A DNA stretch of 64,000 nucleotides from Novosphingobium sp. 28-62-57 (lineage in GTDB: Bacteria > Pseudomonadota > Alphaproteobacteria > Sphingomonadales > Sphingomonadaceae). Positions within the stretch are counted from its first letter, which is position 1; each line of letters opens with the position of its first letter. A model generated the notes under the pieces. That model saw nothing but the letters and a program-made list of their open reading frames with translations. It had not been told where the DNA came from and did not search any database. Both the position numbers and the translations under genes were made by a program. This document shows positions 1 to 64,000 of the stretch, in pieces. The stretch is from contig NCGO01000001.1 in NCBI GenBank assembly GCA_002256985.1, positions 372,001 through 436,000 of the forward strand, read 5' to 3'.

Positions 1-125
1 ATTTGCGCATAGACAAGGCCGCGAAAGGCGAGCGCAAAGGCGTGATCGAGCATGCGGTTGGCCATGCCGGAACCCCGGCGGACAACAGAACGCGTGATCG
101 GATGGGAACGGGCACGTTCCAGCAT
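1..125 (-). CDS. N-terminal fragment of a leftward gene, possibly BtaA/DUF3419-like
   Basis: Only the first 41 codons are inside the window; the gene continues leftward beyond base 1. It starts at an ATG at 125, and a purine-rich stretch (GGGGG) lies some 8-12 bases upstream. The visible peptide begins MLERARSHPITR and ends FRGLVYAQ. The ending resembles the segment before the IWEDP motif of DUF3419/BtaA proteins, which transfer an aminocarboxypropyl group from S-adenosylmethionine to diacylglycerol in betaine-lipid synthesis. That similarity is from memory and rests on a few residues, so the family name is only a suggestion; the existence of a coding start is better supported. Confidence 0.45.
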   Translation of the reverse strand, partial: MLERARSHPITRSVVRRGSGMANRMLDHAFALAFRGLVYAQ

Positions 126-229
126 GTGAATGACCCCCGGAAAGAATGTTCGGGAGTTCGACTAGAACGTGACCATTGCGCCTGTGTGGCAGATTGGCGC
201 GGATTGTCCGCAGATTGTAAGATGTGCGA

Positions 230-1219
230 TCAAGCCTCTGAAATGACGGCAGCAAAGGCTGCAGGGTCGACGTTTCCGCCCGACAGGATCACCGCCGTGC
301 GGCCATCGCTCGCAACCTTACCGCCAAGAATCGCCGCCAGCGCGGCCGCACCGCCCGGCTCGATCACCAGCCGCAGATGCGAAAAGGCATAGCGTTGCGC
401 GGCGCGCACTTCGGCTTCGGACACGGCGATGCCCTGCATCCCACGTGACGTCATGACCGCAAAATTGATCGGGAAAGTGGCAGGCGTCTGCAGCGCATCA
501 CAGGCGGTCTTGGGCGCGCCAGTGGCCACGCGCTGGATAGTGCCGCTGGCAAGGCTGCGGGCCACATCGTCCCAGCCTTCGGGCTCGACCGGCACGATTT
601 CCGCCTCGGGCAGGGCGAGTGCGAGGCCGGCTGCAAGTCCGCCGCCGCCGCAGGGTGTGAACACGCGGGAGGGGAGGCCACCGGCAAGGCATTCCATCTG
701 TGCGGCAAGCTCCACGCCGCAGCTACCCTGACCTTCGATCACCCATGGATCGCCATAGGCATGGACCAGCGTTGCGCCGCTTTCAGATGTCAGCCGACGG
801 GCTACGTCGTCGCGATCCTCCCCACCGGGCCGGTCATAGAGCACGACCTCTGCCCCCAGCGCGCGGGTGGCGGCCAGCTTCACCGCCGGGGCATCATTCG
901 GCATCACGATCTTGGCAGCAATGCCCAGCCTGCGCGCGGCCCAGGCCACGCCTTGCGCGTGGTTGCCGCTGGAGACCGCGACCACACCCATCGCGCGCTC
1001 GGCTTCGGTCAGGTCTGACAGGCGGTGCCATGCTCCGCGGATCTTGAACGCGCCGACTGGTTGCAGGCTTTCCACCTTGCACCACACCGTGTCCCCGTTC
1101 GGCAGGTCAAGCGGCATCACCGGCGTTTGCGGCAGCAGCGCCGCGATCTTGTCAGCCGCGCGAAGCACGCCCTCGCGCGTTGGTGCGCGCAGATCAACAG
1201 AAGGACTTGGGTTTGTCAT
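230..1219 (-). CDS. Threonine/serine dehydratase-like PLP enzyme
   Basis: This is a fold-type II pyridoxal-phosphate enzyme of 329 residues, the usual size of single-domain serine/threonine dehydratases without a C-terminal ACT regulatory domain. The Schiff-base lysine is K59 in GAFKIRG. The substrate loop SSGNHAQG is at 83-90 and the phosphate-binding GGGGLAAG at 191-198. It should deaminate threonine or serine (or a hydroxy-amino acid such as hydroxyaspartate) to the 2-oxo acid in the cytoplasm. The missing ACT domain argues against a classical isoleucine-feedback-regulated IlvA. It is divergent from the dehydrogenase gene at 1296, with about 76 bases between the starts. Confidence 0.85.
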   Translation of the reverse strand: MTNPSPSVDLRAPTREGVLRAADKIAALLPQTPVMPLDLPNGDTVWCKVESLQPVGAFKIRGAWHRLSDLTEAERAMGVVAVSSGNHAQGVAWAARRLGIAAKIVMPNDAPAVKLAATRALGAEVVLYDRPGGEDRDDVARRLTSESGATLVHAYGDPWVIEGQGSCGVELAAQMECLAGGLPSRVFTPCGGGGLAAGLALALPEAEIVPVEPEGWDDVARSLASGTIQRVATGAPKTACDALQTPATFPINFAVMTSRGMQGIAVSEAEVRAAQRYAFSHLRLVIEPGGAAALAAILGGKVASDGRTAVILSGGNVDPAAFAAVISEA

Positions 1220-1295
1220 GCCACTCCTCTAAAGCCCCCCGCCATGATTGTCCTGCGCTGCATTGCGCAGGCGCGCAAAAAGCATTGGAGTTACC

Positions 1296-2501
1296 ATGGC
1301 AAAAGTTCTCGTCATCGGCGCAGGCGGCGTCGGCTCGGTCGCGGTCCACAAGATGGCGATGAATTCCGATATCTTCAGTGGCATCGCGCTGGCCAGCCGC
1401 ACCAAAAGCAAATGCGATGCCATCGCCGCTTCGGTGAAAGAGCGCACCGGCGTGGTCATTGATACGTATCAGATCGATGCCGACGATGTGGCGGCCACCA
1501 CGGCGCTTATCAACGAAGTGAAGCCCGTCCTCGTCGTCAACCTCGCGCTGCCTTATCAGGATCTGAACATCATGGACGCCTGCCTTGCCGCAGGCGTCAA
1601 CTACATGGATACGGCCAACTACGAGCCGATCGACAAGGCCGAGTTCGAATATTCGTGGCAGTGGGCCTATCAGGAGCGCTTCAAGGAAGCGGGCCTGATG
1701 GCGCTGCTGGGGTCTGGCTTCGATCCGGGCGTGACCAGCGTGTTTGCCACCTGGCTGCGCAAGCACAAGCTCGACACGATCCGCACGCTCGACATTCTCG
1801 ATTGCAACGGCGGCGATCATGGTCAGCACTTTGCCACCAACTTCAACCCGGAAATCAACATCCGCGAAGTGACCGCGCCCGCGCGCCACTACCTGAACGG
1901 CGAATGGGTCGAAACGCCCGCGCTGACCATCCGCCAGCAGTTCGATTTCGAGCAGGTTGGCCCGAAGAACATGTACCTGATGTATCACGAGGAGCTTGAA
2001 AGCCTCGCGCATCATCTGCCCGAGATCGAGCGCATCCGCTTCTGGATGACCTTTGGCGATGCCTATATCACGCACCTGACCGTGCTGCAGAACGTGGGCA
2101 TGACGCGGATCGATCCGGTGATGTACAACGGGCAGGAAATCATCCCCCTGCAGTTCCTCAAGGCCGTGCTGCCCGAACCTGCCTCGCTGGGCGCGACGAC
2201 CAAAGGCAAGACCAACATCGGCGACATCGCTACTGGCCTGAAGGACGGGGTGGAAAAGACCTTCTACATCTACAACATCTGCGACCATGAAGACGCCTAT
2301 GCCGAAACCGGCAACCAAGCGGTCAGCTACACCACCGGCGTTCCGGCGATGATCGGTGCGGCGATGATGGTGCAGGGCATCTGGTCGGGTGAGGGCGTGT
2401 TCAACATGGAACAGTTCGATCCCGATCCCTACATGGACATGCTGAACCAGCATGGTCTGCCATGGCAGGTGAAGGAACTGGCAGGTCCGCTGGAGTTTTA
2501 A
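1296..2501 (+). CDS. Saccharopine dehydrogenase-family carboxynorspermidine dehydrogenase (CANSDH)
   Basis: A 401-residue NAD(P)-dependent oxidoreductase with an N-terminal Rossmann loop GAGGVG at residues 8-13. The family includes saccharopine dehydrogenase and carboxynorspermidine/carboxyspermidine synthase. The second is favoured because nspC follows on the same strand: this enzyme would condense putrescine or diaminopropane with aspartate semialdehyde, and NspC would decarboxylate the product to give spermidine or norspermidine. The ATG at 1296 follows TTGGAG with good spacing; an upstream in-frame codon at 1248 has no such site. The expected operon partner is separated by the small nuclease-like gene and inverted repeats at 2504-3020. 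Confidence 0.85.
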   Translation: MAKVLVIGAGGVGSVAVHKMAMNSDIFSGIALASRTKSKCDAIAASVKERTGVVIDTYQIDADDVAATTALINEVKPVLVVNLALPYQDLNIMDACLAAGVNYMDTANYEPIDKAEFEYSWQWAYQERFKEAGLMALLGSGFDPGVTSVFATWLRKHKLDTIRTLDILDCNGGDHGQHFATNFNPEINIREVTAPARHYLNGEWVETPALTIRQQFDFEQVGPKNMYLMYHEELESLAHHLPEIERIRFWMTFGDAYITHLTVLQNVGMTRIDPVMYNGQEIIPLQFLKAVLPEPASLGATTKGKTNIGDIATGLKDGVEKTFYIYNICDHEDAYAETGNQAVSYTTGVPAMIGAAMMVQGIWSGEGVFNMEQFDPDPYMDMLNQHGLPWQVKELAGPLEF

Positions 2502-2503
2502 GA

Positions 2504-2573
2504 AAGATTGTTTCACGCAGAGGCGTGGGTTGAAGAAGGTTTCGCGCAGAGGCGCAGAGGAAGCAGAGATCGC
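2504..2573. repeat. Left end of GxxExxY element: tandem half-copies of the CGCAGAGG repeat
   Basis: A degenerate copy (AAAGATTGTTTCACGCAGAG, 2504-2523) is followed by a full 35-base arm at 2539-2573. The full arm is the reverse complement of 2981-3015 with one mismatch (34/35). It contains the family core TTCGCGCAGAGGCGCAGAGG. The pair brackets the GxxExxY gene; related arms bound the elements at 6983-7140, 22386-22575 and 38842-39005. Confidence 0.9.
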
Positions 2574-2587
2574 TGAGGAAAGTATTG

Positions 2588-2974
2588 GTGACGATTGATG
2601 ACCTCAGCGCCGCTGTGATCGAAGAGGCCATTGGCATTCATCGGCAGATTGGGCCGGGCCTTTTCGAATCTGTATACGAAGCTGTTCTGTTTGGACGGCT
2701 GGAAGCGCGAGGGCTTCAGGTCGAACGGCAAGTGCCCGTCGGCGTCAATCTGGATGGCACATTTTATGATGCCGCCTTTCGGATTGATCTGCTGGTCGGT
2801 GGACGATTGATTGTTGAGATTAAGGCGGTTGATCAGCTCAGCAAGGCACATGCCAAGCAATTGTTGACTTACCTGAGATTGATAAAGCAGCCCGTTGGGC
2901 TGCTTTTGAATTTTTCCGGCGTGACGATGAAAGAAGGCATCCGTCGCCTCGTAAATGACTACAAGGCAGAATAA
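2588..2974 (+). CDS. GxxExxY protein, PD-(D/E)XK nuclease-like, inside an inverted-repeat element
   Basis: A protein of 128 residues. The family motif is G24-LF-E27-SV-Y30. A PD-(D/E)XK-type core is visible as D67, E77-I-K79 and a following Q91, the layout of restriction-like nucleases (the PDDEXK_3/TIGR04256 group). Function in the family is not established; nuclease activity is inferred from these residues. The GTG at 2588 lies 7 bases after GAGGAA; a TTG at 2585 is the alternative. The stop is 6 bases before the right 35-base inverted arm and the start 14 bases after the left arm, so the gene fills the element exactly. It interrupts the CANSDH-nspC pair. Confidence 0.85.
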   Translation: MTIDDLSAAVIEEAIGIHRQIGPGLFESVYEAVLFGRLEARGLQVERQVPVGVNLDGTFYDAAFRIDLLVGGRLIVEIKAVDQLSKAHAKQLLTYLRLIKQPVGLLLNFSGVTMKEGIRRLVNDYKAE

Positions 2975-2980
2975 GTCTTT

Positions 2981-3015
2981 GCGATCTCTGCTTCCTCTGC
3001 GTCTCTGCGCGAAAC
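2981..3015. repeat. Right 35-bp inverted arm of the GxxExxY element
   Basis: Reverse complement of 2539-2573 with one mismatch. It lies 6 bases after the GxxExxY stop codon and 19 bases before the nspC start, leaving the nspC ribosome binding site (GAGG near 3023) just outside the element. Followed by ATCTTTTT, which mirrors the AAAGAT seen outside the left end. Confidence 0.9.
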
Positions 3016-3034
3016 ATCTTTTTGAGGTCTTAAC

Positions 3035-4234
3035 ATGGAAACCAGAGCCGGCGATCCGGGCGCTTTTGCACAGTTTGACCTGCACCGGGTGGATAGCCCA
3101 GCCTTCGTGGTCGATGCGGCAAAGCTGCGCGCCAATCTGGCGGTGCTGGCTGATGTGCGCGACCGGGCCGGGATCAAGCTCTTGGCCGCGCTCAAGGCGT
3201 TTTCGATGTGGAAGGTTGCGCCGATTGTCGGGGAGTATCTCGACGGCGTGTGCACTTCGGGCCTGTGGGAAGCAAAGCTGGCGGCGGAGCACTATTCAGG
3301 CGAAATCGCGACATATTGTGCGGCCTACAAAGCGGATGATCTGGTCGAAATCCTGCAACTGTCCGATCACGTGATCTTCAATTCGCCCGGCCAGCATGTC
3401 CGCTTTGCCGGTGAGATTGCGGCGGCGCGGGCAGCGGGCAAGGCGTTCGACATCGGCCTGCGCATCAACCCGCTCCATGCCGAGGGCGAAGTGCCGCGCT
3501 ACGACCCCTGCGCGCCGCATTCGCGCCTTGGCTTTCCGGTCGACCAGCTGACTGCCGAACACCTCGAAGGCGTGTCGGGCCTGCACTTCCACACATTGTG
3601 CGAGCAGGACTTCGAACCGCTCCAGCGCACGTGGGATGCGCTTGAAGCACGCATCGCACCCTATTTCGGCCAGCTCAAATGGCTGAACTTCGGCGGCGGT
3701 CACCACATCACCCGCGCGGATTATCAACGTGATGATCTGGTGGCGTTCCTGCGCGATGTGAAAGCGCGCACGGGGTGTGAAATCTATCTGGAGCCGGGTG
3801 AGGCGGTGGCGCTCGATGCCGGTATTCTGATTGGCACCGTGCTCGATACGCACTGGAACGGAATGCAGCTTGGCATCACCGATATTTCGGCCACCTGCCA
3901 CATGCCCGATGTGATCGAGGCACCTTATCGCCCGGCCATGCTGGGGGAACTGCCGATCGATGAATACGAGGACAGTGGCGAAGTCGGCGCGCCCATTCGT
4001 CTGGGCGGGCCTTCGTGCCTGGCGGGAGACGTGATCGGCGATTACCGCCTGACCCATGGCGCTGAACCCGGCACGCGCTTTGCGTTCCTCGATCAGGCGC
4101 ACTATTCGATGGTCAAGACGACGACCTTCAACGGCGTTCCGCTGCCCTCGATCTGGCTGTGGGACAGCGAGACCGATGCGCTGGAGCAGGTCCGCGGCTT
4201 CACTTACGAGGACTTCCGCGACCGCCTTTCCTGA
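3035..4234 (+). CDS. nspC: Carboxynorspermidine decarboxylase
   Basis: A fold-type III (alanine racemase-like) PLP decarboxylase of 399 residues. The cofactor lysine is K54 in LAALKAFSMW. Other landmarks are the HFHTLCE segment, a glycine-rich GGGHH phosphate loop, EPGEAV, and C328 in SCLAGD, the conserved cysteine contributed across the dimer interface. It decarboxylates carboxyspermidine or carboxynorspermidine made by the enzyme at 1296-2501, completing the aspartate-semialdehyde route to spermidine or norspermidine. The ATG at 3035 is preceded by GAGG. Its original promoter probably lies before the dehydrogenase gene, so the intervening element may affect its expression. Confidence 0.92.
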   Translation: METRAGDPGAFAQFDLHRVDSPAFVVDAAKLRANLAVLADVRDRAGIKLLAALKAFSMWKVAPIVGEYLDGVCTSGLWEAKLAAEHYSGEIATYCAAYKADDLVEILQLSDHVIFNSPGQHVRFAGEIAAARAAGKAFDIGLRINPLHAEGEVPRYDPCAPHSRLGFPVDQLTAEHLEGVSGLHFHTLCEQDFEPLQRTWDALEARIAPYFGQLKWLNFGGGHHITRADYQRDDLVAFLRDVKARTGCEIYLEPGEAVALDAGILIGTVLDTHWNGMQLGITDISATCHMPDVIEAPYRPAMLGELPIDEYEDSGEVGAPIRLGGPSCLAGDVIGDYRLTHGAEPGTRFAFLDQAHYSMVKTTTFNGVPLPSIWLWDSETDALEQVRGFTYEDFRDRLS

Positions 4235-4274
4235 GGCATGTTGCCCGCCAACGATAATGAGGCGGGAGAGTGCG

Positions 4275-5501
4275 ATGGCAGGTGAAGTGCTCGACGGGGT
4301 AACCAGCGACCCGCGGCGCCTAGGCTGGATGCAGGGCTCCCCTCCGCCTGCGGACAAGCTGCTGCTTGCCGCGCGTGCCGATCACATGCGGTTTCCGATG
4401 ATCCGCTGGTCCTATTCGAACATGCGCCAGTTCGTGCCCTCGCGCCGGGTTGGGGCAGGGGCGGCAGGCGCGCCATTCGAGCGGGCATTGCGCGACGATC
4501 TGGCTCAGGTGCCCTTCGTTCCGCTTGGCTCTGACGCACCCGTTGCCTTCGGGGAATCGCTCACGCGCGCCTACACCGATGGCATTCTGGTCCTCCATCG
4601 CGGCAAAGTGGTGTTCGAGCGCTGGTTCGGCGTGACCGGGCCGGAAACGCGGCATATCGCCTTTTCTGTCACCAAGAGCTTTGTCGGGACCATCGCCGAA
4701 ATGCTGGTGGAGGAAGGCAGGCTCGATCCGGCCGCACCGATCACGCAATATTTGCCTGAACTTGCCGGCAGCGGTTTTGGCGATGCCAGCGTGCAACAAG
4801 TCATGCACATGACCACCGCGCTTGATTTCTCCGAGGACTACGCCGATCCCAATTCCGGAATCGGGGCCTACAGCGCCGCGCTCGGTCTTACGCCGCGGCC
4901 AGATGGTTATGCGGGGCCGACAGACCTTGCCAGCTATCTCCCAACCATCGGCAAGGCCGGTGAACATGGGCAGGGCTTTACCTATCGCACGCCCAACACT
5001 GAGGTGCTGGCATGGATCATCGCCCTGATTGAAGGCAGGCACTTCGCCGATGTCCTGTCTGAACGTCTGTGGCAGCCGCTGGGCATGCTGGGTGATGCCG
5101 ACCTGATCGTTGACCAATCGGGCATGGCCTTTGCCGGGGGTGGCCTCAACCTGCGGCTGGAAGACCTTGCTCGCTTTGGTGAGGCGATGCGGCTGGGTGG
5201 GGAGGACGTGATCGCACAGCGCGTGGTGGATCGTGTGCGGCGCGGTGGTGATTCGGCGCATTTCGATGCGCAACGCTACCCACAATTGCCCGGCTGGAGT
5301 TACGGCAGTCAGTGGTGGCACGCGCACAACAATCGCGGCTGCTTTTCCGCACGGGGCATCCATGGGCAGGCCTTGTGGATCGATCCTGAGGCAGAAATGA
5401 CGATTGCACGATTCGCATCCCATCCTGTGGCTGCAAACGGCGCGAATGACCCGCTTTCCCTGCCAGCATGGGAAGCGCTGGCACATGCCCTAAAGTGCTG
5501 A
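4275..5501 (+). CDS. Serine hydrolase, beta-lactamase/6-aminohexanoate-dimer hydrolase fold
   Basis: A 408-residue member of the class C beta-lactamase-like (SxxK) hydrolases. The nucleophile and base are S131 and K134 in SVTK, and a tyrosine in the YRTPN segment near 237 fits the third catalytic position. The sequence resembles NylB-type esterases/amidases more than true beta-lactamases. No signal peptide is visible, suggesting a cytoplasmic enzyme. The ATG at 4275 follows GGGAGAG; the open frame extends upstream into nspC but without a better start. The substrate cannot be told; the position between two polyamine genes may or may not be meaningful. Confidence 0.82.
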   Translation: MAGEVLDGVTSDPRRLGWMQGSPPPADKLLLAARADHMRFPMIRWSYSNMRQFVPSRRVGAGAAGAPFERALRDDLAQVPFVPLGSDAPVAFGESLTRAYTDGILVLHRGKVVFERWFGVTGPETRHIAFSVTKSFVGTIAEMLVEEGRLDPAAPITQYLPELAGSGFGDASVQQVMHMTTALDFSEDYADPNSGIGAYSAALGLTPRPDGYAGPTDLASYLPTIGKAGEHGQGFTYRTPNTEVLAWIIALIEGRHFADVLSERLWQPLGMLGDADLIVDQSGMAFAGGGLNLRLEDLARFGEAMRLGGEDVIAQRVVDRVRRGGDSAHFDAQRYPQLPGWSYGSQWWHAHNNRGCFSARGIHGQALWIDPEAEMTIARFASHPVAANGANDPLSLPAWEALAHALKC

Positions 5502-5539
5502 AAAATTGCGATCTGTCTGGAAATATTTCATTTTTCTGA

Positions 5540-5673
5540 CACATATGTTGGGGGCTGAGATTTTCACTTGATGTTCAGCGTAAGGGCCTTATTACCCCCA
5601 TCTCGCTGCCCCATGGGGACTTCCAAACCGCAAGGCAGCTTTTTTCAACTGTTCCGTTTGGGGGTCCCTTGAG
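5540..5673 (+). ncRNA. speF-type structured leader before ornithine decarboxylase
   Basis: The 172 bases before the decarboxylase contain overlapping pairings. ACCCCCA (5594-5600) pairs with TGGGGGT (5659-5665), and AAGGG (5582-5586) with CCCTT (5666-5670), enclosing the translation start region. Inside is GCTGCC/GGCAGC followed by six T residues (5605-5645), an intrinsic-terminator shape. CCAAAC (5623-5628) can instead pair with GTTTGG (5656-5661), competing with the long-range stem. A conserved speF RNA motif is known before alphaproteobacterial ornithine decarboxylases; assignment here is by position and architecture, not a covariance-model hit. Confidence 0.6.
5605..5645 (+). terminator. 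Intrinsic terminator/attenuator inside the decarboxylase leader
   Basis: The stem GCTGCC (5605-5610) with GGCAGC (5634-5639), followed by TTTTTT (5640-5645), lies about 30 bases before the start codon. A small CCCCATGGGG palindrome sits in the loop. Position and T-run suggest premature termination as a regulatory option. Confidence 0.55.
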
Positions 5674-6894
5674 TTGCACATCCATCATGACGCACTGGCT
5701 GTAGTTCGCGCTTCCGCTCCTGAACAACCCGCCATTCTGAACCGTCCGCACGCTGCCGCGCGCGCTGCCCGCTTCTTTGTCGAGAAGTTCCCGGGTAAGT
5801 CGCTCTATGCCGTGAAAGCGAACCCTTCGGCTGACCTGATCCGCATTCTGTGGGATTCGGGCGTCACGCACTATGATGTTGCTTCGATTGTCGAAGTGCG
5901 TCTGGTGCGCGAAACGCTGCCCGATGCCACGTTGTGCTTCATGCATCCGGTCAAGGCTCCGTCCGCGATCCGCGAAGCATACCATACTTATGGCGTGCGC
6001 GTGTTCAGCCTCGATTCGCTTGAGGAACTGGAAAAGATCAAGGCGGCCACGGCTGACGCCGATGGCAACGTGCCCGAAGATCTGACGCTGTGCGTGCGTT
6101 TGCGCGTCTCGTCCGAATACTCGGAACTCAGCCTTGCGTCCAAGTTTGGCTGCGATCTCGCCAATGCGGCAGAGCTGCTTCAGGCAACCCGCCAGGTCGC
6201 GGATTCGCTGGGCGTGTGCTTCCACGTGGGCAGCCAGTCGATGAGCCCGCATGCCTATGTGCAGGCGCTGGAGCGTGTGCGTGCGGCCATCGTCGACGCC
6301 TCGGTCCTCGTTGACATCATCGATGTCGGCGGCGGCTTCCCGTCGATCTATCCCGGCATGGAACCGCCACCGCTCGAAGATTACTTCGGCGTGATCGACC
6401 GCACTTATGAATCGCTGCCGGTTTCGTACTCGGCCGAATTGTGGTGCGAACCGGGCCGGGCGCTCTGTGCGGAATACAACTCGATGATCGTGCGCGTCGA
6501 ACGCCGCCGCGGGACCGAGCTGTACATCAACGACGGTGCCTATGGCGCGCTGTTCGATGCCGCCCACGTCGGCTGGCGCTTCCCGGTGCGCGTGCTGCGC
6601 GATCAGGTGGCCAATGACGAGGCGGAGGTCGAGCTGGAGCCGTTCAGCTTCTACGGCCCCACTTGCGACGATATGGACCACATGGAAGGTCCGTTCGAAC
6701 TGCCGGTGGACGTGAAGGTGGGCGATTACATCGAAGTCGGCATGCTGGGCGCTTATGGCGCGGCGATGAAGACCGCATTCAACGGCTTTGGCGCGACTGA
6801 CGTGTTCGAAGTCTCGGACGAGCCGATGGCCAGCCAATACCGTGGCGACCGCCGCGATCCGCGCGTGTCGGACAACGTGGTATCGCTGCGCTGA
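5674..6894 (+). CDS. Type III PLP-dependent ornithine (or lysine) decarboxylase
   Basis: A 406-residue fold-type III decarboxylase of the eukaryote-like ODC family. The PLP lysine is K48 in YAVKAN. HVGSQS and the GGGFPS phosphate loop follow, with EPGRAL and the cross-subunit catalytic cysteine C331 in PTCDDMDHM. It should make putrescine from ornithine (possibly cadaverine from lysine), supplying the amine substrate for the upstream carboxynorspermidine enzymes. The start is a TTG at 5674; no in-frame ATG exists nearby upstream, and the leader structure ends against this codon. A strong intrinsic terminator follows. Confidence 0.9.
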   Translation: MHIHHDALAVVRASAPEQPAILNRPHAAARAARFFVEKFPGKSLYAVKANPSADLIRILWDSGVTHYDVASIVEVRLVRETLPDATLCFMHPVKAPSAIREAYHTYGVRVFSLDSLEELEKIKAATADADGNVPEDLTLCVRLRVSSEYSELSLASKFGCDLANAAELLQATRQVADSLGVCFHVGSQSMSPHAYVQALERVRAAIVDASVLVDIIDVGGGFPSIYPGMEPPPLEDYFGVIDRTYESLPVSYSAELWCEPGRALCAEYNSMIVRVERRRGTELYINDGAYGALFDAAHVGWRFPVRVLRDQVANDEAEVELEPFSFYGPTCDDMDHMEGPFELPVDVKVGDYIEVGMLGAYGAAMKTAFNGFGATDVFEVSDEPMASQYRGDRRDPRVSDNVVSLR

Positions 6895-6921
6895 TCTTGG
6901 CTGCGGCAAATTGAAATTGAG

Positions 6922-6954
6922 AAGGCCCTGCCGCGAGGTGGGGCCTTTTCTTTT
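6922..6954 (+). terminator. Intrinsic terminator after ornithine decarboxylase
   Basis: AAGGCCC (6922-6928) pairs with GGGCCTT (6941-6947) across a 12-base loop, followed by TTTTCTTTT-type sequence. It lies 27 bases after the stop codon. Confidence 0.9.
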
Positions 6955-6982
6955 GCGCTGGTGGTGTTGGTGAGGGTTGAAA

Positions 6983-7140
6983 GAGTTTCGCGCAGAGGCG
7001 CAGAGGCGCGGAGGAGTTGCGCTTTCGGCGAAGCCGCTCAATCTTTTGCCACGCTGCGAGTTGCGCCAGGTTGTTGGTAAGATAAGCCTGACGGCCAAGC
7101 GCTACATCTCCGCGCCTCTGCGCCTCTGCGTGAAATCCCC
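6983..7140. repeat. Short inverted-repeat element, CGCAGAGG family (non-coding copy)
   Basis: The left arm 6985-7014 and right arm 7107-7135 are near-perfect inverted copies. They differ mainly at one base in the CGCGAAA/CGTGAAA end. The core of about 90 bases has no convincing gene and includes GCTTTCGGCGAAGCCG. The element lies between convergent genes, ending 6 bases before the nitroreductase stop codon. Confidence 0.85.
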
Positions 7141-7145
7141 TTTTC

Positions 7146-7826
7146 TTAAAACCCCACGAACCGCGCCGCTTCATCCACGCTCTTGCGCGTGCTGACCACG
7201 GCGTTGGCGGGAAAGTCGGGGTCCGGCCAGCCCAGCGCAACCGCCTTCATGATGACCTGATCGTCAGGAATGCCAGCATGCTCGCGAACCACGGGCGATT
7301 GCATGATCCCTTGTGAATTGATGACGCAGCCCAGACCGCGTGACCATGCGGCGTTGACCAGCGCTGTGGTGACTGCGCCGCAATCGAAGGCCGTATCGTC
7401 GCTGCCAGCAAGTTCGCGGTCGTAGGTCACGATCACGCACACCGGCGCGTCAAACTGGCGGAAACCGCGCAGCACCCAGTCCTGTCGTGCGGCTGCATCG
7501 TCGCGCGCAATGCCCATGGCGGCAAAGAGCTGCTTTGCCACGCCCACCTGCCGGTCACGGTGAACGCCCGCAAAAGGCTCTCCACGGCGGAATTCGCGGC
7601 TATCGGGTTCGCCTGCAAGGATGCGCTCGGTGTTGCCCTTGCGGATGCGATCAAGCGGCTCGCCGGTGATCACATGGAAGTGCCAGGGTTGCGTGTTCAT
7701 CGACGTTGGGGTGCGCATGGCCAGCGCCAGCACGTCTTCGATCAGTGCGCGGGGTACTGGCTTGTCGAGATAGCCCCGGATCGAACGGCGGCCCAGAACC
7801 ACTTCGTCATACGTCTGCGCAGGCAT
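7146..7826 (-). CDS. Nitroreductase family FMN oxidoreductase
   Basis: A 226-residue nitroreductase-like flavoprotein. The N-terminal RRSIR (13-17) is the usual FMN phosphate-binding segment, followed by TPTSMNTQPWHF, the conserved S-x-x-N-x-Q-P-W segment. It probably reduces nitro-aromatics, quinones or similar compounds with NAD(P)H in the cytoplasm. The ATG at 7826 follows GGGAGAG on the minus strand; an upstream in-frame extension to 7889 overlaps the hemA terminator and was rejected. The physiological substrate is not evident. Confidence 0.87.
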   Translation of the reverse strand: MPAQTYDEVVLGRRSIRGYLDKPVPRALIEDVLALAMRTPTSMNTQPWHFHVITGEPLDRIRKGNTERILAGEPDSREFRRGEPFAGVHRDRQVGVAKQLFAAMGIARDDAAARQDWVLRGFRQFDAPVCVIVTYDRELAGSDDTAFDCGAVTTALVNAAWSRGLGCVINSQGIMQSPVVREHAGIPDDQVIMKAVALGWPDPDFPANAVVSTRKSVDEAARFVGF

Positions 7827-7891
7827 GTGCTCTCCCGATTTTAATTGTCCGGTTAAAACTAGCGTTTGCACCGCGAAAGACAAGCCCAACG

Positions 7892-7921
7892 AAAAAGGCC
7901 CTCCCCGCGAGGGAAGGGCCT
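7892..7921 (-). terminator. Intrinsic terminator after hemA
   Basis: Read on the minus strand, AGGCCC TTCCCTCGCGGGG AGGGCCT forms a G+C-rich hairpin followed by TTTTT, 24 bases after the hemA stop codon. Confidence 0.9.
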
Positions 7922-7944
7922 CAATCTTCGATACCTGTGGTGCG

Positions 7945-9165
7945 TCAGGCCGCGCGCTGCAGTTCCAGTTCCATGCGGTTCCAGATCTCGACCAGCGCCT
8001 CGGCCAGTTCGTCCATCATCGCCTCGGTGTGCGAAGGCCCCGGCGTGAAGCGCAGACGCTCCGTGCCGCGCGGGACGGTGGGGTAGTTGATCGGCTGAAC
8101 ATACACGCCGTATTCGGCGAGCAGGATGTCAGCGATCTTCTTGGCGCGCACCGGATCGCCCACCATCAGCGGCACGATATGCGTGGTCGATGGCATGACC
8201 GGCAGACCCTGATCGGCAAAGGCCTTCTTCAGGTAAGCCGCAGCGGCCTGCTGGCCTTCACGCTCTTCGCTTGATGCCTTGAGGTGGCGGACCGAGGCCA
8301 GCACGCCGGCCACGAGCACCGGAGAAAGCGAGGTGGTGAAGATGAAGCCCGGCGCGTAGGAACGGATCACATCGATGATCTTGCGATCCGCCGCAATGTA
8401 GCCGCCCATCACGCCGAACGCCTTGCCCAGCGTGCCCTCGATAATGTCAATGCGGTGCGCGGCTTCATCACGGTCAGTGATGCCGCCGCCGCGCGGGCCA
8501 TACATGCCAACAGCGTGAACCTCGTCGATATAGGTCAGCGCATTGTACTTTTCGGCCAAGTCGCAAATCGTGTGGATCGGCGCAACGTCGCCGTCCATCG
8601 AATAGACCGATTCGAACGCGATCAGCTTGGGCACGTTGGGATCGGTTTCGGCGAGCAGTTCTTCGAGATGCTCGACATCGTTGTGACGCCACACCTTCTT
8701 TTCTGCGCCCGAATTGCGGATGCCCGCGATCATGGATGCGTGGTTCAATTCATCGGAAAAGATCACGCAACCGGGGAGAATCTTGGCCAGCGTGGAGAGC
8801 GTGGCATCGTTCGACACATAGCCCGACGTGAACAGCAGCGCGCCTTCCTTGCCATGCAGGTCGGCCAGTTCAGCCTCAAGCTCGACGTGGTAATGCGTGT
8901 TGCCACCGATGTTGCGTGTGCCGCCAGAACCTGCGCCGACATTGTGCAGCGCTTCTTCCATCGCGGCGATCACCTTCGGGTGCTGGCCCATGGCAAGGTA
9001 ATCGTTCGAACACCACACGGTGATCGGCTTTGGCCCGTTGTGCCCGGCAAAGCAGCGCGCGTTCGGGTATGCGCCCTTGTTGCGCAGAATGTCGATGAAA
9101 ACCCGGTAACGGCCTTCGGAGTGTAGACGCTCGATCGCAGAATCAAAAACCTGGTCGTAATTCAC
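7945..9165 (-). CDS. hemA: 5-aminolevulinate synthase
   Basis: A 406-residue alpha-oxoamine synthase. The PLP lysine is K248 in GTLGKAFG, with DEVHAVG at 214-220 and the glycine-rich [10 protein letters not shown] near 78-87. It condenses glycine and succinyl-CoA to 5-aminolevulinate, the first step of haem synthesis by the C4 pathway typical of alphaproteobacteria. Length and sequence match full-length family members from start to end. The ATG at 9165 follows AGGAAGGAG. The leader contains a GAGACGC/GCGTCTC hairpin at 9187-9204. An intrinsic terminator follows. Confidence 0.97.
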
Positions 9166-9293
9166 CCCGCCGCTCCTTCCTGTAACAGAGACGCTTCCGC
9201 GTCTCCAGGGCCCGAACCTTTGGGCCTCCGGCGAATGGGCGGCTTTTACGCAGGTTCACTCTGCAATGCCAGTGTCATTTGGTGCCTGCGTGC

Positions 9294-10223
9294 TCACCGC
9301 TTGCCTTGATCCGCCGAGGCAGAGATGAGGCCCAACTTTTCGGTGTTGGCCGACAGCCAATCCGCATCGTGCGATGGTAGCATGACCAGCGCAGGATAGC
9401 GTTGGCGCAAGCTTTGCAGCCCTTTGACCCAGCCAATCACGGCAGGCCGATCTTCGGGTGCAAGAATGTCTGCCACCAGCCGTGAACGCGGGGTGCCATT
9501 TTCGAAGTTCGCCGCCAAAGACGCCGTGTCGCCCGTCAAAAGATACTCGCGGCCCGATGCCAGCCTGACATAGACCATCTGCGATGCCGGCGTGTGGCCG
9601 GGCGTCTGAATGACGACGACGCCGGGGGCAACGGCCTCAATCGGCGCGAGATTGCGGGTCTTGGCAATATGGCTTCCGTTTTCACGCCATAATGCATTGA
9701 TGCCGCCCAGCATTCCGGACGTGACCAGCGCCTTGGGCGATATGGCATCGAACTCCGGATGATCGAGGAACCTGCCGACATGATCGATGTGGGAGTGGGT
9801 AAACAGGATCTGCTCTGCCGCGCCCATCCAGCTGTCAACCTTGCGCATGGCTGCCGGATCATAGTCGGAATACCCCATCGCTTCGGCATCGGCAGGCGAA
9901 AGGCCAGTATCGACGACAATCCCACCCTTCGGCGTGGCGATCTGCCAGGCGACGATTCCCTCAGTTACCTGCCGCAAGCCCGTACCTGCGGCCAAAGAGG
10001 CTGATGGAATGCTGCGCGTTGCCAGAACCGCAAAGGTGATCCCGGTCGGCCTCTTGCCGGAAAGGCTATCAGCCTCTGCCCGCAAGGCTGGCAGATCGAT
10101 CTGCCGAGCGGCAATCCCGCCCGGCCCGGCGTTGACCAGCAGCCAGTAATAGGCAAGGCCAAGGCTGATCAGCAGCACGATGAGGACCTTCGAAAAACGG
10201 CTCACCGCCTGCACTCTCCCCAA
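9294..10223 (-). CDS. Membrane-anchored metallo-beta-lactamase-fold hydrolase
   Basis: A 309-residue MBL-fold protein. Residues 10-31 form one hydrophobic segment, likely a signal anchor that places the catalytic domain in the periplasm. The metal-binding motif HSHIDH is at 143-148, with further ligands expected in PGHTPAS, TGDTA and PSHDADW. The fold covers lactonases, thioesterases and beta-lactamases; the sequence looks closer to the lactonase-like group, but the substrate is not determined. It lies 15 bases downstream of murI on the same strand, so the two are probably cotranscribed. Confidence 0.82.
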   Translation of the reverse strand: MGRVQAVSRFSKVLIVLLISLGLAYYWLLVNAGPGGIAARQIDLPALRAEADSLSGKRPTGITFAVLATRSIPSASLAAGTGLRQVTEGIVAWQIATPKGGIVVDTGLSPADAEAMGYSDYDPAAMRKVDSWMGAAEQILFTHSHIDHVGRFLDHPEFDAISPKALVTSGMLGGINALWRENGSHIAKTRNLAPIEAVAPGVVVIQTPGHTPASQMVYVRLASGREYLLTGDTASLAANFENGTPRSRLVADILAPEDRPAVIGWVKGLQSLRQRYPALVMLPSHDADWLSANTEKLGLISASADQGKR

Positions 10224-10238
10224 CCTGTCAATCCGGGC

Positions 10239-11060
10239 TCAAAACAGCGCAATGCGGCCAATGCCATGCGCGGCAAGGCAAGGCTTTAGCCGGTCCACAT
10301 CGTTTCCGCCACGGGTGAACAGCCCAATATCCGCATCCTTGCGCTCCCACGGCTGGCCGTCTGTAAGATAGGCGATTCGCCGTGCGATACCATCAGAGCC
10401 ATCGACGAACGAAACGCCGGGACCAAAGGCCTGCGCCAGCTCGGCCTCAACCAGCGGGAAGTGCGTGCAAGCCAGCACGACCGTATCGATCCGATCACCG
10501 TCGGCCATCATGCTAAGGCTCTGAGCAGCTCTTGCAAACACCGCGGGATCCACCGGATCGCCCCGCAGCTTGGCCTCTGCAGCAGCCACAAGTTCAGGCG
10601 CGGCATGGCGCAGCAGCCGCTTGTCGGCGGCAAATTCCGCCTCCAGCCGGTCAACATAGCTTTGCCGGATCGTCGCCTCGGTGCCGAGCAGGCCGATCAC
10701 GCCGGTTTTCGTCATCGCCGCAGCCGGTTTGATCGCGGGCACGGTGCCGACAATCGGCACTTCCAGAACCTCGCGCACCGATGCCAGCGCGATGGTTGAG
10801 GCGGTGTTGCAGGCGATGCACACCAGCCGAGGCCGCAGACGTTCGGTCAATCGGCCCAGCAAGCCAGAAACGCGCGCCGCAATCTGCGCCTCGGTCTTGT
10901 CGCCATAGGGCAGGCCGGCGTTGTCTGCCACATAGATCACCGGAGCCTGAGGCAGCAGCAAGCGCACCTTGCGCAGGACGGACAGCCCACCAACTCCCGA
11001 ATCGAACAGGAGCAACGGAGCCGTAGGATCGACAGGCAAAGGGAAGGGCGCAGCGGTCAT
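10239..11060 (-). CDS. murI: Glutamate racemase
   Basis: A 273-residue cofactor-independent racemase that supplies D-glutamate for peptidoglycan. FDSGVGGLSVL is at 19-29, the first catalytic cysteine C84 in CNTAST and the second C198 in ACTHFP, so both acid/base cysteines are intact. Its length is normal for the family. It is divergent from plsY, with 83 bases between the starts, and precedes the MBL-fold gene in a likely two-gene operon. Confidence 0.96.
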   Translation of the reverse strand: MTAAPFPLPVDPTAPLLLFDSGVGGLSVLRKVRLLLPQAPVIYVADNAGLPYGDKTEAQIAARVSGLLGRLTERLRPRLVCIACNTASTIALASVREVLEVPIVGTVPAIKPAAAMTKTGVIGLLGTEATIRQSYVDRLEAEFAADKRLLRHAAPELVAAAEAKLRGDPVDPAVFARAAQSLSMMADGDRIDTVVLACTHFPLVEAELAQAFGPGVSFVDGSDGIARRIAYLTDGQPWERKDADIGLFTRGGNDVDRLKPCLAAHGIGRIALF

Positions 11061-11143
11061 GTGCGAAGGCTTGTATCGGTAATGGCGGCAAAATGGGAAG
11101 TGGCCTCTTTCGTTTATGCCGTGGTTGCGGATATGAGCGGGGT

Positions 11144-11725
11144 GTGGATACGATCTTGCCCCTTCTCGTTGGCTACTTTCTGGGCTCGGTGCCCTTTGGC
11201 CTCATCCTCACCCGGCTGACCGGCGGAGGGGATCTTCGCGCCATCGGATCCGGAAACATCGGCGCCACCAATGTGCTGCGCACCGGCAAGAAGGGGGTCG
11301 CTGCGGCAACGCTGCTGCTCGACATGGGCAAGGGCCTCGCAGCAGTCTTGATCGTACGGCATGTCTGGCCCGGCGGTGAAGCGCTGGCCGCGCTTGCGGC
11401 GGTGCTGGGCCATTGCTTCCCGCTCTGGCTGAAGTTCAAGGGCGGCAAAGGCGTGGCCACGATGATGGGCATCTCGCTCGGCCTCGCCTGGCCGATTGGC
11501 CTTGCTTATGCCGTGGTTTGGCTGGGTGTGCTGTTTAGCAGCCGCATTTCCTCGCTCGGCGGCATGTCCGCGGCCATCGCAGCGCCAGTGGCGGCTGCGC
11601 TCACCGGACACGCGGCCTATGCGCCAGTTCTGGCACTGCTGGCGCTGCTGGTCCTGTTCCTGCACCGCGAAAACATCGCCCGCCTGCGCGCTGGCACCGA
11701 ACCAAAGGTCGGCAGCAAAAAGTGA
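11144..11725 (+). CDS. plsY: Acyl-phosphate:glycerol-3-phosphate acyltransferase
   Basis: An integral membrane acyltransferase of 193 residues that transfers the acyl group of acyl-phosphate to glycerol-3-phosphate, starting phospholipid synthesis. The three PlsY signatures are present: GSVPFGL near the N-terminus, GSGNIGATNVLR, and GHCFP followed by KGGKGVAT. Several hydrophobic helices lie between them. The GTG at 11144 is chosen because the protein then begins just before the first membrane helix and has GAGCGGGG upstream. Its stop overlaps the GTG start of dprA (GTGA). Confidence 0.93.
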   Translation: MDTILPLLVGYFLGSVPFGLILTRLTGGGDLRAIGSGNIGATNVLRTGKKGVAAATLLLDMGKGLAAVLIVRHVWPGGEALAALAAVLGHCFPLWLKFKGGKGVATMMGISLGLAWPIGLAYAVVWLGVLFSSRISSLGGMSAAIAAPVAAALTGHAAYAPVLALLALLVLFLHRENIARLRAGTEPKVGSKK

Positions 11726-12858
11726 CCGTCGCCGCGCCATCTGCGCTGTCGCGCGATGAAGCGTTCTCGCGCATTCGGCTGCTGCGCTCGCCGAACATCG
11801 GCCCGGTCAGCTACAACCAGTTGCTGCGCCGCTTCGGCACCGCATCAGCCGCGCTCGATGCCTTGCCAGACTTGGCGGCAAGGGGTGGGGCACCCTATCG
11901 GCCAGCGGCGGCAGACCGGATCGAGGCTGAAGTGGCCGCCGTTCGCAAGGCAGGCGCGCGCTATCTTTTCCACGATGGGCCGGATTATCCGGCGCTCCTG
12001 TCTGCGCTGGAAAACCCGCCGCCGATTCTTACAGTGCGCGGCGATGCAGCGCTGCTGGCCCGCCCTTCGGTCGCTGTAGTCGGCGCGCGCAATGCCTCGG
12101 CCGCTGCGGTCAAGCTGTCGCGCGATTTCGCCACGGCGCTGGCCGGGCATGGCTATGCGGTGATTTCCGGTCTGGCGCGCGGCATCGATGCGGCGGCCCA
12201 TCGCGGAGCCTTGGCTGGCATGGCCGATGGCGGGGGCACGGTGGGCGTGATCGCCAGCGGGATCGACATTGCCTATCCGCCAGAGAACGCCGAACTGCAG
12301 GAACAGGTCGCAAGCGAAGGCCTGCTGATCGCCGAAATGCCCCCGGGGACCGAGCCTTTGGCCCGCCACTTCCCGCACCGCAACCGCATCATCGCAGGCC
12401 TCGCCACCGGCACGCTGGTGGTGGAGGCCGCGCCCAAATCAGGCTCGCTGATCACGGCCCGGCTGGCGGCGGAGGCAGGGCGCGAAGTCATGGCAATCCC
12501 CGGCTCCCCGCTCGACAGCCGCTCCCACGGCTGCAACCAGCTGATCCGCGAGGGAGCCATCCTTGTCCAGTCTCCTGATGACGTGATTGAACTGCTCGTC
12601 GGTTTTGAGGGGCGGCCACGCTCAACCTTTCGCGAGGGGGGATCTGCTTTTGCGCCCGATGCTGGCTCCGATGCAGACGGATTTGCCGCCGAACCGGTCG
12701 ACATGTCCGGCCTGCTCACCCTCGCCCCGATTGGTGTGGACGAATTGATCCGCCAAAGCGGGGTGAGTGCAGGGGCCGTGCAGATGGCATTGCTGGAACT
12801 CGAACTCGCAGGCAGGCTTGTGCGTCATGCGGGCGGGCGGGTCAGCTTGTCGGCGTAA
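11722..12858 (+). CDS. dprA: DNA-processing protein A
   Basis: A 378-residue DprA/Smf protein that binds incoming single-stranded DNA and loads RecA during transformation. The Rossmann-like core is recognisable by VAVVGARNAS, SGLARGIDAAAH and the PHRNRIIAG segment. An N-terminal helix-hairpin region and a C-terminal winged-helix (DprA_WH) domain flank it. It starts at GTG 11722, overlapping the plsY stop by four bases, which implies translational coupling. It is followed 120 bases later by topA, a frequent neighbour in alphaproteobacteria. Confidence 0.95.
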   Translation: MTVAAPSALSRDEAFSRIRLLRSPNIGPVSYNQLLRRFGTASAALDALPDLAARGGAPYRPAAADRIEAEVAAVRKAGARYLFHDGPDYPALLSALENPPPILTVRGDAALLARPSVAVVGARNASAAAVKLSRDFATALAGHGYAVISGLARGIDAAAHRGALAGMADGGGTVGVIASGIDIAYPPENAELQEQVASEGLLIAEMPPGTEPLARHFPHRNRIIAGLATGTLVVEAAPKSGSLITARLAAEAGREVMAIPGSPLDSRSHGCNQLIREGAILVQSPDDVIELLVGFEGRPRSTFREGGSAFAPDAGSDADGFAAEPVDMSGLLTLAPIGVDELIRQSGVSAGAVQMALLELELAGRLVRHAGGRVSLSA

Positions 12859-12978
12859 TCACCTATCGCGCTCCCTCCCCGAACGGGCGCTTGACGAAAG
12901 GCTTTGAAACTCCCCACCCTCGCGCACACGCATACACACATGTGCACGTAAGGCACGTAAGGACTGTTTTTTCAGATC

Positions 12979-15609
12979 ATGCAGCTTGTCATTGTTGAAT
13001 CACCGGCCAAGGCCAAGACCATCGAGAAGTACCTTGGCCCCGGCTACAAGGTCCTCGCCTCCTACGGTCACATCCGCGATCTCCCGGCCAAGGACGGCTC
13101 GGTCCGCCCGGACGAAGACTTCGCGATGGATTGGGAAATGTATGGCGACAAGACCTCGCGGGTCAAGGCGATCACCGATGCCGCCAAAGATGCCGACCGC
13201 TTGATTCTGGCAACTGACCCTGATCGTGAGGGGGAGGCAATTTCTTGGCACGTCAGGGAGTTGCTGAAGAAACGTAAGGTTCTTCCTAAAGAGGTTGAGC
13301 GGGTAACCTTCAACGCTATTACCAAGCAGACCGTGACCGATGCGATGAAACGGCCACGCGAACTCGATCAGGATCTGATCGATGCCTATCTGGCCCGGCG
13401 CGCGCTCGATTACCTGTTTGGCTTCACGCTATCGCCCGTGCTCTGGCGAAAGCTGCCAGGCGCGAAGTCGGCAGGCCGCGTCCAATCGGTCGCGCTGCGG
13501 CTGATCGTGCAGCGCGAACGCGAGATCGAACTGTTCTGCGCGCAGGAATACTGGTCGGTCATCGCAAGGCTCGAACAGCACGGCACCGAATTTGCCGCGC
13601 GTCTGGTAAAATTCGATGGGCAAAAGCTCGATAAGCTGACACTGGGCGATGAAGGTTCTGCGCTGAAGGCCAAGGCTGTGGTCGAAGCGGGCACCTTCCG
13701 CGTGGAGGAGGTGGAAACCAAGCCGACCAAGCGCAATCCCTATCCCCCGTTCACCACCTCAACCCTGCAACAGGAAGCCGCGCGCAAGCTGGGCTTTTCG
13801 GCCAGCCACACGATGCGCGTGGCGCAGTCGCTCTATGAGGCGGGCGCAATCACTTACATGCGCACCGATGGCGTGCAGATGGACCCGAGCGCCATTTCCG
13901 CTGCACGCAAAGCCATTTCTGACCGCTATGATGGGCACTACCTTCCCGAAAAACCCCGTCATTACGAGACGAAAGCCAAGAATGCTCAGGAAGCACATGA
14001 AGCGATCCGGCCAACCGAATTCACCAAGGACCGCTATGGTTCGGGCGATGAAGCGCGACTTTATGACTTGATCTTCAAGCGCGCGATGGCCAGCCAGATG
14101 GCCTCTGCCAATATCGAGCGCACCAGCGTGACCTTGCGCGATGGCACCGGCAAGCATGAGTTGCGCGCCACTGGCCAAGTGGTGAAATTCCCGGGTTTTC
14201 TGGCTGTTTACGAAGAAGGCCGCGACCAGAAGTCCGACAATGACGACGAGGACGCAAACCTGCTTCCTGCGCTGGCCAAGGGTGATACCCCGGCCAAGCG
14301 CGGCGTCGATGCCACGCAGCACTTCACGCAGCCGCCCCCGCGCTATTCGGAAGCCAGTCTGGTCAAGCGGCTTGAGGAACTGGGCATCGGGCGTCCATCT
14401 ACGTATGCGGCCACGCTGCAGGTGCTGAAGGACCGGAACTACGTCAGGACCGAGAAAAACCGTTTCTTTGCAGAAGAATCCGGCCGACTTCTCACATCGT
14501 TTCTCGAACGTTTCTTTGCCCGCTACGTCGCCTATGAATTTACCGCCGGGATGGAGGATGAACTCGATGACGTGTCCGGTGGACGCGCGGAGTGGAAGGT
14601 CGTGCTCGCCGCGTTCTGGCGCGATTTCAAGCCCAAGTCCGATGAGGTGATGGAGAAGAAGCCCAGCGAGGTGACGGCCGAGCTGGACGAATTCCTGTCC
14701 GATTACCTGTTCCCCCCGCGCGATGATGGCTCTGACCCGCGTCTGTGCCCGAAGTGCGAGGCAGGGCGCCTGTCGCTGCGTGGCGGGCGCTATGGGGCGT
14801 TCGTGGCGTGCTCGAACTATCCCGAGTGCAAATATACCCGAAAATTTGCCCAGCCCGGCGGCGCTGAAGGCGATGGCGGCGAAGACGGCGTCTTGGGCAA
14901 GGATCCCGTCAGCGGGCTTGATGTGGTGCGCAAGGCGGGCCGCTTCGGCCCTTATGTCCAGTTGGGCGAAGGCGGCGAAGCCAAGCGCGCCTCCATTCCC
15001 AAGGATATTGGCGAACTCGATCTCGAATGGGCGCTGAAGCTGCTGTCCCTGCCGCGCGAGGTTGGGGTCCATCCTGAAACCGCCAAGCCGATCACTGCCA
15101 GTATTGGCCGCTATGGCCCATATCTGGCGCACAACAGCAAGTACGCGCGGCTCAAATCCACCGCCGAGGTGTTCGAAACCGGCATGAATGCTGCCGTGAT
15201 GCTGCTGGCCGCGGCTGCCGCTGGGGCAGGGGCGCGCGGCAATCGCGCCGCCGCCGAACCGCTCAAGGTCCTTGGCGCGCATCCGGTAACCGGCGGTGAA
15301 ATCAAGCTGATGGCGGGGCGGTATGGCCCTTATGTTACCGATGGCACGACCAATGCCACGCTGCCCAAGGACAAACAGCCCGAAGCGCTAACGCCAGAAG
15401 AGGCTATCGCGCTGATCGATGAACGCGCCGCCAAAGGCCCGCCAAAGGGGAAGAAGGCCGCCAAGAAGGCCTCAGCCAAGAAGGCTCCCGCCAAAAAGGC
15501 AGCGGTCAAGCCAGCTACTGAAAAGCCAGCTACTGAAAAGAAGGCCCCTGCGAAGAAGGCGCCTGCAAAGAAGGCGGCAGCCAAGAAAGCCCCCAAGCCT
15601 GCTGAATGA
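12979..15609 (+). CDS. topA: DNA topoisomerase I
   Basis: A type IA topoisomerase of 876 residues that relaxes negative supercoils. The TOPRIM domain starts with VESPAKAKT and has TDPDREGEAISWH near 76-88. The active-site tyrosine is Y293 in ITYMRTDG. A four-cysteine zinc ribbon (CPKCEAG to YPEC) lies near 590-618, then further zinc-ribbon-like repeats lacking cysteines. The last 50 or so residues are a lysine/alanine-rich tail of the histone H1 type, probably a DNA-binding extension. Within the TOPRIM codons at 13200-13330, codon choice shifts abruptly towards GAG, CGT, CCT and ATT. A perfect 15-bp hairpin follows. Confidence 0.97.
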   Translation: MQLVIVESPAKAKTIEKYLGPGYKVLASYGHIRDLPAKDGSVRPDEDFAMDWEMYGDKTSRVKAITDAAKDADRLILATDPDREGEAISWHVRELLKKRKVLPKEVERVTFNAITKQTVTDAMKRPRELDQDLIDAYLARRALDYLFGFTLSPVLWRKLPGAKSAGRVQSVALRLIVQREREIELFCAQEYWSVIARLEQHGTEFAARLVKFDGQKLDKLTLGDEGSALKAKAVVEAGTFRVEEVETKPTKRNPYPPFTTSTLQQEAARKLGFSASHTMRVAQSLYEAGAITYMRTDGVQMDPSAISAARKAISDRYDGHYLPEKPRHYETKAKNAQEAHEAIRPTEFTKDRYGSGDEARLYDLIFKRAMASQMASANIERTSVTLRDGTGKHELRATGQVVKFPGFLAVYEEGRDQKSDNDDEDANLLPALAKGDTPAKRGVDATQHFTQPPPRYSEASLVKRLEELGIGRPSTYAATLQVLKDRNYVRTEKNRFFAEESGRLLTSFLERFFARYVAYEFTAGMEDELDDVSGGRAEWKVVLAAFWRDFKPKSDEVMEKKPSEVTAELDEFLSDYLFPPRDDGSDPRLCPKCEAGRLSLRGGRYGAFVACSNYPECKYTRKFAQPGGAEGDGGEDGVLGKDPVSGLDVVRKAGRFGPYVQLGEGGEAKRASIPKDIGELDLEWALKLLSLPREVGVHPETAKPITASIGRYGPYLAHNSKYARLKSTAEVFETGMNAAVMLLAAAAAGAGARGNRAAAEPLKVLGAHPVTGGEIKLMAGRYGPYVTDGTTNATLPKDKQPEALTPEEAIALIDERAAKGPPKGKKAAKKASAKKAPAKKAAVKPATEKPATEKKAPAKKAPAKKAAAKKAPKPAE

Positions 15610-15610
15610 A

Positions 15611-15646
15611 CTTTACCGGCCGCGGTTAGCGCCGCGGCCGGTAAAG
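15611..15646. terminator. Bidirectional hairpin shared by topA and the glycosyltransferase gene
   Basis: A perfect 15-bp stem, CTTTACCGGCCGCGG (15611-15625) with its complement at 15632-15646, closes a 6-base loop. Most of the right arm encodes the last residues of the leftward glycosyltransferase, whose stop codon is in the loop. No long T-run follows on either side. Confidence 0.7.
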
Positions 15647-17170
15647 CCAGTATTCTTTGTTGCCCAATGGCACCCGCGCATAGCGAACGTAATCGTGGAC
15701 AAGCCCAGCCTTGATCATCGCGCGCGTTTCCATGTTCGGCAGGTAAAGCGTGTGCTTGTCGCCGCGCATCACGATGACATCGGGCTTGGTTGCCAGCACG
15801 CGGCGAACTTCGGCTGCTGGATCGACACCGATGGCCGGGGCTTCGACATAAGTATTGAGATGGTTGGGAAAGGTCCAACGTGTGGGCAGGCAAGTGTTGG
15901 TGGTGCGATAGAACGCCATTTCGCCTTCGTAGATGAACAGGCAGCCGCCATGCATTTCCTGCCGGATCATCGCGTCCATGGCCGCGAACTGGCGGGTTGA
16001 GCCATGCTGCTTCCATTGGTAACCCATAACGAACAGACCCGCGATGGCGGCAAACCCCAGCAGAAGCCTGCCATACCAGCGCTCTTGCGGCTTTGATCGC
16101 GACAAGGCGGGCGCTGCCAGGATCGCCAATGGCATGAGCAGCGGCGCCACATAATGATCGTACCACGTGCCAAAGCTGAGGAACCCGATGCCCGCGGCAA
16201 TGGCCCAAAGCGTGATCACGCGGTGTGCGGTACGCGTTTCCCGGCTCGTGGTGCTGAATTTGCGCGAGGCATGGAAAATCGCCAACCAGAATGGCGTAAG
16301 CGCCGCGACTTCCTTGGTCAGCCGCCAGTATGATTTCCAACCATCTGATTCCTTGTCGAAAATCGAGATGAAATTGGCATAGAGAAACGCCTCGGCCTCA
16401 CCAATATGAGCAAACCATGCCAGCGCCGCAGCCGTGGGCAACAGCGCAAGGGCCATCCACAAGAGGCCGATGCCCAGCAGACGCCGAAAGCTCCACACAT
16501 CGGCAAAACCGCGGGAGAGCAGGATCAGGCCAAAGGCCGCGCCTTCAAACACAACGGTATATTTGATCTGGATGGCCAGCCCCAGCAGCAGCATGATCAA
16601 GCTGCCGCGCCAGATCAACGCCTTGTCCTCGCTGCGTTTTACGCCTTCGACCACACCCCACGCGGCCATGGCCACCAGCAGGTTATAAAAGACCGGCGCT
16701 TGGCCCATGCCCGCGTTGAAGGCGGGCATGAACAGAATGTAGACGGCCCCAGCTTGCCACGCAGCGGCAGGAGGGGCGATCTCCCGGGCGATGCGGGTGA
16801 TGACCATGGCGGTGCAGGTAAACGCCATGCCTGCGCCAAACTGGTACGCCAGCACGGGATCGATCGGCAACGCAACCAAGGCTTTGTAAAGCAGGAACAA
16901 GCCGATCGGCTTGCGGTCCCAGATGTCGATGTATGGGATGGCCCCGTCTTGCATGCGCTGGGCGACGAACAGATAGAACTGTTCATCGATATGGACCACC
17001 GGGTTGCCGAACAGGAAGCTGCGGGTAATTGCAAAAAGTAAAAGGAAACCAGCAGCTTCGATCAACCAGCGGGGAATACCCACTGTTTGTAGTATTGCTC
17101 CGCCACTATACCATCGAGCAGGCTGAGGGCTTACTGCGGCAGTGGCCAGAACGCCGCCCGTTTCGCTCAT
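15626..17170 (-). CDS. Polytopic membrane glycosyltransferase, GT39/ArnT-like
   Basis: A 514-residue protein with many hydrophobic helices. An acidic motif (HIDEQFYL, near 80-87) follows the first helix, as expected of the GT-C fold family (GT39/GT83, PF13231) that uses polyprenyl-phosphate sugars. A soluble C-terminal domain of about 130 residues follows the helices. It probably glycosylates a lipid or protein on the outer face of the inner membrane; the acceptor is unknown. The last codons overlap the hairpin shared with topA. A short palindrome, AACGGAC/GTCCGTT, at 17206-17224 lies upstream and may be an operator. Confidence 0.8.
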   Translation of the reverse strand: MSETGGVLATAAVSPQPARWYSGGAILQTVGIPRWLIEAAGFLLLFAITRSFLFGNPVVHIDEQFYLFVAQRMQDGAIPYIDIWDRKPIGLFLLYKALVALPIDPVLAYQFGAGMAFTCTAMVITRIAREIAPPAAAWQAGAVYILFMPAFNAGMGQAPVFYNLLVAMAAWGVVEGVKRSEDKALIWRGSLIMLLLGLAIQIKYTVVFEGAAFGLILLSRGFADVWSFRRLLGIGLLWMALALLPTAAALAWFAHIGEAEAFLYANFISIFDKESDGWKSYWRLTKEVAALTPFWLAIFHASRKFSTTSRETRTAHRVITLWAIAAGIGFLSFGTWYDHYVAPLLMPLAILAAPALSRSKPQERWYGRLLLGFAAIAGLFVMGYQWKQHGSTRQFAAMDAMIRQEMHGGCLFIYEGEMAFYRTTNTCLPTRWTFPNHLNTYVEAPAIGVDPAAEVRRVLATKPDVIVMRGDKHTLYLPNMETRAMIKAGLVHDYVRYARVPLGNKEYWLYRPRR

Positions 17171-17205
17171 GCTTGCACTCCGTCCACTGTTGCACCCGGG
17201 ACGTT

Positions 17206-17224
17206 AACGGACAAGCTGTCCGTT
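17206..17224. promoter_or_regulatory. Short palindrome upstream of the glycosyltransferase
   Basis: AACGGAC and GTCCGTT are separated by AAGCT, in the 168-base interval between the glycosyltransferase start and the SGNH hydrolase stop. It resembles a dimer-binding operator but has no other support. Confidence 0.3.
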
Positions 17225-17338
17225 CCCTTCGCATGACTGCCCGCTGGGCGTATTAGAAACAGCACGTTTCGTCTGCAAGGGTCTACCGCAGTTGCGAAGA
17301 GGTTGCGGCAGGCCGTTGCTTAACGACGACGGTCTGCT

Positions 17339-18175
17339 TCACCGCGCGGCTTTGAACCCGAGGAACTTGGCCAGACCCATTGCTGCAGCAACATGGCCCG
17401 CGCGGTTGGGGTGGACCGGGATGCCATCTCCGGCCGGAGCCGTCAGGCCATTGCTCCATGGACTGGCTGCACAAGGACCATGCGTCTTTGACAGGGTGGA
17501 AAAACGAAACACCTCTGCGCCTTCCTTGCGAGCAACCTGTGCCGTCATGCGCGCCAGGCGTTTTGCCGCAGCCCGGTTCTGCTCCATGCGCTGCGGTGTG
17601 ATGGCCATGGCGGTGCAGGTGCCCTTTGGTGGCAGCACCGTGATGTAATCAACAATGACAATTCGTGCCTCAGGCGCGCGCTTGCGCACATCGCGCACGA
17701 TCTGGCCCATCCGGTCTTCGTTGGCCTGCCATTCCGCCTCGCCGATCTCCCGCCATTTCTGGCACCGGGCGTCCGGCTTTTCCATCAATTCGCAAGCCGC
17801 AGCAAAGATATTGCCGACAAAGTTCACATCATTGCCGCCAATCGTGATCGTCACCAGCCGGGTGCCGGCGGTCACGCTCTCGATCTGCGGCGGCACTTCG
17901 TTCCATGGGCCGAGCACATGCTGCGTGGTCGCTCCGCTGCACGTGGCGTCAACAAGGCCAAGCTTGAGCTGCTTTGCCAGCAGATTGGGGTAGTTCAGCG
18001 TACCCCGACCGCAGCGGTCGGGCGAACCCGGCGTGTTCGGGCCAACCCCCGGACCAGCCGCAAACGAACTGCCCATGGCCACATAGCGGGCACCTTCGGG
18101 CAAGGGTGCAGGCTTGGCCATGGCAGGCGAGGTGGCCAGTGCCAAAAGGGCCAGTGAACCCCAAAAACGCTGCAT
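17339..18175 (-). CDS. Secreted SGNH/GDSL hydrolase
   Basis: A 278-residue secreted esterase/lipase. The first 20 residues form a signal peptide ending AMA-KP. Block I is MGSSFAAGPG (S37 as likely nucleophile; GSS replaces GDS, as in several actinobacterial lipases). Block III is IGGND and block V HPNRAG. The ATG at 18175 shares one base with the era stop (TGATG), so translation is coupled and this start is preferred over upstream in-frame codons inside era. It is the last gene of lepB-rnc-era. Six cysteines in the mature part suggest disulfides. Confidence 0.87.
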   Translation of the reverse strand: MQRFWGSLALLALATSPAMAKPAPLPEGARYVAMGSSFAAGPGVGPNTPGSPDRCGRGTLNYPNLLAKQLKLGLVDATCSGATTQHVLGPWNEVPPQIESVTAGTRLVTITIGGNDVNFVGNIFAAACELMEKPDARCQKWREIGEAEWQANEDRMGQIVRDVRKRAPEARIVIVDYITVLPPKGTCTAMAITPQRMEQNRAAAKRLARMTAQVARKEGAEVFRFSTLSKTHGPCAASPWSNGLTAPAGDGIPVHPNRAGHVAAAMGLAKFLGFKAAR

Positions 18176-19080
18176 CACTTGACCCATTCCAGCCCGATTT
18201 CTTCGTAGATCTCCTTGGCGTCGGCCCACCGCTCGTCCACCTTCACATGCAGGAACAGGTGCACCTTGGTGTCGAGCAATTGCGCCAGCTCCTTACGCGC
18301 TGCTTCGCCGATGGCCTTGATTTTCGCGCCGCCCTTGCCCAGCACGATGGGCCGCTGCGTTTCGCGCGCGATCACGATCTGCTGGTGGATTTCGATCGAG
18401 CCATCCTTGCGCGTCAGATACTTCTCGGGACGGACCGTGCTGTCATAGGGCAGTTCATCGTGCAACTGGCGATACAACTGCTCGCGCGTGATCTCCGCTG
18501 CCAGCAACCGCTCACTGGCGTCTGACACCTGATCTTCGGGATAGTGCCAGGCAGCCACCGGCATCAATTCGGCCAGCCGTGTTTTGAGTTCCGGCACGCC
18601 ATCACCGGTCAGTGCGGAAACAAAGAATATCTCGTCAAACTCCGCCTCTTGCGACAGCGCCTCGGCCGCGATCAGCAGCGGCTCCTTGGGCGTAGAATCG
18701 ACCTTGTTGAGCACCAGAATCTTGCGCTCGGGCCGCGTTTTCAGCGTGGCCAGAATGGGATCAAGGTAATCGCGCTTCTTCTTGCGCGCATCCACCACCA
18801 GCAGGATCGCATCGGCCTCATGCGCCCCATCCCACGCCGCGCTCACCATCGCGCGGTCCAGCCGCCGCTTCGGTTCGAACAGGCCGGGTGTATCGGCCAG
18901 AATGATCTGCGCCCGATCATCTCCAAGGTCCTCCAGCGCAATCCCCATCAGCCGCGCGCGCGTGGTCTGCGCCTTGGCCGAAACGATCGCCACCTTCTGC
19001 CCCACCAGCGCGTTCACAAGGGTGGATTTGCCGGCGTTCGGTGCGCCGAGCACGGCCACGAGGCCACATTTTTCTGTCAT
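18175..19080 (-). CDS. era: GTPase Era
   Basis: A 301-residue GTPase that binds the 3' end of 16S rRNA and aids 30S assembly. The P-loop GAPNAGKST is at 12-20, switch II is DTPG near 63-66 and NKVD lies near 123-126. A C-terminal KH domain includes GKGGAKIKAIG. The length is normal. It lies downstream of lepB and rnc, the classic lepB-rnc-era order, and is coupled to the SGNH hydrolase by a one-base overlap. Confidence 0.97.
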   Translation of the reverse strand: MTEKCGLVAVLGAPNAGKSTLVNALVGQKVAIVSAKAQTTRARLMGIALEDLGDDRAQIILADTPGLFEPKRRLDRAMVSAAWDGAHEADAILLVVDARKKKRDYLDPILATLKTRPERKILVLNKVDSTPKEPLLIAAEALSQEAEFDEIFFVSALTGDGVPELKTRLAELMPVAAWHYPEDQVSDASERLLAAEITREQLYRQLHDELPYDSTVRPEKYLTRKDGSIEIHQQIVIARETQRPIVLGKGGAKIKAIGEAARKELAQLLDTKVHLFLHVKVDERWADAKEIYEEIGLEWVK

Positions 19081-19146
19081 TCGTCCAATTCTTCTGAAAT
19101 TTCGCTGTGACCTTAGGCCAAATGCGCCGCGTTCGCCAGACTGGCC

Positions 19147-19863
19147 TCAGCCAAAGGCTTGCATGAACGCCAGCGCGGCTGCCGTTTCGGCTTCCTGCTT
19201 GCTCGATCCGGTCGCGCTGGCCTCGCCCACGCCCTTGACCTCGACCGAAACGGTGAACCGCACCGCGTGGTCCGGCCCCTCCCGCGCGACCAGCGCATAG
19301 ACCGGAGGCTTGCGCCGGTTGCCCGCTGCCCATTCCTGCAGCGCTGCCTTGGGGTGCTTGCGCTGCCCGGTGCCCGAAGCCATCGGCTGATCCCACAGCT
19401 TGCGCACAAAGGCGCGCGCCGCTTCAAACCCGCGCTCGATGAACACCGCGCCAATCAGCGCTTCCATCACATCGCCCAGAATGTTGTCGCTCTGCGCTCC
19501 GCCATCGTCGCGCGCCTGCTTGCCCAGCCGGATATGAAGGGGCAGGGCGATGGTCCGTGCCACATCGGCGCACGTCTCACGGCTGACCAAGGCATTCAAA
19601 CGCTGCGAAAGCTTGCCCTCGGCCGCATCGCTTTTCTCGTGCAGCCACTCGGCAATCACCAGCCCCAGCACCCGGTCACCCAAGAACTCCAGCCGCTGAT
19701 AATCGCGCGGCTCACCCATCGATCCATGGGTCAGGGCTTCGGCCCACAAGTCTGCACGTGCAGGGGCGCTGCCGGTCAGCTCCGTCAGAAAGGTAAGCGT
19801 CGGTTCGGCAAGCTTGCTCAGAACGTGCCCCCGATCCGCTCCCAGCGTGCTGCGGTGAACCAT
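19147..19863 (-). CDS. rnc: Ribonuclease III
   Basis: A double-strand-specific endoribonuclease that processes rRNA precursors and structured mRNAs. The RNase III signature is RLEFLGDRVLG; the residue after GD is R, where A or S is common. A second acidic cluster, DVMEALIGAVF, supplies the other metal ligands. A C-terminal dsRNA-binding domain starts near KHPKAALQEW. The best ATG is at 19863, overlapping the end of lepB by 46 bases and giving 238 residues. A CTG at the lepB stop codon would give about 223 and fits the domain start better, so the true start is uncertain. Confidence 0.94.
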   Translation of the reverse strand: MVHRSTLGADRGHVLSKLAEPTLTFLTELTGSAPARADLWAEALTHGSMGEPRDYQRLEFLGDRVLGLVIAEWLHEKSDAAEGKLSQRLNALVSRETCADVARTIALPLHIRLGKQARDDGGAQSDNILGDVMEALIGAVFIERGFEAARAFVRKLWDQPMASGTGQRKHPKAALQEWAAGNRRKPPVYALVAREGPDHAVRFTVSVEVKGVGEASATGSSKQEAETAAALAFMQAFG

Positions 19864-20690
19864 GTCCACGGCAGGAACCAGTTGGCGCTGCCATCGGTGG
19901 ACCACATCATGATCGCGGCCCGGCCTACCAGATTTTCCTGCGGCACCAGCCCGATGCCGCCGCCTTCCATCGCCGGAAAACGGCTGTCCATCGAGTTATC
20001 GCGGTTGTCGCCCATCATGAACAACTGGCCCTCGGGCACCACCACCGGCACCGTATCGTCCACTGAACGTGGCCCCAGATCGAGCACGTTGTAGCTTTTG
20101 CCGCCCGGCAAAGTCTCGCGGAACTGCGGGTAATGGCAGGTCTGCCGCCCATCGGCCTCGGTCACCGCGAATTCGGCGGAAAGGCAATCGGTGTTCGGGC
20201 TGACCGGGATGACGAAATCCGCAATCTTCTCCTTGCGCACCATCTGACCGTTCAGATGCAGCACGCCGCCGATCATCTGCACGGTATCGCCGGGCAGGCC
20301 GATCACCCGCTTGATATAGTCAATGTCATTGCCCGGAGGCGCCTTGAAAATGGCCACGTCGCCGCGCTCTGGCTGGCTGGCAAAAATGCGCTTGGGCAGC
20401 AGCGGCGCGCTGAAAGGCAGCGAATACTTGCTGTAACCATAGGGCCATTTTGCCGCGAGAAGGTAATCCCCATTCTCCAACCGGGGCAGCATCGATTCCG
20501 AAGGAATGTTGAACGGCGAGAAGATGAAGCTGCGGAAGATCGCCACCACCAGCACCAGCTTGATCAGGAAGACCGGAAAGCTGTCTTCCTTCGTCTCCTT
20601 CTTCGCAGGGGAAGGGGCAGGAGCCGGACCTACCGGATCGGTGGAAGTCGGCTGGCTGGCGTCGGGCGTGTCGTTCATCGTCGCGGTCAT
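19818..20690 (-). CDS. lepB: Signal peptidase I
   Basis: A 290-residue inner-membrane protease that removes signal peptides from exported proteins. A proline-rich cytoplasmic N-terminus leads to one transmembrane segment near 39-56. The catalytic serine is S66 in IPSESM and the general base lysine K127 in YIKRVIGLPGD. GDNRDNSMDSR forms the conserved C-terminal box. The ATG at 20690 is chosen over the 20744 extension. First gene of the lepB-rnc-era operon and divergent from pgi. Confidence 0.95.
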   Translation of the reverse strand: MTATMNDTPDASQPTSTDPVGPAPAPSPAKKETKEDSFPVFLIKLVLVVAIFRSFIFSPFNIPSESMLPRLENGDYLLAAKWPYGYSKYSLPFSAPLLPKRIFASQPERGDVAIFKAPPGNDIDYIKRVIGLPGDTVQMIGGVLHLNGQMVRKEKIADFVIPVSPNTDCLSAEFAVTEADGRQTCHYPQFRETLPGGKSYNVLDLGPRSVDDTVPVVVPEGQLFMMGDNRDNSMDSRFPAMEGGGIGLVPQENLVGRAAIMMWSTDGSANWFLPWTWFTAARWERIGGTF

Positions 20691-20847
20691 GTTGCCAGCA
20701 GGCCCCTTCGTCAAGTGTGTTGTTTGGATAATACAGCCTGTCAAATACGTTTGCGCAGCTTGCGCAGAGATGAACAGCGCACTTGGAAAGCGCGCCCTGA
20801 CCGGGCATTAGGTGCCTTACGCAGTTGCGAAAAGGATGAGGAAAGAC

Positions 20848-22371
20848 ATGTCGGCAAGCCCAGCAGAGCAATTCTGGACCGCGCTCGAAGCATTGCCCCG
20901 GCCCACCTTGAAGGAGCTGTTTGCCGATTCTGCGCGCCTCTCGCGCTATTCCACCACGCTCGATCTGCCCGGCGGCCCGATCATCTTCGATTGGTCCAAG
21001 ACACACCTCTCGCCCGAAATCGAAGCGCAGATGGCCAGCATTGCCGCTGCGATGGACTTCACCGGCCGCCGCAATGCGCTGATCGAAGGCGAACTGATCA
21101 ACAACACCGAAGGCCGCGCGGCCGAACACACCGCCCAGCGCGGTGTGGGCAAAGAATCAAGCGTCGAGGAAGCCGCAGCCTTCCACGCCCGCATGCAGGC
21201 GCTGGTCGAGGCGATCCACGACGGCGCACTGGGCGATGTGAAAAGCCTGATCCACATCGGCATCGGCGGCTCCGCCCTGGGCCCGGCACTGGCCATCGAC
21301 GCGCTGACTCGCGATGGCGCGAAAGTTGCGGTCCATGTCGTGTCGAACATCGATGGCTGTGCATTGGAAGCGGCGATGAAGGCCTGCGATCCGCAGACCA
21401 CGCTGATCGCGCTGGCCTCCAAGACTTTCACCACCACCGAAACGCTGACGAACGCCAGTTCCGCGCTGGTCTGGCTGCGCGAAGGCGGCGTGTCCGATCC
21501 CTATGGCCGCGTCATCGCGCTCACCGCCGCGCCGGAAAAGGCCGTGGAATGGGGCGTCGATGAAACCCGCGTCCTGCCCTTTTCCGAAACCGTGGGCGGG
21601 CGCTATTCGCTGTGGTCGTCCATCGGCTTTCCGGTGGCCATGGCACTTGGGTGGGAAGGCTTTGCCGAATTCCTCGATGGAGCAGCCGCCATTGACCGGC
21701 ACTTCATCGATGCCGATCTTGCCGAAAACGTCGTGGTCCGCGCGGCCTTTGCCGATCTGTATTATGCGCAAGTGCGCGGCTGCCAGTCGCGCGCGGTCTT
21801 TGCCTATGACGAACGCCTCGCGCTCCTGCCCGATTATCTGCAGCAGCTAGAGATGGAATCGAACGGAAAGCGCGTGCTGGCCGATGGCTCACCGCTTGCC
21901 CGCGCCAGTGCGCCGGTTACTTGGGGTGGCGTCGGCACCGATGCGCAGCACGCCGTGTTCCAACTGCTCCATCAGGGCACGCACCTGATCCCGGTCGATT
22001 TCCTTGCCGTCAAGACGCAAGGGCACGACCTTGATCCGGTCCATCACGAAATCCTGCTGTCGAACTGCTTTGCCCAAGGCGCAGCGCTGATGGCGGGCAA
22101 GGACTCTGAGGATGGCGCACGCGCCTATCCGGGCGACCGCCCCTCGGCCACGATCCTGTGCGAAGACCTGAACCCCGCCACGCTCGGCACGCTGATCGCC
22201 TTCCACGAACACCGCACCTTCGTTTCGGCCGCAATGCTCGGCATCAACCCGTTCGACCAGTTCGGCGTGGAACTGGGCAAGGCTATCGCCAAGCAGATCG
22301 AAGCCGGCGGCGGGGAGGGCTTTGACCCCTCAACCGAGGCGCTGCTGGCAGCGGCCGGGATTGGCGGCTGA
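20848..22371 (+). CDS. pgi: Glucose-6-phosphate isomerase
   Basis: A 507-residue phosphoglucose isomerase interconverting glucose-6-phosphate and fructose-6-phosphate. GIGGSALGPALA and SKTFTTTETL are the conserved phosphate and substrate segments. The signature end, NPFDQFGVELGK, is near the C-terminus. ATG 20848 follows GAGGAAAGA, better than the upstream in-frame start at 20812. An inverted-repeat element lies immediately downstream, before gor. Confidence 0.96.
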   Translation: MSASPAEQFWTALEALPRPTLKELFADSARLSRYSTTLDLPGGPIIFDWSKTHLSPEIEAQMASIAAAMDFTGRRNALIEGELINNTEGRAAEHTAQRGVGKESSVEEAAAFHARMQALVEAIHDGALGDVKSLIHIGIGGSALGPALAIDALTRDGAKVAVHVVSNIDGCALEAAMKACDPQTTLIALASKTFTTTETLTNASSALVWLREGGVSDPYGRVIALTAAPEKAVEWGVDETRVLPFSETVGGRYSLWSSIGFPVAMALGWEGFAEFLDGAAAIDRHFIDADLAENVVVRAAFADLYYAQVRGCQSRAVFAYDERLALLPDYLQQLEMESNGKRVLADGSPLARASAPVTWGGVGTDAQHAVFQLLHQGTHLIPVDFLAVKTQGHDLDPVHHEILLSNCFAQGAALMAGKDSEDGARAYPGDRPSATILCEDLNPATLGTLIAFHEHRTFVSAAMLGINPFDQFGVELGKAIAKQIEAGGGEGFDPSTEALLAAAGIGG

Positions 22372-22385
22372 TTGCAAAAGAAGAG

Positions 22386-22575
22386 GATTTTCGCGCAGAG
22401 GCGCAGAGGGTTGGATTTCAGTATTCACGCGCAGACGCGGAGGCGCGGAGTATAATGAAAGTGCTTACGGCGACCGCGCCGCAGGCCTCACTGTCTGGTC
22501 TCATTCCCTCCGCGCCTCCGCGTCTCCGCGCGAACCAAAAGCTTCTCTGCGCCTCTGCGCCTCTGCGCGAATCTT
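22386..22575. repeat. Nested pair of CGCAGAGG-family inverted-repeat elements
   Basis: The outer arms are 22386-22409 and 22552-22575. They enclose a second element with arms 22424-22450 and 22508-22534 (25 of 27 bases paired), whose repeat has drifted to a CGCGGAGGCGCGGAG form. The inner core contains CTTACGGCGACCGCGCCGCAGGCCTCA-like sequence, comparable to the cores at 6983-7140 and 38842-39005. The whole pgi-gor gap (22372-22670) holds this and nothing else recognisable. Confidence 0.85.
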
Positions 22576-22670
22576 TTAAATCTAACCGCCGTTACCTAAC
22601 GCCCGCCCAAAATCCCCACTGGTCTTGCGCAGGCCCAGACGCCATATGAGCGCCAACCCAAGGAGCACTC

Positions 22671-24029
22671 ATGGCTGACCAGCAATTCGACTACGACCTT
22701 TTCGTGATTGGCGCAGGATCTGGCGGCGTGCGCGCCAGCCGCATTGCCGCAAGCCATGGCGCGCGGGTTGCCGTGGCCGAGGAGTACCGGGTCGGCGGCA
22801 CCTGCGTGATCCGCGGCTGCGTGCCCAAGAAGCTGCTGGTCTACGGTTCGCACTTCGCCGAAGAATTGCAGGACGCCGCCAACTACGGCTGGACGGTCGA
22901 AAAGATGAGCTTCGACTGGCCGACGTTACGTGACGCGGTGCTGAAGGACGTCGACCGGCTCAACACGGCCTACACGAACACGCTCGAAACCAACAAGGTT
23001 GAGCGGTTCCTCGAACGCGCCACCGTTACGGGACCGAACACGGTGCGCCTCGCCTCGGGCCGCGAGATCAGCGCGAAGTATATCCTGATCGCCACCGGTG
23101 CCTGGCCGGTCATGCCCGAATTTGCAGGCAGCGAACATTGCATCACCTCGAACGAGGTGTTCCATCTCGAAACCCTGCCAAAGCGCGTGGTGATCTCGGG
23201 CGGTGGCTATATCGCGATGGAATTTGCGGGCATTTTCAATGCCCTTGGCTGTCACGTAACGATTGTCAACCGCAGCGAGACGATCTTGCGCGGCTATGAT
23301 GAATCGTTGCGCGACCGGTTGCTGCAGATCACGATGGCGCGCGGCATCGAGTACAAGTTCAATTGCCCGTTTGATCGCGTGGAAAAGCGCGAGGACGGCT
23401 CGCTCGATGTTTATGTTGGCAAACAGCCCGATCCGATCCGCGCAGATGTCGTGCTGGTCGCCACGGGCCGCCGCCCCAAGACCGACGGCCTTGGCCTCGA
23501 AACCGCCGGGATCGAACTGGGTGCGCAGGGCGAAGTGCCGGTGGACGATCACGGAAAAACCAGCTGCGACAGTATCTACGCGGTTGGTGACGTAACGGAC
23601 CGCGTCCAGCTTACCCCCATCGCCATCCGCGAAGGTCACGCCTTTGCCGACCGCGTGTTTGGCGGCAAGGATACCTCGGTCAATTATGACGCCATCCCCA
23701 GCGCCGTCTTCTCGCAACCACCGCTGGCGGGCGTCGGCCTGACCGAAAGCCAAGCGCGGCAGGCCTTTGGCGGGAATGTGAAGGTCTATTCCTCGGACTT
23801 CCGCCCGATGAAGAACATCTTCGGCCACCGGCCAGAGCGCGGCCTCTACAAGATGATCGTCGAAGCCACGACCGAGAAGGTGCTGGGCATCCACATGATC
23901 GGCCCAGACAGCCCCGAAATCCTTCAGGCGGCGGCCATTGCGGTGAAAGCGGGCCTGACCAAGCAGGACTTTGACGATACCGTTGCGCTGCACCCATCGA
24001 TGGCCGAAGAACTCGTGCTGATGCGCTGA
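22671..24029 (+). CDS. gor: Glutathione-disulfide reductase
   Basis: A 452-residue FAD/NADPH disulfide reductase. FAD-binding GAGSGGVRASR is near 14-24 and the redox-active pair C45/C50 lies in GTCVIRGC. A second nucleotide loop, GGGYIAMEFAG, is mid-protein, and the C-terminal dimer domain ends with LHPSMAEE, supplying the catalytic histidine. The enzyme keeps glutathione reduced in the cytoplasm. ATG 22671 has AAGGAG upstream. Paired hairpin sequence between this gene and the convergent molybdoenzyme probably ends both transcripts. Confidence 0.95.
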   Translation: MADQQFDYDLFVIGAGSGGVRASRIAASHGARVAVAEEYRVGGTCVIRGCVPKKLLVYGSHFAEELQDAANYGWTVEKMSFDWPTLRDAVLKDVDRLNTAYTNTLETNKVERFLERATVTGPNTVRLASGREISAKYILIATGAWPVMPEFAGSEHCITSNEVFHLETLPKRVVISGGGYIAMEFAGIFNALGCHVTIVNRSETILRGYDESLRDRLLQITMARGIEYKFNCPFDRVEKREDGSLDVYVGKQPDPIRADVVLVATGRRPKTDGLGLETAGIELGAQGEVPVDDHGKTSCDSIYAVGDVTDRVQLTPIAIREGHAFADRVFGGKDTSVNYDAIPSAVFSQPPLAGVGLTESQARQAFGGNVKVYSSDFRPMKNIFGHRPERGLYKMIVEATTEKVLGIHMIGPDSPEILQAAAIAVKAGLTKQDFDDTVALHPSMAEELVLMR

Positions 24030-24041
24030 TCGGGTTGTAAC

Positions 24042-24101
24042 GTCACGAAAATATCCCGTCGATGCAGTGTCTTATCTGCATCGGCGAGCGAATTTCGTGA
24101 C
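24042..24101. terminator. Nested hairpin between convergent gor and molybdoenzyme genes
   Basis: GTCACGAAA (24042-24050) pairs with TTTCGTGAC (24093-24101). Within it, CGATGCAG (24060-24067) pairs with CTGCATCG (24076-24083). This extended imperfect stem fills most of the 75-base gap. There is no T-run, so termination is inferred from position. Confidence 0.5.
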
Positions 24102-24104
24102 GCT

Positions 24105-24848
24105 TCAGATCCCGGCGAACCACTGGTAGCCGGACCGATCCTCCCAGAATCCGCCGCCACCGCCGTGGAATCCGGCAAGGCTCTCCACCGCTTCGATGCG
24201 CATCACGAACTTGGCCTGCTTGTACCCCAGCGCGCGCTCCACGCGCAGGCGGATTGGGGCACCGTGGCCGATGGGCAGGGGCTGGCCGTTCATCGTGTGG
24301 GCAAGGATCGTCTGGGGGTGCAGGGCATCGATCATGTCGATGCTTTCGTAGTAGGGGACACCTGAGAAATCATCTGCACAATGGAAGACAATGTATTGAG
24401 AAGACGCCATAACTTGCGCCTGCCGCAGGATCAGCCCTAGCGGCACGCCGGTCCATTCTCCGATGGCGCTCCACCCCTCGACACAGTCCTGCCGGGTGAT
24501 CTGGGTGCGCTGCGGCGCGGCGCGCAATTGGGCGAGGGACAGGCTGAAGGGCCGCGCTACCTTGCCGCCGATCTCCAGTTTCCAATCGGTAAAGTTACTG
24601 GCCGCATGGCGCAAGTATTCTGCCGATGTGGCAGTGCTGTTTCCATTAACCCGGAAGCGGGGGGAAAGGTCGGCGCGGGTGAACTCGGGGGCCAGCGCGT
24701 TACGGTCTGTAACGAGACGCTGAGAGGTTAACGTCGCTTTTTCGCCTAAAGTCAGTACCTTGCGAACCGTCGGTGATCGCGTAACGGCGTCGCACCCGGA
24801 AAGGGTTAACGCGCCTACACCAATCAGGGCATTGCGGCGGGAAATCAT
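24105..24848 (-). CDS. Molybdopterin-dependent oxidoreductase, sulfite oxidase fold, lipoprotein/Tat-type
   Basis: A 247-residue protein of the sulfite oxidase/MsrP molybdopterin domain family. C122 in RQDCVEGWS is the expected molybdenum ligand. The N-terminus, MISRRNALIG with LSGC at 16-19, combines a twin-arginine-like start with a lipobox, so it is likely exported folded and perhaps lipid-anchored. It overlaps the preceding cytochrome b gene by four bases. The pair resembles MsrPQ-like or YedY-type systems in which a membrane haem protein feeds electrons to a periplasmic molybdoenzyme. The substrate is unknown. Confidence 0.85.
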   Translation of the reverse strand: MISRRNALIGVGALTLSGCDAVTRSPTVRKVLTLGEKATLTSQRLVTDRNALAPEFTRADLSPRFRVNGNSTATSAEYLRHAASNFTDWKLEIGGKVARPFSLSLAQLRAAPQRTQITRQDCVEGWSAIGEWTGVPLGLILRQAQVMASSQYIVFHCADDFSGVPYYESIDMIDALHPQTILAHTMNGQPLPIGHGAPIRLRVERALGYKQAKFVMRIEAVESLAGFHGGGGGFWEDRSGYQWFAGI

Positions 24849-25690
24849 AATGAATCCTTTCTCGGCTGCGGCAGCCTATACCATCCGGTAAGGATTGATC
24901 GCAGCTCGTTGAAGGGACCTGCCAGCAACACCATCAGAAGATGGATGAAGATAAACGCGCAAAACCCTGCTGCACATAGAAAATGTATCGATCTGGCAGA
25001 CTGTCTTCCGCCAAAAATATCGAGCAGCCACGGAAATGCAGCGTTCAGCGTGGGCGACATCGTCATCCCCGTCAGCACAACCAACGGAATCAAAACGAAA
25101 ATCACGCCGAGATACGCAATCTTCTGCAACGGGTTGTAGGCCTTTGCCGCAGCCCCGGTGGGAAAGCGCAGGCGGGCGTGATCCTTGATGTCATGCCACA
25201 AATGCGCCAGCTTCCGCTCTTGAGGCTTTAGGGCAAGATCGCGTGAGAGGTGTTTGGAAAATATCGAATAAATAACAAAGAGTGTGAGCGAGATGACCAG
25301 CGCCCATGCAAAAAAGAAATGCCACTGCCGCCCTTCGGCCAAGCTGTAATAGTTGGGAATCGTGAACAGCGGCGGGATCGCCTTGGTGGAATAGGGGGTC
25401 AGGCCCAGATAGCCAGTCGTCTCAATCTCGAAACTGCCAAGCCGCAGAAATCCCTCCTGCGCGCGCTTGCCGATCACCAGCCACGCGTGGTCGTAATTCG
25501 CGCCATATTTGCCCCAGTAGAGCCGGGGGTGCGCGTTGAAAATTGTCGCGCCGCTCATCAACAGGGCGAAAATCGTTACGGCATTGACCCAATGCCAGAT
25601 CCGCACGGGCAGGCGGGTGCGATAGACGAGGGTTTCAGCGGCCTGTTCGGACGCGGCCTGTAACGTAACGGGCGATGCGATCACGTCCAC
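24845..25690 (-). CDS. Cytochrome b561/b6-type membrane haem protein
   Basis: A 281-residue integral membrane protein. The first helix carries WHWVNA, and later segments HFFFAWAL, IHFLCA and FIHLLMV supply further histidines that fit two b-haem sites. At least four hydrophobic helices are visible. It probably passes quinol electrons to the molybdoenzyme encoded directly downstream, with start and stop overlapping by four bases. It is larger than the MsrQ family and closer to formate dehydrogenase gamma/NiFe-hydrogenase-type cytochrome b proteins. Confidence 0.84.
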   Translation of the reverse strand: MDVIASPVTLQAASEQAAETLVYRTRLPVRIWHWVNAVTIFALLMSGATIFNAHPRLYWGKYGANYDHAWLVIGKRAQEGFLRLGSFEIETTGYLGLTPYSTKAIPPLFTIPNYYSLAEGRQWHFFFAWALVISLTLFVIYSIFSKHLSRDLALKPQERKLAHLWHDIKDHARLRFPTGAAAKAYNPLQKIAYLGVIFVLIPLVVLTGMTMSPTLNAAFPWLLDIFGGRQSARSIHFLCAAGFCAFIFIHLLMVLLAGPFNELRSILTGWYRLPQPRKDSL

Positions 25691-25789
25691 ATCGAACCTC
25701 CTGTGCAGACCTGCATGGTGCCACGGATCGAAGGTATCTCAAACCGCCAAATGCGGCTGTCACAGAGGCGTTTTGCCGGGTTCGGTGCA

Positions 25790-25820
25790 GCCAGGTGCAT
25801 CTAGGTGCATCTAGGTGCAC
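25790..25820. repeat. Three tandem 10-bp repeats at the crtB stop codon
   Basis: The unit TAGGTGCATC occurs three times in register (first copy begins CAGG, last ends CAC). The last copy contains the crtB stop codon (CTA on this strand). Such slippage-prone sequence could shift the C-terminal end of CrtB between strains. Confidence 0.75.
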
Positions 25821-26788
25821 TTCGGAACTCCATCACGATCGGACAGGGCAATCAGGCTTTGGCGGCTGAATTTGCGCGCTTTTGCAGCCTCAACGCAATG
25901 GCGCGGCACCGGACGCAGTGCAGCCCAGGCGGCACTGGCAATAAACCCCAGCTTGCGCCCGTTACTAACGAAAACGCGGTGATCCCACGCCCGCTCCCCG
26001 CGCCGCGCAACCTCGCGCGCAATCGCGCCATAGATGCCCGCCGCAGAAAGGATCGCCCACCGCTGCCGCCCCTTAAGCCGCGCCGCGCCGATCCGGGCTG
26101 AACATTCGTGCACCTGCGCCGCCTCGCACATCCGCGCCACGATCCGGGTCAGCGCGGGGCGATGTTCGGCCTCCATCTGCGCGCCGGGCGTAATGCCCGC
26201 CTGCGCCAGCCATTCGCGCGGGATGTAGCAGCGCCCGGCGGCTGAATCCTCTTCGATATCGCGCACGATGTTGGAAAGCTGGAAGGCGAGGCCAAGGTCG
26301 CAGGCGCGGTCCAGCGTATCGTCGTCATCGGGAGAGACGCCCATGACCACTGCCATCATGACGCCAACGGCGCCCGCCACGTGCCAGCAATAGCGCATCA
26401 GATCGGCTTCAGTCTGCGGCTGCCATTCCACGGCATCGAGCGCAAAGCCATCGATCACCGCTTGCGCCATGGCAAATGTCAGCCCGGTTTCGCGCGCGAC
26501 GAGGCCCAAGGCGTCAAACGCAAAGTCGCCGGTATCCTTTCCCGCAAAGGCCAGCGCGGTCTTTTCACGCACCAGCGCCAGCCGCTCTGCCGCACCAGCT
26601 TGATCACCCAGCGCGCCGCCGTGGTCCTGGGCATCGACGATATCATCAGCCCGCCTGCACCACGCATAGAGCAGCCATACGCGTTCGCGCGTTACGGTAT
26701 CGAACAGGTGGCTGGCGGCGGCGAAGCTTTTTGAGCCCTTAAGGATCGATGTCCGGGCGTTACTAACGAGCGCTTGGCGATCCTGCAT
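25811..26788 (-). CDS. crtB: Phytoene synthase
   Basis: A 325-residue prenyl synthase that joins two geranylgeranyl diphosphates head-to-head into phytoene. The first aspartate-rich motif is RRADDIVD (45-52) and the second DIEED, preceded by QLSNIVR. The C-terminal end, KCT, is formed by a 10-bp tandem repeat and may be variable. It is the last gene of crtY-crtI-LOG-crtB, starting 32 bases after the LOG-family stop. Confidence 0.95.
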   Translation of the reverse strand: MQDRQALVSNARTSILKGSKSFAAASHLFDTVTRERVWLLYAWCRRADDIVDAQDHGGALGDQAGAAERLALVREKTALAFAGKDTGDFAFDALGLVARETGLTFAMAQAVIDGFALDAVEWQPQTEADLMRYCWHVAGAVGVMMAVVMGVSPDDDDTLDRACDLGLAFQLSNIVRDIEEDSAAGRCYIPREWLAQAGITPGAQMEAEHRPALTRIVARMCEAAQVHECSARIGAARLKGRQRWAILSAAGIYGAIAREVARRGERAWDHRVFVSNGRKLGFIASAAWAALRPVPRHCVEAAKARKFSRQSLIALSDRDGVPKCT

Positions 26789-26820
26789 CGGTCAGATCCG
26801 GCAACCGTTAAAGCCAGACG

Positions 26821-27402
26821 TCAAAGATCGTCGGCCTTCATCGCAAAGATCGGCTTGTGCGGCACATGCGCCGCCATGCGCGCCAGCAGCAGATCTAGGT
26901 CCGGTTCTGCAATCAGAATGCCAGCATGCGCCTCACGGATGAAGCCAACCTCGATCATGTGGCGGTTAAAGGCCAGCAGGTGATCGTAGAAGCCGAAAGC
27001 GTTGAGCAGGCCGACCGGCTTGGCGTGATAGCCCAGTTGTGCCCAACTGACCGCCTCCCACAATTCGTCCATCGTGCCAACGCCGCCCGGGATGGTGAGG
27101 AAGCCATCCGACAGGTCGGTGAAGGCCTTCTTGCGTTCATGCATGCCCGGAACGACATGGAGTTCGGTGCAATCAGGATTGGCGACTTCGCTGTTGACCA
27201 GCGCTTCGGGAATGACGCCAATCACCTCGCCGCCCGCATCGAGCGCGCCATAGGCAACTGCGCCCATCAGGCCGAGCTTACCGCCGCCATAGACCACGCC
27301 AATGCCGCGCCGGGCCAATTCGCCACCAATTTCGCGGGCGAGCGCAACGTAACGCTGATCGGCAGGCGAGGCCGAACCGCAGTAAACCGCCAAGCGTTTC
27401 AA
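26821..27402 (-). CDS. LOG-family Rossmann protein (TIGR00730) within the carotenoid operon
   Basis: A 193-residue protein of the LOG/lysine decarboxylase-like family. The signature PGGVGTMDE is at 105-113, and YGGGKLGLMG near 38-47 forms the nucleotide-binding loop. Characterised members are phosphoribohydrolases that release cytokinin-type bases from nucleoside monophosphates, and many bacterial members have general AMP/nucleotide hydrolase activity. It overlaps crtI by four bases and precedes crtB, so it is embedded in the carotenoid operon. A direct role in carotenoid synthesis is not known; it may be a passenger or link isoprenoid and nucleotide metabolism. Confidence 0.9.
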   Translation of the reverse strand: MKRLAVYCGSASPADQRYVALAREIGGELARRGIGVVYGGGKLGLMGAVAYGALDAGGEVIGVIPEALVNSEVANPDCTELHVVPGMHERKKAFTDLSDGFLTIPGGVGTMDELWEAVSWAQLGYHAKPVGLLNAFGFYDHLLAFNRHMIEVGFIREAHAGILIAEPDLDLLLARMAAHVPHKPIFAMKADDL

Positions 27403-28877
27403 GCAAGATCCTCCAGCATCAGGCGGGCCGTGGCCTTGGCCGAGCCGACCACGCCGGGCAGCCCGGCACCGGGATGGGTGCCTGCGCCGACCAGATACAT
27501 GTTCGAAATCGTATCGTCACGGTTGTGTGCGCGGAACCATGCGCTTTGCGTCAGGAGCGGTTCGAGGCTGAAGGCGCTGCCGAGGTGGGCAGAAAGGTCC
27601 TCTTTGAAGTCATCCGGGGCGTAATGGAACTTCGTTACGATACGCGAATGGATGTCCGGGATCAGGCGGCGGCCGATTTCGTCCAGAATGCGCTTTTCGA
27701 GGATCGGGCCGATCTCGTCCCAATCGACCGGGAGCTTGCCCATGTTGGCGACGGGGACGAGCGCGTAGAACGTGCTCTTGCCTTCGGGTGCAACCGAGGG
27801 GTCCGACACGGTCGGGTGGTGGAGGTAGATAGAGAAGTCTTCGGGCAGGACGCCATGCTTGTAGATATCGTCCAGCAGGCCCTTGTAGCGCGGCCCGAAC
27901 AGAATCATGTGGTGCGCAATGCCCGGCCAAGTGCCTTCGATGCCGAAGTGAACGACAAATAAGCCCGGCGAAAATTTCTTTTTTGCAAGCGACTTTGCGC
28001 GACGTTGTGCATGTGGATTATCAGGCATCAGATCGCGGTAGGAATGGATGATATCCCCGTTCGAGGCGACCGCATCAAACTTGGCCGACCAGCCGCTTTT
28101 GGTTTTGACGCCGGTGACCCGGGTGCCCAAGGTTTCGATGTGCGTGACCGGATCGCCGATGCGCACTTCGCCGCCGATGCGCTGGAAATGGGTGATCATG
28201 CCTGCGATCAGCTTGTTGGTGCCGCCCTTGGTCCACCAAACGCCGCCGTCCTTTTCCAGCTTGTGGATCAGAGCGTAGATCGCGCTGGTGTTCATCGGAT
28301 TGCCGCCGACGAGCAGGGTGTGGAAGCTGAACGCCTGACGCAGGCGTTCGTCCTTCACATAGCTTGAGACCATCGAATAGACCGAGCGCCATGCCTGATA
28401 GCGGGCGAGCGCGGGCGCGGCCTTGAGCATGCTGGCAAAATCGAGAAACGGTACCGAGCCGAGCTTGACGTAGCCTTCTTCGTAGACTCCGGCGGAATAC
28501 TTCAGAAACTCGTCATACCCGGCGACGTCTTCGGGATTGAGCTTGGCGATCTCGGCACGCAGCTGGGTTTCGTCGTTCGAGTAATCGAAGTTGGTGCCAT
28601 CGGGCCAGTTGAGGCGGTAGAACGGCGTGACCGGCATCAGTTCCACATCATCCGACATGCGGTGGCCCTTGAGCGCCCACAGCTCTTCAAAGCAGGCCGG
28701 ATCGGTGACGACGGTGGGACCGGCATCGAAAGTGAAGCCGTCCTTTTCCCAATAGTAGGCGCGGCCGCCCGGCTTGTCGCGGGCTTCGATCACGGTGGTC
28801 TGGATGCCGCCGGACTGGAGCCGGATAGCTAAAGCAAGGCCGCCGAAGCCGGAGCCGATTACGCAAGCGCGCTTCAT
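27399..28877 (-). CDS. crtI: Phytoene desaturase
   Basis: A 492-residue FAD-dependent desaturase that converts phytoene to lycopene. The N-terminal dinucleotide loop GSGFGGLALAIRLQ is at 8-21, and the C-terminal family signature appears as LVGAGTHPGAGLPGV. It overlaps crtY upstream (ATGA) and the LOG gene downstream by four bases each. The length matches bacterial CrtI. Confidence 0.96.
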   Translation of the reverse strand: MKRACVIGSGFGGLALAIRLQSGGIQTTVIEARDKPGGRAYYWEKDGFTFDAGPTVVTDPACFEELWALKGHRMSDDVELMPVTPFYRLNWPDGTNFDYSNDETQLRAEIAKLNPEDVAGYDEFLKYSAGVYEEGYVKLGSVPFLDFASMLKAAPALARYQAWRSVYSMVSSYVKDERLRQAFSFHTLLVGGNPMNTSAIYALIHKLEKDGGVWWTKGGTNKLIAGMITHFQRIGGEVRIGDPVTHIETLGTRVTGVKTKSGWSAKFDAVASNGDIIHSYRDLMPDNPHAQRRAKSLAKKKFSPGLFVVHFGIEGTWPGIAHHMILFGPRYKGLLDDIYKHGVLPEDFSIYLHHPTVSDPSVAPEGKSTFYALVPVANMGKLPVDWDEIGPILEKRILDEIGRRLIPDIHSRIVTKFHYAPDDFKEDLSAHLGSAFSLEPLLTQSAWFRAHNRDDTISNMYLVGAGTHPGAGLPGVVGSAKATARLMLEDLA

Positions 28878-30112
28878 TTTGTGGTTCCTGGGATCGAGAG
28901 AGATATCGGGTGATGTGAGGGTATCTGTGGTTGGTGCGTCAGCGACTTTGGCCTGCCGCCAAGCCGTGTCAGCACACCGATGGCCCGGGTAATGGGCAGC
29001 GGTGGCTTGCCTGCAAGGATACGCGCCTTGTCGAGCACGGTGGATTTGCCGGCATAGAACCGCTCAATCAGGCCATGACGCAGGCTGTAGAACCTTTCGA
29101 GCACGCGGTAGCGCTGATCAGGCTCTGCTCCTGCAAACAGCAGCGCGGTCAACTCGCGGAAATAAGCCGTATCGGCCCAGTGCTTTTTCGACCACTGTTC
29201 GCTGAACTGGGCGAGCGCCTCGCCGGACAGATCGGGTTGTCGGGCGAGGGCCAGTGCATACTTCACCGCATCGGGCAGCGAATAGCTGGTGAGTGGCTGG
29301 AACAGACCGGCGCGCACTCCGGCGCGGGCCACAGCGCCACCACTGGCGCGCCAGAAGGCATCGAAATTGCCACCGGCCACCACGGGAAGCACGCCTTGTT
29401 CCTCGTCCAGAACCTCTGCCACCTGCCAGCCGCGAGCGGCGACATAGGCATCAATGCGGGCGCGGATGGCTTCGACATCGAGCGCGGGACCGTCGGCATA
29501 ATAGGTATCTTCGACGAAGATTTCATCGTCTGCGAAGGGCAGGCAATAGACGAAGCGGTAGCCATCGATCTGTTCGACGGTGGCATCTTTCACGATCGGG
29601 ATTTCGAGGCCATGCGGAGCGGCAAGGCGCAAACGGCGGCCGACGAACTTTTGCCAGCCACCGGTAAGGTCGGTCACATTGCGCAGGCCGCGGGCATCAA
29701 TCACGGCTTTGGCCGCGATTCGTGTACCATCAGAAAGCGTGGCGTTGGTGGCACTGCAGGCGAGGGCGCGCACCCCGGTCATGATTGCATCGCTGCCCAA
29801 CCGCTCACGCACGATTGCGTCAAACCGGGCTGACGAGATCGAATAGTAGCTGGTCTTCAGGCGGCGGTCATAGCCGGGGAAGTGTACCGTGTATTCCGGC
29901 CAAGCGGCCACCACCATGCCATCAAGCAGTTCGCGTCCCGCTTTGCCCACATCGGTGCCGAAGAACGACCAAACGTGATTGCCGCCGATCACTTCGCCCT
30001 GTTCGACCAGCAGCAGCGACAGTTCAGGATGCTCCCGCTTCAGGGCCAGAGCCACGAGGCCACCAGCCAGGCCCCCGCCGAGAATTGCGATATCGTGGTG
30101 CCGCGCGGTCAT
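28874..30112 (-). CDS. crtY: Lycopene beta-cyclase
   Basis: A 412-residue CrtY-type flavoprotein that cyclises lycopene ends to beta-carotene. The dinucleotide-binding GGGLAGG is at 12-18, with HVWSFF and the FVYCLPF/EDTYYAD region typical of bacterial CrtY. It is the first gene of the operon; the 98-base interval to the divergent DUF2585 gene probably holds promoters for both. Together with CrtI and CrtB it accounts for synthesis from GGPP to beta-carotene; hydroxylase and ketolase genes are not in the window. Confidence 0.95.
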   Translation of the reverse strand: MTARHHDIAILGGGLAGGLVALALKREHPELSLLLVEQGEVIGGNHVWSFFGTDVGKAGRELLDGMVVAAWPEYTVHFPGYDRRLKTSYYSISSARFDAIVRERLGSDAIMTGVRALACSATNATLSDGTRIAAKAVIDARGLRNVTDLTGGWQKFVGRRLRLAAPHGLEIPIVKDATVEQIDGYRFVYCLPFADDEIFVEDTYYADGPALDVEAIRARIDAYVAARGWQVAEVLDEEQGVLPVVAGGNFDAFWRASGGAVARAGVRAGLFQPLTSYSLPDAVKYALALARQPDLSGEALAQFSEQWSKKHWADTAYFRELTALLFAGAEPDQRYRVLERFYSLRHGLIERFYAGKSTVLDKARILAGKPPLPITRAIGVLTRLGGRPKSLTHQPQIPSHHPISLSIPGTTK

Positions 30113-30210
30113 GTCTTGCGCTTAGGGCCATGCGGTTGTCGGTGCAACCACAGGCTTGTGGCAGGGCGGATCACCCGTCAGAAAGGGCATGAACCGGGGG
30201 GCTGTGTGCG

Positions 30211-30807
30211 ATGACGGAAACGGGTGTGAATCTTCGGCCGGGCCGGGTTGGCCTGCTGGCGGGTCTTGGTGTGGCGCTGGGGATCGTGATCATTCTGCTG
30301 GGAATGGAGCGGCCGCCGATATGCCCCTGCGGCACGGTGCGGCTGTGGCAGGGCGTGGTGGAATCGCCTGAGAACAGCCAGCAGATTTCGGACTGGTACA
30401 GCTTCAGCCACATGATCCACGGCTTCCTGTTCTATGGGGTGGCGCATCTGGCCTGGCGCAAAGCGGGCCTGCGCGCGGTTTCGCCACAATGGGCTCTGGC
30501 CTGTGCGGTGCTTCTGGAAGGGGCGTGGGAAATTCTGGAAAACTCGCCGATCATCATCGACCGCTATCGGGCGGTGACCGTATCGTTCGGCTATTCCGGG
30601 GACAGCGTGTTGAATTCGTTCGCTGATATGGGATTCATGGCGCTGGGCTTTGTCTTTGCCAGCAGGGCGCCAGCGCTGGCTACCGTGGCCATTGCCATTG
30701 TGTTTGAACTGTTCACGCTGTTCATGATCCGCGACAATCTGACGCTCAATGTGCTGATGCTGGTCTCGCCCGTGGAAGCGGTGCGGCAATGGCAGTCTGG
30801 GCATTAA
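30211..30807 (+). CDS. DUF2585/UPF0314 membrane protein
   Basis: A 198-residue membrane protein with about five hydrophobic segments. The conserved block WQGVVESPENSQQISDWY, then HMIHGFLFYG and WEILENSPIIIDRYR, matches UPF0314/DUF2585, widespread in alphaproteobacteria and functionally uncharacterised. The ATG at 30211 starts directly before the hydrophobic N-terminus. The stop codon lies in a GCATTAAGAGATGGC segment repeated at 30979. Confidence 0.85.
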   Translation: MTETGVNLRPGRVGLLAGLGVALGIVIILLGMERPPICPCGTVRLWQGVVESPENSQQISDWYSFSHMIHGFLFYGVAHLAWRKAGLRAVSPQWALACAVLLEGAWEILENSPIIIDRYRAVTVSFGYSGDSVLNSFADMGFMALGFVFASRAPALATVAIAIVFELFTLFMIRDNLTLNVLMLVSPVEAVRQWQSGH

Positions 30808-30993
30808 GAGATGGCGATTATGTCCTTTGCAAACGCGCAGGTCGTAAACCCACCCCCAGCCCCTCCCTTAAGGGAGGGGAGTGAGACTTATTGAGCCGAA
30901 GGCGAGATTAGTCGCAGCGGGGAGGGTTTCCCATGCGAGCCTGTTTGCAAACGACATAAACAACTAAGAGATCGCCGAGCATTAAGAAATGGC
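30801..30993. repeat. Palindrome-bearing interval flanked by direct repeats
   Basis: GCATTAAGAGATGGC (30801-30815) recurs with one change at 30979-30993. Between them is a perfect 20-base palindrome, CCCCTCCCTTAAGGGAGGGG (30860-30879), and the sequence AAACCC/GGGTTT on either side. The arrangement looks like a small inserted element with a target duplication that includes the stop codon of the upstream gene. The remaining bases to 31013 show nothing coding. Confidence 0.5.
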
Positions 30994-31013
30994 CGGGTAT
31001 TCATAGATGGAAC

Positions 31014-31044
31014 GCAGACCGATGGGACAAGCCCACCGGTCTGC
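31014..31044 (-). terminator. Hairpin downstream of the adhesin gene
   Basis: GCAGACC (31014-31020) pairs with GGTCTGC (31038-31044), extended by GATGGG/CCCACC pairing. It lies 19 bases beyond the adhesin stop codon on the minus strand; no T-run follows. Confidence 0.5.
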
Positions 31045-31062
31045 TGTGTATTCCATCGTCGA

Positions 31063-33510
31063 TCAGAACTCGCCAGCAACGCCGACGCGAACTGCGGTGT
31101 TTGAGCCACCACCGTAAGCGACGCCTGCCGTGACAGCCATCGTGCTCGGTCCGCGCAGGCGCATGGCCATCGAAGCCGAGACGGCCTGTTCATCGCGGAA
31201 GTTGGCAACGTTCACCGAGTAGGAAACCTTGCCGGGTGCCGAAGGCATCGGTGCCTGAGTCATCGCAACGGCTGCCGCAATACCCCGACGGGCATCCTGG
31301 CGATCCTGCCGAACGGTGTTTTCCAGCGTTGTGACGCGCCCGGTGAGCGAGAACAGGCTGGTGCCGAGCGTGTTGATCTGCGTTTGCAGCTGGTTGTCAG
31401 CCGCAGCGCGGGCATTGGCTTCGGCATTGTCGGCGGCAAGACGCGTAGCTGCTTCGGCGCTGAGGCCGCTTTGCAGCGAAGCAACAGCAGCAGCACGCGT
31501 GTTAGCCTCGGCATTGACGGCGTTTTGCAGGTTCGTGTCTGCAGCAGCACGAGTCGATGCTTCGGAATTGATCGCGCCCTGCAGCGTCATGTCGGCGGCT
31601 GCACGGGTTGATGCTTCGCTATTGATTGCACCCTGCAGAGTCATGACTGCCGCCGCACGCGTTGCCGCCTCGGCATCAACGGCGTTTTGCAGTGCCAAGT
31701 CGCCTGCGGAACGGGCCAGTACCTCGGCGTCAACCGCGCTTTGCAACGCGGCGTCCCCTGCGACACGCAGACCGGCTTCGGCCGCGATGTTGGACTGCAG
31801 CATCGCCTCGGCAGCCTGACGCTGGGTGGATTCGGCATCGAACTGTGCCTTGTTCACCGCATCGGTGGCTGCCACCGCGCTTGCAACATTGACGATGCGG
31901 CGTTCTGCACCTGCCGAACCGACCGAGACGGTATTGGCCTGATCCGCCACCGAATTTGCCCCGAGCGCGACAGAGCCGACAGCCGTTGCCGACGCGTTCC
32001 GGCCAAATGCGCTTGAAGCTGTGGCCGATGCCGCAGCGCTGGTGCCGACGACGGTCGAATCAACCCCGCTGGCATTGGCGCGGTAGCCCGTTGCCGTGGC
32101 TCCGAGGGAAGTTGCCGTTGCGCCATTGCCCAGTGCTGTTGTGCCGGTGGCGCTGGCAAGCGAATTGCCGCCCAGTGCTGCGCTGCCGGAACCCGTTGCT
32201 TCAGCGTCAAAGCCGATGGCGACGTTCCCGATCTGGCTGGCGGTGCTGTAGGCGCCAATGGCAACAGCGCCCTGCGCACCTGCAGTGTTCAGAATGCCCA
32301 GAGCCACTGCGCCCTGGCCGGTTGCGGTGTTCTGTTCGCCCATCGCAATCGCGCCGCGGCCGGTTGCGGTGTTTTCTGCACCGATCGCCACCGCGCCGAT
32401 GCCGGTTGCAATGTTCGGGTCACCGATGGCGACCGCGCCATTGCCATTGGCCTGCTGACCATCGCCAAGCGCCACGGCACCCACGCCGTTGGCTGACGAA
32501 TTGTTGCCGCCCACCAGAGCGCCCTGACCTTGAGCATTCTGCACTGTGCCGTTGGTGGCGATGAGTTCATTGACCTGAGCGAGGTTTACCGCATCGCCAT
32601 CTTCCATGGCCATGCCAAGATTGGTGATGCGGCTGCCGTTCATGTTGATCCCGTCGGTCACCGAGATGGTGGGGGTGACAAGGCCTTTTTCGTCAAGAAC
32701 AGTCGTTTCCTGCGAGGTCACGTCAAACTCGACGCCAAGCGGCGAAAGGAAAACCATGGCCGGACGGCCTTGGTCATCCAGGAAGTTGGCCGCCGGGGTT
32801 ACCACTGCCATGTTCGGTGCGGCAGAAATGACCGTCGCACTGCCGCCGAGCTTACCGAAGATGAGACCGCCGGTGTCCGAAGTCCCGCGATAGCTACCTG
32901 CCAGCACGGTGGAGTTGTTGACGACGGCGGTTGGATCGACGGACTTCAGATTGAGATTGAAGTCTTCGCGACCTTTGGGGCCCAAGCCATCAGCTTCACC
33001 CTGAAAGTCGACATTGATCGCCCGAACGTCGAGGTCCTGAATCGTATAGCGCTGAAACTGGCCCAGCGGAGCGCCGGGCTGCGGATTGCCGTTTGAAGAT
33101 TGGCTGGAGACACTTCCGGTATAGGCCAGCGAACCTTCAACGCTGACCACATCGGTCCCGTACAGGAACTGCGGCGGCAAGGTGAAGGTGGACCCGGGAC
33201 TTGTCGGCAGGGCTGCGCCACCGATGACCATCGTGCCATCGAAAGTGACATTTTCCGTGTGAGTGACCGTAAAGAAGCCCGGCCGCGTTGTGCTTGGCGT
33301 AGCTGTTACCACTGGGTCAGTGTTGGTCCGGGTGCCGGAGACGGTGCACATCGAGAGCGGATGGAAGAACATGCCACCGCTGCACTGCGTTTCTGCGATC
33401 GGAATTTGGGGCGGCGAGGCGACTTGGGCGCTAGCGGCCTGTGGTGTTGCTGCCAGGGCTGCGGCGATAGCTGTCATAGAAACGTAAAAGCCCAAGTTCT
33501 TGTTAATCAT
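31063..33510 (-). CDS. YadA-type trimeric autotransporter adhesin
   Basis: An 815-residue surface protein. The signal peptide covers about residues 1-29 (ending ASAQ). Residues 30-300 form a unique N-terminal domain. A head at about 323-530 is made of many 14-residue repeats of the GxGAVAIG/ATG type. The stalk at about 580-690 contains six tandem 18-residue repeats (AADMTLQGAINSEASTRA type), a helical period expected to give a nearly untwisted trimeric coiled coil. The last 75 residues, from VSYSVNVANF to GVAGEF, are the YadA membrane anchor. Expected role: adhesion to surfaces or cells. A CtrA-like box and a 24-bp palindrome lie upstream. Confidence 0.93.
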   Translation of the reverse strand: MINKNLGFYVSMTAIAAALAATPQAASAQVASPPQIPIAETQCSGGMFFHPLSMCTVSGTRTNTDPVVTATPSTTRPGFFTVTHTENVTFDGTMVIGGAALPTSPGSTFTLPPQFLYGTDVVSVEGSLAYTGSVSSQSSNGNPQPGAPLGQFQRYTIQDLDVRAINVDFQGEADGLGPKGREDFNLNLKSVDPTAVVNNSTVLAGSYRGTSDTGGLIFGKLGGSATVISAAPNMAVVTPAANFLDDQGRPAMVFLSPLGVEFDVTSQETTVLDEKGLVTPTISVTDGINMNGSRITNLGMAMEDGDAVNLAQVNELIATNGTVQNAQGQGALVGGNNSSANGVGAVALGDGQQANGNGAVAIGDPNIATGIGAVAIGAENTATGRGAIAMGEQNTATGQGAVALGILNTAGAQGAVAIGAYSTASQIGNVAIGFDAEATGSGSAALGGNSLASATGTTALGNGATATSLGATATGYRANASGVDSTVVGTSAAASATASSAFGRNASATAVGSVALGANSVADQANTVSVGSAGAERRIVNVASAVAATDAVNKAQFDAESTQRQAAEAMLQSNIAAEAGLRVAGDAALQSAVDAEVLARSAGDLALQNAVDAEAATRAAAVMTLQGAINSEASTRAAADMTLQGAINSEASTRAAADTNLQNAVNAEANTRAAAVASLQSGLSAEAATRLAADNAEANARAAADNQLQTQINTLGTSLFSLTGRVTTLENTVRQDRQDARRGIAAAVAMTQAPMPSAPGKVSYSVNVANFRDEQAVSASMAMRLRGPSTMAVTAGVAYGGGSNTAVRVGVAGEF

Positions 33511-33569
33511 GGTATTCCCCCAAAAACGACCGCTTTCTGCGCCTTTGCGGCAGTTGCGGCTTGCAATCG

Positions 33570-33585
33570 CTAACCCATAATTAAC
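33570..33585 (-). promoter_or_regulatory. CtrA-like box upstream of the adhesin
   Basis: CTAA-N7-TTAAC at 33570-33585 differs from the CtrA consensus TTAA-N7-TTAAC at one base. It lies 60-75 bases before the adhesin start codon, where promoter control would be expected. Confidence 0.4.
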
Positions 33586-33588
33586 CGC

Positions 33589-33612
33589 TTTTGGAGAAAT
33601 ATTTCTCCAAAA
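33589..33612. promoter_or_regulatory. Perfect 24-bp palindrome between adhesin and thiC
   Basis: TTTTGGAGAAAT is followed directly by its reverse complement, with no spacer. A+T-rich and in an otherwise G+C-rich intergenic region, it could be an operator for the leftward adhesin or rightward thiC, or a terminator-like hairpin. Confidence 0.5.
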
Positions 33613-33701
33613 CCGACCTATATCATAAATTGCTATGGCTTTGGAGGCATCAGCGCTCTTGCCTGTTGCCCTCGATGGTGCGGCGTTCTATGGCTTTTGC
33701 C

Positions 33702-35749
<2,048 letters not shown>

Positions 35750-35774
35750 TCGGTACTGAAATTGCAGAACTTGA

Positions 35775-35801
35775 GGCCGGATCGCGGAGCGCGGTCCGGC
35801 T
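35775..35801 (+). terminator. Hairpin terminator after thiC
   Basis: GCCGGATCGCG pairs with CGCGGTCCGGC around a GAG loop, about 27 bases after the thiC stop and immediately before the convergent gene's stop codon. Confidence 0.7.
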
Positions 35802-36296
35802 TCAGGTCATTTTGGTGTAGAGGATTGCGCCCCACAGCAGCAGGTTGAGTACGCCACCCGCCACGGTCCAGCGGACTGCGTGGTAGAGCAAGCGGGCCTG
35901 CGCATCGATGGAGCGAATGAATGTGGCGAAGAGGCGCTGGCGCAGAGCGGCGTCGCCTTCCAGCCCGTCGGCATCAAATTCCTCGCCCAGCAGCATGGCG
36001 CGCAAGGCCAGCGCGCAGGAAATGACCAGCGGCACTATTGCCGCAAGGTTTGCCAGCACAAGGAGGGGCTGGGTGGGCGCATCGAGTGAAAGCGGAGCGC
36101 CGGGACTGGCCGAAATCGGATGGGTGCCGATGGTAACCAGCAGCGCATTGAAGCCGAGCATGGCTCCCAGCCGCACCGACAGATCGAGATCGCGGTTCTC
36201 CAGAAATTCAAGATCGGCGATGAAGCCCGGATCGGGTGGATCGCAACGCATCGTCTGAAAGGCGCGCAGGCGGGAGCGGAAGGATATGAAGCCCAT
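35802..36296 (-). CDS. Three-helix membrane protein of unknown function
   Basis: I do not recognise the family. The protein of about 164 residues has three hydrophobic segments: near 50-70, about 90-115, and at the C-terminus (VRWTVAGGVLNLLLWGAILY). Between the second and third is an acidic cytosolic stretch with EEFDADGLEGD. The start is uncertain: ATG 36296 (MGFISF) and an internal ATG 45 bases later are both possible. It is convergent with thiC and divergent from the glycine-zipper lipoprotein gene. Resembles small DUF2721-like membrane proteins in layout, but this is a loose impression. Confidence 0.65.
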   Translation of the reverse strand: MGFISFRSRLRAFQTMRCDPPDPGFIADLEFLENRDLDLSVRLGAMLGFNALLVTIGTHPISASPGAPLSLDAPTQPLLVLANLAAIVPLVISCALALRAMLLGEEFDADGLEGDAALRQRLFATFIRSIDAQARLLYHAVRWTVAGGVLNLLLWGAILYTKMT

Positions 36297-36442
36297 GATG
36301 GCCGCAATGCTATTGCGGTGGCCGTAACCGGGCAAGGCACCTTGCGCAAAAAGCGTTTTGCAGGAACGTCCGGCCTTGCCGACCATTGCGCCTATATCGA
36401 GGCGCTCATTCTGGCGTCACCTTCCAAAAAGGATATTGCGCC

Positions 36443-36931
36443 ATGAACAAGGCCCTGATGATTGCTGCACTGGCTGCAGCAACGCTGACCACAGCCTGCA
36501 CGACGAACGGTTTTTCCGATGGACCTGGCTATGCCGGGAACGATAACGGCTGGGGCTACTACGACAACAGGTACTACGAGCAGAATGGTCGCTACGACTA
36601 TGACCGCCCCGATCCGCGCTATGGCAACCGCTACGAAGCTGATCGCTACTATCGCAACAATGGCCGCTATCGCGAGCGGCAGCTTTCGAACAATGACCGC
36701 GTCTATCGCGGGCGCGACAACCGCTACTATTGCCGCCGTTCGGATGGTTCGACCGGCCTGATCGTTGGCGGCCTTGGCGGTGCAGCGCTGGGGGCGATGA
36801 TCGCGCCGGGCGACAGCAGGCCTTTGGGAGCAATCATCGGCGCGATTGGCGGAGCGGCGGCAGGGGCTGCGATTGACAATGGCAATCGCAACAACCGCAA
36901 TAACCGGAACAGCAACATACGCTGCCGCTAA
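36443..36931 (+). CDS. Glycine-zipper 2TM lipoprotein
   Basis: A 162-residue envelope protein. The signal peptide ends with lipobox TTAC (residues 16-19 or so), followed by a Tyr/Arg/Asn-rich middle of about 80 residues. The C-terminus holds two glycine-zipper helices, GLIVGGLGGAALGAMIA and GAIIGAIGGAAAGAAI, as in the Rickettsia 17-kDa antigen/OmpA-linked family. Such proteins insert in the outer membrane or periplasm and are often stress-induced. ATG 36443 follows AAGGAT. Confidence 0.85.
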   Translation: MNKALMIAALAAATLTTACTTNGFSDGPGYAGNDNGWGYYDNRYYEQNGRYDYDRPDPRYGNRYEADRYYRNNGRYRERQLSNNDRVYRGRDNRYYCRRSDGSTGLIVGGLGGAALGAMIAPGDSRPLGAIIGAIGGAAAGAAIDNGNRNNRNNRNSNIRCR

Positions 36932-36959
36932 AGCACTGTGACAGAAATCTGAACCACCG

Positions 36960-37031
36960 CCGTTCGTGTCGAGCGAAGTCGAGACACCAAGCGCTGGGTA
37001 AGCGTGTCTCGACTTCGCTCGACACGAACGG
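36960..37031. repeat. Perfect 28-bp inverted repeat, CCGTTCGTGTCGAG family, copy 1
   Basis: Arms 36960-36987 and 37004-37031 are exact reverse complements with a 16-base loop. The same arm occurs at 52061-52125, and a variant at 57871-57938. It follows the glycine-zipper gene stop and may act as its terminator. Confidence 0.9.
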
Positions 37032-37096
37032 TTGTTTGTATAGTTCTCAATTTTCGCAGCCCGCTCTGACGCTCCCCCGCCGTTAATCCGGGCCAA

Positions 37097-37118
37097 CCCC
37101 TCCCCTGCGTGGGAGGGG
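37097..37118. repeat. CCCCTCCC/GGGAGGGG hairpin
   Basis: CCCCTCCC (37097-37104) and GGGAGGGG (37111-37118) flank a 6-base loop. The arms are the same as those of the palindrome at 30860-30879, so they probably belong to one repeat type. It lies just downstream of the small gene ending at 37146. Confidence 0.7.
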
Positions 37119-37145
37119 CGAGGCTTGGGCGGGTCAGGCTGTGCC

Positions 37146-37280
37146 TCAGCTGTTTCGGATGTTGTCCAGACCGGCCAGGACGCCCGGCTTCTGCGTTGGG
37201 TTCGATGCATTGAGCTTCTTGGGTTTTTCCGCCTTGGGTTTGCGGATTTCCTTGCTCGATTTCTTCTGGCTCTTGGCCAT
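37146..37280 (-). CDS. Small basic protein, 44 residues
   Basis: A short open frame starting at ATG 37280 with GGAGAAG seven bases upstream. The product starts MAKSQKKSSKEIRKPKAEK and ends GVLAGLDNIRNS. It is strongly lysine-rich in the first half. Similar short MAxxxK-x-KEIRKPK proteins are common unannotated products in proteobacteria, from memory. A good ribosome binding site and clean stop support it as a real gene. Function is unknown; nucleic acid binding is possible from its charge. Confidence 0.7.
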   Translation of the reverse strand: MAKSQKKSSKEIRKPKAEKPKKLNASNPTQKPGVLAGLDNIRNS

Positions 37281-37344
37281 GTTACTTCTCCGGCGGGCAG
37301 ATGCCCTGCCTTGGCCTAGGCCTTTGCAGCTTCAATAGCGAATT

Positions 37345-37827
37345 TTAACGCGCCAGCCGTCCCAGCACTTCATCCAGCGCAGACAGGAAGCGGGACCGGT
37401 CCGCCTTTGAAAAGGGGGCAGGCCCGCCGATGATGTCGCCGCCTGCGCGCAAGTCCGCCATGATGGCGCGCGTGGCGATCTGGTTGCCGATGGACCCGTG
37501 GGTGAAGGGCTTGCCTGTGGGTGAAAGTACGCTGGCCCCTGCTTTCAGGCACCGGTCAGCCAGCAGAATATCGGCGGTGATGACCACAGCCTTGGCGTGT
37601 GCGGCTTCGGCGATCCAATCGTCAGCAGCGTCAAATCCATCGCTCACCACCACGCGCCGCACCAGCGGATGGACCGGCACGCGGAAAGGGGAATTGCTCA
37701 CCACGACCACCGGCACATTGCGGCGCCATGCGACCTTGTAGATCTCGTCTTTCACCGGACAGGCATCGCCATCGACAAGGATGGTCAGAACAGGCGCGGG
37801 GGAGGGCGTGGTTTCGGTGTGCGTCAT
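37345..37827 (-). CDS. UPF0178/YaiI-YqxD family protein
   Basis: A 160-residue DUF188 protein with a PIN-like/NYN-type fold predicted for the family. LVDGDACPVKDEIYKVA is the family N-terminal signature, with ITADILLADRC and GGPAPFSKADRSRF later. Function is not established, though conserved aspartates (D19, D21 region and TAD) suggest a metal-dependent nuclease. It stands alone in its strand context, divergent from the cold-shock gene. Confidence 0.9.
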   Translation of the reverse strand: MTHTETTPSPAPVLTILVDGDACPVKDEIYKVAWRRNVPVVVVSNSPFRVPVHPLVRRVVVSDGFDAADDWIAEAAHAKAVVITADILLADRCLKAGASVLSPTGKPFTHGSIGNQIATRAIMADLRAGGDIIGGPAPFSKADRSRFLSALDEVLGRLAR

Positions 37828-38075
37828 GCCGCGCCATAGCGGCTCGGCCCGTTTTGCGCCACAGTCTGCCGATTACGTTCGCCAATCCGCCCATGACCTG
37901 CTACCGCGATGTTGCTGACGTCGAATTTTGCGACGGACTTCGGCTACAACTACCGGTTTGGCGCTTCGGCACTGCCTCGGCTTTTGACGACGATTTCCTT
38001 TCAATTGACGATTTTGACGCACGGCCTGTCTGCACTTTCGCAGGCCGGCAACCATCGTTCTTGAAAGGAACTCCC

Positions 38076-38282
38076 ATGCCAGTAGGCACCGTAAAATTCT
38101 TCAACACCGACAAGGGCTATGGCTTCATTCAGCCTGACAACGGCGGCGCAGACAGCTTCGTTCACATCTCGGCCGTTCAGGCTGCCGGCATGTCGAGCCT
38201 CGATAAGGACCAGCGTCTGAGCTATGAAGTCGAAACCGGCCGCAATGGCAAGGCTTCGGCTGTGAATCTCGCTTCGGCCTGA
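38076..38282 (+). CDS. Cold-shock protein, CspA family
   Basis: A 68-residue single cold-shock domain protein that binds single-stranded RNA/DNA and melts mRNA structure. RNP1 is KGYGFIQP and RNP2 SFVHIS. ATG 38076 follows AAAGGA. The long open frame upstream is not coding; a leader of up to about 240 bases precedes the gene, as often seen for cold-regulated csp mRNAs whose 5' region changes structure with temperature. Confidence 0.95.
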   Translation: MPVGTVKFFNTDKGYGFIQPDNGGADSFVHISAVQAAGMSSLDKDQRLSYEVETGRNGKASAVNLASA

Positions 38283-38348
38283 TCCGGCTTTCTTTGGAGC
38301 GAAAGCGCGGGCCTTTTCAAAGAGCCTGCAGCCTGTGACTGCGCAGCA

Positions 38349-38744
38349 ATGACTTTCGCTTCTGAAGCCGAACTTCAAGTCCGCCTCCGCCGCGCCGCGT
38401 TCAACCGCGCGCTGGCAGAGGCGGACTTTGTTGTTTTGGGGACGCTGCTTGCCCCCGATGTCGTGCTGGTCACCGGCACGGACAGTGCCGTGATTGCCGG
38501 GCGCAAGGCGCAATTGGCCGCGTGGAAGCGCGAATTTTCCGCCAACCCGCGCACAATCTATACGCGCACCACAACAGCGGTGATCGGATCGGAGGTTGAG
38601 CCGATTGCGATGGAGCACGGACAGTGGCAGGGCGTGGTCGCTGGCACAGAGCGCGTGGCCGCCTCGGGCACATATGCCGCCAAATGGCGACACTTGCCCC
38701 AAGGCTGGATGCTGATTGCCGAGATTTTCGTCACGTTGGGTTGA
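38349..38744 (+). CDS. SnoaL/DUF4440-like NTF2-fold protein
   Basis: A 131-residue protein with the small alpha+beta barrel layout of the NTF2-like superfamily: an N-terminal helix with FNRALAEADFVVLGTLLAPDVVLVTG, then a strand-rich part ending GWMLIAEIF. Members serve as small enzymes or binding modules; no specific catalytic residue is clear. It starts 66 bases after the cold-shock gene. Confidence 0.7.
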   Translation: MTFASEAELQVRLRRAAFNRALAEADFVVLGTLLAPDVVLVTGTDSAVIAGRKAQLAAWKREFSANPRTIYTRTTTAVIGSEVEPIAMEHGQWQGVVAGTERVAASGTYAAKWRHLPQGWMLIAEIFVTLG

Positions 38745-38841
38745 TCGGCATCCGTTTTGCCGACGCAGTGACCTGAAGCAAAAGACCGTGCCGTTCGTGT
38801 TGCGAGCGCAGCGACGGATTGGTCATGTCCAAGCAGAAATT

Positions 38842-39005
38842 GTTTCGCGCAGAGGGCGCAGGGGAAGCAGAGGCGCAAAGACGTTGAACTTGCGGCAAAG
38901 CCGTCTCACCAAGTTGGACGTTGCGTTTTTCGTGAGAGCCTTGGAGTAGATAGACCTTCGGTCCGGCGGTCCATCTCTGCTCCCTTTGCGGACTCTGCGC
39001 GAAAC
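38842..39005. repeat. CGCAGAGG-family inverted-repeat element, copy at 38.8 kb
   Basis: Left arm 38842-38872 and right arm 38975-39005 are imperfect inverted copies of about 31 bases sharing CTCTGCGCGAAAC ends. The core includes CTTGCGGCAAAGCCGTCTCA, resembling the core at 7018-7045. The surrounding gap (38745-39212) also holds a degenerate CCGTTCGTGTTGCGAGCG fragment near 38791 and the terminator at 39091; no gene is seen. Confidence 0.8.
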
Positions 39006-39090
39006 GCTCTTTCCTTGATCAAGGGGAGGCTTCGAAAAGCAAATGGGCAGCTGATCCCTCAAAGTTGCAAACAATGCACCGGCCAAACGA

Positions 39091-39125
39091 AAAAGGGCGC
39101 TGCCATCACCGGCAGCGCCCCTTTT
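39091..39125 (-). terminator. Strong hairpin downstream of the small secreted protein gene
   Basis: GGGCGCTGCC (39095-39104) pairs perfectly with GGCAGCGCCC (39111-39120). It is flanked by AAAA on the left and TTTT on the right, so it can terminate in both directions. It lies 87 bases beyond the stop codon of the leftward gene at 39213. Confidence 0.85.
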
Positions 39126-39212
39126 CGGTTACCTTGTCAGCAAATAGCTGGCGCGGTTCACGGGTTTGGCGATGCTCGCCATTTGGCGAGGCATTCCCGT
39201 GTTGCGTGGCAG

Positions 39213-39503
39213 TCAATCGTTAGCGGCAGCAGCCTTGCTTGCGATCGGCTTCACGTCCTTCACGTCGAAGGTGACCGGACGGCCATTGAAGCGGCCCGTG
39301 ACGGTGCGCTTGGTGACGCGCAGTTCGAAAGGCACCTTGCCGGCATAGGCCGAACCCTTGAGAACCTTGACTTCGCCCTGCTGTTCGGCGGTGTAATCGT
39401 ACTTCACACCCTGATAGGTAAACGAACCGGTTTCGCCTTCTGCGGCGATGGCGGGAGCCGAAACGAGGACGGCAGCGGCGAGAGCGATTGCGGTCTTGAT
39501 CAT
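39213..39503 (-). CDS. Small secreted protein of unknown function
   Basis: A 96-residue product with a clear signal peptide (MIKTAIALAAAVLVSAPAIA, cleavage near residue 21). The mature part of about 75 residues is strand-rich, with TYQGVKYDYTAEQQG and a VTGRFNGRPVTFDV segment. Similar small periplasmic proteins recur in sphingomonads, from memory, without known function. The ATG at 39503 follows CAGGAGA. The 290 bases to the next gene (39504-39793) are less G+C-rich and contain no feature I can name. Confidence 0.75.
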   Translation of the reverse strand: MIKTAIALAAAVLVSAPAIAAEGETGSFTYQGVKYDYTAEQQGEVKVLKGSAYAGKVPFELRVTKRTVTGRFNGRPVTFDVKDVKPIASKAAAAND

Positions 39504-39793
39504 GGTACTGTCTCCTGCATGGTCAGGAAAGACTGCGCCTCGCAACCTTGTCCTGTTGCATTGCAGCATACGGAATGTGTGCACTGCGGCAATTGTGTTT
39601 GCCGTTCGTTCGGTTGCAGAATATGCAACTTACAATTCAACCATGTAAAATCAGCAGGTTGCTTAACAGCTGACAAGTCTCACCTGTGCGAAGTTACGTA
39701 TGCATCGCAGCAATTTTCGGCGTGCAAACCGAGTATCTGCAGCAATTTGCAATCGCCTCGACAGGTAAGACGATGCGCCCGAACCGCCAGAGT

Positions 39794-40099
39794 TCAGCGT
39801 TTGCGCACAAATTCGGCGCGCAGGACCAAGCCTTTGATGCCCGGATAGCGGCAATCGATTTCCTGCGCATCGCCGGTAAGGCGGATGGATTTGATCAGTG
39901 TGCCCTGTTTCAGGGTCTGGCCAGCGCCTTTCACTTCCAGATCCTTGATTAGCGTAACCTGATCGCCATCGGCCAGCAGGTTGCCCACAGCATCGCGCAC
40001 TTCCACCGTATTTTCAGCGCTGCGCTTGGCCGCAAGCTCGGACGCTGCCATCCATTCGCCGCTGTCCTCGTCATAGACATAGTCTTCGTCGTTCGTCAT
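39794..40099 (-). CDS. PhnA-domain protein lacking the N-terminal zinc ribbon
   Basis: A 101-residue protein. Residues 30-101 match the PhnA/YjdM domain: VEVRDAVGNLL, DGDQVTLIKDLEVKGAG, KQGTLIKSIRLT and CRYPGIKGLVLRAEFVRK. The first 28 residues lack the cysteine pairs of the E. coli-type zinc ribbon and are acidic. Despite the historical name, PhnA proteins are not shown to be needed for phosphonate use. The ATG at 40099 is preferred over the upstream extension. It is divergent from the GNAT gene. Confidence 0.85.
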   Translation of the reverse strand: MTNDEDYVYDEDSGEWMAASELAAKRSAENTVEVRDAVGNLLADGDQVTLIKDLEVKGAGQTLKQGTLIKSIRLTGDAQEIDCRYPGIKGLVLRAEFVRKR

Positions 40100-40175
40100 G
40101 CTTTGCTCCAAACTGTGTCGGCGTTGGCACATGTTACAGAAGATTGCTACCATGGTTGAGCAATTGGAGCCCCTG

Positions 40176-40778
40176 ATGGACAGGACGATCATCACGCTTG
40201 GCACCAGTCATGCCGATGCAGCAACTGCAACGCTGGCAGCGGCCTTTGCCGATGATCCGGCCATGTCGTGGATTTTCCCCGATCCTGAGGTGCGCGCGCG
40301 GCGCTTGCCCGCCCTGATGCGCTGGTCGTTTGAGGACCACCTGCGCCATGGCATGGTGCTGGGCACGCCGGGTTGCGAAGTGGTGACGCTATGGCGTCCG
40401 CCCGGGACCGTTCATGCTCATGCAAAGCTGACGTTACCGATGATGTTCAAGTTTCTGGCGATGCTTGGCACAGGTGTGCAGCGCGCAGAACTGCTTGACC
40501 GGATGATCGAAAAGCATCTTCCAGCAGGCGAAGCGCAATTCTATCTGCGCATGGCGGCGGTTCGGCTGGATCGACAGGGGCAGGGGCTGGGAGGCCTGGC
40601 GATACGGGCAGGGCTGGCGCAGGCCACCTCGGCCGGTTTGCCCTCGGCGCTGGAAACGGCAAAGGAAAGCAATGTTGGCCTTTACCGCTCGCTGGGCTTT
40701 GACGTGATCAAGACCTGGCATCCGGCAAAAAGCGGGCCTCAGTTCTGGACCATGGTGTGCGCAGCGCCAGTCAACTGA
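40176..40778 (+). CDS. GNAT-family N-acetyltransferase
   Basis: A 200-residue acetyltransferase of the Gcn5-related fold. The acetyl-CoA binding region is MAAVRLDRQGQGLGGLAIRAG (motif A, R/Q-x-x-G-x-G/A type), followed by ETAKESNVGLYRSLGF (motif B). The substrate is unknown. ATG 40176 follows TTGGAG, better than the in-frame ATG at 40152. Its 3' end overlaps the convergent TauE-family gene by eight bases. Confidence 0.82.
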   Translation: MDRTIITLGTSHADAATATLAAAFADDPAMSWIFPDPEVRARRLPALMRWSFEDHLRHGMVLGTPGCEVVTLWRPPGTVHAHAKLTLPMMFKFLAMLGTGVQRAELLDRMIEKHLPAGEAQFYLRMAAVRLDRQGQGLGGLAIRAGLAQATSAGLPSALETAKESNVGLYRSLGFDVIKTWHPAKSGPQFWTMVCAAPVN

Positions 40779-41523
40779 GGGCCACCTGCATCAGGCGCGC
40801 GCCGAGCAGTACCATCAGCACGTAGATGATCGTGTAGAACCGCTCTGGCTTCAGCACCCGCACCAGCCGCACGGCCACCAGCGTTGCACCTATGGCCAGC
40901 GGCACCAACAGCGCTGCGGCAATCACCACATCGCGCGTGAAGGCCCCCAGCGCGATGTAACTTGGCACTTTGAGCCAGTTTATGGCGGCAAACAGGATTG
41001 CGTTGGTGCCGGCATAAGTCAGATGGGGCAACTTGCGTGGGGTGACCCACATCTGGAATGGCGGGCCCCCGGCATGAGCGACCTGGCTGGTGAAACCTGT
41101 CGCCAAGCCGAACAGACCGCCGACCCATCCGGGCGAGGTGGATGCAGCAGCGACCCTGCCGCCGCGCTCGATCCACAGGCGGTAGACCCCGAACATCAGC
41201 GTGATCGCGCCCAACACGCCCATCAGCGCCTGCTCATCGATCATGGCCGCCATCGCCCAGCCCAGCGCAATGCCGATAACCGCGCCGGGCAGCATCCATG
41301 CCACGATCCAGCGGTCCCATGCGTGGCGGAAAGACCAGACGCTGACGACATCCTGCACGATCAGGATTGGCAGCAGGATCGTCGCCGCGGTCGACGCGGG
41401 CAGGGCCAGCGCGGCAATCGGCGTGCCCAGTGCTCCAAGCCCGGAAAAGCCGCCCTTGGCCATGCCGACCATGACGACCGCGGCCACACAGGCGGCCAGC
41501 ACATAGGGATCTGACAGCAGCAT
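40771..41523 (-). CDS. TauE/SafE-family sulfite/organosulfonate exporter
   Basis: A 250-residue integral membrane protein with about eight hydrophobic segments. The N-terminal half has GMAKGGFSGLGALGTPI and the second half GLFGLATGFTSQVAHAGGPPF, the repeated glycine-rich motifs of the TSUP/TauE-SafE family. Members export sulfite, sulfonates or similar anions; the substrate cannot be told. It is last in a leftward run with DoxX (4 bases upstream) and cupin genes. Confidence 0.87.
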   Translation of the reverse strand: MLLSDPYVLAACVAAVVMVGMAKGGFSGLGALGTPIAALALPASTAATILLPILIVQDVVSVWSFRHAWDRWIVAWMLPGAVIGIALGWAMAAMIDEQALMGVLGAITLMFGVYRLWIERGGRVAAASTSPGWVGGLFGLATGFTSQVAHAGGPPFQMWVTPRKLPHLTYAGTNAILFAAINWLKVPSYIALGAFTRDVVIAAALLVPLAIGATLVAVRLVRVLKPERFYTIIYVLMVLLGARLMQVALS

Positions 41524-41527
41524 GGGG

Positions 41528-41932
41528 CTATCTTGCCACCTTGCGCCAAGGCCAATCCGTCACCCCGCCGCACCACAGGGCCAGCCACACCACCAGCGGC
41601 TGCGCAAACATGCGCGGGACGTGGTAACCGAGGCCGAGCCCGCCGTCCGCTTTGGTCATATCGATGATGAAGTGGTTGATGTTGGCCGGAAACACGCAGA
41701 TGGCATAGAGCGCCAACCCGATCGCTGCGGCTTTGCGCAAGGGAAGGGAAAATCCCTGCACCAGCCCGATTGCGCCCAGAATTTCGGCAATTCCGGTAAG
41801 AAGTACAACGGCTTCGGGCGCGGGGACCCACAGTGGCATGATCGTAAGGAACGGTTTAGGCGCTATGAGGTGGATAATCCCCGCAGCGAAGTAGAACAGG
41901 ACAAGGATGACGCGCAGGATACGGTGCGTCAT
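41528..41932 (-). CDS. DoxX-like membrane protein
   Basis: A 134-residue protein with four hydrophobic helices. The first contains AAGIIHLIAPKPFLTIMP and the second GIAEILGAIGLV, as in DoxX/DUF4267-like quinol-associated membrane proteins. Its role in such families ranges from thiosulfate oxidation to redox stress, unspecified here. The ATG overlaps the cupin stop codon by four bases, so translation is coupled. Confidence 0.82.
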   Translation of the reverse strand: MTHRILRVILVLFYFAAGIIHLIAPKPFLTIMPLWVPAPEAVVLLTGIAEILGAIGLVQGFSLPLRKAAAIGLALYAICVFPANINHFIIDMTKADGGLGLGYHVPRMFAQPLVVWLALWCGGVTDWPWRKVAR

Positions 41933-42366
41933 GCGCCGGGGCTCCAGCCGGGCGGTGCCAGCGTGAAGCCTGCAAAATCGAAGCCCGGCGCGACAACGCA
42001 TGAAACCAGCGCATAGCCATGCGGCCCGCTTAACGCACTGGCAGCTTGCCATTGCCCTGTCGGCACCACGCCCTGCAGCCCTTGCCCTGAGACATTATCG
42101 GGCCCAAGGACGAGTTGGCTTGGCGGGCTTGCATCATTTTCGGCAATCTCCAGCAGAACCGGATCACCGCCTTGCCATAACCAGATTTCGTCTGCGTCTA
42201 CGGTATGCCAATGCGAACGATCGCCAGTGCGCAGCAGGAACAGGATCGCTGTGCTTGACGGACGACCGCCATCAGCCACCGATCCGCGCCATGTCTCCCG
42301 ATAGAAGCCGCCTTCAGGATGGGGGGAAAGACCGAGTTGGTCGATAAGATCTTGTGCTGTGGGCAT
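41929..42366 (-). CDS. Cupin-domain protein, DUF985 (Cupin_5) family
   Basis: A 145-residue single cupin barrel. LGLSPHPEGGFYRETWR is the family N-terminus. SHWHTVDADEIW supplies two histidines and a glutamate of the metal site, and a third histidine lies in the second cupin motif (GPHGYALVSCVVAPGF). Related yeast and bacterial proteins are uncharacterised or weakly linked to sugar metabolism. The ATG at 42366 is preferred over a TTG three bases earlier. It overlaps the DoxX gene downstream. Confidence 0.87.
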   Translation of the reverse strand: MPTAQDLIDQLGLSPHPEGGFYRETWRGSVADGGRPSSTAILFLLRTGDRSHWHTVDADEIWLWQGGDPVLLEIAENDASPPSQLVLGPDNVSGQGLQGVVPTGQWQAASALSGPHGYALVSCVVAPGFDFAGFTLAPPGWSPGA

Positions 42367-42400
42367 CAACCGATGTTGCCGGGGCTGGCCAGCGTGTCAA

Positions 42401-42754
42401 TCACCAGACGGCAGGTTCCAGCACAAGGGGGCGCTCGGCGATAGTGGTCCAGCCAAGCGCTGCGATCACATCGTTGCTTTCGCGCGCGGTGCGTCCATCG
42501 GCAAGCGACCATGTGACGTGCCATACTTTTCCATCCGGGCGCGCCGTGGAGCTGTTCAGGGCAACCACCATGGCCTCAACACCTTTGCCATCATCCGACC
42601 GGCCAATGATCACTGCCGTTTCAACCGGTGTTGGAGCGTCTTTGCCATTAACCGCCAAAGTCACATGATCGGCAATCACGCGGGGGTAGGTTGGTGGCAG
42701 ATCAGCCAGCAGGGCGGCACGGCAATCACGGGTGAGCTTCCATCCGATTGTCAT
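42401..42754 (-). CDS. Unknown protein with two HxT motifs, possibly 2H phosphoesterase-like
   Basis: A 117-residue protein I cannot assign to a named family. Two histidine-x-threonine motifs stand out: HVTL near residue 30 and HVTW near 79, the spacing and type seen in 2H phosphoesterases, including the cyclic phosphodiesterase part of fungal tRNA ligase. The protein is otherwise strand-rich (VETAVIIGRS, GVEAMVVALN). This reading is inference from motif pairs. It is in the leftward run between a small membrane protein (22 bases upstream) and the cupin gene. Confidence 0.7.
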   Translation of the reverse strand: MTIGWKLTRDCRAALLADLPPTYPRVIADHVTLAVNGKDAPTPVETAVIIGRSDDGKGVEAMVVALNSSTARPDGKVWHVTWSLADGRTARESNDVIAALGWTTIAERPLVLEPAVW

Positions 42755-42776
42755 GCTGCCCCGCGATTGTCCTGCG

Positions 42777-42935
42777 TTATTGCGGCGTGACGAGCGCGCC
42801 TGTGACCCAGATAACCGTCAGCGCCCCGATGGCGAGGAACAGGCCGACTGCCAGCACCCAGCGCATGACATTGGAGGTTTCACCCCCACGCGCGTCTTCG
42901 GTGGTGACATGTGTCTGATTGCCGTGCTTTTCCAT
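42777..42935 (-). CDS. Small single-span membrane protein, 52 residues
   Basis: A 52-residue frame starting at ATG 42935 with GGAGAAG seven bases upstream. Residues 1-23 are polar (starting MEKHGNQTHVTTEDARGG) and residues 24-48 form one transmembrane helix, WVLAVGLFLAIGALTVIWV. The C-terminus is short (GALVTPQ). The good ribosome binding site and tight spacing to the next gene support it. No function can be assigned. Confidence 0.75.
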   Translation of the reverse strand: MEKHGNQTHVTTEDARGGETSNVMRWVLAVGLFLAIGALTVIWVTGALVTPQ

Positions 42936-43046
42936 GAAGCTTCTCCTTGCATATTCCCGGAACTTGCCGAGTCTACGCTTGGGGAAGCCCCCTGTTCCGG
43001 CCTTGTTTGCGCAAGCAAGCCAGAGCAGGGGAAAAGCCGCTTAAGA

Positions 43047-43883
43047 TCAGTCGCGCAGCAGTTCGTTGATGCCGGTCTTGCTGCGAGTCTGCGCGTCCAC
43101 AGTCTTGACGATAACCGCGCAATAAAGCGACGGGCCCGGCGTGCCATCGGGCAAGGGCTTGCCTGGCATCGCGCCGGGCACGACCACCGCATAGGGCGGC
43201 ACGCGGCCGATGTGGACTTCGCCGGTGGCGCGGTCAACGATTTTGGTCGATGCGCCAAGGTAGACGCCCATCGAAAGGACCGCGCCTTCGCCCACGATCA
43301 CGCCTTCGGCCACTTCCGAGCGCGCGCCAATGAAAGCGCCATCCTCGATGATCACCGGGCCAGCCTGCAACGGTTCGAGCACACCGCCAATGCCTGCGCC
43401 GCCCGAGATGTGCACGTTCTTGCCGATCTGTGCGCAAGAACCGACCGTGGCCCAGGTATCGACCATCGTGCCTTCATCGACGAAGGCACCGATGTTGACG
43501 AAGCTTGGCATCAGCACCACGCCCTTGGCAATGTGCGCGCCCTTGCGTGCCACCGCGCCGGGCACCACGCGGAAACCGGCTGCGCGGAAGCGCGCATCGT
43601 CCCAACTGGCGAACTTCGAGGGCACCTTGTCAAACGCAGGCGCGCCGCCCGAACCGTTATCGATCACCGCGTTGTCGTTCAGTCGGAACGAGAGCAGCAC
43701 GGCCTTCTTGAGCCACTGGTTGACTTGCCATTCCCCGTCCACTTTCTGCGCGGCGCGGGCCTGACCGCTGTCGAGCAGTTCGAGCGCGGCTTCCACCACT
43801 TCGCGCACCGCATCGCTGGCTGGGGTAACATTCGCGCGGTCTTCCCATGCGGCGTCGATGGCGGCTTCGAGGTGTGCGGTCAT
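43047..43883 (-). CDS. dapD: Tetrahydrodipicolinate N-succinyltransferase
   Basis: A 278-residue enzyme of lysine/diaminopimelate synthesis that succinylates tetrahydrodipicolinate using succinyl-CoA. The left-handed beta-helix hexapeptide repeats are clear ([20 protein letters not shown], then [26 protein letters not shown]). The N-terminal domain includes DNAVIDNG. The ATG at 43883 fits the family start. It lies 46 bases after the HAD phosphatase gene on the same strand. Confidence 0.96.
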
Positions 43884-43929
43884 GCTGTTTCTCCAGACGG
43901 GATCGGTATGGAACAAAATTGCGCGGCCA

Positions 43930-44619
43930 CTAGCCGAGCGTGGTGCGATCGGCAAGGCTTGCCAAAGTGTGGTCCAGCCATTGCACAATGTCATCGGCCA
44001 CCACATCGATGGCGGCATCATCCTTGGCCCGATCCCCCCAATCGGTGGCGAGGTCCAGCCACACCGTTTGCATGCCCAGCGCCTTGGCCGGGGCCAGATT
44101 GCGCGCCATATCCTCAACGAACACGGCAGTTTCGGGCACGATCCCGAAAGCCTCGATCATGCCGGTATAGGCCGAAGGTTCGGGCTTTGGGCGATATTCC
44201 ATCGCGTGGATATCCCAGATGCCCTCGAAGCTGTTTTCCAGCCCAAGGCCCTGCAGCACCCGCATGGCATAGGCATCATCGCCATTCGTGAACAGGATCT
44301 TGCGGCCCGGCAGCGCCGCCAGCCGGGTGGCCAGACGCGGCGCTGCGGCCAGCGGTGCCATGTCGATATCGTGCACAAAGTCCAGAAATTCGCGCGGCTC
44401 GGTCGCATGATAATGCATCAGGCCCGAAAGCGTGGTGCCATGATCGTGGAAATAGAGCTTCTGCACGCGCCGTGCTTCGGTGGCGTCGCAGCTGAGCAAG
44501 TCCTGAATGAATTGCCCCATCCGCAGATCGATCTGATCGAACAGCCGCGTTGACGGGGGATAGAGAGTATTGTCGAGATCGAAGATCCAGCAATCGATGC
44601 AGGCCGGGTCAAAAGGCAT
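43930..44619 (-). CDS. HAD-family pyrimidine 5'-nucleotidase-like phosphatase
   Basis: A 229-residue haloacid dehalogenase phosphatase. Motif I is DLDNTLYP (nucleophile first aspartate), motif II FTNGD, and motif [13 protein letters not shown] with VFVEDMARN. The DNTLY form and helical cap match the SDT1/pyrimidine nucleotidase subgroup. It probably dephosphorylates UMP/CMP or a related metabolite. The ATG at 44619 starts just before the domain; a TTG at 44637 is possible. It starts the leftward dapD run and is divergent from the subtilase. Confidence 0.87.
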
Positions 44620-44713
44620 ATCAGGTATCAAATCCAAAGCCGTGTCATCGTTCGTTTACGCTGAAGCGAATAACAGCAAGATGCACCACTGGCCACAGGG
44701 GTATGGAACGTTG

Positions 44714-47044
44714 ATGAAGACGGCGGCCAAGACATCGGGCAAACTCGCGCAAACAGCCCTGCTGCTTTCGCTGTCAACGCTGGCTGCCTGTGGCGGCGGC
44801 GGTGGCGGCGGCGTTTCCAGCACGCCTGTGCCCCCTGTGCCGCAATCACCTGCGCCGACGCCGACCCCATCACCAACTGCAACCCCCGCTGCGGTACCGA
44901 CCAATTTCGATACGGCAGAATATCGCCGTTCCGATGGCCCATCCTTCCACGGCGCGATCACCGCATGGCAAGCCGGAGCAAGCGGCAGCGGCACAACCAT
45001 TGCCATTATCGATTCCGGGATCGACACAGCCAATACCGAGTTCTCCGGGCGGGTTGCTGCATCGTCGCGCGATGTTGTCGGCTCCCGGACGCTGACCAAT
45101 CCTGATGACGATCATGGCACGCAGGTTGCCCTTGTTGCGGCTGCGGCACGCAACAGTTCGGGCATTATGGGCATTGCGTGGAACGCCACCTTGCAGATGC
45201 TGCGCGCCGATACGCCCGGATCATGCAGCGCGTCTGATGGATGCTCGTTTGCCGATAGCGCGATTGCCAGCGGGATCGATGCTGCGGTCCAAGGCGGTGC
45301 CAGAGTCATCAACATGTCGCTCGGTGGCGATCCCGCCAACGCCACGCTGCGCAATGCGATCAGCCGCGCGGCTGCCAGTGGTGCGGTGATCGTGGTTTCG
45401 GCGGGCAACGATGGCAACAGCACCGATGCCGGAGTCGATCCGCTCAACCCCGATCCCTTTGCGGTGTCGGTTTTGCAGGCCGGTGGCAGCAATGTTATCG
45501 TGGTCGGATCGGTGGATGAGAATGGCGTGGCGTCCGATTTCAGCAACCGGGCAGGGGCCTCCGCCGCATCGGTGCTGATGGCTATGGGCGATGGGGTCTG
45601 CTGCGTTTATGAAGGCAGCACCATTGCCGAGACGACGAATGCACAGGGCACGTTCGTGACTGTCGTCAGCGGCACCAGTTTTGCCGCGCCGCAGGTTTCC
45701 GGGGCCGCCGCCCTTCTGGCGCAAGCCTTTCCGAACCTGACCGGGGCGCAGATCGTCGATCTGCTGCTGCGCAGTGCGCGTGATGCGGGGGCGACCGGCA
45801 CCGATGGGCTTTACGGTCGCGGCATTCTGGACATTGCGCGCGCCTTTGCGCCGCAGGGGACGCTTTCGGTGGCGGGAACCAGCGTGCCGGTCGCGCTTGA
45901 CGCTGCCACGCTCGCATCGAGCGGTGCGATGGGCGATGCTCTGGCCAATGCCGCGCTCGGCACGGTGATGCTCGATGGCTACAGCCGCGCCTACAAAGTC
46001 GATCTCGCGCGCGGATTCCAGCGCGCCGCGCTGCGCCAGCCCTTGCACGAGGCACTGGCGGGGGCAGGCACCCCGGTTGGTGTTTCGGCCAGCGGCGTGT
46101 CACTGGCCGTGACCGTGGACCGGCGCTTCGGTGCGGTGCCAATGCGCTTCGATCCTGTGCAGACTGCACAGGCGCGGGTTCTGGCCTCGTCGATGGTGAC
46201 ACGGCTTGATCGCTCGCTCGATCTGGCGCTGGGGTGGCAGGTAAGCGCTGACAGCCTGACCGCGCGGTTGCAGGACCGGAAAGAGCCGCAATTTCTGGTG
46301 GCGGGCAGGGCCGATGGTCTGTTCAAGCGGCCCGAAGCGGGCATGGCGGTGCGTTATCGTTTGGGCGGCCTTGGCCTGACCGTGTCGGCAGAGCGCAGCG
46401 CTTTGCTGCGCAGCGACCCGCAGCGTGATCGGCGTGAGGACCGGTTGGTGCAGTTCGGCATGGCGCTTGATGGTGCGCAGAGCGGTGCGTTCGATTGGCG
46501 ACTGGGCCTTGGCCTGATGCGCGAGGAGCGCACGGTGCTGGGCGCGCGGTTTGCCGATGCGCTGGGCGGCGGCGGCGCGATGACGGCGACGGTTTCGCCG
46601 GGCCTTGGCTGGCGCTTCGGGAAGGGCTGGGCGCTGGGGGCGACGGGTAGCCTCGGCTTCACGCGGATCGACAGCGGGGCGGTGGCGGCCAGCGGCTCGC
46701 GACTGCTGTCGTCTTCATGGAGCGTCGATCTTTCGCGCGAGGGCGTGCTGGCGGACGGTGACCGTCTGGCCTTGCGCATCTCACAACCCTTGCGGGTGGA
46801 GCGTGGCGGGCTGAACCTGAACCTGCCGGTAGCGTGGGACTATGCGACGCAGAGCGCCACCTTCGCCCGCGTGCCGCTGTCACTGGCGCCGAAGGGGCGT
46901 GAGCTTGATGCGGAACTGGCGTGGGCAACGGCGCTGTGGGGCGGCGATGCCTCGGCCAGCGTGTTCTTTCGCAGGGAGCCGGGGCATTTTGCCGGTGCGG
47001 CGAGTGATGGCGGGTTTGCGGTGCGGTGGTCGCGGGGGTTTTGA
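44714..47044 (+). CDS. Lipoprotein-like S8 subtilase with autotransporter-type C-terminal domain
   Basis: A 776-residue secreted protease. The signal peptide ends in lipobox LAAC with C26, then a run of glycines and a Pro/Thr/Ser-rich linker to about 65. The subtilisin domain has D100 in IIDSGID, H134 in DDDHGT and S322 in SGTSFAAP, a complete triad. The last 220 or so residues (from about 555) are strand-rich with alternating aromatic residues and end in SRGF with a terminal phenylalanine, as in autotransporter barrels. Exported and probably cell-surface displayed. A T-run hairpin terminator follows. Confidence 0.88.
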   Translation: MKTAAKTSGKLAQTALLLSLSTLAACGGGGGGGVSSTPVPPVPQSPAPTPTPSPTATPAAVPTNFDTAEYRRSDGPSFHGAITAWQAGASGSGTTIAIIDSGIDTANTEFSGRVAASSRDVVGSRTLTNPDDDHGTQVALVAAAARNSSGIMGIAWNATLQMLRADTPGSCSASDGCSFADSAIASGIDAAVQGGARVINMSLGGDPANATLRNAISRAAASGAVIVVSAGNDGNSTDAGVDPLNPDPFAVSVLQAGGSNVIVVGSVDENGVASDFSNRAGASAASVLMAMGDGVCCVYEGSTIAETTNAQGTFVTVVSGTSFAAPQVSGAAALLAQAFPNLTGAQIVDLLLRSARDAGATGTDGLYGRGILDIARAFAPQGTLSVAGTSVPVALDAATLASSGAMGDALANAALGTVMLDGYSRAYKVDLARGFQRAALRQPLHEALAGAGTPVGVSASGVSLAVTVDRRFGAVPMRFDPVQTAQARVLASSMVTRLDRSLDLALGWQVSADSLTARLQDRKEPQFLVAGRADGLFKRPEAGMAVRYRLGGLGLTVSAERSALLRSDPQRDRREDRLVQFGMALDGAQSGAFDWRLGLGLMREERTVLGARFADALGGGGAMTATVSPGLGWRFGKGWALGATGSLGFTRIDSGAVAASGSRLLSSSWSVDLSREGVLADGDRLALRISQPLRVERGGLNLNLPVAWDYATQSATFARVPLSLAPKGRELDAELAWATALWGGDASASVFFRREPGHFAGAASDGGFAVRWSRGF

Positions 47045-47062
47045 GAGCGAGGGGGGCATTTC

Positions 47063-47087
47063 CAGCGGCAAGGTAGCCGCTGTTTTT
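47063..47087 (+). terminator. Intrinsic terminator after the subtilase
   Basis: CAGCGGC (47063-47069) pairs with GCCGCTG (47076-47082) across a 6-base loop, followed by TTTTT. It lies 18 bases after the stop codon and next to the convergent lipoprotein's stop. Confidence 0.85.
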
Positions 47088-47089
47088 GG

Positions 47090-47581
47090 TTAGCGATTAG
47101 CCTCTGGTTCGGAGTAAAGAGAGGCAAAGGCCTTTTGGTCCCCACCGAGGCCCGCTTCGGTTCCCGGTCCCTTTGCGTTGAAAGCAGAAAATCTATAGCC
47201 AACTTTGCTTTGGACGCAGCGTACAACGTCGAAATCTCGCGGGCCGTCCCGCGATGCTGAGGGAAATGACACAGATACGTAATGCAATTGGGAAGTATCC
47301 AGTGTGACCATTTCTGGGCCGCAACTCTGCACGGCAGACATTAAGTTTTCACCGCCTGGAAGGCATGGCAAAGCCATCGAATACCTACCAGAAGCATCTT
47401 TGCAAGACGCTGCGCCTTTTATGCCCCCGCCGGTAAGGTCAGCAATCGTGAGTACGACATAATCATAACCCTTGCCGCCATTTGCATCGGCCTGAGGCTC
47501 AGAAACACAAGAAGCTAGCCATGCAGTAGCAATAGCAAGCATAACTTTTCGTGATTTGCGTATATTGGTCAGCAACTCCAT
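47090..47581 (-). CDS. Unknown lipoprotein with lower G+C
   Basis: A 163-residue product with no family I recognise. The N-terminus has two basic residues then a hydrophobic stretch ending in lipobox LASC (C25), so it is probably a lipoprotein. Mature cysteines (C60, C73, C87, C121 regions) may form disulfides. Codon use is plainly less G+C-rich than the neighbours, with many A/T third positions, which suggests recent acquisition. It is convergent with the subtilase; the upstream 106 bases are also A+T-richer. Confidence 0.65.
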   Translation of the reverse strand: MELLTNIRKSRKVMLAIATAWLASCVSEPQADANGGKGYDYVVLTIADLTGGGIKGAASCKDASGRYSMALPCLPGGENLMSAVQSCGPEMVTLDTSQLHYVSVSFPSASRDGPRDFDVVRCVQSKVGYRFSAFNAKGPGTEAGLGGDQKAFASLYSEPEANR

Positions 47582-47687
47582 GCCGCCGTTTTATCGTCCA
47601 TGCGCCCGGTATTCGCAAGAAGGCGAAACCAAAAGTTCAAAAATCGGCAATGGGCCAGTGTGGTTCGCTAAACAGCGGTGTTCCAGC

Positions 47688-48821
47688 TCACCCCTTCGGC
47701 GTCACATGCCTTAACTTCGCCCCCTCGCCATCCTCCAGCACATAGAGTGTCCCATCCGGGGCCTGCTCGATCTCGCGGATGCGGTTGCCGAGGTCTATGC
47801 GTTCGAGTTCGGTGGCTTTCATGCCATCAATCCCGACGCGCACGATGGCGGCGCTGGCGAGCCCGGCGATCAGCGCCTGACCTTGCCATTGGGGGAAGGC
47901 CTTGCCTGTGTAGAAGATCATGTTGCCCGGCGCGATCACCGGGTTCCAGCTGATCACGGGCTGGGCGAGGTCGGGGCGGGTGTTGTTGCGGGGGATCGGT
48001 TTGCCATCATAGTGGTCGCCATCTGACACCAGCGGCCAGCCGTAGTTTTTGCCCGGTTCCACCAGATTGATCTCGTCCCCGCCGGCAGGGCCGTGTTCGA
48101 TATCCCACAGCCGTCCATCGGGCGAGAACGCGATGCCCAGCAGGTTGCGGTGGCCGAAGGACCAGATTTGCGCGGTCACGCCGCCCTTCTCAGCCATCGG
48201 GTTGCCGGGGGCAGGGGTGCCATCGGGCATCAGGCGCAGCACTTTGCCCAGGTTGCCGGTCAGATCCTGTGCCGGAGTGAACTTCTGCCGATCACCCGAT
48301 GTGACATAGAGGTACTGGCCATCTGGCGAAAAGGCCATGCGGTGCGAATAGTGCCCCTTGCCGCTGACTTTGGGGAACTGCCGCCAGACTACGGTGAGGC
48401 CTTCGAGGCGCGGTGAGCCATTGGTCACCAGTTTCGCCCGGCCAACCACGGCTCCGCGCGTATCGCCCTGGCCTTCTTCAGCCCAGCTGAGGTAAACCAT
48501 GCCGCTGGTCGCAAAATCGGGCGCGGCGATCACATCGCCAAACCCGCCCTGGCCGCCATAGGCCACCTTCGGCGTGCCCGCCACGGTCACCGCCTGATCC
48601 GAACCTTCGCGCCACAGCTTCAGCGTGCCCTTCTTCTCGGTCACCAGCGCGCTGTTGGTGCCGGGCAGGAAGGCCATGGCCCATGGCTCATCGAATGTGG
48701 CAACATCGGTCATGGCGATGCCCGCCTGAGCAGGGTCAGTGCCTTGAGCAGAAATGGACGTGCCGCAGCTTGCGAGGAGCAGAGTGAGCGGCGATAGCGA
48801 GCGCAGAATGGGATTCGTCAT
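47688..48821 (-). CDS. PQQ-dependent sugar dehydrogenase-like lipoprotein
   Basis: A 377-residue beta-propeller of the glucose/sorbosone dehydrogenase family. The signal region ends LLASC (C19, lipobox). Family motifs include [54 protein letters not shown] and NYGWP, the HGP and calcium/PQQ-binding segments. It probably oxidises aldoses in the periplasm with PQQ. The ATG at 48821 overlaps an opposite in-frame ATG of rnhB, so the two promoters lie inside each other's starts. Confidence 0.88.
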
Positions 48822-48870
48822 GCCGCATACAATGCCCGCAACCGCGATTGGTGCCACTACCTTTTCATCC

Positions 48871-49461
48871 ATGCTGACAATCGGCGTGGACGAGGCTGGG
48901 CGCGGGCCTCTTGCAGGCCCGGTAGTGGCCGCCGCCGTAGTGCTGTGCAAGCCGCGCCCGTCAGGCCTCGATGATTCCAAGAAACTCTCGGCCAAACGGC
49001 GAGCGGAACTGGAAGAGGTGATCAAACGCCGCTGTCGCTGGGCGGTGGGCGTGGTTGAGCCTGACGAGATCGACCGGCTGAACATCTTCGGTGCGACGAT
49101 GCTGGCGATGACGCTGGCGGTGCAGGCCTTGTGCGCGCAACTGGCCGACGATGAAGGTGTGGGTGAAGTGCTGATCGATGGCAACATGACGCCGCATGGC
49201 CGCCGCCCCGAATGGTGCTGGCCCGCGCGGGCGATTGTGGGCGGTGATGCGATCGAGCCGTGCATTTCCGCCGCCTCGATCATCGCCAAGGAACACCGCG
49301 ACCGGATCATGCGCGAAGCGGCGCTGGCCCACCCGCATTACGGGTGGGAGCGCAATGCGGGGTATGGCACGCCCGAACATCTGGCCGCGCTGCGTGAGCA
49401 TGGGCCAACGCCTTTGCATCGGCGCAGCTTTGCCCCGGTGGCGCAACTGCTGCTGCTCTAA
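48871..49461 (+). CDS. rnhB: Ribonuclease HII
   Basis: A 196-residue RNase HII that removes ribonucleotides from [21 protein letters not shown] near the N-terminus holds the first catalytic D and E. LIDGN and KEHRD supply further acidic and basic residues. The start is uncertain: ATG 48871 begins just before the domain, while 48832 and 48820 are in frame upstream. It precedes ccrM on the same strand, an arrangement common in alphaproteobacteria. Confidence 0.94.
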
Positions 49462-49504
49462 AAAAGTTTGCCAGTAAGGCCGGTTGGCCACACCACCATA
49501 TGTT

Positions 49505-50807
<1,303 letters not shown>

Positions 50808-50824
50808 TCGCCTAAAACGTCGCA

Positions 50825-50906
50825 CCCCCGCGCAGGCGGGGGCCTCTGGCCTTACTGGCGGAACCTCTTGCGCATCACTGCCTGAGGTCCCCGCCTTCGC
50901 GGGGAC
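50825..50906. repeat. Paired G+C-rich palindromes between ccrM and folP
   Basis: CCCCCGCGCAGGCGGGGG (50825-50842) and GTCCCCGCCTTCGCGGGGAC (50887-50906) bracket about 44 bases. The second forms a long stem that probably terminates ccrM. The pair resembles a short mobile palindromic element of the kind common in sphingomonad intergenic regions. Confidence 0.7.
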
Positions 50907-50923
50907 GCACTAATGTTGCACGT

Positions 50924-52030
50924 ATGCTGAAGGTCTACATTCGCCCCATCGCCTTGGCGGAAAGCCCGCAGTCTGAAGAGGGCGCTGCGATCCGCCTTGG
51001 CGGGGGCCTTGCCTATGCCAGCCGCTTCGCGCTGATCGTGCGCGATGGCGCGAAAGTCACGGCCCGCCAAATGCTCGGCATGGCAGACATGCCCACTGCC
51101 ATCGCCGCACTGCCCGATGCGTTGGCGGCTGAAGCCACCACGCAATGGGAAAACCTGCGCCGCACCCATGCCCCGCTCGCCTGCGGCCAGCGCATGCTGC
51201 GGCTCGATCAGCCGCAGATCATGGGCATCCTCAACGTCACGCCCGACAGTTTTTCGGACGGTGGCCAGTTCCTCGACAAGCCCGATGCGGCACTTGACCA
51301 TGCTCATGCGATGCTCTCCGCCGGGGCAGGCCTGATCGATGTAGGCGGCGAATCCACCCGCCCCGGCGCGGCGGCGGTGTGGGAAGGGGACGAGGTCAAG
51401 CGCGTCGTCCCGGTGATCGAAAAGCTTGCCGCTGCGGGCGCTGCCATCTCCATCGACAGCCGCCGCTCCAGCGTTATCGAAGCGGCACTGGCCGCAGGCG
51501 CGCATATCGTCAACGATGTGTCGGCCATGCGCCACGATCCACGCACCGCTGAAATCGTGGCGAAGGTGGGCGCGCCGGTGGTGCTGATGCACGCGCCGGG
51601 CACCGATGGCGATCTTCACGCCGATGGGGAATATGCAGACGTCGTGCTCGACGTGTTCGACAGTTTGCGCGAACGCCGCGATGCTGCGCTTGCTGCAGGC
51701 ATCGCGCGCGACAAGATCCTGCTCGATCCCGGTATCGGCTTTGGCAAATCGCTGGCGGAAAACCTTGCGCTTATCAACGCCCTGCCGCTTTTCCACGCCC
51801 TGGGCCAGCCGATCCTGTTCGGCGCGAGCCGCAAGCGCATGATCGGCGCGCTATCCAATGAGGCTGCGGCGCATCAGCGCATGGCAGGCTCAGTCATGCT
51901 GGCAATTAAGGCGATGGACGCCGGTTGCCAGATGGTGCGCGTGCACGATGTGGCCGAGACCGTGCAGGCCTTTCATGTGTGGCGCGGCCTGCGCGATGCG
52001 GCGCTGACCGATTTCAGCCAATTGCCCTGA
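50924..52030 (+). CDS. folP: Dihydropteroate synthase
   Basis: A 368-residue folate enzyme that joins 6-hydroxymethyl-dihydropterin diphosphate with p-aminobenzoate. The first signature IMGILNVTPDSFSDGG is at about 98-113 and GGESTRPGA follows near 141. DPGIGFGKS and GASRKRMIG complete the TIM-barrel site. The first 95 or so residues are an extension not found in E. coli FolP but common in sphingomonads, of unknown role. A perfect inverted repeat follows the stop. Confidence 0.95.
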   Translation: MLKVYIRPIALAESPQSEEGAAIRLGGGLAYASRFALIVRDGAKVTARQMLGMADMPTAIAALPDALAAEATTQWENLRRTHAPLACGQRMLRLDQPQIMGILNVTPDSFSDGGQFLDKPDAALDHAHAMLSAGAGLIDVGGESTRPGAAAVWEGDEVKRVVPVIEKLAAAGAAISIDSRRSSVIEAALAAGAHIVNDVSAMRHDPRTAEIVAKVGAPVVLMHAPGTDGDLHADGEYADVVLDVFDSLRERRDAALAAGIARDKILLDPGIGFGKSLAENLALINALPLFHALGQPILFGASRKRMIGALSNEAAAHQRMAGSVMLAIKAMDAGCQMVRVHDVAETVQAFHVWRGLRDAALTDFSQLP

Positions 52031-52060
52031 AGTACGACTGCTTTAGAAGATACCAAGACA

Positions 52061-52152
52061 CCGTTCGTGTCGAGCGAAGTCGAGACACATGGACGCAGTG
52101 TCTCGACTTCGCTCGACACGAACGGGATCAGTCTAACACGAACGGGATCAGT
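52061..52152. repeat. CCGTTCGTGTCGAG inverted repeat, copy 2, with a tandem duplication
   Basis: Arms 52061-52088 and 52098-52125 are exact complements with a 9-base loop, identical to the arms at 36960-37031. Its right end (ACACGAACGGGATCAGT) is repeated once more 19 bases on, up to 52152. It lies between convergent folP and the SDR gene. Confidence 0.88.
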
Positions 52153-52180
52153 TTAAAAAGCGGTGCGATGTCATCCCGCC

Positions 52181-52948
52181 CTAAAGCGAAACGCCGCCAT
52201 CGCTGACAAGGCACGTGCCGGTAATCGTTGCCGCAGCGTCTGACAGCAGAAAGCCGATCTGTGCGGCCACCTCGTCCGCGCTGGCAAAGCGGCCAAGCGG
52301 CGTTGCATCCTTGGCCATGGCGGCCAGCGCTTCGGCCCGCCCGCCATGGGCTTCGACCAGCGGCGCGAACCATTCGGCCTTGTCCCAAATCCCGGTATCA
52401 ACGCCACCCGGCGCGATTGCGTTCACGCGCACGCCAAATTGTGCGGCCTCTGCCGCTGCAACGCGCGCCAGTTGGATCGTCGCGGCCTTTGACGCGGAAT
52501 AGGCCGCTGTCCCTGCCGCCGCCTTCACGCCCGATATCGAAGACGTCATCACGATTGCGCCGCGTCCGGCCTTCTTCATCGCGCGCATTGCCGTGCGCAG
52601 CGAGAGGAACATGCCATCAAGATTGACCGCCATCGTCTTGCGCCATGAAGCAATGTCGAGGTCCACGATATCGCCGTTGCTGGCAATTCCCGCGTTCAGC
52701 ACCGCATAATCGATCTGCGGCAATTCGCGCTCGAACAGCTTCCACAAGTTGGGATCGGTCACATCGCCGCCCAGCGCATGGACCTTGCAGCCAAGGTCAA
52801 GCTGGTCGAGCCCGCGCCGGTTGATATCGATCAGGTGAAGTTCGCCGATGCCCTGCGCATCAAGCCAGCGCGCCGCCGCCGCACCGATGCCCGATGCTGC
52901 GCCAGTAACGAGCGCGGTGCGCCCTGCAAATTCGGAAGTCCCAGCCAT
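52181..52948 (-). CDS. Short-chain dehydrogenase/reductase
   Basis: A 255-residue NAD(P)-dependent SDR of the classical type. The cofactor motif is TGAASGIG at 15-22, NAG near 86-88 and the catalytic S/Y/K as TSSIS and YSASK. The C-terminal SDGG ending is typical. The substrate is unknown. It lies 19 bases after the response-regulator gene and may be cotranscribed. Confidence 0.9.
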   Translation of the reverse strand: MAGTSEFAGRTALVTGAASGIGAAAARWLDAQGIGELHLIDINRRGLDQLDLGCKVHALGGDVTDPNLWKLFERELPQIDYAVLNAGIASNGDIVDLDIASWRKTMAVNLDGMFLSLRTAMRAMKKAGRGAIVMTSSISGVKAAAGTAAYSASKAATIQLARVAAAEAAQFGVRVNAIAPGGVDTGIWDKAEWFAPLVEAHGGRAEALAAMAKDATPLGRFASADEVAAQIGFLLSDAAATITGTCLVSDGGVSL

Positions 52949-52967
52949 GCGCCAAAACTAGCGCCAA

Positions 52968-54386
52968 TCAGGCGGCGTTGTCGATTCCCAGTTCGGAAAG
53001 CTTGCGATAAAGCGTGGACCGGCCAATCCCGAGCCGCCGCGCCACTTCGGTCATGCGTCCGCGATAATGGCCAATGGCAAGGCGGATCACATCGGCTTCG
53101 ATTTCTTCGAGCGGTCGCAGGTTGCCATCGGCGGCGAACAGCGTGATGCCAGCGCCATCGGTGACATTCGGCACGCGGCGATTTCCCTCGCCGATCAGGC
53201 TGGAAAGGTTCGGAAAATCCTGCGGCGTCAGCGCTTCGCCATCGCAGAACACGGCGGCGCGGAAAAGCGTTGCCTGCAACTGGCGGACATTGCCCGGCCA
53301 GTCATAGGCTCCCAGCAGTGCCAGCGCGCCATCGGTAATGCCCAAGGGGCGAAGTCCCGGCTGCTCGCCAATCCGCGCAAGGAAATGGCGTGCGAGAGCT
53401 GCAATATCGGCAGGCCGTTCGCGCAAGGCGGGCAGGCTGACGTGCGTTTGAGTCAGCAGGGCATGCAGATCAGGCCGGAAATCACCGGTCTCCACCAGAT
53501 CGCGAATCCCGGCATTGGCACAACTGATGATGCGCACATCTACCCGGAAGGAATGGCGCGCGCCAATGGGTTGCACATCCCCGCGCTCTAGATAGCGGAC
53601 CAATCGCTCCTGCACATTGTCGGGCAGGCGGTCGATCTCATCGATCACCAGTGTGCCGCCATCAGCGTGCTGCAACAGGCCTACGTGACGTTCAAACGCG
53701 CCAGCAAAAGCGCCCTTTTCATGCCCGAACAACGCAGATTCAATCTGGTTGGCCGGAATGCCGCCCGCGTTGATCGTGCGCAGCGCGGCTTTGGCGCGCG
53801 GGCTGGCGGCATGCATGGCGCGCACCAGCATTTCCTTGCCGGTGCCGCTTTCGCCTTCGATCATCACGTTGGAGTGCGTGCGCGCGGCCTTTGCGGCCAC
53901 AGCCAGCGCCGCGCGAAAAGCAGGGGCTGCCCCGATCATCGAATCAAAATCGAGCGGTGCGCCCAGCTTTTCGGTCAGGGGCTGCAACTCGATCGCATCG
54001 GTTTCGCGTGACGTCGCACTGCGCAGCGCCTGCAGCAGACGTTCGGGCGCAACCGGCTTGATCAGATAGTCGGTGGCGCCAGCGCGCATGGCTTCCACTG
54101 CAAGAAGCGGCGAGTTGCTGGTGGTCAGCATCAGGATGGGCAGGGCAGGGCGGCGCGCCTTCAGTTCTGCAATCAGCGAACAGGCATCATCGCCCGGCAC
54201 CCACTGATCCAGAATGATCGCGCCAAGCTGCATCCCCTGCCGCGTGCCGAGTGTGGCAATGGCGCTTTCCGAATCCCGGGCGATGACCGTGCGCCAACCC
54301 TCACGCGAAGCCAGCGCCGAAATCAGTCGGCACTGCGCGGGTTCGTCATCAATCAACATGAGAAGGCGCTGTTCGGGCTCCTGCAT
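52968..54386 (-). CDS. Sigma-54-type response regulator with altered GAFTGA loop
   Basis: A 472-residue NtrC-family regulator. The receiver domain has DDE at 13-15, phospho-acceptor D60 and K110. The AAA+ domain has Walker A GESGTGKE (178-185) and Walker B LVIDEID (246-252). The sigma-54 contact loop reads GAFAGA at 225-230, alanine in place of the usual threonine. A C-terminal Fis-type helix-turn-helix (MTEVARRLGIGRSTLYRKL) ends the protein. No sensor kinase is adjacent. The altered loop raises doubt about normal sigma-54 activation. Confidence 0.9.
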   Translation of the reverse strand: MQEPEQRLLMLIDDEPAQCRLISALASREGWRTVIARDSESAIATLGTRQGMQLGAIILDQWVPGDDACSLIAELKARRPALPILMLTTSNSPLLAVEAMRAGATDYLIKPVAPERLLQALRSATSRETDAIELQPLTEKLGAPLDFDSMIGAAPAFRAALAVAAKAARTHSNVMIEGESGTGKEMLVRAMHAASPRAKAALRTINAGGIPANQIESALFGHEKGAFAGAFERHVGLLQHADGGTLVIDEIDRLPDNVQERLVRYLERGDVQPIGARHSFRVDVRIISCANAGIRDLVETGDFRPDLHALLTQTHVSLPALRERPADIAALARHFLARIGEQPGLRPLGITDGALALLGAYDWPGNVRQLQATLFRAAVFCDGEALTPQDFPNLSSLIGEGNRRVPNVTDGAGITLFAADGNLRPLEEIEADVIRLAIGHYRGRMTEVARRLGIGRSTLYRKLSELGIDNAA

Positions 54387-54576
54387 GACCTGTACTTTAG
54401 ACTCCCCGCATTTGCGTCAGGTGCCAAGCACTAACCGGATTGGGTAAAGAGGCGATTAAGCCTGCGGTGGCCGCGGTTAAAGTGTGAACAGCGCGCTACG
54501 CACTTGAGTGCCAGCCAAGCCGTCGCTAGAGCATATGCGTTGCGCCATGATGGGCGCGTGATTTTTGGGGAAGAAC

Positions 54577-54699
54577 ATGGCTCCTGCAAACGACATCAAA
54601 GCCGCCAAGTCTACATACGAAGGCTTCGTCAATCTGGTGAAGTGGTCCACGCCTGCGATCATCGCGCTGGTGTTCGTGGTCATCCTGGTGATCCAGTAA
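54577..54699 (+). CDS. aa3-type cytochrome c oxidase subunit IV-like mini-protein
   Basis: A 40-residue protein, starting MAPANDIKAAKSTYEGF and ending in one transmembrane helix, PAIIALVFVVILVIQ. The pattern (short soluble part with YEGF, then one helix) matches the bacterial aa3 oxidase subunit IV family. The ATG has GGGGAAG upstream. Its stop is 7 bases before the pntAA start, so it is in the pnt operon. Oxidase association is a family-level inference. Confidence 0.8.
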   Translation: MAPANDIKAAKSTYEGFVNLVKWSTPAIIALVFVVILVIQ

Positions 54700-54706
54700 A
54701 AGCGCC

Positions 54707-55834
54707 GTGGCAGGGGCAATAAAGATCGCCGTCCTTCGGGAACGCGCGACAGGGGAGAGCAGGGTTTCGGCATCGCCGGAAACTGTGAAGAAGTTCCTTT
54801 CACTGGGTGCTGTGGTGACTGTGGAAAGCGGGGCGGGTGTTACCGCTTCGATTTCGGATGATGAATATCGTGCCGCCGGGGCTGAAGTTACCGACAGCGC
54901 AGTGGCCGGGGCCGATATCATTCTGGGCGTGCAAGGGCCCGAGGTGGAACAGCTTTCCGGCGCCAATCCCGGCGCATGGATTGTGGCGAGCCTCGATCCG
55001 TTCACCAAGCGCGAACGGGTTGATGCCTATGCGGCTGCGGGTTTTGAAGCGCTGGCCATGGAATTCATGCCGCGCATCACGCGTGCGCAAAGCATGGACA
55101 TCCTGTCCTCGCAGTCCAACCTTGCCGGGTACAAGGCTGTCTTGGTTGCTGCCAGCCACTATGGCCGGGCGTTCCCGATGATGATGACCGCAGCGGGCAC
55201 CGTGTCTGCGGCCAAGTGCTTCGTCATGGGCGTGGGCGTTGCAGGGCTTCAGGCCATCGCCACGGCGCGCCGTCTGGGCGCGCAGGTTTCGGCCACGGAC
55301 GTTCGCTCGGCCACCAAGGAACAGATCCAGTCGCTCGGCGCGAAGCCGATCTTCGTGGAAAACGTTGCGGGCATCGAAGGCGAAGGCGCAGGCGGCTATG
55401 CGACCGAGATGTCTGAGGAATACCAGAAGGCGCAGGCCGAACTGGTATCGAGCCACATCGCCAAGCAGGATATCGTCATCACCACAGCACTGATCCCGGG
55501 CCGCGCCGCGCCCCGTCTGGTCAGCGATGCACAGATTGCCACGATGAAGCCGGGCTCGGTGATTTATGACCTCGCCGTCGCGCAAGGCGGTAATGTCGAA
55601 GGATCTGTGCCCGATCAGGTGATCGAACGGCACGGCGTCAAAATCGTCGGCTTTTCCAACACGCCTGCACAATTGCCTGCTGATGCTTCGGCCCTGTTCA
55701 GCCGCAACTTGTTCAATTTCCTCTCGGCCTTCTGGGACAAGGAACAGGGCAAACCTGTTCTGGACGAGGAAATCGGCAACGCCATCCGCCTGACGCAGGG
55801 CGGCAAGGTGGTCAACGAACGCCTGCTGGCCTGA
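54707..55834 (+). CDS. pntAA: NAD(P) transhydrogenase subunit alpha part 1
   Basis: The 375-residue NAD(H)-binding subunit (dI) of proton-translocating transhydrogenase. The catalytic RExxxGExRV segment appears as LRERATGESRV near 10-20, and the nucleotide loop GVGVAGLQAIATARRLGA lies near 173-190. The GTG start at 54707 has no strong ribosome binding site, suggesting coupling to the mini-protein before it. Followed by the separate membrane subunits pntAB and pntB, the three-gene layout of alphaproteobacteria. Confidence 0.94.
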   Translation: MAGAIKIAVLRERATGESRVSASPETVKKFLSLGAVVTVESGAGVTASISDDEYRAAGAEVTDSAVAGADIILGVQGPEVEQLSGANPGAWIVASLDPFTKRERVDAYAAAGFEALAMEFMPRITRAQSMDILSSQSNLAGYKAVLVAASHYGRAFPMMMTAAGTVSAAKCFVMGVGVAGLQAIATARRLGAQVSATDVRSATKEQIQSLGAKPIFVENVAGIEGEGAGGYATEMSEEYQKAQAELVSSHIAKQDIVITTALIPGRAAPRLVSDAQIATMKPGSVIYDLAVAQGGNVEGSVPDQVIERHGVKIVGFSNTPAQLPADASALFSRNLFNFLSAFWDKEQGKPVLDEEIGNAIRLTQGGKVVNERLLA

Positions 55835-55844
55835 GGGGGGACAC

Positions 55845-56129
55845 ATGGACTTCATATCGATCTTGAGCATTTTCGTGCTCGCCTGCTTTGTCGGGTATTA
55901 CGTTGTCTGGTCGGTCACCCCGGCACTGCACACGCCACTGATGGCGGTAACCAACGCCATTTCCTCGGTCATCGTGGTCGGCGCACTGGTCGCGTCTGCT
56001 GCTGCCGGTAGCCCGTCTGCCAAGTGGCTGGGCCTTGGCGCGGTGGTGCTGGCTTCGGTCAACATCTTCGGCGGGTTTGCCGTCACCGCGCGCATGCTGG
56101 CGATGTACAAGAAGAAGGAGAAGAAGTGA
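55845..56129 (+). CDS. pntAB: NAD(P) transhydrogenase subunit alpha part 2
   Basis: The 94-residue membrane part of the alpha subunit (dII), with three hydrophobic helices, starting MDFISILSIFVLACFVG and ending with a lysine-rich tail. GYYVVWSVTPALHTPLMAVTNAISSV is the conserved family stretch, given here in two parts: GYYVVWSVTPALHTPL, then MAVTNAISSV. It overlaps pntB by one base (TGATG), so translation is coupled. Confidence 0.94.
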   Translation: MDFISILSIFVLACFVGYYVVWSVTPALHTPLMAVTNAISSVIVVGALVASAAAGSPSAKWLGLGAVVLASVNIFGGFAVTARMLAMYKKKEKK

Positions 56130-57541
56130 TGGAACACGTCGCTCCCTCTCCCTGGGTCGCTCTGGCCTATCTCGTCTCGGGCGTTCTGTTCATTCTGGCG
56201 CTGCGCGGGCTGTCCAGCCCCGCCACCAGCCGCGCGGGCAACCGTTATGGCATGATCGGCATGACCATTGCGGTGGTCACCACGCTGCTCACGCACTCGA
56301 TCGCCAGCCTGCCGGAAATCCTCGTTGCGCTGGCCATCGGCGGCGGTATCGGGTTTGTGATCGCCAAGCGCATTGCGATGACCGACATGCCGCAGTTGGT
56401 TGCCGCCTTCCACTCATTGGTCGGCTTGGCCGCGGTGTTGGTTGGCCTTGCCGCCTATCTCAATCCCGATGCGTTCGGCATCATGCTTCCCGATGGCGAG
56501 ATCAACCCGGTCAGCCGTATCGAACTGGGTCTTGGTATCGCCATTGGTGCGATCACTTTCTCCGGTTCGATCATTGCGTTCCTCAAGCTTGCGGGCAAGA
56601 TGAGCGGCTCGCCCATCATGCTGCCGGGTCGCCATGCGCTGAATCTTGGCACGTTGCTGGCGATCATCGGGCTTGTGGCCTATTTCACGCAGGACCAGTC
56701 GGCCTGGGTGATCATCGCGATTACCGTGCTCAGCTTCATCATCGGGTTCCTGCTGATCATCCCGATCGGCGGCGCAGACATGCCGGTGGTCGTCTCGATG
56801 CTCAACTCGTACTCGGGCTGGGCAGCGGCAGCGATGGGCTTCACGCTGCAGAACACTGCAATGATCGTGACGGGCGCACTGGTCGGCTCCTCGGGCGCAA
56901 TCCTTTCGTACATCATGTGCAAGGCAATGAACCGCAGCTTCATCTCGGTGATTGCGGGCGGCTTTGGGGCTGATGCCGCAGCCTCCGATGGCACGGTGCG
57001 CGAACAGCGCCCGTGGAAGCGCGGCTCTGCTGAAGACGCGGCCTACATGATGAAGGAAGCCGAAACCGTCATCATCATACCGGGCTACGGCATGGCCGTG
57101 TCACAAGCCCAGCACGCGCTGCGCGAAATGGGCGATGTGCTGAAAAAGGCGGGCGTCAACGTCAAGTACGCGATCCACCCGGTCGCAGGCCGCATGCCCG
57201 GGCACATGAACGTACTGCTTGCCGAAGCCAACGTGCCTTACGATGAAGTGTTTGAGCTGGAAGACATCAACAGCGAGTTCGCGCAGGCTGACGTTGCCTT
57301 CATCATCGGCGCGAACGACGTGGTGAACCCGGCGGCGAAGACCGACAAGTCCTCGCCGATCTATGGCATGCCCGTGTTCGATGTGGACAAGGCCAAGACG
57401 ATCTTCTTCGTCAAACGCTCGATGGGCGGCGTGGGCTATGCCGGTGTCGACAACGACGTGTTCTACATGGACCAGACGATGATGCTTCTGGCCGATGCCA
57501 AGAAGATGGTCGAAGACATCGTCAAGAGTCTCGCCCACTGA
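56129..57541 (+). CDS. pntB: NAD(P) transhydrogenase subunit beta
   Basis: The 470-residue membrane and NADP(H)-binding subunit. About nine hydrophobic helices come first, then the dIII domain with IIIPGYGMAVSQAQHALRE, HPVAGRMPGHMNVLLAEA, IGANDVVNPAA and a KRSMGGVGYAGVDN segment. It uses the proton gradient to drive reduction of NADP by NADH. Its stop overlaps the next gene by one base. Confidence 0.96.
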   Translation: MEHVAPSPWVALAYLVSGVLFILALRGLSSPATSRAGNRYGMIGMTIAVVTTLLTHSIASLPEILVALAIGGGIGFVIAKRIAMTDMPQLVAAFHSLVGLAAVLVGLAAYLNPDAFGIMLPDGEINPVSRIELGLGIAIGAITFSGSIIAFLKLAGKMSGSPIMLPGRHALNLGTLLAIIGLVAYFTQDQSAWVIIAITVLSFIIGFLLIIPIGGADMPVVVSMLNSYSGWAAAAMGFTLQNTAMIVTGALVGSSGAILSYIMCKAMNRSFISVIAGGFGADAAASDGTVREQRPWKRGSAEDAAYMMKEAETVIIIPGYGMAVSQAQHALREMGDVLKKAGVNVKYAIHPVAGRMPGHMNVLLAEANVPYDEVFELEDINSEFAQADVAFIIGANDVVNPAAKTDKSSPIYGMPVFDVDKAKTIFFVKRSMGGVGYAGVDNDVFYMDQTMMLLADAKKMVEDIVKSLAH

Positions 57542-57864
57542 TGAAGCGTCTGGCCCCCGCCGTGCTGGCTTTCGCCATCGCAGCGGGGGCCTGCGCGCCT
57601 TCAAAACTGGCTTATGGAAAGGTCCGCTCGGCTCTGGTCGATGCGGGCCTTTCCGATGCCAACGCGGCCTGTATGGCTACCCACATGACGGACCGCCTGT
57701 CGCTCGGCCAACTTTCGCGGCTCAAGTCCCTGCAAGCGCCCAAGCGCAGCCTGTCGGACTATGTGCTGACCGTGCGCCGTCTTGGCGATGCGGAATTGCT
57801 CGGCGTCACCACCAGCGCCGCAGCGCTATGCGCCACCGGTTTCGCGCCCGAGAAGAAATCCTGA
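57541..57864 (+). CDS. Small lipoprotein/secreted protein after pntB
   Basis: A 107-residue product with signal peptide ending AAGAC (lipobox, C18). The mature part of about 90 residues is helical (ALVDAGLSDANAACMATHMT, then SLGQLSRLKSLQ) and has three cysteines. It starts at the pntB stop (TGATG), so it is translated in the pnt operon. I do not recognise the family; similar small proteins occur downstream of pntB in sphingomonads, from memory only. Confidence 0.75.
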   Translation: MKRLAPAVLAFAIAAGACAPSKLAYGKVRSALVDAGLSDANAACMATHMTDRLSLGQLSRLKSLQAPKRSLSDYVLTVRRLGDAELLGVTTSAAALCATGFAPEKKS

Positions 57865-57870
57865 ATCGAA

Positions 57871-57938
57871 CCGTTCGTGTCGAGCGTAGTCGAGACACCT
57901 TGGTGTTATAGTGTCTCGACTACGCTCGACACGAACGG
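57871..57938. repeat. CCGTTCGTGTCGAG inverted repeat, copy 3, with matched arm changes
   Basis: Arms 57871-57898 and 57911-57938 are exact complements. Compared with the copies at 36960 and 52061, both arms carry the same substitution (GCGAAG to GCGTAG and its complement), so base pairing is kept. It follows the pnt operon and could act as its terminator. Confidence 0.9.
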
Positions 57939-58032
57939 AGGTTGTTGGGGCATTCCAGCACTGGACCTACCGGACCACCTTCCGTAAAGCCCAACCCAAC
58001 AGGGGTGTTCTCAGCCCGCAGGAGATATCGCT

Positions 58033-58725
58033 TTGCGCAAGATCGGCCTTATCGGCGGCATGAGCTGGTTTTCCACTCGGACCTATTACGAGGACATCAA
58101 CCAGTTGGTGCAGGCGCGCACCTCGACGCTATCGAGCGCGCCGCTCCTGATCGAAAGCCTCGATTTCAATGGCCTCGCCCGCCTTGCCACGCCCGACCAG
58201 TGGGCGCGCGCGGCTGCGATCCTGTCGGAAAGCGCGCGCCGCCTTGAACAGGCGGGGGCCACGGCGCTGCTGATCGGTGCCAATTCGATGCACAAGGTCT
58301 ATGACGATGTGGCCGGTGCGGTTTCGATCCCGGTGATCCACATCGCCGATACGGTGGCTGCGAAGATGAAAGCCGATGGCATCGAAACCGCCGCCCTACT
58401 GGGCACACGCTATGTCGTGATGGAAAGCTTCTACCGCAAACGCCTTGTCGCCCACGGCATCAGCCTGCTGCCCCCGGTGGTTGAGGAAGTCGAAGCGACC
58501 GACGCGATCATCTATGACGAACTGATGCAGGGCAAAGCCACCCGCGCTGCCGAACGCACGTTCAAGACCATGCTGACCAACATGGAACAGCGCGGCGCAC
58601 AGGCCGCCGTGCTGGCCTGCACCGAGCTGGACATGGTGATCGATGTCGATGCCAATGTCCTGCCAATCTACGATTGCACCCGCATCCACGCACATGCGGC
58701 GGTGGACTGGATTCTTGGGGCATAA
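58033..58725 (+). CDS. Aspartate/glutamate racemase-like protein lacking the first cysteine
   Basis: A 230-residue member of the aspartate/glutamate racemase superfamily (YgeA/RacX type). The N-terminal GLIGGMSWFSTRTYYE is the family signature. The first catalytic position is A83 in IGANSMHKV where racemases have cysteine (or threonine in E. coli YgeA). The second, C196 in LACTELD, is intact. The loss suggests altered or one-directional chemistry, or a non-racemase function. The TTG start at 58033 follows GGAGA with an 8-base spacer. Confidence 0.85.
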   Translation: MRKIGLIGGMSWFSTRTYYEDINQLVQARTSTLSSAPLLIESLDFNGLARLATPDQWARAAAILSESARRLEQAGATALLIGANSMHKVYDDVAGAVSIPVIHIADTVAAKMKADGIETAALLGTRYVVMESFYRKRLVAHGISLLPPVVEEVEATDAIIYDELMQGKATRAAERTFKTMLTNMEQRGAQAAVLACTELDMVIDVDANVLPIYDCTRIHAHAAVDWILGA

Positions 58726-58751
58726 GGCAGGACTTTGTCGAACTTTCATCG

Positions 58752-58840
58752 TCACCCTGAACTTGTTTCAGGGTCCATTTCTCCTCCGGAGATGACTGTG
58801 GTTTGTCAGAAATGGATGCTGAAACAGGTTCAGCATGACG
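58752..58840. repeat. Inverted repeat, CCCTGAACTTGTTTCAGGG type
   Basis: CACCCTGAACTTGTTTCAGG at 58753-58772 and its imperfect complement near 58816-58838 (CTGAAACAGGTTCAGCATGA) bracket a spacer with further GAAATGGA/TCCATTTC pairing. It is distinct from the two families above, and the left arm alone is a small hairpin. It fills the racemase-dgt gap. Confidence 0.75.
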
Positions 58841-58862
58841 AGGGAATGTGGGGGAAGCTAGT

Positions 58863-60029
58863 GTGACACGCGCCCCCTACGCCAGCGACCCAGCCGCCAC
58901 GCGCGGGCGGGAATTCGGCACTGACGACAAGGCCTCGCGCGGGCCGCGCAGCGCATTTCAGCGCGACCGTGACCGCATCATCCATTCCATCGCGTTCCGC
59001 CGCCTGCGCCACAAGACGCAAGTGTTCATCGCGCCCGATGGCGATCACTATCGCGTCCGCCTGACGCACAGCCTCGAAGTTGCCCAGATTGGCCGTGTCA
59101 TTGCCCGCGCGCTGGGGCTGGATGAGGATCTCACAGAAGCCTTGTGCCTCGCCCACGATATCGGCCACCCGCCGTTCGGCCACGCCGGGGAAGACTCGCT
59201 TGAGGCGGCGATGGGCGATGCAGGCGGCTTCGATCACAATGCCAACACCCTGCGCGTGCTAATGCGCCTCGAAAGCCCATACTGCGGGCACGAGGGTCTG
59301 AACTTAACGTGGGAAACGCTGGAGGGCCTTGCCAAGCACAATGGCCCAATCCTCCAGCCCACCTGGGCGCTACAGGAGCTTGATTCCGCTTTCCCACTGG
59401 AACTCAACACCTTCGCCTCACTCGAAGCGCAAGTTGCCGCGATTTCCGACGACATCGCCTATGACAACCACGACATCGACGATGGCCTGCGCGCCGGGTT
59501 CCTGTGCCTCGATCAGTTGCTCGAACTGCCATCGGTGGCCGAGCAGTGGCGAGCCATCGAACGCCGTTTCCCCACAGCCCCGCAGGACCGCCTGCTGCGC
59601 GAACTGGTGCGCGGGCAGATTGGCCGCATGGTCAACGATGTGATTGCCACGGCACAAACCAACATCGCGCAATCCGGCGTCAGCAGCGCTGCCGATGTTC
59701 GCGCCGCCGCGCGCCCGCTTGTCACGTTTTCTGGCGCAATGGGTGAGGAGGAACGCGCGCTCAAGCAGTTCATGTATCAGCGGCTCTACCTGCATCAGGA
59801 GCAGCGCCAAACCGCTGATCGCGCGCGCGAGGTGATCGCGAAGCTCTTCGCCGCCTTTGCGCAAGACCCAACGCGGATGCCGGAAAGCTGGCGCGCCACC
59901 TTGCCAGAGCATGAGCCGGAACGAACCCGCCACATCGCCGATTTCATCGCCGGCATGACCGACCGCTATGCCATCGACAGCTATGCCAGACTGTTCGGCC
60001 AGACGCCTGAAGGGCTCAGCAATGTCTGA
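58863..60029 (+). CDS. Deoxyguanosinetriphosphate triphosphohydrolase-like protein
   Basis: A 388-residue HD-domain protein of the dNTPase (dgt) family. The N-terminus has RSAFQRDRDRIIHSIAFRRL, and the HD metal site is in RLTHSLEVAQIGR and LAHDIGHPPFGHAGE. It removes triphosphate from dNTPs and limits dNTP pools. GTG 58863 has GGGGGAAG upstream; an in-frame GTG 15 bases earlier is less likely. The 3' end overlaps the next gene by eight bases. Confidence 0.94.
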   Translation: MTRAPYASDPAATRGREFGTDDKASRGPRSAFQRDRDRIIHSIAFRRLRHKTQVFIAPDGDHYRVRLTHSLEVAQIGRVIARALGLDEDLTEALCLAHDIGHPPFGHAGEDSLEAAMGDAGGFDHNANTLRVLMRLESPYCGHEGLNLTWETLEGLAKHNGPILQPTWALQELDSAFPLELNTFASLEAQVAAISDDIAYDNHDIDDGLRAGFLCLDQLLELPSVAEQWRAIERRFPTAPQDRLLRELVRGQIGRMVNDVIATAQTNIAQSGVSSAADVRAAARPLVTFSGAMGEEERALKQFMYQRLYLHQEQRQTADRAREVIAKLFAAFAQDPTRMPESWRATLPEHEPERTRHIADFIAGMTDRYAIDSYARLFGQTPEGLSNV

Positions 60030-60699
60030 ACTTACCCGCAACGTCCTGATTGGCGCGACCGGCCTGATCGGGCGCGCTGTCATGGAGCAAGCCGTAAACC
60101 ACTCCGACATTCACCTCGTCGCCATCGCCCGGCGCGAAGTGCCCCTGCCCAAAGGCGCGCGGATGGAAATGCTGCTGTCCGATACGGGGCACTGGCCGGA
60201 TGCCATAGCCGCTGCGCGACCAGACACTGCGGTCATCACGCTCGGCACCACGATCAAGACCGTGGGCGGAGACAAGGCCGCTTTTCGCGCGGTTGACCAC
60301 GATCTAGTGCTGGAATGCGCCGCTGCGGCCAAGGCTGCGGGCGCACGCCAGCTGATCGTTGTCTCGTCGGTCGGTGCGGAATTGGGGGCGAAAAACTTCT
60401 ACCTCTCGGTAAAGGGCGAGGTCGAAGACAAGCTGGCCAAGCTGCACTTTGATCGGCTCGATGTGCTGCGCCCCGGCCTCCTGAGCGGCCATCGCGAAGG
60501 CCCCGCGCGTCCGGCCGAACGCATTGGCATGATCCTCAGCCCGCTCGCCGATCTGCTGATGCAGGGCCGTTTTCGGCAGTATCGCTCGGTCAAGGACACT
60601 GATCTTGCGCGCGTGATCCTCGCACTGGCAGGAGCGAAGCAACGTGGCCGCTTCATCCATCACCACGATGAATTCCGCCGGACTTTGCGCGCTGAATAG
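60022..60699 (+). CDS. NAD(P)-binding protein, atypical SDR/HTATIP2-like
   Basis: A 225-residue Rossmann-fold protein with the N-terminal GATGLIGR (11-18). The rest resembles atypical SDRs of the HTATIP2/Oxidored-like group (IVVSSVGAELGAKNFYLSVKGEVE, then LDVLRPGLLSGHR). Its substrate is unknown. It overlaps dgt by eight bases and is probably cotranscribed. Confidence 0.85.
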   Translation: MSELTRNVLIGATGLIGRAVMEQAVNHSDIHLVAIARREVPLPKGARMEMLLSDTGHWPDAIAAARPDTAVITLGTTIKTVGGDKAAFRAVDHDLVLECAAAAKAAGARQLIVVSSVGAELGAKNFYLSVKGEVEDKLAKLHFDRLDVLRPGLLSGHREGPARPAERIGMILSPLADLLMQGRFRQYRSVKDTDLARVILALAGAKQRGRFIHHHDEFRRTLRAE

Positions 60700-60711
60700 T
60701 CTCAGACCAAT

Positions 60712-60789
60712 CCCGCTCATGCTGAGCTTGTCGAAGCATCCGGCGCAACGCTGCGCCAAGCACGCTTCGACAGGCTCAGGGTGAGCGGA
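60712..60789. repeat. Inverted repeat, CTGAGCTTGTCGAAGC type
   Basis: The left arm 60712-60748 and right arm 60752-60789 are imperfect complements (CCGCTCATGCTGAGCTTGTC against its complement). The core ACGCTTCGACAGGCTCAGGG form is a common intergenic repeat of sphingomonads. It separates the dgt operon from the gcv riboswitch. Confidence 0.8.
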
Positions 60790-60887
60790 CTTTTGGTTTG
60801 TAAGGTTCAGCACAACCATCGTGGATAACGGCGGGAAGCCCGTGTTGACTTCACGCTGCACTGCAGCGATGAACAGGCGTCGCTGAT

Positions 60888-61108
60888 CGCGCGGGAGAGT
60901 TCTCTCGATTCGTTCAGAGTCGAGAGACGCCGAAGGAGCAACCGCCCCGGAATCTCTCAGGCAAAAGGACCGCGTGGGTCGACAGCGACACTCTGGAAAG
61001 AGTCATTTCCCGCAAAGGGAAGGGCCGCCGAAGGGGTAACCCCATGAAACCCGTCAGGAGAGGCGGGCGGGGGAAAGCTCTCAGGTTTCCGTGACAGAGG
61101 GGGCGCCG
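60888..61108 (+). ncRNA. Tandem glycine riboswitch
   Basis: Two aptamers lie in tandem before gcvT. The first has GGGAGAG, GCCGAAGGAGCAA, CTCTCAGGCAAAAGGACCG and the linker GACACTCTGGAAAGAG. The second has CGCCGAAGGGGTAACC and CTCTCAGGTTTCCGTGACAGAGGGG. Glycine binding turns on glycine cleavage genes. A TTGACT at 60845-60850 is a possible -35 element. Confidence 0.93.
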
Positions 61109-61140
61109 AATGGCGTCTGAACTGTACGGGAACGATATTT

Positions 61141-62295
61141 GTGAGCGACACATACGATATTTCTGAACTCGATCCCGATGTACCGACCGGTCCGTTGGCT
61201 CTGCCGCTCGACACCTGGCACCGCGCGCGGGGCGGTCGCATGGTCGATTTCGCCGGGTACTGGATGCCGGTGCAGTTTGAAGGGATCATCGCCGAACACC
61301 TCTGGACCCGCGAAAGTGCCGGGTTCTTCGATGTGTCGCACATGGGCCAGCTTTACGTTTCAGGCGAGGGCGCCGAGGCCGCGCTTGAAGCGGTCCTGCC
61401 CATCGATCTTTCCACCCTTCCCATCGGTGGCGTGCGCTATTCGCTGCTGCTGAATGATGAGGGAGGCATTCTCGATGACCTGATGGTCAGCCGCTGGGGG
61501 CAGGGGTTCTACCTCGTCGTCAATGGCGCAACCAAGTGGGACGATATCGCCACGCTGCGCGAGCGTCTGCCCGATGCCATCACGCTCAACCACCTTGAAG
61601 ACAGCGCGCTGTTCGCGTTGCAAGGGCCCAAGGCGTTCGAAGCGCTCGAACCGCTGGTAACCGGGGAATACCCATTGTCTGCGCTCACCTTCATGCGCGG
61701 CGGCCAATTCAAGATGGGCGGCGTGGACGCCTGGATCAGCCGCTCGGGCTATACCGGCGAGGACGGCTTTGAAATCTCCGTGCCCGCCGAAAACGCTGCA
61801 GAGCTTGCCGATCTGATCTGCGCCCAGCCGCTAGTAAAGCCCATCGGTCTTGGCGCGCGTGACAGTTTGCGGCTTGAAGCGGGCCTGCCGCTTTATGGCC
61901 ATGACATGACCGACACCGTCGATCCGGTCAGCGCTGATCTGCTGTTCGGCATCAACAAGCGCCGCCGCAGTGAAGGTGGCTTTCCCGGCGCTGATGTCAT
62001 CCTTCCGCTGATCGCTAGCGGCGCAGAAACCCGCCGCGTCGGCCTCGCCATCGAAGGCCGTATGGCTGCGCGTGAAGGGGCCAAGGTTCTCTCAGGCGAT
62101 GTCGAAGTCGGCACCATCACGTCGGGCGGCTTCTCGCCCAGCCTCGAACGCCCGATCGCCATGGCCTACGTGGCCGTCGCCCACGCCGCACCTGGCACCC
62201 AACTCACCATCGACGTGCGCGGCCGCAAACTGGCCGCCAGCGTCGTTCCCATGCCTTTCGTACCCCATCGCTATCACCGCAAAGGAGCCGCTTGA
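61141..62295 (+). CDS. gcvT: Aminomethyltransferase (glycine cleavage T protein)
   Basis: A 384-residue T protein that transfers the aminomethyl carbon from lipoyl-H protein to tetrahydrofolate, releasing ammonia. [10 protein letters not shown] near 65, [12 protein letters not shown] and [10 protein letters not shown] are the folate-binding landmarks. It begins with GTG at 61141, 33 bases after the riboswitch. It overlaps gcvH by one base (TGATG). Confidence 0.96.
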
Positions 62296-62666
62296 TGACC
62301 CGCTATTTCACCAAGGACCACGAATGGATTGCGGTCGAAGGCAGCGAAGCCACCGTTGGCATCACCGACTATGCCCAAAGCCAGCTGGGTGACATCACCT
62401 TCGTCGAGGTGCCCGGCGAAGGCAGCGAAGTCTCGATGGGCGACAGCGCCTCGGTGGTCGACAGCGTCAAGGCCGCGTCCGATGTCTACGCCCCCGTTTC
62501 GGGCAAAGTCACGGTTTCCAACGCCGCGCTCGAAGATCAGCCCGAGCTCGTCAACACCGATCCCGAAGGCGATGGCTGGCTGTGGAAGATGACCCTGTCC
62601 GACCCTGCCGAACTCGATGGCCTGATGGACGAGGCCTCCTATCAGGCCTTCATCGCGGAGCTTTGA
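62295..62666 (+). CDS. gcvH: Glycine cleavage H protein
   Basis: A 123-residue lipoyl-carrier protein of the glycine cleavage complex. K59 in [10 protein letters not shown] is the expected lipoylation site. [13 protein letters not shown] is a family signature. ATG 62295 shares a base with the gcvT stop and follows AAGGAG; a TTG three bases earlier is less likely. Confidence 0.97.
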
Positions 62667-62670
62667 TCCC

Positions 62671-64000
62671 ATGCGCTATCTTCCCCTGACTGATACCGAT
62701 CGCAGCGCCATGCTCTCGGTCATCGGCGCAGGCTCGATTGACGAGCTGTTTGCCGATGTTCCCGCCGCAGCGCGGCTGTCGGCTCCCATTGCCGGCTTGC
62801 CCAATCACGCCAGCGAGATGGCGGTCGAACGCCACATGGCGCGGCTTTCTGCCAACAATGTCACCGCAGGCTCGGTGCCGTTCTTCCTTGGCGCAGGCGC
62901 CTATCGCCACCACGTGCCCGCCACCGTCGATCACATGATCCAGCGCGGCGAATTCCTCACCGCGTACACGCCGTACCAGCCCGAAATCGCGCAGGGCACG
63001 CTGCAAGTGCTGTTCGAATTCCAGACTCAGGTCGCCCGCCTGTTCGGCACCGAAGTGGCCAACGCCTCGCTCTACGACGGCTCTACCGCCTGCTGGGAAG
63101 CTATCGCGATGGCGGGCCGCATCACCAAGCGTGGCAAGGCCGTGCTCTCGGGCGGGGTTCATTCGCACTACGTCGAAACCGCGCGCACGATGGCCAAGTT
63201 TACCGGCGACGTGCTTGATACCGTAGTGCCCGAACTCACCGCCACCCCGGATGATGCCGCGCTGATCGCGCGCATCGATGGGGAAACCTCGTGCGTCGTG
63301 GTCCAGTACCCCGATATCCTCGGCCGCATCCCCGATCTCGCCGCCATCGCCAGCGCCGCACAGGCCAAAGGCGCGCTGCTGATCGCTGTTGTTACAGAGC
63401 CCGTCGCGCTGGGCGTGCTGCAAAGCCCCGGCAGCCTTGGCGCTGACATCGTCGTGGGCGAGGGCCAATCCATCGGCGTCGGCTTGCAGTTTGGCGGACC
63501 GTACCTCGGCCTGTTCGGGTGCCGCGAAAAGTATCTGCGCCAGATCCCCGGTCGTCTGTGTGGCGAAACCGTGGATGCCGATGGCAAGCGCGGCTTCGTC
63601 CTCACGCTCTCCACGCGCGAACAGCACATTCGGCGTGAGAAGGCGACGAGCAACATCTGCACCAACTCGGGCCTCTGCGCGCTGGCGTTCTCGGTCCACA
63701 TGACGCTGCTGGGCGGATCGGGCCTGTCCGATATGGCAAAGTTGAGCCACGCCGCCGCCCGCAAGACCGCCACTGCACTGGCGCAAGTCGCCGGCGTGAC
63801 CGTGGTCAACACCCACTACTTCAACGAATTTGCGATCACTCTGCCCAAGGACGCGCGGCAGGTCGTGCGCGAACTGGCGGACCGGCAAGTGCTGGGCGGG
63901 GTCTCGCTCGGCCGCCTCTACCCACTGGAGGCGGCACTGGCGAACGGCATGATCGTCGCCGCCACCGAATGCACGACGGACGAAGACATTGCAGCGCTCG
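62671..64000 (+). CDS. gcvPA: Glycine dehydrogenase (decarboxylating) subunit 1, 3'-truncated by window
   Basis: The first 443 or so codons of the split P-protein N-terminal subunit, running off the window at 64000 and so not a closed frame here. It begins [20 protein letters not shown] and contains the [18 protein letters not shown] segment, [11 protein letters not shown] and [11 protein letters not shown], matching GcvPA. This subunit is expected to be about 450 residues, so nearly all is present. It lies 4 bases after gcvH and pairs with a gcvPB outside the window. Confidence 0.96.

Follow-up and report, generated by a model that had tools for sequence, protein, structure and literature searches.

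A GxxExxY gene between paired inverted arms: association of a PD-(D/E)xK nuclease-like family with short-unit repeats, and a possible RAYT/REPIN-like partnership

A small gene of the GxxExxY family fills the space between two long inverted arms in the genome of a Novosphingobium species, which raises the question of whether the protein acts on the repeats around it or is simply enclosed by them. The window, the whole stretch of 64,000 nucleotides analysed here, corresponds to G000:C1:372001-436000, where G000 is the 4.10-Mb source genome. A preliminary description, made from the letters, had reported 35-bp arms complementary at 34 positions, with the gene occupying the interval between them except for 14 bases on the left and 6 on the right, and had proposed that GxxExxY nucleases move or maintain these repeats as RAYT transposases serve REP repeats. 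A repeat search reproduced the arms, 34/35 complementary (97%) and 407 nt apart, and detected no other inverted pair in 2400-3200. The gene begins with TTG at 2585, 11 bases from the left arm; the 14-base spacing holds for a possible alternative GTG start at 2588, and 6 bases separate the gene from the right arm. The locus is made up as follows.

1248-2501, + strand: CANSDH (carboxynorspermidine dehydrogenase), upstream neighbour; open reading frame, named from the first sequence reading
2504-2525, + strand: degenerate solo arm fragment outside the element; direct repeat, matching a section of the left arm at 86%
2539-2573, + strand: left (5′) arm, purine-rich GCGCAGAG repeated, then AAGCAGAG-ATCGC; pattern match at 2542-2559
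2585-2974, + strand: GxxExxY gene, 129 aa, with PD-(D/E)xK residues D68, E78 and K80, and Q92..Y96
2981-3015, - strand: right (3′) arm, complementary to the left arm at 34/35 positions in inverted orientation
3035-4234, + strand: nspC (carboxynorspermidine decarboxylase), downstream neighbour; open reading frame, named from the first sequence reading

The encoded protein scores 121.4 bits against TIGR04256 (GxxExxY; cut-off 35) and 125.1 bits against PF13366 (PDDEXK_3; cut-off 22). The residues singled out in the preliminary description as D67, E77-x-K79 and Q91 become D68, E78, K80 and Q92 when counted from the TTG, and all four are invariant in 75 aligned sequences, namely the window protein together with those from 74 of the 80 set-1 loci (see below). 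Q92 and Y96 form what we take to be a QxxxY motif. The only Pfam match besides PF13366 is a weak one to Cas4 (E 0.016, 15.8 bits, below the cut-off of 22.7) over the D/ExK/QxxxY stretch. The protein resembles the Cas4 and RecB-type PD-(D/E)xK nucleases in this respect and differs from them in having no cysteine and no solved relative detectable by sequence (phmmer gave two matches at E 0.3-0.34, a profile search none). In the open-licence literature, two papers mention this widespread family in passing, and we found no tested function there.

The association between GxxExxY genes and arms of this kind is strong. Arms counted as strong if an inverted alignment scoring at least 34 could be made within 200 bp of the gene, a threshold picked from the controls. 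Set 1, from a contig scan, comprises the best 80 of at least 564 loci; more than half are from sphingomonads, and the others come from Verrucomicrobia, Planctomycetota, Chloroflexi, Gemmatimonadetes, Desulfobacteraceae, Desulfuromonadales, Flavobacterium and further taxa. Sets 2 and 3 were drawn from 40 genomes already known to carry GxxExxY, after removal of duplicates of set 1 (21/60 and 11/30). Strong arms flank 64 of the 80 top-ranked genes in set 1, 25/39 in set 2 and 12/19 in set 3, or 101 of 138 genes over the three sets, the remaining 37 falling below the threshold. Random spans of the same length at set-1 loci reached this score in 2/1247 cases in a first draw and 2/1903 in a second, and a score of at least 40 was attained by 59 of the 80 top-ranked set-1 genes against 0/1247 and 0/1903 spans. 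The window gene arms score 65 in this local-alignment test; the highest score among the 1247 spans in relatives' loci is 35. Sets 2 and 3, together with the four-helix loci discussed at the end, were controlled by ParE genes of the same genomes: strong arms occurred at 0 of 20 ParE genes from 30 of the genomes, 10 of the 30 loci having been left out as shorter than the assumed coordinates. Enrichment beside GxxExxY genes across phyla, which the preliminary description had offered as a check, is present. By origin, the top-ranked loci of set 1 divide into 42/43 sphingomonad or alphaproteobacterial-looking loci and 22/37 others with strong arms, so that 15 of the 37 loci outside the sphingomonad-like group have none. 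GxxExxY genes are rare on plasmids (8 of 72,556 records), and arms were present at three of the four plasmid loci examined. Carriage as phage or virus cargo was rejected, there being no phage match and, in a scan of viral contigs, 79 pattern matches and no relative; against this, an algal virus genome lists a GxxExxY protein in the passage concerned (PMC12085832).

The arms are arrays of an 8- to 10-nt unit. Their outer end is often TTCACGC or TTCGCGC, followed inward by the tandem unit, which is CGCRRAGR at most of the top-ranked set-1 loci and takes the forms CACAGATGAA, CACGAAGGA and AACAGGATT among other dialects across the sets. In 60 scored set-1 pairs the period is 8 in 47, 9 in 7 and 10 in 4, each being the best of 5-13 taken without a shuffled control for units that can be aligned in several registers; the purine-rich strand forms the 5′ arm in 58 of the 60. 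Several reading frames at the fabD-fabG site described below run on into the 3′ arm. Nested pairs gave rise to the idea that elements insert into hairpin tips, which we rejected as a general rule because the outer 30-nt flanks are barely more complementary than cross-locus pairings (mean 11.5 against 9.8 over 54 loci with ends kept, and 9.8 against 8.9 after removal of the last 3 nt). Flank scores of at least 18 occurred in 4/54 and 2/54 loci against 0.7% and 0.2% of cross pairs, respectively, with L064 and L094 as clear exceptions. Inspection of fabD-fabG loci by eye showed no target-site duplication. A known structured RNA was also rejected, as an Rfam search of 17 loci returned only sub-threshold matches, nearly all to microRNA precursors; in the window itself, matches above Rfam gathering thresholds are tandem glycine riboswitch aptamers at 60882-60982 and 60983-61107 and a TPP riboswitch at 33696-33803, all on the + strand.

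GxxExxY genes occupy two recurrent sites. Of the 59 genes placed in a tree, 37 are located between fabD and fabG and 5, including the window gene, between CANSDH and nspC; the latter nest in the fabD-fabG clade along with two fab-site copies. Empty CANSDH-nspC junctions, for which the preliminary description had proposed to look, exist in relatives: among 23 same-genus genomes with both flanks, the element is present in G000 and G011, while the junction is at most 39 bp long in six, filled by unrelated palindromes of 123-130 bp in three, and occupied by 250-1349 bp of other sequence in twelve. The palindromic repeats are those of G009, G013 and G023 (L103, L109 and L115; 130, 123 and 128 bp, respectively), and gaps of this type seem to collect palindromes. 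At fabD-fabG, same-genus genomes without the element have junctions of -13 to 4 bp in 13/19 cases; the 68-bp junction of G015 (L136) lacks the gene and holds apparent arm remnants. The upstream neighbour is co-directional at all 36 listed element-bearing fabD-fabG loci and at 27/32 loci outside both recurrent sites. Midpoint-rooted trees of fabG and GxxExxY share a 13/22 split (Mantel r 0.48, against a maximum of 0.295 in 5000 permutations), and the nearest neighbour is identical in only 9/35 cases, which suggests that the deeper branches were inherited vertically; the disagreement at the tips likely reflects exchange between species or weak signal. One record, L031 (QDFQ01000005.1, labelled Arthrobacter sp. 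TPD3018), encodes fabG and GxxExxY proteins nearly those of Sphingomonas aquatilis and is probably mislabelled or contaminated.

GxxExxY is an old gene and evolves under purifying selection, with dN/dS of 0.04-0.12 in nine pairs, in five of which dS exceeds 1. Within genomes its copies are divergent and not amplified, on which ground we rejected an active transposon or a classic insertion sequence with MITEs. Among 86 gene copies a single within-genome pair exceeds 75% DNA identity, two genes 3.7 kb apart and 89% identical (G074:C233:28449-28799 and 32151-32501; L188 and L212).

At one orthologous site, fabD-fabG, the two arms of a locus change together. Arm letters there vary between species, and both arms of one locus tend to agree: over 28 loci, the match of an arm to its own partner averages 51.5 against 34.1 across loci, the best of 10,000 permutations reaching 41.5, although an arm finds its single best match in its own partner at only 16/28. 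Conversion of both arms in place and replacement are each compatible with this pattern. Differences between arms on the coding strand are G/A in 38 cases and A/G in 37, with no wobble bias, and maintenance of the arms at the RNA level was rejected for want of any excess of G.U-type over A.C-type differences.

Within the genus, arms accompany the gene and also extend beyond it. GxxExxY scores above cut-off in 7 of 37 same-genus genomes (G000 included) and in 0 of 24 genomes from other genera of the order. G000 has two such genes, the second lying between fabD and fabG with 33-nt arms of another letter type (31/33 identical when aligned). All 10 full-length genes in the seven genomes have arms, 8 found by script (scores 30-67) and two, L013 and L018, by reading. 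At least six arm matches are present in 7/7 gene-bearing and 5/30 gene-less same-genus genomes (Fisher p=7.7e-5, genomes treated as independent). No arm match occurs in 16 of the 30 gene-less same-genus genomes or in any of the 24 other-genus genomes, and a backward-pattern control gave 0 matches in 61/61. The arm-rich genomes without the gene are G007 (76 matches), G033 (63), G018 (31; 80% complete), G004 (15) and G020 (8; 81% complete).

Arm recurrence was followed with a wider arm pattern, for which the backward control gives 0-2 matches per genome and strand. Counted by eye among the matches listed, exact arm 18-mers recur elsewhere in their own genome at least 35 times for the window gene and 11 times for the fab gene of G000, at least 10 times for G036, 9 for the fab gene of G023, 5 for G009, 3 for the CANSDH gene of G011, 2 for G025 and once for G013. 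The second G023 gene (L013) has no further exact arm copy in its genome among the matches listed. Arm 18-mers of one genome are also present in others: TCACGCGGAGGCGCGGAG occurs at least 19 times in G007, a genome without the gene, and the G009 arm 18-mer has at least two copies in G000.

The preliminary description had placed the same arm family at three gene-less loci of the window. Two of these were found by pattern, and the third, too degenerate for a pattern allowing two mismatches, by BLAST and reading; two of the window's gene-less pairs sit between convergent genes.

6985-7136, no strand: gene-less arm pair, arms at about 6985-7013 and 7108-7136, between convergent genes; pattern match
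22388-22573, no strand: two nested gene-less pairs (L176), between tandem genes; pattern match
22388-22409 / 22545-22573, no strand: outer pair of L176, type A; pattern match
about 22423-22450 / 22508-22536, no strand: inner pair of L176, type B; pattern match
38842-39005, no strand: gene-less pair, more degenerate, arms 38842-38880 / 38975-39005; BLAST match, limits by reading

In G000 as a whole, 40 neighbouring arm matches lie within 600 bp of each other, 33 facing inward (two of them the gene elements), one outward and six in the same direction. Inward pairs without a gene number 31 among the 83 arm matches listed; 30 of them are spaced 49-259 bp apart and one 470 bp, where type A arms surround apparent other repeat families and no gene (L362; G000:C29:167400-168600). 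By eye, some pairs are nested, and the interiors look unrelated to each other and to the gene except for small GC-rich hairpins; classic MITEs were rejected on this difference between interiors and gene. The 19 gene-less pairs that were folded have very stable predicted structures. At two gene-less window sites, G009 lacks an element, and G018 and G011 show either another arm type or no element; loci L350, L351, L352 and L354 aligned too poorly to be judged in the comparison of site 6985. A third G000 arm type, TCACGCAGAGACGCAGAG and near variants, forms pairs about 151 bp apart (for example, C1:277979-278148, C27:84376-84544 and C35:52923-53091) and resembles pairs in G033 and the arms of the GxxExxY genes L020 and L022; neither of the two GxxExxY genes in G000 carries it.

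How might gene and arms be related? We consider the best reading, at a probability of about one half, to be a gene-repeat partnership of the RAYT/REPIN kind built on an unrelated RecB/Cas4-type nuclease, whose action on the arms we infer. The protein would be a small PD-(D/E)xK nuclease recognizing the arms as DNA, whether as hairpin, cruciform or paired ends, and would cut the arms or the DNA close by; repair of the cut, or copying from a template, could then match one arm to the other and might occasionally place new arm pairs in other intergenic gaps, while the gene itself would move rarely. The RAYT analogy of the preliminary description is extended by the recurrence of gene arms in the genome, the age of the gene copies and the greater number of arms in gene-bearing genomes. 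A simple mobile element, to which the preliminary description had likened the locus, is disfavoured: gene copies rarely move, and arm-rich genomes without the gene exist.

In the relevant passages of the literature, RAYT/REPIN repeats are inverted doublets able to form hairpins that survive without the gene (PMC3116915, PMC8049555). As far as those passages go, GxxExxY and its arms may share with that system an own repeat type for each gene, and do share several distinct gene/repeat pairs in one genome, hairpin-capable inverted doublets that are more numerous with the gene and persist without it, and gene copies that are divergent rather than amplified and rare on plasmids (here 8/72,556 records); scattered gene-less inverted doublets are likewise found among the G000 arms. 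The two systems differ in that RAYT is a Y1 HUH transposase whereas GxxExxY is a PD-(D/E)xK protein of PF13366, and in that GxxExxY arms are arrays of 8- to 10-nt units close to the gene on both sides, with unrelated-looking gene-less interiors. Similar repeats are known from Geobacter metallireducens, of which a 2009 study describes, in the section concerned, three classes of "putative global regulator binding sites", possibly for IHF/HU; class 2 is a tandem octanucleotide TCTCCGTS and class 3 consists of heptanucleotides, paired on opposite strands (PMC2700814). The reverse complement of class 2, SACGGAGA, is a GxxExxY-type unit and the paired opposite-strand arrangement is alike, whereas the sites are described in that section without a gene inside and taken as regulator sites. 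Families of multicopy sequences are also reported in the corresponding part of a study on G. bemidjiensis (PMC2996986). In the open-licence literature searched we found no paired arms linked to a GxxExxY gene, nothing under the arm strings, PDDEXK_3, Novosphingobium with miniature inverted-repeat, or IVS-protein and repeat terms combined, and PMC2700814 alone for tandem octanucleotide repeats. The association offers GxxExxY a testable substrate and a way to predict its own repeats, gives the paired octamers and heptamers of Geobacter a candidate enzyme, and makes the GxxExxY gene a candidate partner enzyme for a large class of unexplained bacterial repeats.

Other explanations account for parts of the same evidence. 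The gene may be a passenger, merely enclosed by arms that are copied by host replication slippage, template switching or an unrelated transposase, which would fit the arm-rich genomes without GxxExxY, the unrelated palindromes at the same junctions in congeners and the third G000 arm type with no gene there. We regard this as rather unlikely, given that the association spans many phyla and is missing from all 20 ParE genes tested, that arm number tracks gene presence in the genus, and that unit length differs between two families of the same layout (see below), as if set by the protein. An unlikely reading is that the arms are binding sites of a regulator or architectural protein, either IHF/HU-like or GxxExxY itself as an autoregulator, with the gene-less pairs as its regulon and their spread incidental. 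This is how the paired octamer and heptamer arrays of G. metallireducens, which lie on opposite strands, were interpreted in the section cited (PMC2700814), and arms do lie inside operons and in intergenic gaps; however, two orthologous gene-less sites vary in arm type or presence among close relatives, leaving no stable regulon there, the invariant catalytic-type residues would be unneeded for binding, and nested pairs resemble insertions.

It is less probable again that the element works as RNA in the manner of the intervening sequences (IVS) of 23S rRNA, the stem of paired arms being trimmed by RNase III or another RNase so that insertion into operons is harmless and the protein accessory. 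The anatomy resembles that described for the Coxiella IVS in the passages concerned (PMC4990558), upstream neighbours are mostly co-directional and the 19 folded pairs are predicted to be very stable, but the near equality of G.U-type and A.C-type differences (38 vs 37) and the two gene-less window pairs between convergent genes point the other way. The same convergent pairs would suit ordinary terminators or chance hairpins, as would a run of five T beyond the right arm of the window gene (3019-3023), further T runs beyond the right arms of L030 and L043, and other hairpins at the same places in relatives. That the arms are nothing else, which the preliminary description had named as a point against its proposal, we nevertheless find highly improbable: arm scores far exceed those of random spans, many other fab-site right arms have no T run, and the arms bracket a gene in mid-operon and recur at GxxExxY but not ParE genes. 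The right arm of the window gene may still have a side role in termination, given the five T that follow it. A terminator scan restricted to loops of 3-8 nt, and thus blind to arms 407 nt apart, returned a single site, a terminator-like stem with a T-rich tail at 2884-2906 within the GxxExxY reading frame (shuffles of the region average 1.5).

The partnership that we favour may also extend to a second protein family. Somewhat tentatively, and short of an even expectation, we propose that two unrelated families of small proteins, GxxExxY nucleases and S23/IVS four-helix bundles, may each maintain an arm class of their own, with unit length following the protein (8-10 against mostly 7 nt); the 23S rRNA IVS would then have come from such elements landing in rRNA, and gene-less members of the two systems would account for many of the paired intergenic repeats of bacteria that still lack an explanation. 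The Coxiella 23S rRNA IVS has, in the passages that describe it, a 28-bp terminal stem and tandem heptamers (GACAGAT) ahead of the S23p reading frame, and one old proposal mentioned there holds the IVS to be a mobile element whose reading frame serves mobility (PMC4990558). On that description, both kinds of element have a small reading frame flanked by inverted repeats, about 28 bp long in the IVS, that contain or adjoin short tandem units, whereas the IVS lies in 23S rRNA with a four-helix protein and GxxExxY elements lie between protein genes, with a nuclease-type family and 8- to 10-nt units. The window copy has CANSDH and nspC as neighbours and encodes GxxExxY, not S23p; fabD-fabG is the second site of recurrence. 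The old question of what 23S rRNA IVS are gains a comparative footing here, and arms at four-helix genes may link the two kinds of element. Four-helix genes of TIGR02436 are present in 26 of 30 GxxExxY genomes, and 17 of 30 TIGR02436 loci have arms scoring at least 34, with a period of 7 in 13 of the 17 and of 8 in the other four.
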